Positions 1 through 51,699 of a stretch of DNA of 51,699 nt are shown piece by piece. The first letter of the stretch is position 1; the number at the start of each line of letters is the position of its first letter. Both the position numbers and the translations under genes were made by a program. Source of the DNA: an uncultured Lachnospiraceae bacterium (GTDB lineage Bacteria; Bacillota; Clostridia; Lachnospirales; Lachnospiraceae); NCBI GenBank assembly GCA_947629565.1, contig CANREG010000015.1:1-51699 (forward strand), read 5' to 3'. A model generated the notes under the pieces. It saw only the letters and a list, made by a program, of their open reading frames with translations. It was not told where the DNA came from and did not search any database.

Positions 1-825
1 GATAATCCGCTGGGGCTGTATCTGATCGGGAAAATGCCGGCAGACGGCGCAAAGACGGTGGCAATCATAGGGACAAGGGAATGTACCAGATATGGAAGCG
101 AGATGGCCCGCTATTTTGGAAGGGAGCTTTCTAAAAACGGCGTTGCGGTAATAAGCGGACTGGCAAGGGGAGTGGACGGCATGGCCCATGCGGGCGCTTT
201 GGAGGCAGGCGGCTATACGCTTGGTGTGTTGGGCTGTGGAATTGACCGGGTATATCCCCAGGAGAATTACCGGCTTTTTATCGATATGCAGCAGACGGGA
301 GGAATTTTATCCGAGAGCAATGTGGGAACAAAGATGGCGCCGGGATTGTTTCCGGAACGGAACCGATTGATTGCCGGTATGGCAGATGCAATTCTTGTAG
401 TGGAGGCAAGGGAGAGAAGCGGCACCTTTATCACTGTCGACCAGGGATTGGAACAGGGCAGGGAAATCTGCGCCCTTCCCGGCAGGGTGACGGACCATAA
501 CAGCGTGGGCTGCAACCGGCTGATTAAGATGGGAGCCCATATAGTTACGGAGATTCAGGACATATTGGAGATATTAGGCGTAGAAGGAACGCATTTATCC
601 GATTGTGAGAAACTGCCTATAGAGGGCAGGGACATTCAGAAAATGCAGCTTTCTCCCACAGAGCAGGCGGTTTATGGCTGCCTCCGGATAGAACCTAAAT
701 ATCTGGACGAAATCATTGAGGAATTGCAGCTTGCGCCCCAGGAAGTGTGTATGGCGTTGAATCATCTGGCGGTGCGGGGCATAATCGAGGAGCCTTTGGG
801 GAATTATTATGCGATTAAGCTGTAA
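1..825 (+). CDS. dprA: DNA-processing protein DprA (Smf), 5' end outside window
   Basis: DprA binds single-stranded DNA and loads RecA on it during natural transformation and recombination, in the cytoplasm. The frame is open from base 1, so the gene starts upstream; 274 codons are visible and the first ATG at 34 is internal. The LOG/Rossmann-type core is clear: AIIGTRECTRYG near the visible start, then SGLARGVDGMAH, GCGIDRVYP and FPERNRLIAG, all family signatures. The last 60 or so residues look like the winged-helix domain found at the C-terminus of many DprA proteins. The position just upstream of topA is the usual Firmicutes order. Missing N-terminal residues (probably a SAM-like domain) cannot be judged. 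Confidence 0.95.
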   Translation, partial: DNPLGLYLIGKMPADGAKTVAIIGTRECTRYGSEMARYFGRELSKNGVAVISGLARGVDGMAHAGALEAGGYTLGVLGCGIDRVYPQENYRLFIDMQQTGGILSESNVGTKMAPGLFPERNRLIAGMADAILVVEARERSGTFITVDQGLEQGREICALPGRVTDHNSVGCNRLIKMGAHIVTEIQDILEILGVEGTHLSDCEKLPIEGRDIQKMQLSPTEQAVYGCLRIEPKYLDEIIEELQLAPQEVCMALNHLAVRGIIEEPLGNYYAIKL

Positions 826-875
826 TATCAGGGGAAATTTATAATAGGAAGAAAAGGGGAAGTGTAAAATGTGAC

Positions 876-904
876 TTGCACCGACAGAAAAAATGGTGTA
901 TAGT
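876..904 (+). promoter_or_regulatory. Probable sigma-A promoter of topA
   Basis: TTGCAC (876-881), a 17-base spacer and TATAGT (899-904) lie in the dprA-topA gap, about 75 bases before the topA start. Downstream, in what would be the leader, is a perfect 14-bp palindrome TTGCATATATGCAA (927-940) of unknown role. The promoter rests on pattern only. Confidence 0.55.
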
Positions 905-978
905 GGTTTGCGGATTAATCCCGGATTTGCATATATGCAATTAGCGGAATGAATATAAGAACCGGAAGGAGCCGAGTT

Positions 979-3048
979 ATGGCAAAGAATCTTGTTATTG
1001 TTGAGTCACCCGCAAAAGCTAAAACCATTAAGAAATTTCTTGGGAGCAGCTATGAAGTCATTGCATCGAACGGACATATCAGGGATTTGCCGAAATCCCA
1101 GATGGGAATTGATGTGGACAACGATTTTGAACCCAAATACATTACCATACGGGGAAAGGGAGAACTTTTATCCGCGCTTCGCAAGGAAGTGAAAAAGGCA
1201 GATAAGGTGTATCTGGCTACTGATCCGGACCGGGAGGGGGAAGCTATTTCATGGCATTTATCCAAGGCGTTAAAGCTGGAGGATAAGAAGTATAAGCGGA
1301 TTACCTTTAATGAGATTACAAAGAATGCAGTAAAAGGCTCTTTAAAAAACGCCAGAGATATTGATATGAATCTGGTGGACGCCCAGCAGGCAAGGCGTGT
1401 TCTTGACCGGTTGGTAGGATATGAGATAAGCCCCCTTTTGTGGGTTAAGATAAAAAGAGGATTGAGCGCAGGACGGGTACAGTCTGTTGCGCTTAGGTTA
1501 ATCTGCGACAGGGAAGATGAGATTAACCGTTTTGTTCCTGAAGAATACTGGACTTTGGAGGTTTCGGCACTGCCCAAGGGGGCAAAGCAGCCCTTTACGG
1601 CCAAACTCCAGCGCACGCCGAAGGGAAAAGCAGAGATTCATTCCAAGGCAGAGATGGAGCAGATATTATCCGATTTAAAAGGGGTAAGATTATCCGTTGC
1701 GGATCTTAAAAAGAGCACAAGAATGAAGAAAGCCCCTCTGCCTTTTACGACATCGACATTGCAGCAGGAGGCGGCCAGAAAACTGAATTTTGCTACCGGC
1801 AAGACCATGCGGATTGCCCAGCAGCTCTATGAAGGCGTGGAGATTAAAGGCAGGGGCAGCGTAGGTCTGATTACTTATCTGAGAACGGATTCCGTTCGGA
1901 TTTCGGAGGAAGCAGCGGCGGCAGCGCTTGATTATATTACCAAACATTATGGAAAAGAATATGTGGGAACGGCAAAGAGAAAAGCAGACAACGGCAAGAA
2001 GATACAGGACGCCCACGAGGCAATCCGGCCTACGGATGTGGAACTGTCGCCGGTCAGGCTGAAGGAACAGTTGTCAAGAGATCAGTTCCGCTTATATCAG
2101 CTTATCTATAACCGCTTTCTGGCAAGCCAGATGGAGGCGGCCAGATACGAAAGCGAGACGCTCAAGTTAGAGGGAAAAGGGTATGAATTTGGAGCAGTTT
2201 CCACGAAACTTGCATTTGACGGTTTTATGGCTGTGTATGTTTTAGAAGATGAGGAGGATATGAAAAACCGCTTCCGCAATATTGAAACAGGTTCAGAGGT
2301 TACGGTAAAGGAGTTGATTGACAAACAGCATTTTACTCAGCCGCCGGCCCATTACACCGAGGGAGCGTTAGTCAAACAGCTTGAGGAATTGGGAATAGGA
2401 AGGCCGAGTACCTATGCGCCCACCATTTCTACGATTCTTGCCAGACGGTATGTGGTGAAAGAGAACCGGAATCTGTATGTGACGGAGCTTGGCGAGGCGG
2501 TGAACCAGATTATGGTGAAGGGATTTCCGGTAATTGTCGATACGGAATTTACGGCAAATTTAGAGTCTCTGCTCGATAACATAGAAGAGGGCAGTGTTCG
2601 CTGGAAGACGGTGGTGGCTAATTTTTATCCCGATTTAGAGGCGGCGGTAAAGGCGGCCAATGAAGAGTTAGAGCATGTTAAGATTGAGGACGAGGTGACA
2701 GATGAAATCTGTGAGGAATGTGGCCGCAATCTCGTCATAAAATATGGGCCTTATGGTAAATTTTTGGCCTGTCCGGGATTTCCGGAGTGTCGGTTTACAA
2801 AGCCCCATTTTGAAAAAATCGGCGTGGCCTGTCCGAAGTGCGGAAAGGATCTTGTGCTTCGAAAGACCAAAAAGGGAAGGAAGTATTACGGCTGTATTGA
2901 CAATCCGGACTGTGATTTTATGTCCTGGCAGAAACCATCTTCTGTCTTTTGTGCCAAATGTAACCATATCATGCTGGAAAAGGGAAATAAGCTGGTCTGC
3001 AGCAACAGCGAGTGCGGCTATAGCTGCGAAAAACCGCCAAAACAGTGA
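979..3048 (+). CDS. topA: DNA topoisomerase I (type IA)
   Basis: Relaxes negative supercoils by cutting one strand through a 5'-phosphotyrosine. The 689-residue product has the usual bacterial layout: N-terminal TOPRIM (LVIVESPAKAKTI at residues 4-16, then the ATDPDREGEAISWH motif), the four-domain core with the catalytic tyrosine at about 300 in GLITYLRTDSVR, and three C-terminal four-cysteine zinc ribbons from residue 578 on. I chose ATG 979 over the upstream in-frame ATG 949 because AAGGAG sits 8-10 bases before it and the protein then starts with the conserved MAKNLVIVESPAK. It lies downstream of dprA with its own likely promoter. Confidence 0.97.
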   Translation: MAKNLVIVESPAKAKTIKKFLGSSYEVIASNGHIRDLPKSQMGIDVDNDFEPKYITIRGKGELLSALRKEVKKADKVYLATDPDREGEAISWHLSKALKLEDKKYKRITFNEITKNAVKGSLKNARDIDMNLVDAQQARRVLDRLVGYEISPLLWVKIKRGLSAGRVQSVALRLICDREDEINRFVPEEYWTLEVSALPKGAKQPFTAKLQRTPKGKAEIHSKAEMEQILSDLKGVRLSVADLKKSTRMKKAPLPFTTSTLQQEAARKLNFATGKTMRIAQQLYEGVEIKGRGSVGLITYLRTDSVRISEEAAAAALDYITKHYGKEYVGTAKRKADNGKKIQDAHEAIRPTDVELSPVRLKEQLSRDQFRLYQLIYNRFLASQMEAARYESETLKLEGKGYEFGAVSTKLAFDGFMAVYVLEDEEDMKNRFRNIETGSEVTVKELIDKQHFTQPPAHYTEGALVKQLEELGIGRPSTYAPTISTILARRYVVKENRNLYVTELGEAVNQIMVKGFPVIVDTEFTANLESLLDNIEEGSVRWKTVVANFYPDLEAAVKAANEELEHVKIEDEVTDEICEECGRNLVIKYGPYGKFLACPGFPECRFTKPHFEKIGVACPKCGKDLVLRKTKKGRKYYGCIDNPDCDFMSWQKPSSVFCAKCNHIMLEKGNKLVCSNSECGYSCEKPPKQ

Positions 3049-3084
3049 CATTTTGATTTTAACAGCCTCCTTTTCATAAAATTG

Positions 3085-3113
3085 TTGTTATTGTTTTAAA
3101 TTTGTGTTAAAAT
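3085..3113 (+). promoter_or_regulatory. Probable sigma-A promoter of codY
   Basis: TTGTTA (3085-3090), a 17-base spacer and TAAAAT (3108-3113), preceded by a TG extended -10 element. The codY start is 23 bases further on. The region is A/T-rich; I do not see a convincing CodY box here, so autoregulation is not supported. Confidence 0.45.
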
Positions 3114-3135
3114 TGTAGTTGGATTGGAGGAGGTT

Positions 3136-3906
3136 ATGAGTGTACAGTTATTAGATAAGACGAGGAAGATTAATCAGCTTCTGCATAATAACAGCTCTCA
3201 TAAGGTTATCTTTAATGATATTTGCAGGGTGTTAAGCGAGATTTTAGAATCAGACATATTAGTGATCAGCAGGAAGGGAAAGGTTTTGGGCATCCGGAAC
3301 CGTTCCGATATTCGTGAGATAACAGAACTGATTACCCAGGATGTGGGCGGGTTCATTGATAATATGCTGAATGAAAGACTGCTTGGAGTATTGTCTACCA
3401 AGGAGAATGTGAATCTTGCAACCTTAGGTTTTGAATTTGAACATGTAGAAAAGTACCGGGCAATTATTACTCCCATTGATATTGCAGGGGAGCGGTTGGG
3501 GACTGTATTTCTGTATAAGGAGAATCAGCAGTACACGATAGATGATATTATCCTCAGTGAATATGGTACTACCGTGGTTGGTTTGGAAATGATGCGGAGT
3601 GTCAATGAAGAATCTGAGGAGGAAAGCCGCAAGCTTGCCATTGTCCGTTCCGCAATCAGCACCTTGTCTAATTCGGAGCAGGAGGCAATTGTTCATGTGT
3701 TTGATGAGCTAGAAGGAACAGAAGGGATTTTGGTTGCTTCTAAGATTGCTGACAGGGTGGGAATTACCCGTTCTGTGATTGTGAATGCGTTGCGCAAATT
3801 TGAAAGCGCAGGCGTGATTGAGACCAAATCTGCAGGCATGAAGGGAACTTATATCAAGGTCTTGAATGAGCTGATATTTGACGAGCTTGACAAACTGCAT
3901 AAGTGA
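3136..3906 (+). CDS. codY: GTP- and branched-chain-amino-acid-sensing transcriptional pleiotropic regulator CodY
   Basis: Global nutritional repressor of low-GC Gram-positives; it binds AATTTTCWGAAAATT-like boxes when GTP and isoleucine are plentiful. The 256-residue product matches family length. The N-terminal GAF-type sensor begins LLDKTRKINQLLHN, and the C-terminal winged helix (about residues 197-245) includes ASKIADRVGITRSVIVNALR, the highly conserved CodY recognition helix region. ATG 3136 follows GGAGGAGG at good spacing, so it is preferred to the TTG at 3124. It stands directly upstream of flgB as in B. subtilis, and a near-consensus CodY box lies inside the flagellar cluster at 15600-15614. 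Confidence 0.97.
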   Translation: MSVQLLDKTRKINQLLHNNSSHKVIFNDICRVLSEILESDILVISRKGKVLGIRNRSDIREITELITQDVGGFIDNMLNERLLGVLSTKENVNLATLGFEFEHVEKYRAIITPIDIAGERLGTVFLYKENQQYTIDDIILSEYGTTVVGLEMMRSVNEESEEESRKLAIVRSAISTLSNSEQEAIVHVFDELEGTEGILVASKIADRVGITRSVIVNALRKFESAGVIETKSAGMKGTYIKVLNELIFDELDKLHK

Positions 3907-4033
3907 GAAAGGGAATTGGAATGGCAAATGGATTTGTGGGTTCTTTCATGAGTCCTTTGCTATTGTTATTTTATGATAGAGGCATGGAAATTATGACTAT
4001 ATATTATCATTTTATAGAAAGGTGGATGCAGGT

Positions 4034-4426
4034 ATGATCAATACCAATATTTACAACTACATTAATGTTCTGGAAAAAGCGGCCAGCGCAGCCAATTCCA
4101 GGGAAGAGATTCTTACCAATAATCTTGCCAATGTAGATACGCCGAATTATAAGAGAAAAGATGTTGCCTTTCAGGATTTTTTAGAGCAGGCATTAATCGG
4201 CGGGGAACCGCTTGACGAGCGGATTGCCGAAGTGAATACGCATCTGTCGGATTTCGGCGGGTTGATTTATACAGATTCCTCCAGCCTTTCCTACCGTCTG
4301 GACGGAAACAATGTGGATGCAGACGCGGAAAGCGCCAAACTGGCGGAGAACCAGATCCGGTATAATACATTAGTGGATATGATTAATCAGGAATTCAGCC
4401 GGTATAAGATTGTATTAGCCAAATAG
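4034..4426 (+). CDS. flgB: Flagellar proximal rod protein FlgB
   Basis: Forms part of the proximal rod linking the MS ring to the distal rod; exported by the flagellar type III system. 130 residues, normal length. The conserved N-terminal rod/hook motif is NNLANVDTPNYKRKDVAF, and the C-terminal amphipathic helix ends QIRYNTLVDMINQEFSRYK. ATG 4034 follows AAAGGTGG with 8-base spacing; the GTG at 4022 would put the ribosome site inside the gene. First gene of the fla/che cluster. The 127-base gap after codY has no clear terminator, so read-through from codY is possible. TATATT at 4000-4005 is a possible -10, but I see no good -35. Confidence 0.96.
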   Translation: MINTNIYNYINVLEKAASAANSREEILTNNLANVDTPNYKRKDVAFQDFLEQALIGGEPLDERIAEVNTHLSDFGGLIYTDSSSLSYRLDGNNVDADAESAKLAENQIRYNTLVDMINQEFSRYKIVLAK

Positions 4427-4441
4427 AGGAGGTAGCAGAGT

Positions 4442-4885
4442 ATGAGCAGCGGAATCTTTAATGCAATGGATGTTGCGGCTTCGGGAATGACCGCACAGCG
4501 GACAAGGCTGGATATCATTTCCCAGAATCTGGCCAATGTCAATACAACAAGAGACGAGAATGGCGAGGTGTACAGAAGACAGACCGTTGTCTTTCAGGAG
4601 AATTCCAATTCCTCCTTTGACCACATCTTAAGCAATAAGTTAGAGACTTATGATGCAAGGGGCGTAAAGATTGCGGCTATTGTAGAAGATACAAGAGAGG
4701 GCGCTATGGCTTATGATCCCACGCATCCGGATGCAGATGAGAATGGATATGTCACCCTGCCCAATGTGAATACGGTGACAGAGATGACCAATATGATCGA
4801 CGCCAGCCGCTCCTATGAGGCCAACGCCACCGCCTTTAATGCAGCGAAGGCTATGGCGTCTAAGGGACTGGAACTGATGCAGTAA
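4442..4885 (+). CDS. flgC: Flagellar basal-body rod protein FlgC
   Basis: Proximal rod subunit exported through the flagellar secretion channel. The 147-residue protein is of typical length, with the N-terminal rod motif SGMTAQRTRLDIISQNLANV and the C-terminal coiled-coil region that ends ATAFNAAKAMASKGLELMQ. It starts 15 bases after flgB with AGAGGAGGT upstream, so the two genes are surely co-transcribed. No anomaly seen. Confidence 0.97.
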   Translation: MSSGIFNAMDVAASGMTAQRTRLDIISQNLANVNTTRDENGEVYRRQTVVFQENSNSSFDHILSNKLETYDARGVKIAAIVEDTREGAMAYDPTHPDADENGYVTLPNVNTVTEMTNMIDASRSYEANATAFNAAKAMASKGLELMQ

Positions 4886-4946
4886 TATTTTATGCGCTGC
4901 AGGAATGATAATATTAGATTACGCATAGACATGAAAGGGTGAGAAG

Positions 4947-5261
4947 ATGGCTGTTTCAGCAGTACACAATATAGGAACCAATGATTCTATTTTACAGCAG
5001 GCGGCAAGTCCGAAGATCAGCACAGACGGGGCAAAGTCTTTTGACAATCTGCTGACCTCTGCGATTGATATGTATAAGCAGACGGATGACTTACAAAAGG
5101 CGGCAGAGCAGGCCGAGGTGAATTTTTCCCTGGGGTATGCCAACAGCACCCATGAGCTTGGTGTGGCGCAGCAGAAGGCGAATATAGCGCTACAATATAC
5201 AGTGAATGTGACCAACAAGGTAATAGATGCATATAAAGAATTAATGAATTTGCAGATTTAA
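4947..5261 (+). CDS. fliE: Flagellar hook-basal body complex protein FliE
   Basis: FliE joins the MS ring to the rod and is the first rod-type protein exported. The 104-residue product has the family pattern: variable N-terminus, then FDNLLTSAIDMYKQTDDLQK and the conserved end with AQQKANIALQYTVNVTNKVI followed by AYKELMNLQI. AAAGGGTGAGAAG precedes the ATG. It follows flgC after a 61-base gap that contains only a weak inverted repeat (TATGCG...CGCATA), and precedes fliF in the standard order. Confidence 0.95.
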   Translation: MAVSAVHNIGTNDSILQQAASPKISTDGAKSFDNLLTSAIDMYKQTDDLQKAAEQAEVNFSLGYANSTHELGVAQQKANIALQYTVNVTNKVIDAYKELMNLQI

Positions 5262-5294
5262 TAAATAAACGACACTTATAAAGTAGGGAGTACT

Positions 5295-6911
5295 ATGCTA
5301 GACAGATTAAAATCCATACAGGCCAAGATTGTTGAATTTTGGAATCGTTTTACAAGTAAACAAAAGACATTGATTATATCCATATCCGCAGCCGTTATTT
5401 TGACATTGGTAGCGTTAGTTTTGCTACTTAACCGGGCTAAGTATGTGGAATTAGTCACCTTTGACAACACTGCAGATGCAGCGGCGGCAAAGGAAGTGTT
5501 AGACGAGGCTGGAATTCAGTTTACGGTTTCCGGTAACGGTCTGGTCTTTACAGTTAATGAAAAGGATGAATCCAATGCCAGACTGGCGTTAGGAGAGAAT
5601 AATATTGCCACGAACCGGAATGACGATTTGGACTGGCTTTTTGATAACAGTATGTCCACTACAGACAGCGAGAGGCGGCTTAAGGATAAGATTGTGACGC
5701 AGAATAACATCGGCAGTGATTTGGAGTTAATTGACGGCGTTAAGCAGGCGTCCGTACAGATTACGGTTCCAGATTCCACCAATTCCCTGCTCTCACAGGA
5801 AAAGGAAGCCTCTGCCAGTGTGTTACTGATTACCACTGAAGATTTTAAGGAGGAAAGCGTGGAGGCGATTGCGAATCTGGTGGCAACGTCTCTTGGCAAT
5901 AAGACTACCAATTCCATAAGGATTGTGGATCAGACCGGCAACCTGTTGTTTGGCGGGGATAACGACACGACGACGGCGGCAGGATCTGCAAACCAGACCA
6001 TGAAGATACAGAATCAGGTTGTGAACAATATCCAGGATCAGGTGCGTAGTCTGTTTGTCAATTCAGGGATATACAATGACGCTGAGGTAAAGGCAAATTT
6101 GGATATTAACCTTAACAAGATTACGGTAGAGGACGAACATCACTATACAGATGACGAAGAAGAGGATACCGGTCCAATGGTGGAGCGGTACACTTATGAT
6201 GCAGAGAATACGGACGGCGTGGTTGGCATACCGGGAACGGATTCCAATGACGACGAGGTGAACCAGTATGAAATGGTAGACGGAAGCGGCGCCAACAGCA
6301 ATGCCAGCGTGGTAAGACAGGAGTACCACGACAGTGTGACCAAGACCTATACGGAGGAGGCAGTGGGTACCATTGACACAGCCAATTCCAGTATTGCAGT
6401 GGTGTTGAGCCGCTATGTGATATATGATGAGGAGACGCTTCGCAAGGCGGGTCAGTTAAGGGGAACCAATTTTGAGGAATTTCAGGAAGAGAACGGGGAG
6501 CGGAAGCCCATCGAGGTTGATGAGCAGACCTATGGCTTAGTACAGGCGGCTACGGGAATCAGCACGGATAATATTCAGATTCAGGCATTTGAAGTGCCAC
6601 TGTTTTATCCGAAGGAGACAACGGCAGCGGAGACGGTTGCCAATTATCTGCAGTTTGTTCTGGCAATTTTGATTGTCGCCCTGCTTTGCTTTGTAGTATT
6701 CAAGGGAATGAAACCGGTGGAGGTGTCCGAGTTAGAGCCGGAGCTTTCTGTGGAAGCGCTGCTGGCTACCACCAAAGAGAATCAGACATTAGAGGATATT
6801 CAGTTTAGTGATAAATCGGCGACCAGACAGCAGATTGAGCGGTTTGTGGATGAGAATCCGGAAGAGGTTGCGCTGCTTTTGCGAAACTGGCTGGAAGATG
6901 ATTGGGATTAA
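5295..6911 (+). CDS. fliF: Flagellar MS-ring protein FliF
   Basis: Builds the MS ring in the cytoplasmic membrane and houses the export gate. The 538 residues include a first TM segment at about 25-46, the YscJ/FliF periplasmic ring-building domain, an acidic low-complexity insertion (about residues 280-330), a second TM segment at about 451-471, and a cytoplasmic tail whose end, QQIERFVDENPEEVALLLRN, is the FliG-binding helix pair. It starts 33 bases after fliE with GTAGGGAG before the ATG. Its stop falls before the likely fliG start. Confidence 0.97.
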   Translation: MLDRLKSIQAKIVEFWNRFTSKQKTLIISISAAVILTLVALVLLLNRAKYVELVTFDNTADAAAAKEVLDEAGIQFTVSGNGLVFTVNEKDESNARLALGENNIATNRNDDLDWLFDNSMSTTDSERRLKDKIVTQNNIGSDLELIDGVKQASVQITVPDSTNSLLSQEKEASASVLLITTEDFKEESVEAIANLVATSLGNKTTNSIRIVDQTGNLLFGGDNDTTTAAGSANQTMKIQNQVVNNIQDQVRSLFVNSGIYNDAEVKANLDINLNKITVEDEHHYTDDEEEDTGPMVERYTYDAENTDGVVGIPGTDSNDDEVNQYEMVDGSGANSNASVVRQEYHDSVTKTYTEEAVGTIDTANSSIAVVLSRYVIYDEETLRKAGQLRGTNFEEFQEENGERKPIEVDEQTYGLVQAATGISTDNIQIQAFEVPLFYPKETTAAETVANYLQFVLAILIVALLCFVVFKGMKPVEVSELEPELSVEALLATTKENQTLEDIQFSDKSATRQQIERFVDENPEEVALLLRNWLEDDWD

Positions 6912-6937
6912 AGAGTGAATCGTTTGGAGGAGAAGGT

Positions 6938-7951
6938 ATGGCGGCATCATATGAAGATATTTCTGGTATTCAGAAAGCGGCAATTTTATTGATTTCTTTA
7001 GGCCCTGAGAAATCTGCAAATATTTTCAGGCATTTGAAGGATGATGAAATTGAGTCCCTGACACTGGAAATTGCAAATACCAGAAGCGTACCCCCGGATT
7101 TGAAGGAGCGGGTACTGGAAGAATTTTATGAAGTATGTCTCGCCCAGCAGTATATTGCAGAGGGCGGTATCAACTATGCAAAGGAATTGCTTGACAAGGC
7201 TCTTGGCGAGGACAGGGCAAGGGATGTAATCGGAAGACTGACCGCATCCTTACAGGTCCGGCCTTTTGAATTTGTCCGTAAGGCGGATCCGTCGCAGCTT
7301 CTTAACTTTATTCAGGAGGAGCACCCTCAGACCATCGCCTTGATTCTGGCCTATCTGCCCTCCAGTCAGGCGGCGGCGGTTGTAAGCGCCCTTCCTCCGG
7401 AAAAGCAGGCGGATGTTGCAAAGCGTATTGCCCTGATGGACCGCACCAGTCCGGATGTCATCAAAGAGGTGGAAAAGGTATTGGAGAAGAAATTATCGTC
7501 TTTGGTCAATCAGGATTACACGATTGTGGGCGGCGTAGACGCAATCGTATCCATATTGAATACGGTTGACAGAAGTACTGAGAAACATATTATGGAGACA
7601 TTGGAGATTGAGGAACCGGAACTGGCAGATGAAATCCGCCGGAAAATGTTCGTATTCGAGGATATTCTTACGCTTGATAACCGGGCAATCCAGACGGTAC
7701 TTCGCGAAGTGGACAACAACGAGCTTGCCATTGCCCTTAAGAATGCCAACGAGGATGTACAGAACTGTATTTTCAGCAATCTTTCTTCCCGTCTGGCTAC
7801 CATGATCAAAGAGGACATGGAATATATGGGTCCGGTCCGCCTGAAGGATGTAGAGGAAGCACAGCAGAAGATTGTAAATATTATCAGAAAGCTGGAGGAT
7901 ACCGGCGAGATTGTTATCTCCCGTGGTGGAGGTGACGAGATTATTGTCTAA
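6938..7951 (+). CDS. fliG: Flagellar motor switch protein FliG
   Basis: FliG sits on FliF at the cytoplasmic face and turns ion flow through MotA/MotB into torque. The product is 337 residues. The N-terminal domain begins ISGIQKAAILLISLGPEKSA, the middle domain has the EHPQ motif at about residues 128-131, and the C-terminal torque helix domain (FEDILTLDNRAIQTVLREV) is intact. An in-frame ATG at 6902 overlaps fliF, but ATG 6938 has GGAGGAGAAGG in front and gives a normal-length N-terminus. The stop overlaps the likely fliH start by 8 bases. Confidence 0.97.
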   Translation: MAASYEDISGIQKAAILLISLGPEKSANIFRHLKDDEIESLTLEIANTRSVPPDLKERVLEEFYEVCLAQQYIAEGGINYAKELLDKALGEDRARDVIGRLTASLQVRPFEFVRKADPSQLLNFIQEEHPQTIALILAYLPSSQAAAVVSALPPEKQADVAKRIALMDRTSPDVIKEVEKVLEKKLSSLVNQDYTIVGGVDAIVSILNTVDRSTEKHIMETLEIEEPELADEIRRKMFVFEDILTLDNRAIQTVLREVDNNELAIALKNANEDVQNCIFSNLSSRLATMIKEDMEYMGPVRLKDVEEAQQKIVNIIRKLEDTGEIVISRGGGDEIIV

Positions 7952-8843
7952 TCTGATTAAGTCGGGATTTATCGCATTTTCCAAGGAAAATACGCTGGTG
8001 ATTGATACTAATGAGAATAAGATTATCAAAGCCTTAGACAGCGCTGCGGAGGCAGCGGAGAATGAAGCTGCGGAAAGTGAGGCTTCTGTGGAAGAAGCGT
8101 TAGCAGAAGCAATGGTTCGGGACGCCGAGATGGAGGGCATGGATTTTGATGAGGATGTGCTTACCATGGATACCTCAGAGCTTCCCAATCTGCCGGATTC
8201 TGCCGATAAGTTAAAGCAGATGGCGGACGACATTGTAACGGCGGCAAAGAAGGATGCAGAACTGATTGTGAATCAGGCCCATGACGAGGTGGAGCATATG
8301 CGGGCCGTTGCCTATGACGAGGCCAAAGAGATTCGGCGCAAAGCCCAGGAAGAAGGCTACGAGGCCGGTTACGGGGAAGGCCGGGCCACTGCGGAGCGCG
8401 AGCTTAAGGAGCAGACCGACGCCTTAGAGGAACGGGGAAACGAATTAGAGCAGGAATACATAGAGAAAGAAGAACGCCTGATTGCGGATACAGAGCGGAA
8501 AATGGTGGATTTGCTCTGTCAGTTGATTCCTTCCGTTACCGGCGTGGTGATTGACAACCAGCGGGATGTGCTTTTATATATGATTAATGCGGCTATGCAG
8601 GATTTAGATAACAGCCGGCATTTTGTTATAAAGGTATCTGCCAATGATTATGAGGAATTAGCCGGGCGGAAAGATGAGATTTACGGGGCGTTAAATCCCA
8701 ACATTACAGTGGAGATTTTTGAGGACGCCCAGCTTTCAGACCGGCAGTGCTTAATTGAGACGGATAACGGCATTGTGGATGTAAGTTTGGATGTGCAGCT
8801 TGACAACCTGATTACGGCGTTGCGGTTGATGATAAAGGAATAG
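7944..8843 (+). CDS. fliH: Flagellar assembly protein FliH (export ATPase regulator)
   Basis: FliH dimers hold the export ATPase FliI at the C-ring. I place the start at TTG 7944, which has GGAGGTGA 8 bases upstream and overlaps the end of fliG by 8 bases; the frame is open further upstream to TTG 7911 without a ribosome site. The 299-residue product has an acidic Ala/Glu-rich N-terminal half, a long coiled coil with FliH-type GxxxG-like repeats (EGYEAGYGEGRATAERELKE), and the V-ATPase E-subunit-like C-terminal domain. It is followed without gap by fliI, as expected. Confidence 0.9.
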   Translation: MSNLIKSGFIAFSKENTLVIDTNENKIIKALDSAAEAAENEAAESEASVEEALAEAMVRDAEMEGMDFDEDVLTMDTSELPNLPDSADKLKQMADDIVTAAKKDAELIVNQAHDEVEHMRAVAYDEAKEIRRKAQEEGYEAGYGEGRATAERELKEQTDALEERGNELEQEYIEKEERLIADTERKMVDLLCQLIPSVTGVVIDNQRDVLLYMINAAMQDLDNSRHFVIKVSANDYEELAGRKDEIYGALNPNITVEIFEDAQLSDRQCLIETDNGIVDVSLDVQLDNLITALRLMIKE

Positions 8844-10172
8844 GTGGTTTCTTTGGAAATAAATTATGAGCAATATTTTTCCTTAGCCGGACGCTCTTAT
8901 GTCAAAGAGCTTGGGAAGGTTGCAAAGATTGTAGGACTTACTGTGGAATCGGTAGGTCCTACCTGTAAATTAAATGATTTATGCGTAATTACCTCAAAGG
9001 ACGGTTCCCAGCAGGTGATGGCGGAGGTAGTGGGGTTCCGGGATAACCGGGTGCTTTTAATGCCGTTTGAAAGCGTGGAGGGAATCGGCCTTGGCGCCGT
9101 TGTGGAGAACACGAAGGAGCCTTTGAAGGTGCAGGTCGGCGAAGAACTGCTTGGACGTTCTTTAGACGGCCTTGGAAGGCCGTTGGACGGGAAGGAGCTT
9201 CATTTAAACGAGACTTATCCCATAGAGGCGCCGCCGCCGGACGCATTAAAGAGAAAGATTATTTCTGAGGTTCTTCCTCTTGGCGTAAAGTCCGTGGACA
9301 GCATGATTACGGTAGGAAAAGGGCAGAGAATCGGAATCTTTGCCGGTTCCGGCGTGGGGAAATCTACTTTGATGGGTATGTTTGCAAGAAATACCAAGGC
9401 CGACGTCAATGTCATTGCCCTGATCGGGGAGCGTGGCAGGGAAGTCCGGGAATTTATAGAAAGAGATTTAGGCGAGGAAGGCATGAAACGTTCTGTGGTT
9501 GTGATTGCCACCTCGGACAAACCGGCCCTAATCCGTAACAAGGCAGCCAAGACGGCGACGGCGATTGCGGAATATTTCAGGGATCAGGGCAAGGACGTCC
9601 TTTTGATGATGGATAATATGACGCGTTTCTGTATGGCCCAGAGGGAGATAGGCTTGGCTTCCGGAGAGCCTCCGGTAACAAGAGGATATCCCCCGTCTGT
9701 CTATTCCGAGCTGCCCAAGGTATTAGAGCGGGCAGGCAATTCGGAAAAGGGTTCCATTACCGGGCTTTATGCGGTATTGGTGGACGGCGATGATTTCAAC
9801 GAGCCCATTTCCGATACGGCAAGAGGTATTTTAGACGGACATATTATGCTGTCCAGAAAGTTAGGCCATAAGAACCATTATCCGGCAGTGGATGTGCTAC
9901 AGAGCATTTCCCGGTGTATGAGCGGGATTGCCTCTAAGGAACACAAGGAGGCGGCCGGGAAGCTTAAAAATGTATTGGCAACCTACAATGAGGCGGAGGA
10001 TTTGATTAATATCGGCGCATACAAAGCCGGTTCTAATCCGGATATTGATTTTGCCATTTCCAAAATCCGTCAGGTCAATGCGTTTTTGAAGCAGGATGTG
10101 GACAGCAAATATCAGTTTGACGAGGAGGTTGCCATGATGTCGGCAATCTTTGAAGGGGAAGAAAGCGACTGA
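8844..10172 (+). CDS. fliI: Flagellum-specific export ATPase FliI
   Basis: Cytoplasmic F1-beta-like hexameric ATPase that prepares substrates for flagellar export. The Walker A motif GIFAGSGVGKSTLMGM is near residue 170, Walker B is DVLLMMDNMTR, and GERGREVREF and GEPPVTRGYPPSV are family signatures. 442 residues is normal. The start is GTG 8844, immediately after the fliH stop; a TTG at 8853 is a possible alternative because TAGGTGG precedes it. The gene continues the fliH-fliI-fliJ export module. Confidence 0.96.
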   Translation: MVSLEINYEQYFSLAGRSYVKELGKVAKIVGLTVESVGPTCKLNDLCVITSKDGSQQVMAEVVGFRDNRVLLMPFESVEGIGLGAVVENTKEPLKVQVGEELLGRSLDGLGRPLDGKELHLNETYPIEAPPPDALKRKIISEVLPLGVKSVDSMITVGKGQRIGIFAGSGVGKSTLMGMFARNTKADVNVIALIGERGREVREFIERDLGEEGMKRSVVVIATSDKPALIRNKAAKTATAIAEYFRDQGKDVLLMMDNMTRFCMAQREIGLASGEPPVTRGYPPSVYSELPKVLERAGNSEKGSITGLYAVLVDGDDFNEPISDTARGILDGHIMLSRKLGHKNHYPAVDVLQSISRCMSGIASKEHKEAAGKLKNVLATYNEAEDLINIGAYKAGSNPDIDFAISKIRQVNAFLKQDVDSKYQFDEEVAMMSAIFEGEESD

Positions 10173-10188
10173 TTAAAGGAGTAGGAAA

Positions 10189-10650
10189 GTGGCCAGATTT
10201 ATATATCGAATGCAGAATATTTTAGATATCAAGTATAAATTAGAGGAGCAGGCCAAGCAGAATTACATGGCGGTCCGTGCAAGACTGAATGAGGCGGAGG
10301 AACGGCTTTCTTATTTGAAAAGCAGGCATATGCAGTATATGCGGGAGTATAGGGGACTGGTCTCAAAAAAGCTTGATCTGTTAGAGATTGAGCAGTGCAA
10401 GGACGCGATTTTGATTATGGAGGACTATATTGCAGGCCAGCAGCTTGTAATCGCACAGATTGAGCAGGAACTCGAAGAAGCGGTCCGGCTGATGAATGAG
10501 GCTATGCAGGAGAGAAAGATTCACGAAAAGCTTAGGGAAAATCAGTTTGAAGTCTTTAAGCAGGAGATGAATCAGCAGGAGATGAAAGAGATTGACCAGC
10601 TAATCAGCTATCAGTATAATAATAAAGATTTGGACGAGGAGGTTTCATAA
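10189..10650 (+). CDS. fliJ: Flagellar export chaperone/stalk protein FliJ
   Basis: FliJ is the coiled-coil stalk of the FliI ATPase and contacts FlhA. The product is 153 residues, almost wholly predicted coiled coil (RLNEAEERLSYLKSRHMQYM and following), beginning RFIYRMQNILDIKYKLEEQA, the usual FliJ start. GTG is the start codon, with AAAGGAG 7 bases upstream. The assignment relies on the N-terminal motif, length, composition and the position after fliI; sequence conservation in the family is low. Confidence 0.88.
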   Translation: MARFIYRMQNILDIKYKLEEQAKQNYMAVRARLNEAEERLSYLKSRHMQYMREYRGLVSKKLDLLEIEQCKDAILIMEDYIAGQQLVIAQIEQELEEAVRLMNEAMQERKIHEKLRENQFEVFKQEMNQQEMKEIDQLISYQYNNKDLDEEVS

Positions 10651-10652
10651 CA

Positions 10653-11423
10653 ATGGCAAAAAAGGAAAAAGACAAAACAAAAGATCCGGATGAGGAAAGC
10701 CTTGGCAGCAGAATTTTGTCAGGCATTTTTGTGATTTTAATTGTTGTGGTATGGCTGGCCATTATTATTGCCCTGGTTAAGTTTGATATCGGCGGATTTG
10801 GAAGCGGCGTGCTGCGCCCTGTGCTTAAGAATGTGCCGGTTGTCAACAAGATTCTTCCCAAACCGTCAGAGGAGGAGTTAGCAAAGGAAGCGGAAGAAGA
10901 AGGCACAGAGGAGAATGAGATTGCAACCCTCTCCCAGGCAAAAGAAATGATTGCCAAGTTAGAGGCGGAGAATGAAAAGTTAAATTCCAGCAACAAATCG
11001 TTAAAGGACGAAAATGCCGATTTATCTAAGCAAATAGAGCGTTTGAAGGTGTTTGAGGAAGGTCAGAGTGAATTTCAGAGACAAAAAGAAGAATTTTATA
11101 ACGAAATAGTCTATGGAGAAAACGCTCCGGATGCCGATACATATAAAGAGTGGTATGAAAGTATAGATGCAGCCAATGCAGAGGCGATTTACCGTCAGGT
11201 TATCTCCAATGAGTCCGCAGATGCGGATATGAAGGATTTAGCGAAGACCTACGAGAATATGAAGCCTGCGGAGGCGGCGGCGGTATTAGAGAAGATGGGA
11301 GACAATTTGGATTCTGTTGCGGAGATCCTCAAAGCCATGAAGGCGGAGAGCAGGGCAAAGGTAATGGAAGCAATGGATCCGGCATTTTCTGCGAACATCA
11401 CCAAAAAGCTTTTAGTATACTGA
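10653..11423 (+). CDS. MotE/YlxF-like membrane-anchored flagellar accessory protein
   Basis: 256 residues: a charged Lys-rich start, one TM helix (about 23-45), a coiled coil (about 95-135), and a C-terminal MgtE-N/MotE-type helical domain (KDLAKTYENMKPAEAAAVLE, then AEILKAMKAESRAKVMEAMD). The latter resembles the FliG-like superhelix shared by MgtE N-domains and MotE. Position between fliJ and fliK equals B. subtilis ylxF. In alphaproteobacteria MotE chaperones the stator or motor periplasmic parts; the role in Clostridia is not established, so a function in stator or rod assembly is inference. It overlaps nothing and starts 2 bases after the fliJ stop, hence is co-translated. Confidence 0.75.
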   Translation: MAKKEKDKTKDPDEESLGSRILSGIFVILIVVVWLAIIIALVKFDIGGFGSGVLRPVLKNVPVVNKILPKPSEEELAKEAEEEGTEENEIATLSQAKEMIAKLEAENEKLNSSNKSLKDENADLSKQIERLKVFEEGQSEFQRQKEEFYNEIVYGENAPDADTYKEWYESIDAANAEAIYRQVISNESADADMKDLAKTYENMKPAEAAAVLEKMGDNLDSVAEILKAMKAESRAKVMEAMDPAFSANITKKLLVY

Positions 11424-11462
11424 CCGCTCTTTATCATATTATATAACGAAAGGAGGATGTGC

Positions 11463-12980
11463 ATGCAGGTAAAGGAAAGTGTGAATGCAGCCAATCTGCT
11501 GATTGTGGGAAACCAGACGGGACAGTCTTTGCCAAAGCCGAATACAGACGCCGCCTCAACGGATTTTTCCAGCTTTCTTGCCAATGCCGGCAGCAAGGCG
11601 GACGCCGTTTCGGGAAAAACACAGCCGGTAAAGGAAAACGCAAAGAATGAGCCGCAGAAGGAATCTAAGGCAGATTCTTCCGTTAAGACGCCGGAATCCG
11701 GACAGTCAAAACAGCCGGACAAGGCTCAGAGGACAGAACAGGCAGAGAAATCGGACGGGGTTCCAAAAGCAGGTCTGACAGAAAAGGCAGAGATTCCGGC
11801 CGATATGGCTCAAGAAGAAATTTCTGACGGGACTTTAGACTTAACGGCGGAAGAGACGGAAGCGTTGTTAGAAGCTGTGGGACAACTGCTGCAGAATCTA
11901 ATGGAACAGTTTGGTCTTTCTCCGGAGGAATTTGCAAATCAGCTTGAAAGCTTTGGCATGAGTGTAGAAGAACTCTTTACGGCAGACGGATTAAAGGGAT
12001 TTTTCCTGCAGATGAACCAGGCGGAGGTTTCAGATTTGATTGTGGATGAGAATCTGAACCAGGAGTTGAAAGACTTTTTAGGAGGCTTTCAGGAGCTTTT
12101 GGATGAATTTGATGCTGTGGATTTAACGGACACGGTTGATTTAGAAGCCCTTATAACCGGTCCGGAGGCCGAAGAGGGATTTCGTGAATTCCCTGAGACT
12201 GCTCAACTCGTACAGAAATTGAAAGAAGAACCGCAGGTTTTATTGCAGCAAAGTTCAACAAAACAGTCACAGCCGGTAATGCCTGAAGGGACAGAAACGG
12301 CAGAGAATCCTGTGAAAGAGCCTCAGATGACGGTAGTGCAGAATAAGCAGACCGGCAACGGACAGCAGGAGGAAAGCTTCCATCAGCAGGAAGATGCTAA
12401 GAGTCCGTCGGAGATGACGGCGGAAAGGCCGAAGGGGGAACAGACAAATTTACAGACACAGAAGGCTTTTGCCAACCCGATATTACAGGCCATTGAAAAT
12501 GCGGTGGACAATATTGCTGAAGTGCCGGAAGCACAGCCCGTGCGCGGGGCAGAGGTCATCAATCAGATTGTGGAGCAGGTAAAGGTTCAGATGAACCAGA
12601 CAGTCACCTCTATGGAGATGCAGCTTTATCCGGAGCATTTAGGAAGAATCCAGATTCATGTTGTATCTAAGGACGGCGTCATGACGGCAAGAATTGTGGC
12701 CGAGACAGAGGCGGCGAAACAGGCTGTTGAAAATGGTCTTACGAATCTGAAAGAGAGCATGCAGGAGCAGAATCTGAAGGTTGATGCAATCGAAGTAATG
12801 GTTTCAACCACAGGCTTTGAGAGAGGGGACGAAAATCAGGATTCCCAGACGGAGAATCAGACATCTAACAGGCACCGAAAATTGGATTTGTCAGAACCGG
12901 AGACGGATATGGCAGAGGAAGAAGCGGCGGAGGAAGTGCGGATGCAGGCCGCCGGAAGCAGCGTAAGCTATACGGCATAG
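11463..12980 (+). CDS. fliK: Flagellar hook-length control protein FliK
   Basis: FliK is the secreted molecular ruler that ends hook growth by acting on FlhB. The product has 505 residues: a long low-complexity, Gln/Glu/Pro/Lys-rich N-terminal part and the folded Flg_hook domain at about 365-450, with MEMQLYPEHLGRIQIHV, the family signature LxPxxLGxxxV. ATG 11463 lies 6 bases after AGGAGG; ATG 11457 directly abuts it and is unlikely. The tail after the domain is acidic and Gln-rich. A sigma-28-type promoter follows the gene. Confidence 0.93.
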   Translation: MQVKESVNAANLLIVGNQTGQSLPKPNTDAASTDFSSFLANAGSKADAVSGKTQPVKENAKNEPQKESKADSSVKTPESGQSKQPDKAQRTEQAEKSDGVPKAGLTEKAEIPADMAQEEISDGTLDLTAEETEALLEAVGQLLQNLMEQFGLSPEEFANQLESFGMSVEELFTADGLKGFFLQMNQAEVSDLIVDENLNQELKDFLGGFQELLDEFDAVDLTDTVDLEALITGPEAEEGFREFPETAQLVQKLKEEPQVLLQQSSTKQSQPVMPEGTETAENPVKEPQMTVVQNKQTGNGQQEESFHQQEDAKSPSEMTAERPKGEQTNLQTQKAFANPILQAIENAVDNIAEVPEAQPVRGAEVINQIVEQVKVQMNQTVTSMEMQLYPEHLGRIQIHVVSKDGVMTARIVAETEAAKQAVENGLTNLKESMQEQNLKVDAIEVMVSTTGFERGDENQDSQTENQTSNRHRKLDLSEPETDMAEEEAAEEVRMQAAGSSVSYTA

Positions 12981-12983
12981 CTA

Positions 12984-13010
12984 TAAAGTATTTTCATATT
13001 TTGCCGATAC
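12984..13010 (+). promoter_or_regulatory. Sigma-28 (FliA/SigD)-type promoter before flgD
   Basis: TAAA at 12984-12987, a spacer of exactly 15 bases, and GCCGATAC at 13003-13010. The consensus for SigD/FliA is TAAA-N15-GCCGATAA, so 11 of 12 bases fit with ideal spacing. It lies in the fliK-flgD gap, 35 bases before the flgD ATG. The cognate sigma factor is encoded at 34007-34771. Confidence 0.75.
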
Positions 13011-13044
13011 AATATGTAGTATGAAAGAAAAGGAGGATGAAGAT

Positions 13045-13584
13045 ATGCCAGGAATAGGAATTGATACTTCCAATGTGGGCAGTACACCGGCAGCGGCAAC
13101 GAAGGAGAAATCCAACAGCTCTTTGGATAAAGATGCATTTTTAAAGCTGTTAGTTGCACAGATGCAGTATCAGGACCCGTTGGAGCCAACTAGTAACACG
13201 GAGTATATGTCACAGTTAGCACAATTTTCTTCCGTAGAAGAACTGCAGAACTTAAGCACATCTTTTGCAAACGGCCAGGCCATGAACCTTACGGGACAGT
13301 ATGTCATACTGAATGTGCCGGATGCGGTGGGCAATGTGAATCAGATCAGCGGGCTTGTGGATTATGTGACCTTAAGCGAGGGAAAAGTATATTTACATGT
13401 AAATGATAATTATTACCCGGCTGATTATTTGGATTCTGTGGTAAGCATTGATTATCTGGAGCACTTAATCAACAGTGCCGACCCGTCAGAGGGCACCGAT
13501 GATAAGAACGGCGATAATGTTGACGGCGACGACGGCAAAGGAAATGGAGATTCCGACGGATCGGATAACACCGAAACAGTATAG
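13045..13584 (+). CDS. flgD: Flagellar hook-capping protein FlgD
   Basis: FlgD caps the growing hook and guides FlgE assembly. The 179-residue product has the diagnostic N-terminal motif DKDAFLKLLVAQMQYQDPLE followed by EYMSQLAQFSSVEELQNL. The C-terminus is Asp/Gly-rich (DGDDGKGNGDSDGSD), a low-complexity acidic tail not typical of FlgD. ATG 13045 follows AAGGAGG at 8 bases; the in-frame ATG 13021 would include the ribosome site. It begins the short hook unit flgD-TIGR02530-flgE. Confidence 0.95.
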   Translation: MPGIGIDTSNVGSTPAAATKEKSNSSLDKDAFLKLLVAQMQYQDPLEPTSNTEYMSQLAQFSSVEELQNLSTSFANGQAMNLTGQYVILNVPDAVGNVNQISGLVDYVTLSEGKVYLHVNDNYYPADYLDSVVSIDYLEHLINSADPSEGTDDKNGDNVDGDDGKGNGDSDGSDNTETV

Positions 13585-13615
13585 TAGGTGGACCTTAAGG
13601 AAAAGGGGCGATAAC

Positions 13616-14026
13616 ATGGAGCGTTTACAGAATTCCTTTGTATCCATTGACCAGATGGCAGAAGCCTATTTAAAAAGCGGTATTGAGAGCAGACCGAAGG
13701 AAAAAGCCAACGAGCAGGGACTTACCTTCCAGCAGGTTTTTGAAAAGACCAGAGCAAAGGGGCAGCAATCCCAGCAGGTAATCTTTTCCAAGCATGCCAA
13801 CGAACGGCTTGCCAGCCGGAACATTAATCTCAATGAGAGCCAGATGAACCGCTTAAATAAGGGCGTTATGCAGGCCAAGGAAAAGAGTATTCAGGAATCC
13901 TTAGTGATGCTGGATAACATCGCATTTATTGTGAATATCAAAAACAATACGGTAGTCACGGCAATGGATCAGGAGTCAAATGACAGTAATGTATTTACCA
14001 ATATTGATGGAGCAGTCATTGTATAG
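13616..14026 (+). CDS. TIGR02530-family flagellar operon protein
   Basis: 136-residue protein of the short flagellar-operon family usually found between flgD and flgE in Firmicutes and some other phyla. The diagnostic block is FSKHANERLASRNINLNESQ, followed by a conserved C-terminal part (LDNIAFIVNIKNNTVVTAMD). The molecular role is not known; it may act on FlgD or FlgE during hook assembly (inference). ATG 13616 is chosen since AAAAGGGGCG precedes it; the frame is open upstream into the end of flgD, but that part is just the out-of-frame reading of the acidic tail. Confidence 0.85.
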   Translation: MERLQNSFVSIDQMAEAYLKSGIESRPKEKANEQGLTFQQVFEKTRAKGQQSQQVIFSKHANERLASRNINLNESQMNRLNKGVMQAKEKSIQESLVMLDNIAFIVNIKNNTVVTAMDQESNDSNVFTNIDGAVIV

Positions 14027-14104
14027 CCGGACCTTTTGGAGGCTAGAATCCCCTGAATGACAGATGGGGAGCACATCAATGAAGATTTAGGAGGTCGATG
14101 AATT

Positions 14105-15493
14105 ATGATGAGATCACTTTATTCTGGTGTTGCAGGTCTTAAGACACACCAGACCAAAATGGATGTAATCGGTAACAATATTTCAAATGTTAATACAGTG
14201 GGGTTTAAAGCCAGTCAGGTGTTATTCCGGGATGTGTTGTACCAGACAACCCAGAGCGCAACCGGTGCCTCAGCAAACAGCGGCGGTACTAATGCAAAGC
14301 AGATTGGTTTGGGTACCAGCGTGGCAACCATTACTGTTTCCCACCAGTCCGGTTCCGCACAGTCTACCAATAACCCTTATGATTTGATGATTAACGGAAG
14401 TTCATTTTTCATTGTAAACCGCGGAGGCATTAATTATTTTACCAAGGTTGGAGCGTTCAATACAGATGATGCCGGTAATCTGGTTACAGGAAGCGGCGAT
14501 TTGGTAATGGGCTGGCAGGTAGATCCGGATGATCCCACGCAGATTCGTAGAGATACCGTATCTGCTTTGCGGCCGGAAGCCGAAGAGTTTAAGACAGCCC
14601 CGCCTGAGCTTACATCAAAGGTATATTTATCCGGTGGTATAGCAAAGACGGATGCCAATTTAACCACGGATGATGGTGTTGTGAAGACAGTTTCTATTTA
14701 TGATAATTTGGGAAATGCGTATACAGTTAAATTAAGTGTGAAGCAGAATCCAACAGATGAAAGCGCATATGATGTTTCTATTGTATCCATTACAGATGTT
14801 GATAATGTGAATATTATAGATGGAACGAATGGTGAATACGAGGCAAGCTTTACCGGGGGAACAACAACAACAATTAAGTTTAACCCGGATAATGGTAATT
14901 TTGAAAACGTAGGTGGAGTGGATGGAAATAAGACACTTTCGCTTGTAATAACTCCTAAAGCGGGAACACAGGCTGGTGATGTGTTTAGAGATTTATCTTC
15001 ACCAAATGTAGAGGATCATATCACAGGAATAGAGATGGATTTTTCCAATATGAAAATGTATGCCAAAAAAGAGGAATGTGATTTTGAGATTCACCGGGGC
15101 GGTACAGACTCCACAGGCGGAGGCCGCAAGGTAGGTATTCTTTCTGATGTGAAGATTGATACGTCCGGTATGATTTATGGCGTCTACGACAATGGTATGA
15201 GCAGACTGTTAGGTCAGATTGCAGTTGCCAACTTTATTAATCCGGCTGGTTTAGAGGCCATTGGCGACAGCTTATATCAGGAGACGAAGGCGTCCGGTTC
15301 CTTTGACGGAATTGGCCAGGATATCGCAAGTACCGGCGAGAAGATGACGCAGGGCGTATTAGAGATGTCCAATGTGGATTTGTCCCAGGAATTTACGGAA
15401 ATGATCGTTACCCAGAGAGGGTTCCAGGCAAATTCCAGAATTATTACCGTTTCCGATACACTGATCGAGGAACTGGTAAATCTTAAGAGATAA
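14105..15493 (+). CDS. flgE: Flagellar hook protein FlgE
   Basis: Structural subunit of the hook. The 462 residues start MMRSLYSGVAGLKTHQTKMD and GNNISNVNTVGFKASQV, the conserved D0 region, and end with the D0 helix GFQANSRIITVSDTLIEELV. The middle (about residues 190-300, bases 14670-15000) is more A/T-rich and degenerate, as in exposed, fast-changing hook domains. AGGAGG lies 10 bases before the first ATG; a second ATG follows at once. A strong terminator sits 15 bases after the stop, closing the hook transcription unit. Confidence 0.97.
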   Translation: MMRSLYSGVAGLKTHQTKMDVIGNNISNVNTVGFKASQVLFRDVLYQTTQSATGASANSGGTNAKQIGLGTSVATITVSHQSGSAQSTNNPYDLMINGSSFFIVNRGGINYFTKVGAFNTDDAGNLVTGSGDLVMGWQVDPDDPTQIRRDTVSALRPEAEEFKTAPPELTSKVYLSGGIAKTDANLTTDDGVVKTVSIYDNLGNAYTVKLSVKQNPTDESAYDVSIVSITDVDNVNIIDGTNGEYEASFTGGTTTTIKFNPDNGNFENVGGVDGNKTLSLVITPKAGTQAGDVFRDLSSPNVEDHITGIEMDFSNMKMYAKKEECDFEIHRGGTDSTGGGRKVGILSDVKIDTSGMIYGVYDNGMSRLLGQIAVANFINPAGLEAIGDSLYQETKASGSFDGIGQDIASTGEKMTQGVLEMSNVDLSQEFTEMIVTQRGFQANSRIITVSDTLIEELVNLKR

Positions 15494-15507
15494 TAGGTAA
15501 ATGGTGT

Positions 15508-15550
15508 TGAGGCTGTGTGCAATGAAAATTGTGCATGGCCTCATTTTTTT
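15508..15550 (+). terminator. Rho-independent terminator after flgE
   Basis: TGAGGC (15508-15513) pairs with GCCTCA (15538-15543). The inner 10 positions on each side also pair, including four G-U pairs, around a GAAA tetraloop. Seven T residues follow (15544-15550). This is a strong intrinsic terminator inside the fla/che cluster. Confidence 0.85.
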
Positions 15551-15593
15551 GTGTAAATGTTATGGGTAGGGAAAGCCAAACGGCATGAACGGA

Positions 15594-15621
15594 TTGCAGA
15601 ATTTTCTGAAAATGTTATAAT
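15594..15621 (+). promoter_or_regulatory. Probable sigma-A promoter of the flbD-motA-motB unit
   Basis: TTGCAG (15594-15599), a 16-base spacer and TATAAT (15616-15621), between the flgE terminator and flbD. Nearly the whole spacer is occupied by a CodY-box-like sequence. A second possible start element is described separately at 15646-15654. Confidence 0.55.
15600..15614 (+). promoter_or_regulatory. CodY box, 14 of 15 bases match consensus
   Basis: AATTTTCTGAAAATG against the CodY consensus AATTTTCWGAAAATT: one mismatch, at the last base. It lies between the -35 and -10 elements of the promoter at 15594-15621, where bound CodY would exclude RNA polymerase. codY itself is at 3136-3906. Binding is inferred from the match only. 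Confidence 0.7.
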
Positions 15622-15645
15622 AATATAATCATTGTGGCTGCTGTA

Positions 15646-15654
15646 TGGTATAAT
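15646..15654 (+). promoter_or_regulatory. Extended -10 element upstream of flbD
   Basis: TGGTATAAT, a perfect extended -10 (TGnTATAAT), 55 bases before the flbD start. No good -35 lies 16-18 bases upstream. It may be a second flbD promoter that the CodY box at 15600-15614 would also affect as an upstream block. Confidence 0.4.
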
Positions 15655-15709
15655 GTAGAAGTTATATGCTGCGATTGTAAATATTAACAATAGGAAAAAG
15701 GAGGATTCT

Positions 15710-15895
15710 ATGATAGAATTAACTAGACTCAATGATGTTAAGTTTACGTTGAATGCGGAGGTTATTGAGTTTGTGGAGGAGACGCCGGACACGGTAATAT
15801 CGCTTACCACCGGCAAAAAAATTGTTGTAAAAGAGAGTAGACAAGAAGTGACAAATTTAGTAATATCATATAAACGGGCAATATTTCTGCAATGA
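15710..15895 (+). CDS. flbD: FlbD/SwrD family flagellar protein
   Basis: 61 residues starting MIELTRLNDVKFTLNAEVIE and containing the family block PDTVISLTTGKKIVVKES. This small family sits next to flgE and the motor genes in Firmicutes and spirochaetes. In B. subtilis SwrD (YlzI) raises motor torque, in step with stator function. Here it directly precedes motA and motB, which agrees with that role. AAAAAGGAGG lies 8 bases before the ATG. The name flbD is shared with an unrelated Caulobacter regulator. Confidence 0.88.
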   Translation: MIELTRLNDVKFTLNAEVIEFVEETPDTVISLTTGKKIVVKESRQEVTNLVISYKRAIFLQ

Positions 15896-15927
15896 TGCAA
15901 ATTTTAGTGGCATATATTTAGAATTTG

Positions 15928-15936
15928 TGATATAAT
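15928..15936 (+). promoter_or_regulatory. Extended -10 element upstream of motA
   Basis: TGATATAAT lies in the 119-base flbD-motA gap, about 80 bases before motA. The same nine bases recur before cheB and the Nudix gene. No good -35 is visible, so an additional motA promoter is only possible. The rest of the gap shows a weak 6-bp hairpin (GGTTTC...GGAAGCC) and nothing else. Confidence 0.35.
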
Positions 15937-16014
15937 TTATATTGTTTTATGGAAAAGGTTTCTTTTTTAGGACAGGGAAGCCTTAATTTACTGTAGATTA
16001 GTGAGGTGTAACTT

Positions 16015-16812
16015 GTGGATATTTCAACAATAATTGGTATGGTGGCATCCTTTGCTCTGATGATTTTCGGTATGGCGACTGGTGATGCGGGGCCGGCGGG
16101 TCTTTGGTATTTCTTAGATGTGCCTTCTGTACTGATTACCTTTGGTGGTACCTTTGGATGTGTATTTGGTAGTTATCCGTTACAGGATTTCGTCGGAGGA
16201 ATCAAATCTTTTGGTCTGGCCTTTAAAGCGCCGCAGATGGATCTTGTGGGAACCATCAAACAGATTATTGATTTGTCCAATGTGGCCAGGAAAGAAGGAC
16301 TTTTAGCTCTGGAAGAATCGGCCAATGCATTGGAAGAACCTTTTATGAAAAAGGGAATTTTACTAATCGTAGATGGAACGGACCCGGAACTGGTTCGGGG
16401 AATCTTAGAGGCAGAGCTGGTGAATACAGATGCCAGACATCAGAAAAATATTGGTTTCTGGAAGCAGATTGGAGCCATGGGACCTGCCTGGGGTATGATT
16501 GGTACCCTGATTGGTCTGATATTGATGTTACAGAATCTGTCAGATCCGGATTCCATCGGCCCGAGTATGGCGACGGCATTGGTTACTACATATTATGGTT
16601 CCGTATTGGCAAACTGGATTAGTGCTCCGATTTCTACCAAGTTAGGCATTTTCAATGATGCGGAGATACAGTTAAAAGAGATTATGATAGAGGGACTTCT
16701 GTCTATTCAGGCAGGAGAGAATCCAAGAGTAATTGAAGAGAAGCTGAAGTCATTCCTTGCTCCGGGTATGAGAGAGGATTTGTCTGAAGACAATGGAGGA
16801 GGCGGTGAATAA
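16015..16812 (+). CDS. motA: Flagellar motor stator protein MotA
   Basis: MotA forms the ion-conducting stator with MotB in the cytoplasmic membrane. The 265-residue product has four TM segments (about 2-22, 33-53, 150-172, 182-204). The conserved cytoplasmic loop precedes GPAWGMIGTLIGLILMLQNL, and the last TM is followed by a charged tail that contacts FliG. GTG start with AGTGAGGTG upstream. Coupling ion (H+ or Na+) cannot be decided from what I see. In B. subtilis motAB is elsewhere; here it lies inside the fla cluster, as in many Clostridia. Confidence 0.96.
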   Translation: MDISTIIGMVASFALMIFGMATGDAGPAGLWYFLDVPSVLITFGGTFGCVFGSYPLQDFVGGIKSFGLAFKAPQMDLVGTIKQIIDLSNVARKEGLLALEESANALEEPFMKKGILLIVDGTDPELVRGILEAELVNTDARHQKNIGFWKQIGAMGPAWGMIGTLIGLILMLQNLSDPDSIGPSMATALVTTYYGSVLANWISAPISTKLGIFNDAEIQLKEIMIEGLLSIQAGENPRVIEEKLKSFLAPGMREDLSEDNGGGGE

Positions 16813-16814
16813 TT

Positions 16815-17747
16815 ATGGCTAAGCGAAAAGAAAAGCCGCCCGAGGAGGGCTCGCCGGCATGGATGGCCACCTTTAGTGATTTGATGAACCTGCTCCTTTG
16901 TTTCTTTGTGCTTTTGTTTGCAAGCTCTACTATGGATGAGGGGAAGATTCAGAGAATTGCAGCTTCCTTTGAGAATATCAGCTTTAGTATCTTAGAGGCT
17001 GGTTCTGTATCTTTGGTGGAGGGAGCCGTTGTGTCCGGTGGAGTGACACAGCTTCCGGGAATTGAGTCTATCTTAGAGTACATTGGCGTTGCCTCTGAGG
17101 TGGAGGGCAATAATCAGGATTTATCTGCTACAGGCGCGGATGAGGGAACCAGTGACAGTTCCGACCAGCCGGACAGCATTGAAAATAACTCCGAGGAGAT
17201 TGTCGGTGGCAAAACCGATCAGGACAAGACAGAGTTGTCCGAGCAGGAGCTTAAAGAGAAGATGGATGAACAGGGGTTAGAGCAGTCTGAGGAGATGTAT
17301 GATGAGATTTCACAGATGGCAGAATCCTATAGCATAGATGACCGCATGGTCATGGATTATAACGCTCAGTATGTTTCCATAGACCTTAACGGAGCCATAC
17401 TTTTTAATCCCGGTGAAGCCGAGGTCAGGGAGGACGCCCTTATCTTTATGCAGAAGATTGCATCCATAATGGAGAGATACAGGGATTGTACCATTGAGAT
17501 AGAGGGGCATACGGACAATGTGCCAATCAGCACAGCCAAGTATGAGAGCAACCGGTATCTGTCCACGGCCAGGGCGAATAAGGTGTTGGAATATGTGGAA
17601 GCGCAGGCCAATCTCATTGATGCGAATATGAAGGTTGCCGGTTATGGGGACAGCCGTCCGGTGGCCTCTAATGATACAGAAGAAGGCCGTGCCAGAAACA
17701 GGCGGGTATCCATTAAGATATTTAACCCGTTGAATTCTGAATCATAA
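16815..17747 (+). CDS. motB: Flagellar motor stator protein MotB
   Basis: 310 residues: short basic N-terminus, one TM helix at about 18-38 with the ion-binding aspartate Asp22 in TFSDLMNLLLCFFVLLF, an acidic linker (about 90-165) that is longer and more Asp/Glu-rich than usual, and the OmpA-like peptidoglycan-binding domain (about 195-305) with EIEGHTDNVPIS and GYGDSRPVASNDTEEGRARN. GGAGGAGGCGG in the end of motA serves as ribosome site and the spacing between the genes is 2 bases. Confidence 0.97.
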   Translation: MAKRKEKPPEEGSPAWMATFSDLMNLLLCFFVLLFASSTMDEGKIQRIAASFENISFSILEAGSVSLVEGAVVSGGVTQLPGIESILEYIGVASEVEGNNQDLSATGADEGTSDSSDQPDSIENNSEEIVGGKTDQDKTELSEQELKEKMDEQGLEQSEEMYDEISQMAESYSIDDRMVMDYNAQYVSIDLNGAILFNPGEAEVREDALIFMQKIASIMERYRDCTIEIEGHTDNVPISTAKYESNRYLSTARANKVLEYVEAQANLIDANMKVAGYGDSRPVASNDTEEGRARNRRVSIKIFNPLNSES

Positions 17748-17768
17748 AGGGAGGAAGAAAAGAGAGAC

Positions 17769-18278
17769 ATGAAGAAGAATTTGATTACAGTTATCATATT
17801 GGCGTTGTGTGTTGTGAATTTGATTTTAAATGTTATGCTGGTGTTTGTCTGTATGCCTTCGGCGAAGAAGACAAACAATCTGATTTCAGAGATTGCCTCT
17901 GTGCTGAATCTGGAGTTAGAGAGCAATGACGGGCAGCCCACAGTCGAGCTTAAGAATATTGCCACCTATAATGTGGAGGCCCAGGTTGTCAACTTAAAAG
18001 ATGACGGCAGCGGCGATAAGCATTATGTACAGATGGGGATGACGTTGGAATTGGATAAGTCCTCCAAGGAATATGATGATTTGAATGCAGTCTTGACAGA
18101 TGCCCAGGGTGCGGTATTTGACGAGGCCAGAAATGTGGTTCAGAATTATACGTATGCAGAGGTTGACGACCAGGAGACGCAGGAAAAGATTAAAAAGCAG
18201 ATTTTGGACGCCCTGCAGAAGAAATATGGTACACAGTGTATATACCGGTTATCCTTTAGTAAGTTTACAATCCAATAG
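17769..18278 (+). CDS. fliL: Flagellar basal-body-associated protein FliL
   Basis: FliL surrounds the stator and stabilises it. The 169-residue product has one N-terminal TM helix (about 7-30) and the C-terminal FliL domain with YVQMGMTLELD and the end FSKFTIQ typical of the family. GGGAGGAAG precedes the ATG. Its place after motB and before fliM, and the normal length, support the call; sequence conservation is moderate. Confidence 0.9.
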   Translation: MKKNLITVIILALCVVNLILNVMLVFVCMPSAKKTNNLISEIASVLNLELESNDGQPTVELKNIATYNVEAQVVNLKDDGSGDKHYVQMGMTLELDKSSKEYDDLNAVLTDAQGAVFDEARNVVQNYTYAEVDDQETQEKIKKQILDALQKKYGTQCIYRLSFSKFTIQ

Positions 18279-18329
18279 TATTTATCAGTTTAGGCAGAAG
18301 GATTAGTTGGCTATTGGAGGTGTTATAGT

Positions 18330-19307
18330 ATGGCAGATGTGTTATCTCAAAATGAAATCGACGCCCTGTTAAAGCAGTTAAGCTCTGGCGAACTGGATGT
18401 CGATGAGATAAATGACGAACCTGCAGTAAAAATTAAAGATTATGATTTTGCCAGACCTTCCAAGTTTTCAAAGGAGCATTTGCGAACCCTTGAGATTATA
18501 TTTGAGCATTTTGGCAGATTGGTATCCAGCAATTTTCCGGCTTACCTGCGGAAAAATGTGCAGATTGATGTGATGAATTCAGAGGCAGTTACCTACTCCG
18601 AATTTGCCAATGCCCTTTCTAATCCGGTTTTATTGGGAATTGTGAATTTTGCTCCTCTTAATGGCAATATTTTGATTGAATTGGCTTCTAATCTTGGCTA
18701 TGCCATTATCGACCGTATGTTGGGCGGTATGGGCGATCCCTTGGAAAAGGCCAGGGATTTTTCGGAGATTGAGCTAAGCGTATTGGAAAGAATATTTTCC
18801 ATTTTGGTGGATTTATTGCGGGAGCCATGGCAGAATGTTATTGAAATCCATCCCCGGTTAGAGCGGATTGAGACCAATTCACAGTTCGCCCAGATTATTT
18901 CTCCGGGAGAGATGATTGCCATTGTTACCATTAATGTGGCAATCGGTACGGTTGAGGGCTTGATGAATATCTGTCTTCCCTTTATGACCTTAGAGGATAT
19001 TATGGATAAGCTGAACACCAAATACTGGTTTTCTATGATGCAGAACAACAATGAAGAGGCCTATAACGAGTATATTGAGGCGGCGATTACAAAAGCCCAG
19101 ATTCCGATTAAGGCATTGCTTGGCAAGAGCAGTATATCGGTAATGGATTTTATAAATTTACAAGTTGGCGATATTATCAGGCTGGATTCCCATGTGGATG
19201 AGGAATTAGACGTGTATGTCGGTAATATTGTTAAGTTTAAAGCGTTACCTGGTTCCGGTGCAGAGCACTATGCGGTGAAGGTGACAGAAATCATAAGAGA
19301 GGAGTAG
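18330..19307 (+). CDS. fliM: Flagellar motor switch protein FliM
   Basis: C-ring protein that receives CheY-P. The 325 residues begin with the CheY-binding peptide LSQNEIDALL (residues 5-14), continue with the CheC-like middle domain (ending before residue 230) and finish with the SpoA/FliN-like domain (about 240-322). GGAGGTG lies upstream of the ATG. Only 4 bases separate it from fliY. Confidence 0.97.
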   Translation: MADVLSQNEIDALLKQLSSGELDVDEINDEPAVKIKDYDFARPSKFSKEHLRTLEIIFEHFGRLVSSNFPAYLRKNVQIDVMNSEAVTYSEFANALSNPVLLGIVNFAPLNGNILIELASNLGYAIIDRMLGGMGDPLEKARDFSEIELSVLERIFSILVDLLREPWQNVIEIHPRLERIETNSQFAQIISPGEMIAIVTINVAIGTVEGLMNICLPFMTLEDIMDKLNTKYWFSMMQNNNEEAYNEYIEAAITKAQIPIKALLGKSSISVMDFINLQVGDIIRLDSHVDEELDVYVGNIVKFKALPGSGAEHYAVKVTEIIREE

Positions 19308-19311
19308 GAAC

Positions 19312-20472
19312 ATGGATGGAATGTTATCACAGGAAGAGATCAATGCATTACTGGGTAATATGACTGGTGATGATAGTTCTCCGTCTTCTGACTCTGGCAT
19401 TTCCCTGACACCACAGGAACAGGATGCGGTAGGAGAGATTTCCAATATCTGTATGGGTACGGCGGCCACAACCCTGTATTCCCTTGTCAACCAGAAGGTA
19501 ACCATTACAACGCCGTCTGTATCGATTTGTACATGGGATGAATTGGTGGCAGATTATGAGAGACCTTGTGTGTTTATCACAATTTCATACAAGGAGGGAA
19601 TTGACGGTAATAATGTCTTGATTCTTCGTGAAGATGATGTTAAAGTAATAACAGACTTAATGATGGGAGGAGACGGAACCAATCTGGTGGATGAGCTTTC
19701 CGATTTGCATTTAAGCGCAATCTGCGAGGCCATGAATCAGATGATGGGTTCTTCTGCAACCTCATTGTCAACGATGTTGGGAGAAAAGATTGACATCTCG
19801 CCACCGTCAGCAGAGTTAGTGGATTTGACGGGGAATGGTGCCATAGAAGGAATGGGGATGTTTCAGAATCATTCCTTTGTGAAGGTGTTTTTCAAGATGG
19901 AGATTGGAGACCTGGTAGACAGCAGTATTATGCAGCTTTATCCAATCGACTTGGCCAAGGATTTATATAACAAATTTGAATCCAATCAAGAGCCGGAGGA
20001 GACACCGCCGCCAAAGGCTGCGGAACCACAGTCTCAGCCGGCGCCACAACCACAGCCCCAACCGGCAGCAGCCAGTCAGGCGCCTCCAGCAGGGGCAGGT
20101 CAGCCGATGATGGGCCAGCCAATGGGAGCCCCGATGATGGGGATGCCTTATGGATATGCACCGCCTATGCAGGATGTGAATGTACAGCCGGTACAGTTCC
20201 AGCCATTTAATGCGGCGTTTAACCCGATTACCCAGCAGGAGAACATTGATTTGATTATGGATGTTCCGTTGGAGGTTACCGCAGAACTTGGACGAACGAG
20301 CAAATCCATTAAGGAGATTTTGGAACTGGCTCCGGGAACGATTATTGAGCTGGATAAGCTGGCTGGGGAACCGATTGACGTCTTAGTCAATGGCAAGCTG
20401 GTAGCAAAAGGTGAGGTTGTTGTAATTGAGGAGAGCTTTGGTATTAGAGTTACTGATATCATTAAAGAATAA
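19312..20472 (+). CDS. fliY: Flagellar motor switch phosphatase FliY
   Basis: FliY is the Gram-positive C-ring protein that fuses a CheY-P phosphatase with a FliN domain. The 386 residues include an N-terminal CheY-binding-like peptide (MLSQEEINALL), two intact CheC-type active sites of the form D/S-x3-E-x2-N-x3-G (Asp38/Glu42/Asn45/Gly49 and Ser135/Glu139/Asn142/Gly146), a Pro/Gln/Met-rich linker (about 228-290) and the C-terminal FliN/SpoA domain (about 305-385). AGAGGAGTAGG before the ATG is inside the end of fliM. Confidence 0.96.
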   Translation: MDGMLSQEEINALLGNMTGDDSSPSSDSGISLTPQEQDAVGEISNICMGTAATTLYSLVNQKVTITTPSVSICTWDELVADYERPCVFITISYKEGIDGNNVLILREDDVKVITDLMMGGDGTNLVDELSDLHLSAICEAMNQMMGSSATSLSTMLGEKIDISPPSAELVDLTGNGAIEGMGMFQNHSFVKVFFKMEIGDLVDSSIMQLYPIDLAKDLYNKFESNQEPEETPPPKAAEPQSQPAPQPQPQPAAASQAPPAGAGQPMMGQPMGAPMMGMPYGYAPPMQDVNVQPVQFQPFNAAFNPITQQENIDLIMDVPLEVTAELGRTSKSIKEILELAPGTIIELDKLAGEPIDVLVNGKLVAKGEVVVIEESFGIRVTDIIKE

Positions 20473-20499
20473 AGTATTTTATGAAATGGAGAAAAGGAT

Positions 20500-20862
20500 A
20501 TGGCAAAAAGTATTTTAATTTGTGATGATGCAGCTTTTATGAGAATGATGATCAAGGATATTTTGGTCAAGAATGGTTACACCATTGCCGGGGAGGCGGA
20601 GAACGGCGCGAAAGCGGTAGAGAAGTACGCTGAGACGCAGCCGGATCTTGTGCTGATGGATATTACCATGCCGGAGATGGATGGAATCCAGGCACTTAAG
20701 AAGATTAAGGAGAGCGATCCCAATGCCAGTGTTGTTATGTGTTCTGCTATGGGACAGCAGGCAATGGTTATTGAGAGCATTCAGTCAGGAGCAAGGGATT
20801 TCATTGTTAAGCCGTTCCAGCCGGACAGAGTGTTAGAGGCAGTTAAGAAGGCTGTGGAGTAA
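20500..20862 (+). CDS. cheY: Chemotaxis response regulator CheY
   Basis: Single-domain receiver of 120 residues. Acidic pocket Asp9/Asp10, phospho-acceptor Asp54 in LVLMDITMPEMDG, Ser in VVMCSAMG and Lys104 in IVKPF are all present. CheA (30016-32082) should phosphorylate it and CheY-P then binds FliM and FliY. The position right after fliY equals B. subtilis cheY. AATGGAGAAAAGG precedes the ATG. Confidence 0.96.
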   Translation: MAKSILICDDAAFMRMMIKDILVKNGYTIAGEAENGAKAVEKYAETQPDLVLMDITMPEMDGIQALKKIKESDPNASVVMCSAMGQQAMVIESIQSGARDFIVKPFQPDRVLEAVKKAVE

Positions 20863-20863
20863 T

Positions 20864-21244
20864 ATGATTTTGACTCGTGCAGCCGGTACTTCCAATCTGG
20901 AAAGTATTGGGCAGTTAATCTGCCTGATTATACTGTTTCTGTTTGTGTTGTTTTTAGCTTATTTAGCTGCCCGGATTTCCGGCAGCTTTCAGTCCAATGC
21001 GATGAATAAGCGCAGCAATATCAGAATCATTGAAGTGTTCCGGGTATCAAACAATAAGGTGATTGAGATTGTGAAGGTGGGAGAACAGTATCTTGTTCTT
21101 GCGGTCTGCAAAGACAATATCACACTGCTTACCCGTTTGGACGAGGCCGAGGTCAAAGAACCGGAGACCACCTTGGAACCGATTAATTTTAAAAACATAC
21201 TGGAAAAGATGAGAAGTGAAAAGCGCAATCATGATCAAAAATAA
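20864..21244 (+). CDS. fliO: Flagellar biosynthetic protein FliO (FliZ)
   Basis: FliO helps assemble the FliP ring of the export gate. The 126-residue product has one TM helix (about 17-38: LICLIILFLFVLFLAYLAAR) and a small cytoplasmic domain with IRIIEVFRVSNNKVIEIVKV and GEQYLVLAVCKDNITLLTRL, the conserved FliO fold region. The start lies 1 base after the cheY stop, and the gene overlaps the beginning of fliP. It is called fliZ in Bacillus. Confidence 0.88.
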   Translation: MILTRAAGTSNLESIGQLICLIILFLFVLFLAYLAARISGSFQSNAMNKRSNIRIIEVFRVSNNKVIEIVKVGEQYLVLAVCKDNITLLTRLDEAEVKEPETTLEPINFKNILEKMRSEKRNHDQK

Positions 21245-22082
21245 TACAAAGCAGGCGGGAAAGCATCATCGCCTGAAGAAATTTTTAATTGCTTATTTGA
21301 TAATATTTTCTGTATTATGTCTGGGATATCAGGTGAAAGCCACCGGCATAACAGATGATGAAATTAATAATGAGACAGAGGAATTAACCAATCTGGAGAA
21401 TGATGTGCCGTTTTCCATGGGAGTCCGTGTGGATACTTCCAATGACGAGGGCACTCTGGCAGGTACGCTTCAGATGCTTTTGGTAATTACTGTCATATCG
21501 TTAGCTCCATCAATCGTTGTTATGATGACGTCCTTTACCAGAATTATAGTCGTTTTCCATTTTTTGCGGACGGCTCTTGGTACACAGTCGGCGCCTCCTA
21601 ATAATGTATTGGTAGGGCTTGCCTTGTTTTTAACCCTTTTTATTATGACGCCGACCCTGCAACGGATTAATGAGGAGGGAATCAAGCCGCTGTCCAATGG
21701 GGAGATTACCCAGGAGGAGGGGCTTAAGGCCTGTATGGAACCCTTAAGGGAATTTATGTTTAACAATGTGGATATGGAAGACATTAATTTCTTTTTGGAT
21801 ATGTCTAAGACAGAAGATGTAGAAGAGCTTTCAGATGTGCCAAGCTCTGTATTGATTCCGGCTTTTATGATGGGAGAGCTCAGAAAATCCTTTATCATTG
21901 GATTTATGATTTATATACCGTTTATCATTATTGATATGGTAGTAGCGTCCACCCTGATGGCGATGGGTATGATGATGCTGCCGCCAACTACGATTTCCAT
22001 GCCCTTTAAGATTTTGCTGTTTGTCATGGCAGACGGCTGGAATCTGGTGATTGGAGAAGTGGTAAAGAGTTTTAATTACTGA
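21231..22082 (+). CDS. fliP: Flagellar export gate protein FliP
   Basis: Core of the type III export channel (FliP5FliQ4FliR1). The 283 residues include an N-terminal cleavable-type signal (basic HHRLKKFL then a hydrophobic stretch to about residue 38), FliP hallmark MMTSFTRIIVVFHFLRTALG, TQSAPPNNVLVGLALFLT, and the C-terminal MGMMMLPPTTISMPFKILLF. ATG 21231 overlaps fliO by 14 bases; an in-frame GTG at 21216 is possible and neither start has a strong ribosome site. Confidence 0.96.
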   Translation: MIKNNTKQAGKHHRLKKFLIAYLIIFSVLCLGYQVKATGITDDEINNETEELTNLENDVPFSMGVRVDTSNDEGTLAGTLQMLLVITVISLAPSIVVMMTSFTRIIVVFHFLRTALGTQSAPPNNVLVGLALFLTLFIMTPTLQRINEEGIKPLSNGEITQEEGLKACMEPLREFMFNNVDMEDINFFLDMSKTEDVEELSDVPSSVLIPAFMMGELRKSFIIGFMIYIPFIIIDMVVASTLMAMGMMMLPPTTISMPFKILLFVMADGWNLVIGEVVKSFNY

Positions 22083-22110
22083 CGGATAGATTTAGATGGG
22101 ATGTGAGTAG

Positions 22111-22380
22111 ATGACAACAGATGTCGTTATTGATATTGCAAGAGAGGCCCTTTGGCTGATTATTAAATGTTCTTCCCCGCTGCTGTTAGTTTCCCTGATT
22201 GTAGGTCTGGTAATCAGTATTTTCCAGACGGTTACCTCCATACAGGAGCAGACTTTAACCTTTGTTCCGAAGATACTCAGTATCTTTATTACACTGATTG
22301 TCTGCGGCGGCTGGATTATGAACAATATTATAGAATTTATGAATCGTTTGTTTGAGGATTTTTCCACCTATGTGAGGTAA
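22111..22380 (+). CDS. fliQ: Flagellar export gate protein FliQ
   Basis: 89-residue membrane protein with two hydrophobic hairpin segments (about 17-38 and 52-74). The family block PLLLVSLIVGLVISIFQTVT followed by SIQEQTLTFVPKI is intact. It forms the lateral part of the export gate. The ribosome site is GGATGTGAG. Six bases separate it from fliR. Confidence 0.96.
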   Translation: MTTDVVIDIAREALWLIIKCSSPLLLVSLIVGLVISIFQTVTSIQEQTLTFVPKILSIFITLIVCGGWIMNNIIEFMNRLFEDFSTYVR

Positions 22381-22386
22381 TGACAT

Positions 22387-23166
22387 ATGATCGAACAATC
22401 CTTTTCCATTTATCATTTGGAATACTTTCTGGCTATCCTTGCCAGAGTAATGGGAGCAATGGTTTTTGCCCCCATTTTTGGTAATGTAACAGTGACAAGA
22501 AGGGTGCGGATTATGCTGGGAATCGGCGTGGCGCTTATTCTGTATACGGCTTATCCCTATACGCCCCTTAATTATACAACTTTTATCGGTTATACAGTGA
22601 TTGTGGTAAAAGAACTGGTGGTGGGGCTGACGCTCGGATTTACCGCCAATATGGTGTTGACCATTATCAACGCCGCAGGACAGTTTATTGACCGGGAACT
22701 CGGGTTTTCCATGGTTTCCAATTTTGACCAGACTTTTAATACAGAGACGACGATTTCGGCCCAGTTTTACAGTATGCTGGTTATGATTTTGATGCTGGTG
22801 CTGAATCTGCACTACTATATTTTATCTGCCCTGTCGGATTCCTTTACCCTGATTCCTCTTGGCAATGTAACCATTGATACCGGGGCGCTTTACGATACCA
22901 TGATTGGGTACATTACCCAGTATTTTATCATTGCCCTCAGAATCAGCCTGCCGGTGCTGATTGCCATTATGCTGTTAAATGTGGTTTTGGGAGTGCTGGC
23001 AAAGACGGCGCCGCAGATGAATATGTTTGTGGTGGGAATCCAGCTTAAGATTTTTGTCGGCTTTGGCGTGATAGCAGTTACCCTGCCTTTTTTATCTACC
23101 ATAACCGGATATCTGTATGAACAGATGCAGAAGGTGGTTATGGATGTGCTGCAGGTATTTTATTAG
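22387..23166 (+). CDS. fliR: Flagellar export gate protein FliR
   Basis: 259-residue integral membrane protein of the export gate, with about six hydrophobic segments. Family features seen are ARVMGAMVFAPIFGN near the N-terminus, KELVVGLTLGFTANMVLTII, and GVLAKTAPQMNMFVVGIQLK in the C-terminal half. A GAGGT element at the end of fliQ serves as ribosome site. It is a separate gene here, not fused to flhB as in some clostridia. Confidence 0.96.
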   Translation: MIEQSFSIYHLEYFLAILARVMGAMVFAPIFGNVTVTRRVRIMLGIGVALILYTAYPYTPLNYTTFIGYTVIVVKELVVGLTLGFTANMVLTIINAAGQFIDRELGFSMVSNFDQTFNTETTISAQFYSMLVMILMLVLNLHYYILSALSDSFTLIPLGNVTIDTGALYDTMIGYITQYFIIALRISLPVLIAIMLLNVVLGVLAKTAPQMNMFVVGIQLKIFVGFGVIAVTLPFLSTITGYLYEQMQKVVMDVLQVFY

Positions 23167-23183
23167 AGTGGAGTGTTTCACAG

Positions 23184-24308
23184 ATGACATACGAATATAA
23201 GATTCGGCTGCCCTTAGACCTTCAGATGTTTGCCAAAGAAGGTCCGGGAGGAGAGAAAACAGAAGAAGCAACCTCTAAGAAGTTGGAGGACGTGCGGGAA
23301 GAAGGTAATGTGGCAAAGAGTACCGAGGTTGTTACTGCCGCTACGTTACTGGGCCTGTTTGTGTGCCTGCGCGTTGCTATGGGCTTTGTGGGTAACCGGC
23401 TGTTGGATGCGTTCGATACCTTTTATACGCTGATTCCCCGGTATACAAGGGACGGGATTGATGTTGCGGCTCTTACCTCCCTTACTGCTGACGCATTGTT
23501 AAACCTGTGCATTGTAATCCTGCCTTTTTTGCTGTTCGGACTGTTGATTGCATTTTTCGGTAACGCCTTGCAGTTTAAGTTTAAGGTAACGACTAAGCCA
23601 TTACAGCCAAAATTCAGCAAAATGAATCCGATTAACGGGTTTAAGCGTATGTTTTCCCTGAATACGTTTATGGAGCTAATCAAGTCAATCGTAAAAATTG
23701 GATTTATCGCATATATTTCCTACGGGGTGCTGTCGGATCATGCGAGGGACTTGTATTTAATCTATGATATGTCGTTAGAGCAGAGCATTCTGCTTATGTA
23801 CGATATCGTAACGGAGCTGCTTTGGAAAATCTGCCTTTTGTTTATGGTTATTGCCGCTGCGGATTTGTTTTATCAGCGTTGGAAATTTAAAGAGGACAAC
23901 AAGATGACCAAGCAGGAGGTCAAAGATGAGTTTAAGAATCAGGAAGGAGACCCAAAGGTAAAGGGACAGCAGAGACAGCGGATGCAGCAGGCTTCCCAGC
24001 GGCGTATGATGGCGGCGGTTCCGGAAGCGGATGTGGTCATTACCAACCCTACTCATTTTGCCGTGGCGCTCGCTTATAAATCCGGTGAGACACAGGCGCC
24101 TGTTGTAGTGGCTAAGGGCGCAGACTTTTTAGCGGGAAGGATTAAGGAGATTGCCAGGGAGTATCGGGTAGAAATTGTGGAAAACAAGCCTTTAGCAAGA
24201 ATGTTATATTACAATGTAGATGTGGATGCAGAAATCCCGCCGGAGCTTTATCAGGCGGTGGCGGAGGTCTTAGCTTATGTGTATCAGCTTCACAATAAGG
24301 TGAGCTGA
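23184..24308 (+). CDS. flhB: Flagellar export switch protein FlhB
   Basis: FlhB wraps the gate and switches export specificity from hook to filament, with FliK. The product is 374 residues, with four TM segments between about 45 and 235 and a cytoplasmic domain with the autocleavage site Asn288-Pro289-Thr290-His291. The N-terminus carries an extra leader (LPLDLQMFAKEG) seen in clostridial homologues, then EKTEEATSKKLEDVREEGNV, the common FlhB start. The FliK partner is at 11463-12980. Confidence 0.97.
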   Translation: MTYEYKIRLPLDLQMFAKEGPGGEKTEEATSKKLEDVREEGNVAKSTEVVTAATLLGLFVCLRVAMGFVGNRLLDAFDTFYTLIPRYTRDGIDVAALTSLTADALLNLCIVILPFLLFGLLIAFFGNALQFKFKVTTKPLQPKFSKMNPINGFKRMFSLNTFMELIKSIVKIGFIAYISYGVLSDHARDLYLIYDMSLEQSILLMYDIVTELLWKICLLFMVIAAADLFYQRWKFKEDNKMTKQEVKDEFKNQEGDPKVKGQQRQRMQQASQRRMMAAVPEADVVITNPTHFAVALAYKSGETQAPVVVAKGADFLAGRIKEIAREYRVEIVENKPLARMLYYNVDVDAEIPPELYQAVAEVLAYVYQLHNKVS

Positions 24309-24352
24309 TAAAATAAAAATACGGGTATAAAGAGAAGGAGGTGTGGATATAA

Positions 24353-26407
24353 ATGAAAAAGGCAGATTTATTTGTAGGCTTGTATTTGCTGGCGGCTGTC
24401 ATATTTTTCATTATTCCGATACCGAATTTTCTTTTGGATATACTGATTACCTTTAACCTAATGGTGGCGTTGATTATCCTGTTTAACTGTCTGTATGCAA
24501 AGGAAACCCTGGCAATGTCCAGCTTTCCGACCATACTGTTGTTTTCCACCATTTTCAGGATCTCTCTCAATGTGTCCTCGACCAGACTGATTCTTTCCAC
24601 CGGTAATCCGGGAGTAGTAGTCAGGACATTTGGTAATTTTGTCGGCGGCGGTAATCTGGTGATTGGAGCCATTATCTTTATTGTGCTGGTTATCGTGCAG
24701 ATGGTGGTTATCAATAAAGGTTCCGAGCGTGTTTCCGAGGTAACGGCCCGGTTTACATTGGACGCCATGCCCGGTAAACAGATGGCCATTGATGCGGATT
24801 TGAATACGGGCGCCATTACGGATAAAGAGGCTATGGAACGGCGGGATAAGATACAGCAGGAATCCGCATTTTACGGTTCCATGGATGGTGCCACCAAGTA
24901 TGTAAAGGGAGACGCTATTGCCGGCCTGATTATTACAGTGATTAATCTGGTGGGCGGAATTATTTTAGGTATGATGATGCAGGGACTGCCATTGGCGGAG
25001 GCGGTGTCCCAATATACGATTTTGACGATTGGCGACGGTCTGGTGTCCCAGATTCCTTCCATGCTGATTTCCGTAGCTACCGGTATTCTGGTAACGAAGG
25101 CGTCTAAGGCGGATAATATCGGGGATGTGATGATTGGCCAGCTTTTTCAGGTGCCTAAGGTGCTTTACATGGTGGGCGGCACACTGTGCTTTTTAGGTGT
25201 GTTCACGCCGCTTAGAAGCGAGGGAAGAATTCTGGTGTATCTGGGTATGGGACTGGGAATGATTGTCTTGGGAAGATTGATTGCCCATACCGAGGAAGTG
25301 GCGGCTATAGAAGAAGAGGTACAGGAGGAAGAGGTACAGGCAGACGAGATCAGGCGGCATGAAAATGTCAACGCTCTTTTGCAGGTGGACCCCATCGAGC
25401 TGGAATTCGGTTATGGTATTATTCCGTTAGCCGATGTGAATCAGGGCGGCGACCTGCTTGACAGGGTGGTTATGATCAGAAGGCAGATTGCGTTGGAATT
25501 AGGCGCAGTAGTGCCGATTATCCGTTTGAGAGATAATATTCAGCTGAATCCGAACCAGTATATCATTAAGATCAAGGGCATCCAAATCAGCGAGGGAGAA
25601 ATTTTGTTTGACCACTATATGGCCATGAACCCCGGTTATGTGGAGGAGGAGATTACCGGTATTCCCACCTTTGAACCCTCCTTTCACCTGCCGGCAATCT
25701 GGATTACCGAATCCCAAAGAGAGCGGGCGGAATCCATGGGATATACGGTGGTGGACCCGCCGTCAATTATTGCCACGCATTTGACAGAGATTATAAAGGC
25801 GCATTTAGACGAGTTGCTGACCAGACAGGATGTCCAGAACTTAATCAACAATGTAAAGGAAAACAATGCTACTTTGATAGACGAACTGGTTCCAAAGCTG
25901 ATTGGAGTTGGCGAGATTCAAAAGGTTTTACAAAATCTTTTGGCCGAGGGCATTTCCATCAGGGATTCGGTTACGATTTTCGAAACCTTAGCGGATTATG
26001 CGCCCTCCACGAGAGATACGGATGTGCTGACAGAATATGTAAGGCAGCGCTTAAAGAGGGCTATCTCTAATACCTATTTCTCTGGCGAGGAGATGACGAC
26101 AGTGGTGACGCTAGACCCGAAGGTGGAACAGGATATCATGAATTCCATTAAACAGACGGAGCAGGGAGCGTATATTACTCTTGATCCGGCAACCACAAAG
26201 AAGATACTGAATTCCGTGGAAAATGAAGTGAAGAAATTGGAAAGCCAGGGCAAGGCGCCGATTATTATTACATCTCCTATTGTGAGAATGTATTTTAAGA
26301 AGTTGACAAAAGACTATTTTAAGGATTTAATAGTAGTATCCTATAACGAAATTGAATCGGATGTAGAATTACAATCCATTGGGGTGGTGACAACAGATGA
26401 TAATTAA
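24353..26407 (+). CDS. flhA: Flagellar export protein FlhA
   Basis: Nonameric export gate component: an N-terminal membrane part with about eight TM segments and a C-terminal cytoplasmic ring that docks chaperone-substrate complexes. 684 residues is normal. The FHIPEP-family signature region is visible (RISLNVSSTRLILSTG, GSERVSEVTARFTLDAMPGK and KQMAIDADLNTGAITDKEA). AGAAGGAGGTGTGG precedes the ATG. The stop overlaps flhF by 11 bases, indicating translational coupling. Confidence 0.98.
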   Translation: MKKADLFVGLYLLAAVIFFIIPIPNFLLDILITFNLMVALIILFNCLYAKETLAMSSFPTILLFSTIFRISLNVSSTRLILSTGNPGVVVRTFGNFVGGGNLVIGAIIFIVLVIVQMVVINKGSERVSEVTARFTLDAMPGKQMAIDADLNTGAITDKEAMERRDKIQQESAFYGSMDGATKYVKGDAIAGLIITVINLVGGIILGMMMQGLPLAEAVSQYTILTIGDGLVSQIPSMLISVATGILVTKASKADNIGDVMIGQLFQVPKVLYMVGGTLCFLGVFTPLRSEGRILVYLGMGLGMIVLGRLIAHTEEVAAIEEEVQEEEVQADEIRRHENVNALLQVDPIELEFGYGIIPLADVNQGGDLLDRVVMIRRQIALELGAVVPIIRLRDNIQLNPNQYIIKIKGIQISEGEILFDHYMAMNPGYVEEEITGIPTFEPSFHLPAIWITESQRERAESMGYTVVDPPSIIATHLTEIIKAHLDELLTRQDVQNLINNVKENNATLIDELVPKLIGVGEIQKVLQNLLAEGISIRDSVTIFETLADYAPSTRDTDVLTEYVRQRLKRAISNTYFSGEEMTTVVTLDPKVEQDIMNSIKQTEQGAYITLDPATTKKILNSVENEVKKLESQGKAPIIITSPIVRMYFKKLTKDYFKDLIVVSYNEIESDVELQSIGVVTTDDN

Positions 26408-27689
26408 GAAATTTCAAGCAAATTCAGAGACAGAAGCCATTATGATGGCAAAGGATGACTTAGGCAAGGACGCCATTGTGATGAACATTAAGACGATGAA
26501 ACCGAAGGGGCTTTTCAAATTTTTCAGAAAGACGAAGGTGGAAGTGACGGCTGCGGTGGATGAGGTGAGAACTGCGGAGCAAAAGCCGGAGAGCAAGGCT
26601 ACATCGCAGATTAATGCCCAGATTGACGAAAAGCTCCATCCGGAGATGAAGCAGGAGTCCGAAAGCGCAAAGGAATCCAAGGAGATTGAGGAAAAACTCA
26701 ATAATCTTGCTATGCTGATTGAGCAGCAGATGGAGAGCCAGAAAAAGGAAAGACAGAGCGCAGAAGGCAAGACGGCGGACTCAGAGGAAAAGACAGGGGA
26801 TAAGGAAAAAGCCGCATCTGAAAAGAAGGAGACTGCGGATAAGGAACAGGAAGAAGAGGCGGAGAAGAACAGCTTAAAGAACAAGTCCATTGACTTAATC
26901 ATTGAACAGCTGACCAACAATGAGGTAACGCTTACCTATGCAAAGCAGATTATGGATGAGATTACCCATTCCGGCAATATCCGCACCTTAGACGAGATGC
27001 TTTCCTGTGTATATCAGAAGATTATCTTAAAATTAGGAGAGATGAAGCCGATATCCTTTGAAAAGGGAGATAAAAAGCCCAAGGTAATTTTCTTTGTGGG
27101 GCCCACCGGCGTTGGAAAGACTACGACTATTGCAAAGCTTTCCTCCAAGCTTTTACTGGAGGAAAAGAAAAAAATTGCAATCCTGACTTCAGATACCTAC
27201 CGGATTGCGGCGGTAGAACAGATTAAGACTTACGCGAATATTTTATCCATTCCTGTGGAGGTGGTCTACGAGGCCGGAGATTTAAAGGAAATTCTTCCGA
27301 AATACAAGGAGTATGACTATCTTCTGATGGATACGGCTGGACGCTCCCACAAGAATAAGGAGCAGGCGGACGATCTTAAGAAAATATTTGACGCCTTTGC
27401 TGGGTATAGCATACTGACCTATCTTGTGTTAAGCGCCACAACCAAATATAACGATTTAAAGAAGATCACTTCGCTCTATGCGGACATTACGGATTATAAT
27501 TTGATTTTTACCAAATTGGATGAAACAGATGCGATTGGCAATATATTAAATATCAAGCTGGATACAGACCGGCCTTTATCCTATGTGTCTTACGGACAGA
27601 ATGTACCGGATGATATCGAGGTCATGAATCCGCAGATCATTGCCAAGCAGGTGTTAGGAGGTGGCGACGGCTATGGATCAGGCAGATAA
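26397..27689 (+). CDS. flhF: Flagellar biosynthesis GTPase FlhF
   Basis: SRP-type GTPase that sets flagellum place and number. The 430-residue product has the N-terminal B domain (MIIKKFQANSETEAIMMAKD), a long Glu/Lys-rich charged linker (about 65-165), and the NG domain with the P-loop Gly235-Thr242 (GPTGVGKT), TSDTYRIAAVEQIKTYANI and LMDTAGRSHKNKEQ. It overlaps the start of flhG, its ATPase activator. Confidence 0.97.
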   Translation: MIIKKFQANSETEAIMMAKDDLGKDAIVMNIKTMKPKGLFKFFRKTKVEVTAAVDEVRTAEQKPESKATSQINAQIDEKLHPEMKQESESAKESKEIEEKLNNLAMLIEQQMESQKKERQSAEGKTADSEEKTGDKEKAASEKKETADKEQEEEAEKNSLKNKSIDLIIEQLTNNEVTLTYAKQIMDEITHSGNIRTLDEMLSCVYQKIILKLGEMKPISFEKGDKKPKVIFFVGPTGVGKTTTIAKLSSKLLLEEKKKIAILTSDTYRIAAVEQIKTYANILSIPVEVVYEAGDLKEILPKYKEYDYLLMDTAGRSHKNKEQADDLKKIFDAFAGYSILTYLVLSATTKYNDLKKITSLYADITDYNLIFTKLDETDAIGNILNIKLDTDRPLSYVSYGQNVPDDIEVMNPQIIAKQVLGGGDGYGSGR

Positions 27690-28554
27690 ATTACGGGAAA
27701 AGGTAGAGCTGTTAAAGGATAATGCACCTTCCGCCAGAGTCATCGCTGTGACCAGTGGAAAAGGCGGCGTGGGAAAGACCAGTCTTTCCGTTAATCTTGC
27801 CTTACAGTTTAAAGCCCTTGGCAAAAGTGTTGTCATCTTGGATGCAGATTTCGGGCTGGCTAATGTGGAGGTGATGCTTGGCATACGGCCACAGTATAAT
27901 CTGGCAGATTTGATTTTTAACAATAAGACGATTGAGGAGATTATTACGGAGGGACCGATGGGGATTGGTTTTATCTCCGGCGGCTCCGGCGTGCAGGATC
28001 TGGTGAATCTGGATAAGGAACGGATTAAGAAGCTGATTGCCAAGCTGGTAAAATTGGACAGCATGTATGATGTGGTTATCATTGATACCGGCGCGGGAAT
28101 TGCAGATTCCGTAGTGGAATTTGTGTTAAGCTCTCCGGAGGTTTTATTAGTGGTAACTCCGGAACCCACATCCATTACGGACGCCTATTCTCTCCTAAAA
28201 GCGGTAAACCGGAAAAAGGATTTTAGAAAAGAACAAAAGTCAATTAAGGTTGTCACAAACCGGGTGGAAAATATGGAGGATGGCAAGGAGATTTATGACA
28301 AAATCAGCATTGTGGTATCAAAATTCCTGAATATCCAATTGGAGTACATAGGATATATTCCGCAAGACAAGAAGATTGCGGATGCGGTAATCGCCCAGAC
28401 TCCCATTTCTTTGAGCGCCCCGAACAGTGAGACGGCTGTCCGGATTCGCGGCATATGCGGGGCATTGTTGGATGTTCCCGTAGAGGAAGAGGGGAAAAAG
28501 GGAATAGCAAAGGTATTATTAGACTTTATTAAGTCCAAAAAAAATAACAGATAG
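27673..28554 (+). CDS. flhG: Flagellar number regulator FlhG (YlxH/FleN), MinD-like ATPase
   Basis: ParA/MinD-type ATPase that activates FlhF GTPase and helps C-ring assembly with FliM/FliY. 293 residues. The deviant Walker A GKGGVGKTS (residues 29-37), DADFGLANVEVMLG and IIDTGAGIADSVVEFVL are clear, and an N-terminal extension (MDQADKLREKVELLKDN) matches the FlhF-activating helix. ATG 27673 follows AGGAGGTGG at about 8 bases, so it is preferred to GTG 27661. The C-terminal end is basic, where MinD proteins have a membrane helix. Confidence 0.96.
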   Translation: MDQADKLREKVELLKDNAPSARVIAVTSGKGGVGKTSLSVNLALQFKALGKSVVILDADFGLANVEVMLGIRPQYNLADLIFNNKTIEEIITEGPMGIGFISGGSGVQDLVNLDKERIKKLIAKLVKLDSMYDVVIIDTGAGIADSVVEFVLSSPEVLLVVTPEPTSITDAYSLLKAVNRKKDFRKEQKSIKVVTNRVENMEDGKEIYDKISIVVSKFLNIQLEYIGYIPQDKKIADAVIAQTPISLSAPNSETAVRIRGICGALLDVPVEEEGKKGIAKVLLDFIKSKKNNR

Positions 28555-28564
28555 GCGGTGATGT

Positions 28565-29296
28565 ATGGATACTCGAATTGAAATCGGCGACAAGCTGGAC
28601 TTGGAAAAAATTGAAACGAGGCTTTCTGCCAATCCGAATAAAGAACCTGCGGTATATACCAGCCAGGTGTTAGACGAGGCGGAATCAGGAAATATGTATG
28701 TGGCAATGCCCATTAAAGAGGGGAAGGTCATTGCCCTGAGCGTAGGAGAGGAATTTTATGCCACTTTTTACACCAAGACAGGACTTATGCGCTGTAAGGT
28801 GGCAGTTGCGGGAAGATTTAAGAAAAATGCGCTGTTTTTCATGGAACTGGAGCAAAAGACCGTATTACAGAAGATGCAGCGCAGAGAATATTTCCGGTTT
28901 GAATGCCGTACCCAGATAGAATACCGCCCCTTAGGGGAGGAGGAGCAGCGTATGGTTTTATCCGGGGAAGCCTACATAGCAGATGAGGAACAGGCTCTCT
29001 GGAAAACGGCCGTCATGCTTGACTTAAGCGGGGGAGGAATCCATTTTGTGGCCGGAGTGCAGGAGGACAGGGAGAAACTGATGCAGGTGCGCTTTCCTAT
29101 CGTCTATAAGGAAAAAGCGGAGGTGGTCTATTGTTATGCAAGACTGCTGCGCGCTTATAAAAACCAGAATAATTCCACCATATATGACCATCATATTAAA
29201 TTCTGGCATATGGATCAGGGCCAGAGGGAAAAGATTATTCGGTATATTTTTGACGAGCAGCGGAAAAACCGCTCTAAGCAGCTTGGAAATTCATAA
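28565..29296 (+). CDS. PilZ-domain c-di-GMP-binding flagellar protein (YcgR-like)
   Basis: 243 residues with a YcgR-type N-terminal beta domain (about 1-100) and a PilZ domain. The c-di-GMP motifs are complete: Arg106-Arg107-x3-Arg111 in QRREYFRF and Asp153-x-Ser155-Gly-Gly in LDLSGGGIHF. Proteins of this architecture (B. subtilis DgrA/YpfA) slow or stop the motor by contacting the stator when c-di-GMP rises. Last gene of its transcription unit; a strong terminator follows the stop. A diguanylate cyclase gene is at 48791-50485. Confidence 0.9.
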   Translation: MDTRIEIGDKLDLEKIETRLSANPNKEPAVYTSQVLDEAESGNMYVAMPIKEGKVIALSVGEEFYATFYTKTGLMRCKVAVAGRFKKNALFFMELEQKTVLQKMQRREYFRFECRTQIEYRPLGEEEQRMVLSGEAYIADEEQALWKTAVMLDLSGGGIHFVAGVQEDREKLMQVRFPIVYKEKAEVVYCYARLLRAYKNQNNSTIYDHHIKFWHMDQGQREKIIRYIFDEQRKNRSKQLGNS

Positions 29297-29307
29297 ACCA
29301 AAAGAGG

Positions 29308-29350
29308 ATATCCCATTGTATAAAAAACCGATACAATGGGATATTTTTGT
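29308..29350 (+). terminator. Rho-independent terminator after the PilZ gene
   Basis: A perfect 14-bp stem, ATATCCCATTGTAT (29308-29321) with ATACAATGGGATAT (29331-29344), a 9-base loop, and a short T run after it. It separates the export/motor genes from the chemotaxis genes. The loop contains CCGATAC by chance; no TAAA stands 15 bases upstream of it. Confidence 0.85.
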
Positions 29351-29379
29351 TATTATGCACTTATGTGAAGAGTATCTTT

Positions 29380-29388
29380 TGATATAAT
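29380..29388 (+). promoter_or_regulatory. Extended -10 promoter of the cheB-cheA unit
   Basis: TGATATAAT, a perfect extended -10, 29 bases before the cheB ATG and just after the terminator. The -35 region (CTTATG at 29360-29365, 17-base spacer) is poor, as is common with extended -10 promoters. Confidence 0.55.
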
Positions 29389-29417
29389 AAATTCATCATA
29401 AAAAATGGGGTAAGATT

Positions 29418-30014
29418 ATGGCAGCGAACAGAATTAACAAGCTTGTATTGATTGCCAGTTCGACAGGCGGGCCGAAAGCTCTGCACCAGTTGATTCCCCG
29501 GCTCAATAAGGATTTAGACGCCCCGGTGGTGATTGTCCAGCATATGCCAAGAGGGTTCACGAACTCTTTGGCCCAGCGGCTCAATGATCTCAGCCAGATT
29601 ACCGTCAGCGAAGCGCAGGACGGAGAGATGTTAGAAAAAGGGCATGTGTATCTGGCTAAGGGCGGTACCCATTTACATCTGAAAAAGGATGTTCAGGGAA
29701 GACTCTTTTTTAAGGAGTCGGACGAGGAACCGGTGAACGGCTTGAAACCTTGCGCCAATGTGACATTTACGAGCGTACCGGCGTTTTCTCTTGAATTTAT
29801 AGTCTGTGTGGTGCTTACCGGCATGGGGGCAGACGGGACGCAGGGAATTAAGAACCTGAAGGATTGGTATTCAGTGTATACAATCGCACAGAATAAGGAT
29901 ACCTGTGTGGTCTATGGCATGCCCAAGGTGGCTATTGAGCAGGGCGTGGCAGATAAAGTATTACCATTAGAAGATATTGGAAACGAAATAATTAATAAAG
30001 TGGGGGTGTATTAA
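29418..30014 (+). CDS. cheB: CheB-type protein-glutamate methylesterase, catalytic domain only
   Basis: CheB demethylates and deamidates chemoreceptors. This 198-residue product is only the catalytic domain: Ser15 in ASSTGG, His42 in QHMPRGF, Asp139 in TGMGADGTQG form the triad. The N-terminal receiver domain of canonical CheB (about 350 residues) is missing, and the 121 bases upstream hold only a terminator and promoter, so it was not split off by a frameshift nearby. Activity would then not be controlled by CheA phosphorylation of CheB itself. It starts 2 bases before cheA (stop to start), and begins the chemotaxis transcription unit. No cheR is in the window. Confidence 0.9.
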   Translation: MAANRINKLVLIASSTGGPKALHQLIPRLNKDLDAPVVIVQHMPRGFTNSLAQRLNDLSQITVSEAQDGEMLEKGHVYLAKGGTHLHLKKDVQGRLFFKESDEEPVNGLKPCANVTFTSVPAFSLEFIVCVVLTGMGADGTQGIKNLKDWYSVYTIAQNKDTCVVYGMPKVAIEQGVADKVLPLEDIGNEIINKVGVY

Positions 30015-30015
30015 C

Positions 30016-32082
30016 ATGGATTTAAGTCAATATCTTGAGATTTTTATTGATGAGACAAAGGAGCATTTGCAGACCTTGAATGACCAGGTGCTGATTTTAG
30101 AGGCAGAACCGGAGAACATTGATACTGTAAATGAGATTTTCCGCGCCGCCCATTCCCTGAAGGGTATGGCAGGCACCATGGGATTTAAGAGAATGCAGCG
30201 GTTAACCCATGATATGGAGAATGTATTCTCCGAGATCCGCAACGGCAAGATGAGCGTTACGCCGGATTTGGTGGATGTGGTGTTTAAGTGCTTAGACGCC
30301 ATTGAAGAGTATTTAGGCTGCATTGTGGAGACCTCTGACGAAGGCGAGAACGATAACGAGGATATCATCAATACCCTGAACGCCTGCTTAGAGGCTGGCG
30401 GACAGGCAGCGGCACCGGCAAAGGAGAAAAGTGCGGCAAAGGAGGAAAAGGCGGAAGCGGAAACGTCGGCAGATGACGATAAGCGCAAATTTTTACATAT
30501 CAGCATTGCAGATTTTGAGAAAAATGCCATTACAGAAGCCAAATCCCAGAACAAGAATGTATTTGGCGCAACCGTCTATATTGATGAGAATTGTATTTTG
30601 AAGGCGGCCAGAGCGTTTCTTGTGTTCAAGGGCGTTGAGGCAGTGGGAGAGATTATTAAGTCGGTTCCCGGCGTGCAGGATATCGAAGACGAGAAGTTTG
30701 AATTTGATTTCTCCATGCTGATTATTACAGATAAATCCTTAGAAGAGGTACAAAAGATTATTGCCAATGTATCTGAGATTAAGGAAGTCGTTATTGAGGA
30801 TTATGAAATTCCGGGCGATGTGGAGGTCGTAAGTTCTGTTCAGAATAAGGAAGAAGATAAGGCAGCTAAGAAGGATGAGGGCAAGAAGAAGGCGGCTCCG
30901 GCTAAGACCAACAGCAAGCCGGTGGCAAACCGTTCTGTCCGCGTGGATATTGACAAGCTCGATGTCCTTATGAATTTAGTCAGCGAGCTGATCATTGCCA
31001 AGAATGGCTTGGTATCTGTCAGCAATCAGGAGGGAAATAACACCTCTATGCAGAGCTTTAATGAGCAGATTGAATATCTTGAGAGAATTACCACCAATCT
31101 TCATGAATCGGTTATGAAGGTCAGAATGGTGCCGATAGAGAGCGTGGTTAACCGTTTCCCGAGAATGATTCGTGACCTTTCCAAAAAACTTGGCAAGGAA
31201 ATGGAGCTGATTATGACTGGTGAGGATACCGAGCTTGACCGTACGGTAATTGACGAGATCGGTGATCCGTTGATGCATATGCTTCGGAACTCAGCGGATC
31301 ATGGCTTAGAGTCCACGATTGACCGTCTGAAGTTAGGCAAGCCCCAGTGCGGAACCGTTCAGTTAAACGCATATCAGGACGGTAACAATGTCACCATAGA
31401 GGTTATTGACGACGGCGCCGGAATTGATGTGGAGAAGGTAAAGGCGTCTGCTGTGAAGAAGGGGCACATTACCCAGGAGCAGGCGGACATGATGTCAGAA
31501 AAGGAAGCCATCGACCTGCTGTTTCGACCAGCATTTTCGACGGCAGAAAAGATTTCAGATGTGTCAGGGCGCGGTGTTGGCCTTGATGTGGTTAAGAACA
31601 AGATTGAAGGCCTTGGCGGTGATGTGGAGGTATCTACCAAGCTTGGCGAGGGAACCAAATTTACAATCCGTCTGCCGCTTACGCTTGCAATTATCCAGGC
31701 CCTTATGGTTGAGGTACGGGATGAAAAATACGCTATTCCGCTAAATTCCATTGTAACCATTGAGGATGTGATGGTTAGCGATATCAAGTATGTTCAGCAA
31801 AAAGAGGTAATCAACCTTCGAGGTACCGTAATTCCGCTTGTCCGTCTTGACCAGATGTTAGACTGCCCGGAGAGAGAGGAAGAACCGGAGAATCTGATTG
31901 TTGTCATTGTGAAGAAGGGAGACCGCCAGACTGGTCTTGTCATTGACAATTTGTTAGGACAGCAGGAGATTGTAATTAAGCCTCTTGGCAAATATATTAA
32001 CATTCACAGAATGATCAGTGGCGCAACAATCTTAGGCGACGGCGAGGTTGCCCTGATTATTGATTCCAATTCATTGGTATAA
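30016..32082 (+). CDS. cheA: Chemotaxis histidine kinase CheA
   Basis: 688 residues with the full set of domains: P1 Hpt (His46 in FRAAHSLKGMAGTMGF), a P2-like CheY-docking region (about 155-265), a charged Lys/Ala-rich linker, P3 dimerisation (VDIDKLDVLMNLVSELI), P4 HATPase with HMLRNSADHGLE, VIDDGAGID and DVSGRGVGLDVVKNKI, and the P5 CheW-like domain at the end. It phosphorylates CheY at 20500-20862. GGGGGTG precedes the ATG. Confidence 0.98.
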   Translation: MDLSQYLEIFIDETKEHLQTLNDQVLILEAEPENIDTVNEIFRAAHSLKGMAGTMGFKRMQRLTHDMENVFSEIRNGKMSVTPDLVDVVFKCLDAIEEYLGCIVETSDEGENDNEDIINTLNACLEAGGQAAAPAKEKSAAKEEKAEAETSADDDKRKFLHISIADFEKNAITEAKSQNKNVFGATVYIDENCILKAARAFLVFKGVEAVGEIIKSVPGVQDIEDEKFEFDFSMLIITDKSLEEVQKIIANVSEIKEVVIEDYEIPGDVEVVSSVQNKEEDKAAKKDEGKKKAAPAKTNSKPVANRSVRVDIDKLDVLMNLVSELIIAKNGLVSVSNQEGNNTSMQSFNEQIEYLERITTNLHESVMKVRMVPIESVVNRFPRMIRDLSKKLGKEMELIMTGEDTELDRTVIDEIGDPLMHMLRNSADHGLESTIDRLKLGKPQCGTVQLNAYQDGNNVTIEVIDDGAGIDVEKVKASAVKKGHITQEQADMMSEKEAIDLLFRPAFSTAEKISDVSGRGVGLDVVKNKIEGLGGDVEVSTKLGEGTKFTIRLPLTLAIIQALMVEVRDEKYAIPLNSIVTIEDVMVSDIKYVQQKEVINLRGTVIPLVRLDQMLDCPEREEEPENLIVVIVKKGDRQTGLVIDNLLGQQEIVIKPLGKYINIHRMISGATILGDGEVALIIDSNSLV

Positions 32083-32097
32083 GGGAGGGGACGAAGA

Positions 32098-32547
32098 ATG
32101 GACGAAAATGTAGTAATTAATGAGACAAAGCAATATATCGTGGTAAAATTAGACGGAGAGCAGTATGGAATTGATATTACCTTTATTGATAATATTGTCC
32201 GTATGCAGCAGATTACCAGAGTTCCGAAGGCCCAGTCCTTTTTTGCAGGAGTTATCAACCTTCGCGGTGAGATTATTCCGGTTATGAACTTAAGGCTGCG
32301 GTTTGGGCTGCCGGAGAAGGAGAATACCAACGCCACCCGTATTATCATCGTGAAACCGGAGAGCAATGCCAAGATTGGTATTTTAGTAGATGAGGTTCGC
32401 GAAGTGGTTTCCCTTGAAGAAGAAGATGTGGAAAAGGCAGATTATGACGAGCAGGGGATTAATCTTCAGGGCGTGGGCAAATATAAGGACACTTTGATTT
32501 CATTGCTGAATATTCAGTCAATTATTGCCGATTTGGATAATGCATAG
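32098..32547 (+). CDS. cheW: Chemotaxis coupling protein CheW
   Basis: Scaffold that links receptors to CheA. The 149-residue product is a single SH3-like double-barrel domain with YIVVKLDGEQYGIDITFID, GVINLRGEIIPVMNLRLRFG and IGILVDEVREVVSLEEEDVE, all family-typical. AAGGGAGGGG lies before the ATG, 15 bases after the cheA stop. Confidence 0.97.
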   Translation: MDENVVINETKQYIVVKLDGEQYGIDITFIDNIVRMQQITRVPKAQSFFAGVINLRGEIIPVMNLRLRFGLPEKENTNATRIIIVKPESNAKIGILVDEVREVVSLEEEDVEKADYDEQGINLQGVGKYKDTLISLLNIQSIIADLDNA

Positions 32548-32555
32548 GTGAGGGT

Positions 32556-33173
32556 ATGACAGGACGAAAATTAACAAACATGGAACTGGATATATTAAAG
32601 GAGATTGGCAATATCGGTATGGGCAATGCGACTACGGCGTTGTCTGTCATGTTTAACACCAGTCCCCGCATGGAGGTTCCTGTAGTTAAATTTGTGGATT
32701 TCAATGAATTAGCAGATATGGTGGGAGGGCCGGAGGCCATTGTGACAGCGGTCCTCACCCATTTTAAAGGCGGGATTAACGGTATGATTTTGTTTATCCT
32801 TACCTTGGAGGAAGCGAAGAAATTGTTAAGCCTTATGTTGAATAAGACTTATCCGGATGATCTTGTCAGCTTTGACCATATGGATAAATCCGCTCTTAAG
32901 GAGACGGCAAATATTCTGATGAGTTCCTATATTTCATCAATCGGAACACTGACGAATTTAAAGCTGCGTACGGAACCGCCTGCAATCTGTATTGATATGG
33001 CCGGTTCTGTTCTTAGTATGCCTATCAGTGAATTAGGTCAGGTTGGCGATCAGGCATTAATCATCGACTCTAAATTTTTAGACAATGAAAAGTCAATCAA
33101 TGGATTTTTGATGTTTGTCTGTGATGAGGAATCCTCCGATAAGATATTTGAGTCCTTAGGAATCAGGTGTTGA
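32556..33173 (+). CDS. cheC: CheY-P phosphatase CheC
   Basis: 205 residues. The first active-site motif Asp12-x3-Glu16-x2-Asn19-x3-Gly23 is intact. The second is Ser112-x3-Glu116-x2-Asn119-x3-Ser123, with Ser in place of the last Gly, so both sites keep the catalytic Glu and Asn. CheC removes phosphate from CheY-P, and its complex with CheD adjusts receptor deamidation. The start is 9 bases after cheW with GGTGAGGG upstream; the stop abuts cheD. Confidence 0.95.
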   Translation: MTGRKLTNMELDILKEIGNIGMGNATTALSVMFNTSPRMEVPVVKFVDFNELADMVGGPEAIVTAVLTHFKGGINGMILFILTLEEAKKLLSLMLNKTYPDDLVSFDHMDKSALKETANILMSSYISSIGTLTNLKLRTEPPAICIDMAGSVLSMPISELGQVGDQALIIDSKFLDNEKSINGFLMFVCDEESSDKIFESLGIRC

Positions 33174-33175
33174 AA

Positions 33176-33661
33176 ATGGAAGAAGTAACGAAAGTGGGGA
33201 TAGCAGATTGGAAACTCTGTAAGGCTCCGAATAAGATTACAACAATCGGTTTGGGTTCCTGCGTAGGTATTGTCATATATAGCGCAACCAGTGATTATTG
33301 CGGATTACTGCATATTCTCTTGCCTTCAAGCAAGGACATTAAGAATAATGCGAACCGGGCAAAGTTTGCGGATACGGGGTTGGAGGATTTAATTGGGGCG
33401 TTAGAGCAGCAGGGGATGAGGCGAAGCACCATGCGGGCTAAGATTGCAGGCGGCGCCGCGATGTTCCAGTTTTCCACCAAGACCGAGATCGGCAGCATTG
33501 GGGACCGCAATATACAGGCAGTCAAAGATACCCTTGCCGGATATAATATTCCTATTGTTTCCGAGGATACCGGCAAGGACTATGGGCGGACGATTGTCTT
33601 TGATTCCGTTACCAAAGATTTGATGATATATTCGGCAGGAAAGACGGAGAAGCGCATATAA
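33176..33661 (+). CDS. cheD: Chemoreceptor glutamine deamidase CheD
   Basis: 161 residues. The catalytic Cys29 (GLGSCVGIVIY) and His46 (CGLLHILLP) are present, as is the conserved AKIAGGAAMF region. CheD deamidates receptor glutamines and binds CheC. ATG 33176 follows AGGTG of the cheC end at a good distance; the GTG at 33167 overlaps cheC. With no cheR in the window and a truncated cheB, the CheC/CheD/CheY adaptation branch is complete here while the methylation branch is not. Confidence 0.95.
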   Translation: MEEVTKVGIADWKLCKAPNKITTIGLGSCVGIVIYSATSDYCGLLHILLPSSKDIKNNANRAKFADTGLEDLIGALEQQGMRRSTMRAKIAGGAAMFQFSTKTEIGSIGDRNIQAVKDTLAGYNIPIVSEDTGKDYGRTIVFDSVTKDLMIYSAGKTEKRI

Positions 33662-33682
33662 TAATGGAGAAGGGGAAGGAGC

Positions 33683-33991
33683 ATGAAGTTAAGATATTTA
33701 AGAGCGTTTATTGTATTGCTGGCAGGGTTGATTACCTTAATTGTCAATATGAAAATGCACAGGCAGGTTACTTTGTCCCTGTTCATTGTATTGGTGGTTC
33801 TGATTATCTTTTATGTTCTGGGAACCCTGGCTGTTGAGTTAATACAACATTCCATGGAAAAGGAAAAACGGCAAAATGAGATGGATCATTCTTTTACGGA
33901 GGATGACTGGGACGAGACGGAAGAAGAACAGGAAGAGGAGATACCGGCAGAGGAGGAGCCGCATGTTTCCTTTGATGACGATGAAGTATAG
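33683..33991 (+). CDS. Small two-TM protein with acidic tail, unknown function
   Basis: 102 residues. Two hydrophobic helices (about 6-22 and 30-50) are followed by a charged region and a strongly acidic C-terminal tail rich in Asp, Glu and Trp. No family is recognised. It stands between cheD and fliA, with GAAGGGGAAGGAG before the ATG and 15 bases from the fliA start, so it is surely expressed with the chemotaxis genes. A role as membrane adaptor for the motor, receptors or the sigma factor would be a guess. Confidence 0.7.
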   Translation: MKLRYLRAFIVLLAGLITLIVNMKMHRQVTLSLFIVLVVLIIFYVLGTLAVELIQHSMEKEKRQNEMDHSFTEDDWDETEEEQEEEIPAEEEPHVSFDDDEV

Positions 33992-34006
33992 TAGGGGTGT
34001 GTATAA

Positions 34007-34771
34007 ATGGACGAGGCAAAGAAAAACCAGCTTTGGGAGGAATATGCCAGAACAAGATCTGAAAAACTGCGGGAACAGATTATCATCGAATATGTTCCGC
34101 TGGTAAAGCTTGTGGCCGGGCGTCTGAATATGTATCTGGGGTATACGGTGGAGTATGATGATTTGGTAAGCTATGGTGTATTTGGGTTGATTGACGCCAT
34201 TGACAAGTTTGATTATGGCAAGGGTATCAAATTTGAGACCTATGCCAGCCTGCGCATCAGGGGTTCTATCTTAGACCAGATCCGCAAAATGGATTGGATT
34301 CCCCGCTCTGTGCGTCAGAAACAAAAGCAGATTGAGACGGCAGTGGCGAAGCTGGAGAAGGAGAAGGGTACAAATTTAAAAGATCAGGACATTGCAGCGG
34401 AGTTAGGGATTTCTTTAGATGAATACCGGAGCTGGGAGAGCATGGCCAATGTGTCTAATATTGCCTCTTTAGATGAATTTATGGAGCAGGGGACAGAGAG
34501 CAGCGTCAAAGAATTCCGCAATGTGACTTATTTAGAACCGGAGGAAGCAGTAGACCGGGATGAGATCAAGAAAATGCTGATGGAAGCGTTGGAACTGTTG
34601 ACAGAGAAGGAAAAAAAGGTAGTGCTGCTCTATTACTATGAGGATTTAACATTGAAGGAAGTAGCGTCTGTGTTAGAGGTATCGGAATCCCGTATTTCGC
34701 AGCTTCATTCCAAGGCACTCGAGAAGATGAAGAAACATCTGGGCAGACACTTTGAAATATTGATGGGATAG
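34007..34771 (+). CDS. fliA: RNA polymerase sigma factor for flagellar genes, FliA/SigD (sigma-28)
   Basis: 254 residues with sigma-70 regions 2, 3 and 4: YDDLVSYGVFGLIDAIDKFD (region 2), IRGSILDQIRKMDWIPRSVR (2.4/3), and the C-terminal HTH LTLKEVASVLEVSESRISQL. The WIPRSVR signature is specific to the FliA/SigD/WhiG group. It would read promoters of the form TAAA-N15-GCCGATAA, one of which precedes flgD in this window. AGGGGTG lies before the ATG. No flgM (anti-sigma) is in the window. Confidence 0.97.
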   Translation: MDEAKKNQLWEEYARTRSEKLREQIIIEYVPLVKLVAGRLNMYLGYTVEYDDLVSYGVFGLIDAIDKFDYGKGIKFETYASLRIRGSILDQIRKMDWIPRSVRQKQKQIETAVAKLEKEKGTNLKDQDIAAELGISLDEYRSWESMANVSNIASLDEFMEQGTESSVKEFRNVTYLEPEEAVDRDEIKKMLMEALELLTEKEKKVVLLYYYEDLTLKEVASVLEVSESRISQLHSKALEKMKKHLGRHFEILMG

Positions 34772-34794
34772 TTTGATTTTGGGAGGGAAGGAAG

Positions 34795-36396
34795 ATGAAA
34801 TATACCAACAGTTATTTTCAGTTGAATATCCGTGAAAACGGAGTATATCTGCATGTATATCCCGAAAAAGACGGCGGTAAGAAACTGAATATTCAGGAAA
34901 TTGTAGCCTATCTGGATAAATGCGGGGTAAGCGGCTATGACGCAGCGGAGTTAAATCGGAATCTTTCCGTAATCAAGGAAGAAAAAGATGTTTTTGTATC
35001 GCCGGATAAGATATCAGAGGTAGACGAGATGGCAGAGATTCGGGTGACACCGGACCGTATGATGGCAGTTATCCGTTTTTATGCTCCCTCTGTCAATGGA
35101 AAATATATGACGGAGAAGGATATTTTGAATGAGCTAAAACGGGTGAATATATCCTATGGCGTTGCGGAAAAAGTAATCCGCGCCTATTTAGCAGGGCGGC
35201 AGTTCTGCCGGGATATTCCCATTGCCAAGGGAAAGGCTGTAGTGCAGGGGAAAAATGCAGAGATTAAATATTATTTCAGCACGAATCCGACGGCAAAACC
35301 AAAGCTTTTAGAGGACGGCAGCGTGGACTTCCATGAACTGAGTCTTTTTACCGCCGTGAAAGAGGGAGATTTGTTAGCAGAGCTGATTCCGGAGGTGCCG
35401 GGGCAGAAGGGCATCGATGTCTATGGGAACGAGGTGCAGCCGGCGAGGGTAAATAAGCAGATATTAAAGTATGGCAAAAATATTAAGATCTCTGAGGATA
35501 AGACGAAAATTTATTCCGAAATCAGCGGGGATGTGTCCCTGCAGGGAGATACGGTATTTGTGTCTAACTCTTATATTGTTCCGGCAGATGTGGACACTTC
35601 CACAGGAGATATCCACTATGAGGGAAATGTCGTGGTGACCGGCAATGTCCGTTCGGGATTTACCATTGAAGCCACCGGAGACATAGAAGTCAACGGCGTA
35701 GTGGAAGGGGCAACCTTGATTTCCGGCGGCAACATTGTACTGAAACGTGGCGTTCAGGGCATGAGCAAGGGCTATTTGAAAGCCGGAAATGATATTGTCA
35801 CCAAATTTTTGGAAAGCTGCAATGTGGTTGCCGGAAATACGATTAATGCAGGTTCCAGTCTCCATTCAGAGTTAAAAGCGGGAGAAGCCATTATCATCAG
35901 CGGAAAAAAGGGATTCTTAATTGGCGGAACGGCCTCCGCGGGCAAGCGCATCGAAGCCAGCGTATTTGGCAATAAAATGAATACGGCAACGACGCTTAAG
36001 GTAGGTGTGGAGCCGGAGGTAATGGAGCGGTTCAAGGAGCTGACGGCAAGCATTAAGGAAAAGCAGGAGGAAATGCAGGAGCAGCGCCAGATTTTAGAGA
36101 ATTTGAAAAAGAAGATGGCGGAGGGACAGAAGCTTCTGCCTAACCAGCTTGTGGCGGCCAAACAGGCAGGAGCAAGCTTTACCGAATTGAGCAAGGCTTT
36201 AGAGGCGGAGTCTTCAGAATATATGATATTGAAGCAGGAGATTGAGAATAATACGGACGGTAAGATTGTAGTGAACCAGACCGTCTATCCAGGCGTGTGC
36301 CTGAATATCTCCAACCGGGTATTTAATTTAAAGGATACCAGGAGCAGATGTCAGTTTAAGATGAGTGGCGCCGATGTGGTTGCTTCGCCATTATAA
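34795..36396 (+). CDS. FapA/DUF342 family polymer-forming protein
   Basis: 533 residues of the DUF342/FapA family: an N-terminal region, then a right-handed parallel beta-helix (about 230-390) rich in Gly/Val with repeated short turns (GDIHYEGNVVVTGNVRSGFT; GDIEVNGVVEGATLISGGNI), then a coiled coil (about 405-450). Members occur in flagellar and chemotaxis operons of Firmicutes, and some bind membrane partners or polymerise, but function is unclear. AAGGAAG lies before the ATG, 23 bases after fliA. Confidence 0.85.
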   Translation: MKYTNSYFQLNIRENGVYLHVYPEKDGGKKLNIQEIVAYLDKCGVSGYDAAELNRNLSVIKEEKDVFVSPDKISEVDEMAEIRVTPDRMMAVIRFYAPSVNGKYMTEKDILNELKRVNISYGVAEKVIRAYLAGRQFCRDIPIAKGKAVVQGKNAEIKYYFSTNPTAKPKLLEDGSVDFHELSLFTAVKEGDLLAELIPEVPGQKGIDVYGNEVQPARVNKQILKYGKNIKISEDKTKIYSEISGDVSLQGDTVFVSNSYIVPADVDTSTGDIHYEGNVVVTGNVRSGFTIEATGDIEVNGVVEGATLISGGNIVLKRGVQGMSKGYLKAGNDIVTKFLESCNVVAGNTINAGSSLHSELKAGEAIIISGKKGFLIGGTASAGKRIEASVFGNKMNTATTLKVGVEPEVMERFKELTASIKEKQEEMQEQRQILENLKKKMAEGQKLLPNQLVAAKQAGASFTELSKALEAESSEYMILKQEIENNTDGKIVVNQTVYPGVCLNISNRVFNLKDTRSRCQFKMSGADVVASPL

Positions 36397-36435
36397 TGCA
36401 GAAAACAGAGTATAATATTAACGGAGGTGGGTATT

Positions 36436-36771
36436 ATGATAAGGCCGATAGAAATGCAGATGCTTCTTCCCCGTTCGGAGTCTGTAGGCAACACGCAGCA
36501 TCAGGAAAATCAGCGGGTGGTGAACAGCAATATCAATGCGGCCAACGAGGTGGCAAAGGAGGTCAAGCATAACAGCGAGACGGTAATTAAGAAGGATGCC
36601 AATGAGTTTGCCGAATATCAATACGATGCTTCCGAGGAGGGGAATGGAACCTATTCTAATCCCAGAAAAAGGGGAAAAAAGAAAAAGCCTTCCGATGAGG
36701 AAGAGAAAAAAAAGGAGGCTTCCCCCGCGGAGGAGGCCAACAAGCAGCCAAGGATAAATATTCAGATCTAG
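36436..36771 (+). CDS. Small hydrophilic protein of unknown function
   Basis: 111 residues; no recognised family. It has an N-terminal region (MIRPIEMQMLLPRSESVG) and Gln/Asn-rich helix-prone part, then a strongly charged Lys/Glu C-terminal half (about 70-105). No TM segment or signal. Start ATG 36436 is fixed by GGAGGTGG 6 bases upstream; the GTG at 36427 overlaps that site. It belongs to the tail of the chemotaxis unit by spacing. A similar short gene is common behind fapA in Lachnospiraceae flagellar loci (recollection, not checked). Confidence 0.65.
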   Translation: MIRPIEMQMLLPRSESVGNTQHQENQRVVNSNINAANEVAKEVKHNSETVIKKDANEFAEYQYDASEEGNGTYSNPRKRGKKKKPSDEEEKKKEASPAEEANKQPRINIQI

Positions 36772-36788
36772 AGGATTAGGAGAATAAA

Positions 36789-37751
36789 ATGACAGTTTCA
36801 GTAATTGTAACCATGATAGTCGGATTACTCATTATTGTTGCCAGCTTTTTTGTGGGGGAGAATCTGACCGGCAAGGAAGAGAATAACAAGCTGGATTTCA
36901 TGACCATTGATGAGGATTATGAGTTTTCAGAGCGGGAGCTTCGGATTATCAAGCGGAAAATTGAGGATGTAATTGCGAACCATGCGAAAGAGATTCTGTA
37001 TGAAACCAATGATTCCCTTGTTGCCATGGCCAATGAAAAGACGATGGCTTTAGGGGATTATGCGGTAGCCGTCTGCGAGGAGATTGAAAAGAACCACAAA
37101 GAGGTTATGTTTTTGTACAGCATGTTAGATGATAAGCAGAAGGAAATAATGAATACCGTGCGGGCGGTGGACGAGGCCAATAAGAGTATAAAAGACAATG
37201 TAAACAGGCTGAAAAACCCGATTACGGTGACGCCGGCTGCCCCTAAACAGAGCGCTGCCCAAGAAACGCCGGAGGAGGAGAAAAAGACTTCGGCCATCGA
37301 CCAGCTTTCTGCGCTTGCAAAACGAAAAAAAGAAGCGGAATTATTGCAGGCGGAACAAAGCCAGGCAGAAGCTTTGCAAAAGTCTGCGGAGCAGGTAAGG
37401 CAGCAGTTAAAATCCCAGACTGCACCGGAACCCAAACCGGAGGTGGAAGAAACAGTTCCACAGGCGGACGTGGAGGAAGAATCCTTTGTAGATTTTGTAG
37501 ATGAGGAAGAAATTTTCATCTCCCAGGACAGTGGGGAAGAGACAGCAGTTATGGATGAAGAGTTTTCCGATACACAGCAGGAAGCACCTGTTGAAGAGGA
37601 TTTAGAGGAAGAATTTGCCGAAGGGGAAAATTCTAACGCCATTATCTTAGAAATGCATAAAAATGGCAGCAGTATTCTTGAGATAGCAAAGCAACTGGGA
37701 CTTGGAGTTGGCGAGGTAAAACTGGTCATTGATTTATACCGAGGAGAATAG
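36789..37751 (+). CDS. DUF6115-like membrane protein with C-terminal HTH-like module (SwrB-like?)
   Basis: 320 residues: an N-terminal TM helix (about 2-22), charged helical region, coiled coil (about 170-215), a long acidic linker (about 220-275) and a 45-residue C-terminal module, ILEMHKNGSSILEIAKQLGL then GVGEVKLVIDLY, that resembles a small helix-turn-helix. This architecture and position (at the end of a fla/che operon, downstream of sigD) recall B. subtilis SwrB (YlxL), which activates the export gate. The relation is inference from layout and from the C-terminal motif. AGGAG precedes the ATG. Confidence 0.6.
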   Translation: MTVSVIVTMIVGLLIIVASFFVGENLTGKEENNKLDFMTIDEDYEFSERELRIIKRKIEDVIANHAKEILYETNDSLVAMANEKTMALGDYAVAVCEEIEKNHKEVMFLYSMLDDKQKEIMNTVRAVDEANKSIKDNVNRLKNPITVTPAAPKQSAAQETPEEEKKTSAIDQLSALAKRKKEAELLQAEQSQAEALQKSAEQVRQQLKSQTAPEPKPEVEETVPQADVEEESFVDFVDEEEIFISQDSGEETAVMDEEFSDTQQEAPVEEDLEEEFAEGENSNAIILEMHKNGSSILEIAKQLGLGVGEVKLVIDLYRGE

Positions 37752-37753
37752 CG

Positions 37754-38305
37754 ATGAAATTCAGATATTTTTTAAGGGGATTAGGCGTCGGTATTGTATT
37801 TGCGTCTATCCTGTTTTTGACAGCCTATCGGGATAACCTTTCTTCCTATAAGCTGACGGATGATGAAATTATTAAACGGGCCAAATCTTTAGGCATGGTA
37901 GAGGCGGACAGCAAGATTGGGAGTCTGCTTAACGAGCATGACAATACATCGGAGACCGTAGATGACACAAAACCGGAACAGGAAACTTCTGTGGAACCGG
38001 ATACCAGGAAAGAGGCTACGGAGATTACGGAGACAACGCAGCCGACAGAGGAACAGGCAGATTCTGCCAGCGGGCAAACGGAAGAAAATGACGGGGACAG
38101 CGTAGAGATTACCATTGAGCGCGGCTTGTCTTCATATCCTGTATGTCAGAAACTTCAGGAATTGGGAATCATTGAAAGTGCAGAGGAATTTGATACCTAT
38201 CTGGTAAAAAACGGATATGCTGACCGTATGAAGGTAGGAACCCACAAGCTAACCAAAGGAATGGATTTTAAAACCATTGCGGAAACGATTTCCGATCCCC
38301 AATAA
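37754..38305 (+). CDS. MltG/YceG-like N-terminal domain protein, membrane anchored, no catalytic domain
   Basis: 183 residues: an N-terminal TM helix (about 7-25), an acidic Thr/Glu-rich linker (about 55-115), and a C-terminal LysM-like part (VEITIERGLSSYPVCQKLQE and VGTHKLTKGMDFKTIAETIS). The latter resembles the start of endolytic transglycosylase MltG (YceG), but the catalytic domain with its Glu is absent, so glycan cleavage is not expected. It may bind peptidoglycan. It starts 2 bases after the previous stop with GAGGAG upstream and is the last gene of the fla/che cluster. The terminator-like left tip of the large inverted repeat follows. Confidence 0.6.
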   Translation: MKFRYFLRGLGVGIVFASILFLTAYRDNLSSYKLTDDEIIKRAKSLGMVEADSKIGSLLNEHDNTSETVDDTKPEQETSVEPDTRKEATEITETTQPTEEQADSASGQTEENDGDSVEITIERGLSSYPVCQKLQELGIIESAEEFDTYLVKNGYADRMKVGTHKLTKGMDFKTIAETISDPQ

Positions 38306-38344
38306 CCCCATTTATACCACCAACCTTATATAGTGACTCATTCC

Positions 38345-38380
38345 GGCGGATATCCTTCTCTTATCCGCCTATTTTTATTT
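38345..38380 (+). terminator. Probable terminator of the fla/che cluster (left tip of the fold-back)
   Basis: Stem GGCGGATA/TATCCGCC with a 9-base loop (38345-38369), followed by T, A and TTTTTATTT. It is 39 bases after the last flagellar-cluster stop. The mirror copy at 38796-38820, read on the minus strand, is followed by TCCTTTTTT and could end leftward transcripts. Confidence 0.65.
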
Positions 38381-38820
38381 ATCAATATGCCGCAGGATAA
38401 TCCTTTCCCATTTTCCCGCACTGCCATCGGTTTTAAGAAATCCTGCTGCCGGAGCCTCCTGCATATTAGATTGCACGTGCTTACGAAGAACTCGCACCGG
38501 GAAGGGGTGTCTGGGAAACATTTGCAGCCCCTTTGAAAACGCCGGTACTTGCGAAGGCCCTGTTATAAATCTGTATCAGATGAATTATTAACAGGGCCTT
38601 CGCTTATGTACCGCTGCGTTTTCAACAGAGCGCAAGCGTGGCTGCAAAATGTTTGCCCAGCACCCCAAACCCGGTGCTCAGACACTTCTTCGCACGTGCA
38701 ATATGCAGGGGACTCCGGCAGCGGATTTCTAAAAAACCGCGTGTCGGGAAAATCGGGAAAAGGATTACCTAGCGGCAATCATTTACAAAAAAGGAGGCGG
38801 ATAAGAGAAGGATATCCGCC
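38345..38820. repeat. 476-bp imperfect inverted repeat (fold-back element)
   Basis: Left arm 38345-38565 and right arm 38589-38820 are reverse complements along their length, with small gaps, around a 23-base centre. Perfect collinear blocks: 38345-38370/38795-38820 (26 bp), 38445-38454/38713-38722 (10), 38458-38467/38700-38709 (10), 38473-38480/38692-38699 (8, GCACGTGC), 38516-38523/38647-38654 (8), 38533-38542/38616-38625 (10), 38551-38565/38589-38603 (15). Each tip is itself a hairpin (GGCGGATA, 9-base loop, TATCCGCC), and the right arm has an inner hairpin AGCACC...GGTGCT (38659-38678). It fills most of the 665-base gap; open frames in it lack start signals and known motifs. I see no flanking duplication. 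Identity unknown: MITE-like element, two head-to-head dispersed repeats, or a long hairpin RNA. Confidence 0.9.
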
Positions 38821-38882
38821 GGGGAGGGAACGTATAGAAGGGTGGAGGGTGGGAAGGGATATTGGGGACGGTAAATTTTACC

Positions 38883-38911
38883 TTGTGTTTTTGGGTGTTA
38901 GTTGATATAAT
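38883..38911 (+). promoter_or_regulatory. Sigma-A promoter of the Nudix gene
   Basis: TTGTGT (38883-38888), a 17-base spacer and an extended -10 TGATATAAT (38903-38911), 60 bases before the ATG. Good spacing and -10 support it. Bases 38821-38882 show nothing else. Confidence 0.65.
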
Positions 38912-38970
38912 AGTAGCAATTAGGCAACACACCATGTAGGGCTTGGCCTTACGATATAGGAGGAACAGCG

Positions 38971-39423
38971 ATGATAGAAGCAGTAAGCTGTGGTGGTGTG
39001 GTAATCTTCAGAGGTAAGGTGTTGTTACTTTATAAGAATTATAAGAATAAGTACGAAGGCTGGGTATTGCCGAAGGGTACGGTAGAGGAAGGCGAAGAAT
39101 ATAAGGAGACCGCCCTTCGGGAAGTACGGGAGGAGACCGGGGTAAGCGCCCAGATTATCAAGTATATCAACAAAAGTAATTATACCTTTAATACCGCATA
39201 TGATGTCGTGAATAAGGATGTACATTGGTATCTGATGATGGCTGACAGCTATTACAGCAAACCTCAAAGAGAGGAATATTTTATGGATTCCGGTTATTAC
39301 AAATATCATGAGGCTTACCATTTGCTGAAATTTCCCAATGAGAAGCAGATATTGGAGCAGGCGTATGGAGAGTATCAGGATCTAAGACAGAGCAATCTAT
39401 GGGGTTCTAAGAAATATTTCTAA
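38971..39423 (+). CDS. Nudix (MutT-like) hydrolase
   Basis: 150 residues with a complete Nudix box G-x5-E-x7-R-E-x2-E-E-x-G between Gly36 and Val58 (KGTVEEGEEYKETALREVRE then ETGV). Such enzymes hydrolyse a nucleoside diphosphate linked to another group; the substrate is not clear from sequence. LPKGTVEEGE is shared with diadenosine polyphosphate and related hydrolases. ATAGGAGGAAC precedes the ATG. It is a single-gene unit: own promoter, terminator after it. Confidence 0.92.
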   Translation: MIEAVSCGGVVIFRGKVLLLYKNYKNKYEGWVLPKGTVEEGEEYKETALREVREETGVSAQIIKYINKSNYTFNTAYDVVNKDVHWYLMMADSYYSKPQREEYFMDSGYYKYHEAYHLLKFPNEKQILEQAYGEYQDLRQSNLWGSKKYF

Positions 39424-39431
39424 GAGATAAG

Positions 39432-39459
39432 GAGCCGGAAGAGATTCCGGTTTCTTTTA
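39432..39459 (+). terminator. Rho-independent terminator after the Nudix gene
   Basis: CCGGAA (39435-39440), GAGA loop, TTCCGG (39445-39450), then TTTCTTTTATTT. A-T pairs lengthen the stem at its base. It separates the Nudix gene from the sortase gene. Confidence 0.7.
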
Positions 39460-39518
39460 TTTTGCGGATAGCTGACAGTGTGGCATTGGCTGCATTTTGT
39501 TATGGAAAGGGTAAGGGA

Positions 39519-40307
39519 ATGAAAAAGAGAATAATCAATATATTGATGGTAATATGTCTGCTGGTGGCTGTAGGCTGCGGGGGGTATCTTGCATATTACT
39601 ATTATAACAGTCATAAAAGTGAGACGGATGTAGCGGGTTTAAGGGGGAAAATTTCTGATCTTCCGGAGGAAAATGAAGAAGACGCCGGGCCTCAAATGGT
39701 TTCGGTAGATGGAGTCTTAATCCAGAAGAAATTTGAACAGCTTTACAGGGATAATCATGATTTTATAGGCTGGCTTACCATTTCAGATACCCATGTGGAT
39801 TATCCGGTCATGTACACGCCCAATGATACTGAAAATGGGGAATATTATATTCACAGGGACTATGAGGGGCAGTATTCCGCTGCCGGTCTGCCTTTTGCGG
39901 ACGGTAATTGTAAGATAGAACCGCCTACCGATAACATTATTCTCTATGGACATAATATGAATGCCGGAACCATGTTTCATGATATTTTACAATACGGAGA
40001 GAAAGAATTTTATGACGCCCATAAGACCTTTACCTTTGATACGATATATGGAGACGGAACCTATGAGGTAGTGGCGGTATTTTATGCGCAGATACTTCCA
40101 CAGGAATCTAAGGATTTCAAGTATTATGAATTTGTCAATGCGGGGACGGAGGAGGAATTTTTAGATTACGTGGAAAACATTAAAAGGATGTCGGTAATAG
40201 ATACCGGCGTAGAGGTAAAGTACGGAGATAAGCTGCTGACTCTCTCTACCTGTGCTTATCATGTAAAAGACGGAAGGTTTGCTGTAATTGCGAAGAAGGT
40301 TCAATAA
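39519..40307 (+). CDS. srtB: Class B sortase (cysteine transpeptidase)
   Basis: Membrane-bound transpeptidase that anchors sorted proteins or pilins to the wall. The product has 262 residues: a basic start and one TM helix (about 4-24, with a Cys-Gly-Cys-free lipid-like VGCGG inside), then the sortase barrel with His145 (ILYGHNMNAGTMFHDI), Cys245 in TLSTC and Arg253 in DGRFAVIA, the full catalytic triad. The TLSTC box and the helix after the first strand are class B traits. ATG 39519 follows GGGTAAGGG; the frame is open from 39462, but that part overlaps the terminator. No substrate with a sorting signal is in the window. Confidence 0.92.
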   Translation: MKKRIINILMVICLLVAVGCGGYLAYYYYNSHKSETDVAGLRGKISDLPEENEEDAGPQMVSVDGVLIQKKFEQLYRDNHDFIGWLTISDTHVDYPVMYTPNDTENGEYYIHRDYEGQYSAAGLPFADGNCKIEPPTDNIILYGHNMNAGTMFHDILQYGEKEFYDAHKTFTFDTIYGDGTYEVVAVFYAQILPQESKDFKYYEFVNAGTEEEFLDYVENIKRMSVIDTGVEVKYGDKLLTLSTCAYHVKDGRFAVIAKKVQ

Positions 40308-40393
40308 TTATGAACATTGCGGTATTCCTATGATTTTTATTATTGGCTTTGGACCTTTCGGATTGTCTGATGAGACCGTGTGCAAATTTTGGG

Positions 40394-40422
40394 TTGACAA
40401 AATCAAGGCAACAGGCTATAAT
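40394..40422 (+). promoter_or_regulatory. Consensus sigma-A promoter of tRNA-Leu
   Basis: TTGACA (40394-40399), exactly 17 bases, TATAAT (40417-40422): both hexamers are perfect. It lies 21 bases before the tRNA 5' end, as for strong stable-RNA promoters. The rest of the 136-base sortase-tRNA gap shows no other feature. Confidence 0.9.
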
Positions 40423-40443
40423 CATTTTCGTTGGTTTCAACAT

Positions 40444-40527
40444 GCCGGCGTGTCGGAATTGGCAGACGAGGCAGACTCAAAATCTGTTGGTGGCAACACC
40501 GTATGGGTTCAAGTCCCATCGCCGGCA
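40444..40527 (+). tRNA. tRNA-Leu, anticodon CAA
   Basis: 84-nt class II tRNA. Acceptor GCCGGCG (40444-40450) pairs with CGCCGGC (40520-40526), discriminator A at 40527. The anticodon stem GCAGA/TCTGT encloses loop CTCAAAA, giving anticodon CAA (codon UUG, Leu). A long variable arm (GGTGGCAACACC) and a T arm with GGTTCAAGTCC are present. CCA is not encoded. Own promoter upstream and terminator downstream, single-gene unit. Confidence 0.97.
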
Positions 40528-40533
40528 TTGATA

Positions 40534-40573
40534 AATCACTTTTGCCAGATTCAAGGTGGCAGGGTGATTTTTT
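40534..40573 (+). terminator. Rho-independent terminator after tRNA-Leu
   Basis: AATCACTTTTGCCA (40534-40547) pairs with TGGCAGGGTGATT-side bases (40557-40570), including three G-U pairs, followed by T residues. It ends 12 bases before the stop of the convergent XRE gene and may serve both. Confidence 0.8.
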
Positions 40574-40584
40574 AATTTTCTGTA

Positions 40585-41313
40585 TCAGCGGTATTGTTCA
40601 ATATTAAATTCTTTAACCACTTTAATAACAATGCCGATACACGAATATTGAGATATCTTATTGGGAGGAATTATGCTTCCCGTTCTGTTCAATGGCTCTA
40701 AACCTATGGGAGTATAACGCCTGAGAAAGATTCTTCCGTCCCGGTCTAAATACATGGTAATATCGTTGTGTTCGGGCAGCTGTCTCCTGGATAGCAGTAA
40801 AATATCATTTTTTTCATAGAGAGGTAAAAAATTCTCCGATAATATTTTGAAGCCGAAATCTACAGATGCCTTTAAACTGTTGGGATAGGCAGAGATATCA
40901 AGCGTTTCAAAGGAGCTGGTGTCGTAAAACTGCCCGTCAATCAGATTGCCTGTGGGAAGAAACACAGTAATAAAATCGGTTCCTGCGTAGGAGGAGTGAA
41001 GCGTGGTCTTGGCTTCTATGTCGATAAGCGCTAAAATTGCTCTTTGGGAACGGCTGGAAAGCTGCCGGAGTTGCTCAATAATATATTCTTCCTGAAAAGA
41101 ATATACGGAACGTCCCAGCAAAGAGTCAATGGAGCATTGGAACACATCTGCAATTTTGGCAATAGTGGATACCTTGACATCTTTTGACTGACTGTAAATC
41201 AAAGACCGGAGGGTATCCTCTGATAAATCTGCTCTGATAGAAAGGGTATTTAATGTCATTTTATGCTCCTTTGATAGTCTTTTTAAATTATTGCGCAAAG
41301 TTTGTAGATTCAT
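40585..41313 (-). CDS. XRE-family regulator with S24/LexA-like C-terminal domain
   Basis: 242 residues. The N-terminal HTH (about 1-65) has RNNLKRLSKEHKMTLNTLSI and DVKVSTIAKIADVFQCSIDS typical of Cro/CI repressors. The C-terminal part (about 130-235) has the beta fold of S24 peptidase-like repressors (FLPLYEKNDILLLSRRQLPE; GRIFLRRYTPI), but I do not see a clear Ser-Lys pair, so self-cleavage is doubtful. GAGGTT precedes the ATG. The only minus-strand gene, it is divergent from mutY and convergent with tRNA-Leu. An inverted repeat inside its own promoter suggests autorepression. May be a phage-type repressor turned chromosomal regulator. Confidence 0.85.
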   Translation of the reverse strand: MNLQTLRNNLKRLSKEHKMTLNTLSIRADLSEDTLRSLIYSQSKDVKVSTIAKIADVFQCSIDSLLGRSVYSFQEEYIIEQLRQLSSRSQRAILALIDIEAKTTLHSSYAGTDFITVFLPTGNLIDGQFYDTSSFETLDISAYPNSLKASVDFGFKILSENFLPLYEKNDILLLSRRQLPEHNDITMYLDRDGRIFLRRYTPIGLEPLNRTGSIIPPNKISQYSCIGIVIKVVKEFNIEQYR

Positions 41314-41340
41314 TTTATAACCTCAAAAACTTATTTTCAT

Positions 41341-41369
41341 ATTATAAAACTAAATTATTAGTTTGTAAA
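41341..41369 (-). promoter_or_regulatory. Promoter of the XRE gene with embedded operator-like inverted repeat
   Basis: On the minus strand: TTTACA (41369-41364), exactly 17 bases, TATAAT (41346-41341). The spacer contains AAACTAA-ATTA-TTAGTTT (41347-41364 on the plus strand), an 18-base perfect inverted repeat with a 4-base centre. Such placement is typical for autoregulating repressors. Confidence 0.7.
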
Positions 41370-41409
41370 TATTTAGGAGGGAAATCGAGGCGTAATCGGG
41401 GGAAAATAT

Positions 41410-41438
41410 TTGTATTTACAGACAATAAATGGTATAGT
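41410..41438 (+). promoter_or_regulatory. Probable sigma-A promoter of mutY
   Basis: TTGTAT (41410-41415), 17 bases, TATAGT (41433-41438) with a TG extension just upstream (TGGTATAGT). It ends 29 bases before the mutY ATG. Divergent from the XRE promoter, about 40 bases apart. Confidence 0.6.
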
Positions 41439-41466
41439 AGACAAAGAAATGAAACAGGAGATGAAT

Positions 41467-42507
41467 ATGGAATATAATGGGGAGATAATCCGTCAGTTAC
41501 TGTTGGACTGGTATCGTGCAGGGCACAGGGACTTGCCGTGGCGGGGAACAAGGAATCCTTACTTTGTCTGGCTGTCTGAAATTATGCTGCAGCAGACCAG
41601 GGTGGAGGCAGTAAAGGGGTATTATGACCGCTTTTTAAAGGAGGTGCCTGACATTCAGGCGCTTTCTGAAATTTCTGAGGACAGGCTGTTAAAGCTATGG
41701 GAAGGACTTGGATATTACAACCGGGCAAGAAATCTGAAAAAGGCGGCCTGCCGGATTATGGAAAAGTATCGGGGCAAATTCCCTGCCGCTTATGAAGATG
41801 TAATAAAGCTTCCCGGTATCGGGGAATATACGGCAGGGGCAATCTGTTCTATCTGTTATGACCAGCCGACTCCCGCTGTGGACGGAAATGTACTGAGGGT
41901 ATATATGCGTCTGGTGAACAGCGAGGATAATATTGATGAGGCGGGAATAAAGAAAAAGGTTAGGGAAAATCTGCTGCCCTTATATGAGCATGGCTGCTGC
42001 GGAGAGCTGACGCAGGCGCTTATGGAGTTAGGCGCCGTGGTCTGTATTCCCAATGGAGAGCCAAAATGCGGCCAGTGTCCTTTAAGAAAGGTCTGTCTGG
42101 CCTGTCAGGAACATACCTGGGATAAGGTTCCGGTGCGGAGAGAGAAGAAGAAACGCCGCATTGAGGAAAAGACAGTTTTTGTGCTGCATGACGGCGGCAG
42201 CTACGGAATACGCAGGCGGGATGTGAGCGGACTGCTGCCGGGTATGTGGGAATTTTTTCACACAGAGGGGAAGCTGTCAGTTCAGGAAGCCATGCAGTTA
42301 GCCAGCGACAAGGGATTTGGACCAATACAGCTCGAAAAGGAAATTCCCTACACCCATGTATTCAGTCACGTGGAATGGAGAATGACGGCCTATTATATAG
42401 CCTGCCGGAATAAGACGGATGAATTAATCTGGGCAGAGCGGGAGGCGTTAGAGAAGGAATATGCGCTTCCGTCTGCATTTAAGATTTTTTTGGATAAGGA
42501 GCTTTGA
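41467..42507 (+). CDS. mutY: A/G-specific adenine glycosylase MutY
   Basis: Removes adenine mispaired with 8-oxoguanine. 346 residues: catalytic Glu38 (SEIMLQQTRVE), HhH-GPD motif LPGIGEYTAGAICSI with Asp139 (VDGN), four Fe-S cysteines in C-x7-C-x2-C-x5-C form (CIPNGEPKCGQCPLRKVC), and a C-terminal Nudix-like domain that reads 8-oxoG (PYTHVFSHVEWRMTAYYI). ATG 41467 is chosen since AACAGGAG lies 6 bases upstream; ATGs at 41449 and 41461 precede or overlap it. Confidence 0.95.
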   Translation: MEYNGEIIRQLLLDWYRAGHRDLPWRGTRNPYFVWLSEIMLQQTRVEAVKGYYDRFLKEVPDIQALSEISEDRLLKLWEGLGYYNRARNLKKAACRIMEKYRGKFPAAYEDVIKLPGIGEYTAGAICSICYDQPTPAVDGNVLRVYMRLVNSEDNIDEAGIKKKVRENLLPLYEHGCCGELTQALMELGAVVCIPNGEPKCGQCPLRKVCLACQEHTWDKVPVRREKKKRRIEEKTVFVLHDGGSYGIRRRDVSGLLPGMWEFFHTEGKLSVQEAMQLASDKGFGPIQLEKEIPYTHVFSHVEWRMTAYYIACRNKTDELIWAEREALEKEYALPSAFKIFLDKEL

Positions 42508-42508
42508 T

Positions 42509-43021
42509 ATGACCTGTTTAGAGGCGCAGTCAAAAATAATTGCATATATTGACGACAAGCTGGAAAAAGACGAAAAGCAGGAATTTTTACATCACATAAA
42601 GAATTGTGATGAATGCCGGGAGGAGCTTGTTATATACTATACCATGATAGTCGGAATGAGACAGTTAGATGATAATCTGCCGCTCTCCCAGGATTTTACC
42701 GTAGAATTGCAGGAACGCATGGAGAGGGAACTAAAATCCGACAGAAAAAAAAGGAAGCTTTTTCGTTCCTCTGTAGTGACTTGCGTGGCAGTAGTTCTGG
42801 CTTTGCTAATCTGGGGCTACGTCAATTTTTTAAATCTCTTGCACGACCAGGAACAGGCGGAACTGAAAAGAAAGCAGGGAGAATATTATTACAGCGAAGC
42901 ATTTCAGGAAATCATGTTTGTGCCGGAGGACGAGGAGCAGATATTAAATATTAATGTATCCACAGAGGAAACGCAGGAAAGCTTTTATGAAAAGATTAGA
43001 AAATATAATATGTTGAAATAG
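42509..43021 (+). CDS. Zinc-finger (zf-HC2) anti-sigma-like membrane protein
   Basis: 170 residues. The N-terminal domain contains Cys3 and the motif His29-x3-Cys33-x2-Cys36 (LHHIKNCDECREEL), the zinc-binding signature of anti-sigma factors of the ZAS type. One TM helix (about 87-108) follows a basic stretch, with an external C-terminal part. No sigma factor gene is adjacent: it starts 2 bases after the mutY stop and precedes polA. It may be a membrane-tethered regulator of unknown partner. AAGGAGCT before the ATG lies in the end of mutY. Confidence 0.75.
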   Translation: MTCLEAQSKIIAYIDDKLEKDEKQEFLHHIKNCDECREELVIYYTMIVGMRQLDDNLPLSQDFTVELQERMERELKSDRKKRKLFRSSVVTCVAVVLALLIWGYVNFLNLLHDQEQAELKRKQGEYYYSEAFQEIMFVPEDEEQILNINVSTEETQESFYEKIRKYNMLK

Positions 43022-43068
43022 AGAACAAAGATTATGCAGGCGCATATGCAGCCATAGGAGGGAAGGCA

Positions 43069-45702
43069 ATGGACAAGATTTTATTGGTAGATGGACACAG
43101 TATTTTAAACCGGGCGTTTTACGGTCTGCCGGACATGACCAATTCAAAGGGAGAGCATACCAACGCCCTGTTGGGTTTTGTAAATATTTTGCTGAAGGTT
43201 TTAGACGAGGAAAAGCCAACCCATATGGCCGTGGCCTTTGATGTGCACCAAAAGACCTTTCGCCATGAGATGTTTGCTGAATACAAGGGAACCAGAAAGG
43301 GTATGCCGGAAGAATTAAGAAGCCAGGTTCCCCTGATGAAGGAGCTTTTAAAGGCTATGGGAGCCTGCGTGGTGGAGTGTCCGGGTTATGAGGCGGACGA
43401 TATTATCGGAACCCTGTCAAGACGGGGGGAAGGACAGGGCATGGAAGTCACGATTCTTTCCGGAGACCGGGATTTGCTGCAGTTAGCGACGGAAAATGTG
43501 TTAGTCAGGCTGCCTAAAACCAAGGGAGGCCAGACTACGGTAGAGAATTACCATGCTGCTGATGTAAAGGCGGCCTATGGCGTAACGCCGTTAGAGTTCA
43601 TAGATATGAAGGGACTTATGGGAGATACCTCGGATAACATTCCGGGTGTTCCGGGAATTGGGGAAAAGACCGCCGGTAAGATTATTTCCACATACCATAC
43701 CATTGAGGAGGCATATGCCCATATTGAGGAGATAAAGCCGAAAAAAGCCATGGAGAATCTGTCTGCCTTTTATGACCAGGCATTGCTAAGCCGGACATTA
43801 GCTACTATCAAGTTAGATGTTCCTTTAGAGGAAGGGATGGAGCAGATGATTTTGTCAAGCCTTTTCACAGAAGAAGCGTATGACTATATCAAAAGGCTGG
43901 AATTAAAAAGTCTGCTGAAACATTTTGACCGTCAGGAGAATGTGGAACGCCATTTTAAGACGGCAGTGCTTACAACGCCGGAGGAGATGCAACAGTGTTT
44001 TTCCGCTCTTGCAAAGGCTGAGACAATCGGCGTCTTTGGCCTTTTTGAGGATGGGCAGTTTCTGGGGCTTGGCGTTACCGCCGATGGGGAGAAGACGGAG
44101 TTTTTGGCCTGCTCAATGATATTGCCGGAGGAGCAGATTGCGGAGGAATTTTTGTCGTTATGCAGGGATAACCCCAGATTAAATATTGTGACAAATGATT
44201 TGAAGCGTCTGCTAAAGGTTTGCCCGTTCAGGGCAGAAAACCGGATTAAGGATACCTCGATTGCCGCATATCTGTTAAATCCTATAAAGGACAGCTATGC
44301 CTACGATGATATTGCCAGGGATTATTTGGATTTGACGCTGCCGTCCCGAAAAGAGCTTTTGGACAAGATGAAGCTGAACGCTTTTAATCTGCAGGAGGAT
44401 AAGGTGAGGGATTATCTGGCGTATGAGACCTGTATTCCTTTTTGCAGCCTGAAAGAGTTAGAGGATTGTCTAAAAGGGCAGGGAATGGACAGGCTCTATG
44501 AGGATATTGAGATGCCGACAGTATATGTGTTAGACCATATGGAGCAGGAGGGGATCCGCGTAGACGGCAATGCCCTGAAGGAATATGGGGAAATGTTGGG
44601 GGAACGGATTTCGCAATTGGAAAAGGCAATCTATGAGGAGGCGGGAACAGAGTTTAATATCAATTCTCCGAAACAGCTCGGAGAGATTTTATTTGACCGG
44701 TTAGGACTGCCGGGGGCAAAGAAGACAAAGACCGGATATTCCACGAATGTGGATGTGTTGGACAAATTAAAAGCGGATTATCAGATTGTGGCGGATGTGT
44801 TGGAGTACAGACAGGTAAGTAAGCTTAAATCCACCTATGCAGACGGGCTTTCCGCCTTTATCAGTGCGGACGGAAGGATTCATGGGACCTTTAACCAGAC
44901 CATTACGGCTACAGGCAGAATCAGTTCCACGGAGCCGAATCTTCAGAATATCCCCATGCGGACGAAGCTTGGAAGAAGTATCCGCAAAGTATTTATTCCC
45001 AAGGACGGATATGTGTTTGTGGATGCGGACTATTCCCAGATTGAGTTAAGGGTGTTGGCGCATTTTTCCGGGGATGAAAAGCTGATTGCCGCCTACAGGG
45101 AGGAAGAGGATATCCATGCCTTAACGGCGTCTCAGGTATTTCATGTTCCCATGGATGAGGTGGACGATTTGATGCGGAGAAACGCCAAGGCTGTGAATTT
45201 TGGTATTGTCTATGGAATCAGCGCCTTTGGGCTGTCTGAGGATTTGCATATTTCCAGGGAGGAAGCGGCAGATTATATCAACAGTTATTTTTCCACCTAT
45301 CCGGGGATTAAGCATTTTTTAGATGAAAATGTGGCGAATGCCAAAAAGACGGGAATTACCCGTACCCTGTTTGGAAGAATTCGTCCCGTGCCGGAGCTTT
45401 CTTCTTCTAATTATATGCAGAGAAACTTTGGCGAGCGGGTTGCAATGAACTCACCGATTCAGGGAACGGCGGCGGATATTATCAAGATTGCCATGATTCG
45501 CGTCCATGAGCGGTTACAGCGGGAGCAGTTAAAATCATCATTGATTTTGCAGATTCATGATGAACTTTTGATAGAGACGGCCAAAGATGAGGTGGAGCAG
45601 GTGAAACGGATTTTGCGCGAGGAGATGATGCAGGCGGCAGACCTGTCGGTGCCTCTTTCCGTGGGAGTCAGCGAGGGAGATACATGGTATGAGGCCAAAT
45701 AA
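43069..45702 (+). CDS. polA: DNA polymerase I
   Basis: 877 residues. The N-terminal 5'-3' exonuclease (FEN) has LVDGHSILNRAFYGLPDMTN, GYEADDIIGTLS, SGDRDLLQL and GDTSDNIPGVPGIGEKTA. The polymerase domain has the motifs DADYSQIELRVLAHFSGDEK (A), RRNAKAVNFGIVYGISAFGL (B) and QIHDELLIE (C). The central 3'-5' exonuclease domain is degenerate: ETIGVFGLFEDGQ stands where active enzymes have DTET, so proofreading is probably lost, as in many Firmicutes. AGGAGGGAAGG precedes the ATG. Confidence 0.98.
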   Translation: MDKILLVDGHSILNRAFYGLPDMTNSKGEHTNALLGFVNILLKVLDEEKPTHMAVAFDVHQKTFRHEMFAEYKGTRKGMPEELRSQVPLMKELLKAMGACVVECPGYEADDIIGTLSRRGEGQGMEVTILSGDRDLLQLATENVLVRLPKTKGGQTTVENYHAADVKAAYGVTPLEFIDMKGLMGDTSDNIPGVPGIGEKTAGKIISTYHTIEEAYAHIEEIKPKKAMENLSAFYDQALLSRTLATIKLDVPLEEGMEQMILSSLFTEEAYDYIKRLELKSLLKHFDRQENVERHFKTAVLTTPEEMQQCFSALAKAETIGVFGLFEDGQFLGLGVTADGEKTEFLACSMILPEEQIAEEFLSLCRDNPRLNIVTNDLKRLLKVCPFRAENRIKDTSIAAYLLNPIKDSYAYDDIARDYLDLTLPSRKELLDKMKLNAFNLQEDKVRDYLAYETCIPFCSLKELEDCLKGQGMDRLYEDIEMPTVYVLDHMEQEGIRVDGNALKEYGEMLGERISQLEKAIYEEAGTEFNINSPKQLGEILFDRLGLPGAKKTKTGYSTNVDVLDKLKADYQIVADVLEYRQVSKLKSTYADGLSAFISADGRIHGTFNQTITATGRISSTEPNLQNIPMRTKLGRSIRKVFIPKDGYVFVDADYSQIELRVLAHFSGDEKLIAAYREEEDIHALTASQVFHVPMDEVDDLMRRNAKAVNFGIVYGISAFGLSEDLHISREEAADYINSYFSTYPGIKHFLDENVANAKKTGITRTLFGRIRPVPELSSSNYMQRNFGERVAMNSPIQGTAADIIKIAMIRVHERLQREQLKSSLILQIHDELLIETAKDEVEQVKRILREEMMQAADLSVPLSVGVSEGDTWYEAK

Positions 45703-45715
45703 CGGGGATAGAGAT

Positions 45716-46300
45716 ATGCGTGTAATTGGGATAACGGGAGGAATCGGAACCGGAAAGAGTACCATTTTGAGGATAATGGAGGAAATGGGGGCTTACGTTT
45801 TAGAGGCGGACAGTTTAGCCCATAATCTGATGGAGCCGGGGCAGCCAGCCTATATCAGGATTACGGAGTTCTTTGGAAGCGATATCATAAGGGAGGACGG
45901 AACGATTGACAGAGGGCGGTTAGGCCGGCTTGTGTTTCAAAATTCCGAGGCGCTTGAACGGCTCAACGGTATTGTGCATCCGGCGGTAAAGGAGTTCATT
46001 TTAAGGGATATAGAAGAAAAGAAAAAAAGCGGTAAGGTCAGATGGTATGTGATTGAGGCGGCCTTGCTGATTGAGGACGGCTACCGCTTAATCTGCGATG
46101 AACTATGGTATATCCATGCGGAAAAAGAGGTGCGGATGGAACGGCTGCTTTCCGGCAGGGGCGGCACCAGGGAAAAATGGGAGCAGGTCATGGCAAACCA
46201 GTCGGCAGATGAATTTTACCGTGCAAATTGCGATGTGGTGATTGATAATGGAAATAATTTGAAAAAAACCATAAATATGGTAAAAGATTTATTGTCCTAG
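45716..46300 (+). CDS. coaE: Dephospho-CoA kinase
   Basis: Last step of coenzyme A synthesis: phosphorylates the ribose 3'-OH of dephospho-CoA. 194 residues with P-loop GGIGTGKST near the N-terminus, EADSLAHNLMEPGQPAY and GRLGRLVF, IVHPAVKEFI, all family-typical, and the lid region ERLLSGRGGTREKWEQVMAN. ATG 45716 gives the standard CoaE start MRVIGITGG; ATG 45689, inside the end of polA, has a better ribosome site (AGGGAG) but would add nine unrelated residues. The pair polA-coaE is common in Firmicutes. Confidence 0.95.
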   Translation: MRVIGITGGIGTGKSTILRIMEEMGAYVLEADSLAHNLMEPGQPAYIRITEFFGSDIIREDGTIDRGRLGRLVFQNSEALERLNGIVHPAVKEFILRDIEEKKKSGKVRWYVIEAALLIEDGYRLICDELWYIHAEKEVRMERLLSGRGGTREKWEQVMANQSADEFYRANCDVVIDNGNNLKKTINMVKDLLS

Positions 46301-46320
46301 ACTAGAGATTGTGGTATACT
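46292..46320 (+). promoter_or_regulatory. Probable sigma-A promoter upstream of the FtsA-like gene
   Basis: TTGTCC (46292-46297), 17 bases, and an extended -10 TGGTATACT (46312-46320), overlapping the coaE stop, 71 bases before the next ATG. A second TATAAT (46366-46371) lacks a -35 at the right distance. Confidence 0.5.
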
Positions 46321-46390
46321 TATATATTATATTAATTTTTAATATGTTTGAAAAATATGGACACCTATAATAGTGTGAAACAGGAGTAAT

Positions 46391-48787
46391 ATGGCAGGGA
46401 TGACGAAGTATCCGGAGCCCCTTGTATTTGGTTTGGATATCGGTACAAGAAGTATTGTCGGTACAGTGGGATATCGGGAAGGCAGCAAATTTAATATCGT
46501 GGCGCAAAGCGTGAAATTCCATGATACCAGAGCCATGTTAGACGGTCAGATTCATGATATTAACAAAGTAGGCGAGGAGATTATTGCTGTCAAGGAGGAT
46601 TTAGAGCGGCAGCTTCCCGGAAGGAAGTTGAAGGAAGTCTGCGTGGCGGCAGCCGGTCGTGTGTTAAAGACTATGATTTCCAAAGCCGATTATGAGTTTA
46701 CCGAGAATACGGTGGTAACCCAGGAGCATATACATTCTTTGGAGATGTTAGGGGTGGAAAAGGCTCATGAACTGATGCTAAAGGACAATGATTCGGAAGT
46801 GAAGTTCTTCTGCGTGGGTTATACAGTGATGAAATATTATCTCAATGATTTTGAGATTAAGAATTTAGAGGGGCATAAGGCGAGAAAGATTGCGGCGGAT
46901 GTACTCGCTACCTTTTTGCCGGAGGAGGTAGTGGACGGTCTCTATGCGGCGGTAGCCATTGCCGGTTTAGAGATTTCCAATATGACGTTAGAGCCGATTG
47001 CGGCTATTCAGGTGGCGATTCCCGACAGCCATAGACTGTTAAATATCGCCTTAGTGGACGTGGGGGCGGGAACCTCCGATATTTCCATTACCAAGGATGG
47101 GAGCATTATCGCCTATGGGATGCTGCCAAAGGCGGGTGACGAGCTTACGGAGACCATAGTCAGGGAATTTCTTGTGGACTTTGAGATGGCAGAGCGCATG
47201 AAGACGGTAAGCCCGAATAAGAAAAATGCAGTATACAAGGATATTATGGGCATCAGCCACAAATTAGTCCAGCAGGATATCTATGATAAGCTAGATCCGG
47301 TAATCGAGGATATTACCAGCGATATTGCGAAGAAGATTAAGGAGTTAAACGGCAATAAATCCGTATCCGCTGTATTTGTTGTCGGCGGAGGCGGCAAGAT
47401 TTACGGCTTTACGGAAAAGCTGGCCAAACATCTGGAACTGCCGCCGGAGCGGGTGGCCCTCCGGGGAGAAGAGGTTATGGGCTTTGTCAATATTCTGATG
47501 GAGGATGTCAAAAAGGATCCGTTGTTAGTAACGCCCATTGGAATCTGCCTGAATTTTTATGACCAGAAGAACCGCTTTGTCTATTTAATGGTGAATAATG
47601 AGCGTGTAAAGCTCTATGACAATGATAAATTAACTGTTTTCGATGCGGCTTTGGCCTATGGTCTGTCCAACAGTTCTATTTTTCCAAAGCGCGGCAGTGA
47701 TTTAAACTATACGCTAAACGGCAAAAAGAAATTTGTCCGTGGAAGCGCCGGGGAACCGGCCCATATCAAATTGAATGGGGAAGAAGTGGGGATGAATCAT
47801 TTCGTCAAGGCAGGCGACCAGCTTGAGATTGTGGAGTCTACCATTGGCGCCCATGCGAAGGCTGTTTTAAATGAAGTGGTTGACCTTTCTTCTACGATTT
47901 CCTTTGTGGTAAACGACCTCACTGTCAGCTGTCCTAAATACGCCAGTGTAAACGGGAGCCTGAAGTCGGAGTTTTACGAGATTCAGGACGGGGATGAAGT
48001 GGAGCTTTTGAATTATTATACCTTAAGCCAGCTTATGCAGTTTATGGATATTGAGACGCCGCATGAAGTGTTTGTTAATGGCGCAAGAGCCGGAGCCGAC
48101 ACGCGGATTTATGAGAATTTTAATGTGGCGTGGATTGACCGGGAGGAGATATATAAAGCAGAGCCTTTTGTGACAGAGGAAAAGGCGCCGGAGGAAAACC
48201 CGGAAACAGAAGATAAGAACAGGGAAAATGTACCGGGCACTAAAGACCAGGAGAAAAAGGTTGAAAATATAGAAAGAATGGTCAGGGAGTCCGGTCAGGC
48301 GGCCAGTGCTGAGGCGGCAGCCGGTAAGGATAAACAGGCGGAACATGAGCAGCAAGGTGTGGCCGCCGGCAATAATGAGCAGGCTGAACATGAGCAGCAA
48401 GGGGTGGCAGCCGTCAAAGACAAACAGGCGGAACATGAGCAGCAAGGGGCGGCAGCCGGTAAAGACGAACATGAGCAGCAAGGAGCGGCAGCCGGTAACA
48501 ATGAGCAGGAAAAGGATGCGCCGACTAAGAATGACTATGTGAATCAGTGGATTGCCCGGAATGAGAAAAAAGGGCAGGCAATTACCATGGATGTAGTAGT
48601 CAATGGAACGCCGATTACCCTGACGGGAAAGTCCAATTATGTATTTGTGGATATATTTGATAAATATGAATTTGATTTAAAGACAATCAAGGGAACTACG
48701 CTGGTTCAGGAGTTAGACGGAAAGCCCGCAGAGCATTTCAGTCCCCTTCATGACGGCGCTGTAATAGGAATATATTGGAAGGAATAA
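46391..48787 (+). CDS. Large FtsA/PilM-like actin-family protein with repeat region
   Basis: 798 residues. The N-terminal about 380 residues have actin-fold motifs: phosphate 1 FGLDIGTRSIVGTVGY, phosphate 2 LVDVGAGTSDISITKDG and adenosine VFVVGGGGKIYGFTEKLAKH. They resemble FtsA/PilM rather than DnaK. The following part has several short modules with a VNG...DGD pattern (AGDQLEIVEST; IQDGDEVELLNYY; FVNGARAG) that look like small beta-grasp-type folds; another closes the protein (VVVNGTPITLTGKSNYVFVD). Between them is a Glu/Gln/Ala-rich linker with 15-residue tandem repeats. No FtsZ gene is nearby and no amphipathic FtsA membrane helix ends the protein, so a role in division is unproven. CAGGAG precedes the ATG. 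Confidence 0.8.
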   Translation: MAGMTKYPEPLVFGLDIGTRSIVGTVGYREGSKFNIVAQSVKFHDTRAMLDGQIHDINKVGEEIIAVKEDLERQLPGRKLKEVCVAAAGRVLKTMISKADYEFTENTVVTQEHIHSLEMLGVEKAHELMLKDNDSEVKFFCVGYTVMKYYLNDFEIKNLEGHKARKIAADVLATFLPEEVVDGLYAAVAIAGLEISNMTLEPIAAIQVAIPDSHRLLNIALVDVGAGTSDISITKDGSIIAYGMLPKAGDELTETIVREFLVDFEMAERMKTVSPNKKNAVYKDIMGISHKLVQQDIYDKLDPVIEDITSDIAKKIKELNGNKSVSAVFVVGGGGKIYGFTEKLAKHLELPPERVALRGEEVMGFVNILMEDVKKDPLLVTPIGICLNFYDQKNRFVYLMVNNERVKLYDNDKLTVFDAALAYGLSNSSIFPKRGSDLNYTLNGKKKFVRGSAGEPAHIKLNGEEVGMNHFVKAGDQLEIVESTIGAHAKAVLNEVVDLSSTISFVVNDLTVSCPKYASVNGSLKSEFYEIQDGDEVELLNYYTLSQLMQFMDIETPHEVFVNGARAGADTRIYENFNVAWIDREEIYKAEPFVTEEKAPEENPETEDKNRENVPGTKDQEKKVENIERMVRESGQAASAEAAAGKDKQAEHEQQGVAAGNNEQAEHEQQGVAAVKDKQAEHEQQGAAAGKDEHEQQGAAAGNNEQEKDAPTKNDYVNQWIARNEKKGQAITMDVVVNGTPITLTGKSNYVFVDIFDKYEFDLKTIKGTTLVQELDGKPAEHFSPLHDGAVIGIYWKE
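48326..48508 (+). repeat. In-frame 45-bp tandem repeats in the FtsA-like gene
   Basis: Three full 15-codon units (48326-48370, 48371-48415, 48416-48460) of the form K/N-D/N-K/E-QAEHEQQG-V/A-AA-G/V. A fourth unit (48461-48496) lacks three codons (QA and a charged residue), and the first four codons of a fifth follow (48497-48508). Units differ slightly, mostly by silent or conservative changes. The length, a multiple of 3, keeps the frame; copy number is likely to vary between strains. Confidence 0.9.
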
Positions 48788-48790
48788 GAT

Positions 48791-50485
48791 ATGGACACAA
48801 AATCATTGATTGAACTACAGAAGAAACAAATCATGATGCATAGAACCGTCTATGTATTATTCTGTTTTTTAAGAATTGCCCTGCAGTTTTTGAATCGGGA
48901 GATTCAGGTGAAAAACACTGTAATCATTGTAGGTTTTGTTGTTGTGTGCGTGATTTTAGAGGAATTTTTCTATCGTTATGATTATATGCGGAAGCTGTCG
49001 GTTGCACAGGCCACCAGATACATCCAGTGTATTATAGCTGCCCTAATCCTTTGCTTTGTGCAGAACAATGATCCTTCTACCGTATCTGTGGTTGCGCTGC
49101 TTACTATGTTTTTGGTGGATTATTTTCTTACCATGGGAATTACGGATAAGGAAAGCCTGGCGACTTATATGATATATGTGGGTATTCCGATTTTGGTGGT
49201 TTTGGTGTATAAGGTGTCTTCCAGCACAGCCAACGAATGGATTTTTATGTTTTTTGATATGATTGTCCTATTGGTTGTCCTGTTCTTTGAAGCCTTGGCT
49301 TTTGTCAGCTATATGCGCAACATGGACACCATGATTTTTACTCAGCGCCATGAGATGGACGATATTGCGGAGCAGAATGAGAATATTCTACAAATGCAGG
49401 ATAAGTTAAAGAGTACCAATGACGCCCTGACTTTGCAGAAGATTGAATTGCAGACCGCCAACAAGCAGATTAAGATGGCGAATAAGGAAATGTTAGCCCA
49501 GGCGGAGATTCTTCACTATATTGCCATGTCCTTTGATGTGTCTAAGATTTCCAACCAGATTACCGACGCTATTATGCAGGTAAAGAAACTGGGGTTCTGC
49601 GCCGTGTATATCAAAAAAGGCGTCTATCTGAATAAATATGCCAACTATGTCATCAAGACAGATATCGGGCTTTTACAGGGGAAAATTCGGGAGAGCATGG
49701 AAGATGTGTACCTGGAAATGACCGCTGAGGGACAGTTAGAGGCAGTCTACCATGAGGATGTAAGAGAAGAATTTCCATTTTTGAAGGAAGTACGGATCAA
49801 TTCCGTATATGTGAAGGTGTTAGGCATGGACAACGATACCTATGGGCTGTTTATGATTGGCGACAGCAGACCGGGGCTGTTTTCCGATAATATGTCCTTT
49901 TATGATGCGATTATCGCCCAGTTCGACATTGCCATTAACAATGCCAAGATTTATAACGAAATGCAGCATATGGCAAGAAAGGACGGCCTGACCGGAATCA
50001 ATAACCGGATCTATTTTACCCAGTTATTTAAGGAGACTGTGGACAAAATTAAGAATTCCAACGGCTGTGTCAGCGTGGCCCTGTTTGATATTGACAAGTT
50101 CAAAAATGTCAATGATACCTATGGACATTTGGCGGGCGATGAAGTGATTAAGCGGATTGCTTCCGTGACGGAGGATCATATCGACAAGTACAATGGTTTT
50201 GTGTGCCGGTATGGCGGTGAGGAATTTGTGGCTGTTTTACCGGGGAGGAAATTAGAGGTGGCCCAGCCGATTATCGAAGAATTGTTTGAGGAGTTGTGCC
50301 GACAGGTGGTACATTATAATGAATATGAGATTCATATGAGCGTCAGCATTGGCCTTACCGCCTACCCGGAGGTGTGCAAGGATACAGACGAGCTGTTAAA
50401 GCGGGCGGACTGGTGTATGTATTATGCCAAGGAGCATGGACGGCATCAGATCAATGTGGACGACGGCAGTGTGGAGAGAATGTAA
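48791..50485 (+). CDS. Membrane diguanylate cyclase (six TM, coiled coil, GAF-like, GGDEF)
   Basis: 564 residues. Six hydrophobic helices (about 15-190), a coiled coil (about 190-235), a GAF-like sensor region (about 240-380), then a GGDEF domain (about 395-555) with [30 protein letters not shown] and the active-site motif RYGGEEF. The RxxD inhibitory site that normally stands just upstream is absent (KYNG), so product inhibition is unlikely. It makes c-di-GMP from GTP at the membrane; the PilZ protein at 28565-29296 is a potential reader. It starts 3 bases after the previous stop (AAGGAAT), implying co-transcription. Confidence 0.93.
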
Positions 50486-50510
50486 TATTAGGATATGGAG
50501 GCTATATATA

Positions 50511-51698
50511 ATGAATGTATTTGTAGTGAATTGTGGTAGTTCCTCTCTGAAATATCAGTTAATTGATTCAGAGACGGAGAAAGTAATTGCAAAGGGGCTT
50601 TGCGAGCGGATTGGCATTGACGGAAGGCTTACTCACAAGCCGACAGGAAAAGCAGATGTGGTAAAGGAAGTTCCGATGCCGGATCATCAACGCGCGGTTT
50701 CCTATGTATTAGAGGCATTGACCGATGCGGATACCGGAGTGATTAAGGATTTATCTGCGATTGACGCAGTAGGACACAGGATTGTACATGGCGGTGAAAA
50801 ATTTGCAAGCTCCGTCATTATTACAAACGAGGTGATTGCGGCTATTGAGGAGTGCAGTGATTTGGCGCCTTTGCATAATCCGGCTAACCTGATTGGCATT
50901 TCGGCCTGCCGGGCGCTGATGCCGGAGGTTCCGATGGTGGCTGTGTTTGATACGGCGTTTCACCAGACCATGCCGAAGGAGGCATATCTCTATGGGATTC
51001 CATATGAATATTATGAAAAATATAAGATTCGCAAGTATGGTTTCCACGGTACTTCCCATAGCTTTGTTTCCAAACGACTTTTGTCTATCATTGGCAAGGA
51101 GAATCAGGAATCAAAGGTGATTGTCTGCCATTTGGGAAACGGTTCTTCTATTACCGCAGTAAAAGACGGCAAATCTATAGACACCAGTATGGGATTTACC
51201 CCTCTTGACGGACTGATTATGGGAACAAGAAGCGGTAGCCTTGATCCGGCTGTAGTACAATATTTAGCCGGGAAGCTTACCTGTTCCGTAGATGATGTAA
51301 TGGACATTCTGAATAAAAAGTCCGGCGTACAGGGGATTTCTGGAGTATCCAGTGATTTTAGGGATTTAGATGAAGCCAGCGCCGGCGGCAATAAGCGGGC
51401 GGCTACGGCCTTGGAAATGTTTGCCTACCGGGCAGCCAGCTATATCGGCTCCTATGTGATGGCCATGAACGGCGTGGACGCCATTGCTTTTACAGCGGGA
51501 ATCGGAGAAAATAATATTAATATGCGGAGGGCAATCTGCAATCATTTAGGATATCTCGGCATTACATTAGATGAGGAGGCAAATTCGGTTAGAGGAGAAG
51601 AGATTCGGATTTCCACAGCGGACTCCGCCACTGCCGTCTATGTCATTCCCACCAACGAAGAATTAGCCATTGCGCGGGAGACGGTGGCCCTTTTATAA
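50511..51698 (+). CDS. ackA: Acetate kinase
   Basis: Converts acetyl phosphate and ADP into acetate and ATP, the energy-yielding end of fermentation. 395 residues, complete. Family signatures are [15 protein letters not shown] at the start, [58 protein letters not shown] and [15 protein letters not shown] 50511 follows ATGGAGG; the frame is open upstream into the diguanylate cyclase gene, but the family start [12 protein letters not shown] fixes the start. No pta gene precedes it, so pta may lie elsewhere. The stop is the second-last base triplet of the window. Confidence 0.98.
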
Positions 51699-51699
51699 A

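Follow-up and report, generated by a model that had tools for sequence, protein, structure and literature searches.

The locus at 38345-38820 of the window (the whole stretch of DNA analysed, 51,699 nucleotides of genome G000) raises two questions: what kind of element folds into so long a hairpin, and what keeps its two arms complementary. A sequence-only reading had described an imperfect palindrome of 476 bp, and the palindrome proved real. Positions 38345-38369 and 38796-38820 form tips of 25 bp that are exact reverse complements, the left one being a small hairpin by itself, and the central perfect 15-bp stem was found as described, with 38551-38565 pairing with 38589-38603. Folded as RNA, 38340-38825 reached -298.9 kcal/mol compared with -144.9 (sd 6.1) for shuffled sequences (z -25; 0/100 shuffles as low). 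The length of 476 bp was too short. Pairing continues past the tips to 38287-38877 (positions 1443-2033 of locus L001, the window copy), giving in a 1-kb MFE fold an imperfect palindrome of 591 bp with 218 pairs, of which the outermost may be partly chance because the chain rule accepts 25-base gaps. On its left this hairpin includes the final codons of an ORF that ends at 38305; on its right it comes close to the region upstream of an ORF whose start is at 38971. Its left outer arm (38287-38344) is copy-specific, overlaps the last codons and the stop of ORF 37754-38305, and pairs with the right outer arm (38821-38877; left versus right score 21, 0/200 shuffles as high). The right outer arm is unlike the arm found in the same-genus genome G020 at the orthologous flank. 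The left inner arm (38370-38518) is common to the long-type copies of G000 and of G020, and the right inner arm lies at 38645-38795.

Whether the palindrome has a second copy had been left open; the 476-bp query matched at least 34 separate places in its own assembly. These were counted from 64 match rows, many of which are both strands of one copy, and some pieces found at the ends of contigs may together make up a single copy. A similar set of copies is present in G020. When 25 copies of the own genome were folded, 22 gave hairpins of 530-684 bp, while L024, L027 and L028 gave 222, 270 and 460 bp; the start of a contig truncates L014, the most perfect of them.

Conservation in relatives was traced to one part of the element. 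Seven other genomes of the genus matched the DNA query solely within positions 310-363 of 598, and aligning these matches revealed a conserved core. In the window the core lies at 38519-38644 on the plus strand (107.6 bits with model R1; covariation). It consists of a basal stem, a side hairpin with a GNRA tetraloop (38628-38638), a stem broken by a two-base bulge (CT or TT, 38614-38615), a little varied helix of CGGTAC (38543-38548) with GTACCG (38608-38613), and a variable apical stem-loop (38551-38603) that holds the perfect 15-bp stem; all these parts are given for the plus strand. The arms had been said to match over their whole length. They are paired, but they are not fully symmetric, since the GNRA-loop hairpin and the bulge occur on one side as extra sequence, and the core therefore has a strand. 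Both features are present in nearly all cores examined: the loop is GNRA in 68/70 distinct cores, and the bulge is CT in 51 and TT in 12 of the 63/70 in which the search pattern was found. The apical loop in the core of L204 (G013:C79) contains extra sequence, which may be a second loop nested in it or a duplicate.

Core-model matches numbered 53 in G000, and all 26 genomes of the genus carry the core, with 1-83 matches per genome. It was found in 57/392 genomes of the order, belonging to 27/173 genera, all within the family of the window (Lachnospiraceae), and in 10/391 genomes of the class at E 1e-5, in the same family only. There was no match in 335/392 order genomes at the setting used; absences at order and class level are soft because stricter filters were applied and few candidates were scored per genome, so weak matches may be missed. 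With regard to a phage or plasmid origin, viral contigs held no exact match to one core pattern and no plasmid matched the window core. Nothing on this element appeared in searches of an open-access library on long palindromes, MITEs, REP elements or invertible repeats in Lachnospiraceae/Butyrivibrio. Several loci carry two cores. Pairs in opposite orientation, about 235-355 bp apart from start to start, lie in L034 (1500-1603/1735-1841), L091 (1501-1601/1768-1868) and L238 (702-793/1057-1147), and in L240 two equal-scoring cores (718-808 and 949-1039) lie 231 bp apart on the same strand inside a repeated GC-rich stretch.

Compensating changes were observed in alignments of the core. In a first alignment 94.3% of cells were paired, with 31 two-sided cells and 11/22 pairs showing two-sided change (0/500 shuffles); with 77 distinct rows, 93.1% were paired, with 304 two-sided cells and 21/22 pairs with two-sided change (0/500 shuffles). 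These percentages lean upward because the alignments were fitted to, or chosen by, structure. Conservation in place was assessed in G042 and G087, two genomes of a second genus (g18). In six pairs of copies, with gaps left out, identical bases amounted to 540/550 in the core, 176/203 and 188/207 in the arms (364/410), 365/410 and 349/415 in the near flanks (714/825) and 3616/3904 in the far flanks. The core is therefore conserved in place, more than anything around it. Its strand shows no preference relative to neighbouring ORFs at 34 loci (++ 7, -- 8, +- 8, -+ 7, 4 undetermined). Mismatches in the core stems leaned slightly to G.U (24, versus 18 A.C) in 79 rows, the last 8 of 87 having been dropped. 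A search of Rfam 15 gave nothing over gathering score; below it were mir-5316 (27 of 70 bits) and CrcZ (19.9 of 95), and 12 further loci were without a match. A known Rfam RNA was rejected as candidate, there being no covariance-model match over threshold. The core would be conserved for a reason other than arm copying; most likely a protein, of the host or of the element, recognises its single-stranded fold, which is our guess. An RNA role of the core is possible in view of the GNRA loop, a typical RNA feature. More speculatively, the side hairpin may be one of the extraordinarily stable mini-hairpins of DNA.

The arms behave differently. Outside the genus, the stem beside the core is in most copies peculiar to that copy, with no shared sequence (by eye). 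The types of mismatch discriminate between causes of the pairing, because selection for an RNA made from one strand should leave more G.U than A.C. Such an excess was absent: arm mismatches in the own lineage were 109 G.U versus 103 A.C, and outside it 83 versus 122 (p 0.008), where L082 alone contributed 1 versus 19. The count took in 79/85 alignments, six with a score under 14 having been dropped; eight weak opposite-strand or cut-off model matches and loci with identical or very short flanks had been left out before. As a control, mismatches were counted in 12 tRNA genes located in the window and in the G020 and G087 stretches, in their acceptor and T stems, with the acceptor frame picked by most Watson-Crick pairs. 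Here G.U was found 14 times and A.C not once in 144 pairs.

Orthologous copies revealed how the arms change. Nine copies with continuous flank matches between G000 and G020 were identified among 795305 bases of G020 stretches. Over 2092 base pairs they showed 93 one-sided and 21 two-sided changes, versus 2.2 two-sided changes expected, and 19/21 of these lead from one Watson-Crick pair to another. The one-sided changes comprised 41 of G.U type, 29 of A.C type and 23 others, in a pair list taken from an RNA fold that admits G.U, not A.C. Most double changes (16/21) lie in arms shared with other copies. Five lie outside the shared tips, where ~0.6 would be expected; one of them is a broken pair, and the other four, in which pairing was kept, lie just 4-21 bases past the tip, a closeness that slightly lowers our confidence in template switching. 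In 4/9 orthologous copies (L006, L008, L010 and L012) the interior is inverted. Turning it round raised identity from 0.88-0.90 to 0.95-0.98, and the core strands agree with the inversion of all four; in the five same-orientation copies, used as a control, the same operation lowered identity in 5/5. The second genus showed inversion in 0/6 orthologous copies of G042/G087, and five double changes versus 1.4 expected, two of them Watson-Crick. At L330/L326 the core is unchanged at 91/92 positions; the adjoining arm differs between the species, and each version looks self-complementary (by eye).

The window copy itself presents a case of REARRANGEMENT and probable rewriting. Its left flank is orthologous to that of one G020 copy and its right flank to that of another, and L004 has the reciprocal flanks, which is what an inversion between two copies gives. 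Two copies of the long type mark the breakpoints of an inversion-type exchange. G020 is a metagenome assembly and G000 looks like one, and misjoins at repeats are possible. The NUDIX-like gene at 38971-39423 has no core-model match around it in 21/23 genomes of the genus that have the gene. In nearly all of those genomes the end of a transpeptidase-like gene lies directly upstream of it (by eye), and G020 is likewise arranged apart from the element. G020 therefore probably keeps the older gene order. The right outer arm of the window copy pairs with the sequence now on its left (score 21, 0/200 shuffles); with the left arm of the G020 copy whose right flank is orthologous to its own, it does not (8, 186/200). 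Compared with the G020 orthologue of the window's left neighbour it scored 14 (9/200). The G020 arm fits the coding end of its own left neighbour (18, 0/200), the arm of L004 fits its new neighbour weakly (12, 19/200), and the arm of the G020 Y-F copy does not fit its neighbour (10, 113/200). The simplest reading of these scores would be that arms were rewritten after the exchange; it is possible that an ancestral arm state was later lost in G020. A second rearrangement between element copies of G000 and G020 involves L005, L007 and L030 within L138.

A MITE-like fold-back element moved in trans had been among the suggested explanations, and part of this proposal stood. In the sister species G013 and G014 of the same genus, the core lies inside MITEs of ~211 bp with ends like those of a DUF772-type insertion sequence, flanked by target duplications of 10-13 bp; on the long window-type copies neither was recognised. 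Exact TAGGNNNTTGCGAAAC ends occur on elements of both sister species. In the G013 stretches, many of them cut by contig ends, at least one end of type TAGGNNNTTGC(G/A)AAAC was present in 14/20 and both ends in 5/20. Among the matches listed for six genomes, MITE ends were many in G013, G004 and G014 and few in G005, G002 and G007. Examination of 24 exact-end elements from G013, G014, G004, G007 and G002 revealed the target duplication in 12, six each from G013 and G014, and 9/12 carry the core (model match). The other 12/24, among them the element of G002 and each of the five G004 elements, had no target duplication, and some elements with these ends are without core. Three elements of 51-68 bp (L209, L214 and L215) consist of little beyond two terminal repeats and hold no core. 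A related insertion sequence of 1753 bp with matching ends was found in G002 (L207 1524-3276, G002:C9). It encodes a 491-aa protein with Pfam DUF772 at 51.4 over 23.1; the NCBIfam IS1182 model scored this transposase at 77.5 bits, below its cut-off of 270. Transposases of this type were detected in 4/26 genomes of the genus at E 1e-30, and not in the other 22, including G000, G020 and G013. The window copy showed neither a recognisable terminal repeat nor a target duplication, and inspection by eye revealed no target duplication beside the long copies. GCGAAAC end remnants were seen by eye beside short-type cores of G000 (L243, L246). In G042, G335 and G325, the arms adjoining the core are mostly without common ends (by eye), L236 with similar ends being an exception. 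In g18 an empty-site comparison was possible: G042 has an element between two genes where G087 has a small GGGCG...CGCCC hairpin (L302 near 1480-1520), and a pre-insertion site and a deletion remnant alike fit this.

We consider the element to be, more likely than not, a dispersed non-coding hairpin that is kept by replication template switching and that carries a separately conserved core of ~90-126 nt. A replication fork that meets the palindrome would let the polymerase switch template between arms or strands. Through the switch, one arm would be rewritten from the other, at times with copying continued into the flanking DNA, and the interior would at times be inverted; copies of the element would also recombine with each other. 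Under template switching, arm pairing would be mainly a by-product of mutation and not of RNA function. That pairing is under selection, as had been proposed from the clustering of mismatches, is possible, but arm-to-arm copying was judged the better explanation. Part of the arm pattern could also stem from recombination or gene conversion, whether among arms or among copies, in view of the 16/21 double changes in shared arms. A competing reading is a simple MITE that derives, as a non-autonomous form, from a DUF772-type (IS1182-like) insertion sequence; the palindromy would then represent long terminal repeats and the core a conserved passenger. The exact ends in G013/G014, the duplications, with the core in most of the elements that have them, and the DUF772 element of G002 all speak for this, and we regard it as a serious possibility that nevertheless falls short of probable. 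Half of the exact-end elements are without duplication, the window copy has no recognised ends or duplication, and common ends are mostly missing from the arms in G042, G335 and G325. MITEs usually conserve their ends; here the centre is conserved and not the ends. Furthermore, the transposase was not found in 22/26 genomes of the genus, and the concerted change of the arms would be left unexplained.

A functional long-hairpin RNA, with pairing kept by selection, would account for the very stable fold, the compensatory changes, the GNRA loop and a core that covaries and is conserved in place. It is nonetheless improbable. G.U shows no excess over A.C in the arms, nor clearly in the core, while the tRNA control gave 14 versus 0; the interior is inverted in 4/9 orthologues, the 34 loci show no strand preference relative to ORFs, and Rfam holds no match. 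For the arms, the earlier suggestion of a long hairpin RNA is thus unsupported, A.C being about as frequent as G.U. REP/BIME, ERIC and similar palindromes are dispersed and intergenic, and a REP/BIME-like reading, in which the core is a putative binding site for a host protein spread over the chromosome, matches the position between ORFs, the dispersal, the freedom of orientation and the conservation in place. As an analogy this earlier idea stood; beyond the analogy it did not, and we hold it to be unlikely. Copy number varies from 1 to 83 per genome of the genus, 335/392 genomes of the order are without a match, and the Y1 transposase, the partner of REP elements, was not found in G000 (85% complete), G020 and G005 by a search for PF01797, which did detect it in 13/26 genomes of the genus. 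A Y1/REP transposase as driver was rejected, being absent from the search of the own genome. Finally, the palindrome might be an assembly artefact or chance. The G000 assembly comprises 100 contigs and is 85% complete, and L014, the most perfect of its copies, sits where a contig begins. Against this, dozens of copies occur in separate assemblies, the core occurs in 27 genera and the fold has a z of -25, so that the chance of an artefact is negligible and the doubt about existence had already been refuted. A chance or single-copy palindrome was rejected on the at least 34 places and the same z.

Returning to template switching, homogenisation of arms and inversion of spacers at inverted repeats by this process have a precedent in PMC8604942, and the creating and repairing of stems has one in PMC8794818. 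Our element resembles such quasipalindrome mutation in arm homogenisation, multi-base compensatory change and spacer inversion. The spacer inversions tabulated in PMC8604942 concern arms of 10-16 bp in yeast genes, whereas here the arms measure tens to more than 200 bp, belong to a dispersed bacterial element and seem to run on into neighbouring sequence. Compared with those tabulated cases, this is most likely a known process at a larger scale. The likeness to DUF772-type (IS1182-like) MITEs holds in the sister species, by terminal repeats, target duplications, a non-coding interior and a related autonomous element (G002); the difference lies in the conserved centre, the variable ends and the window-type copies without recognised ends. 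REP/BIME and ERIC elements are likewise dispersed, intergenic and palindromic, but the present element is much longer, its arms are unique to each copy and no Y1 transposase was found in its own genome. With GNRA-bearing structured RNAs it shares covarying stems, the tetraloop and a conserved bulge, but it has no clear G.U preference, no constraint of orientation and many copies per genome.

It is usual to read compensatory changes as proof that an RNA is functional. A family with covarying long stems, in which G.U counts, orientation and inversions oppose RNA selection on the arms, is a possible warning case and could serve as a test bed for mutation-driven versus selection-driven covariation. 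From the element one may also learn how palindromes grow and flip and how they shuffle the chromosomes of bacteria; in addition, it contributes a folded motif that is unmatched in Rfam 15 and common in one family of gut bacteria. A bolder proposal, which we put forward as doubtful, is that the core represents a new kind of nucleic-acid site. Hairpins dispersed throughout the family, free in orientation, would have a single-stranded fold that a protein reads and that selection keeps in place at each locus, while the replication fork would rewrite the arms from local DNA. Each site would then become a palindrome of its own that extends itself, flips and directs inversions of the chromosome. On the right-hand side of the element, the window also carries a tRNA-Leu(CAA) gene at 40443-40528.
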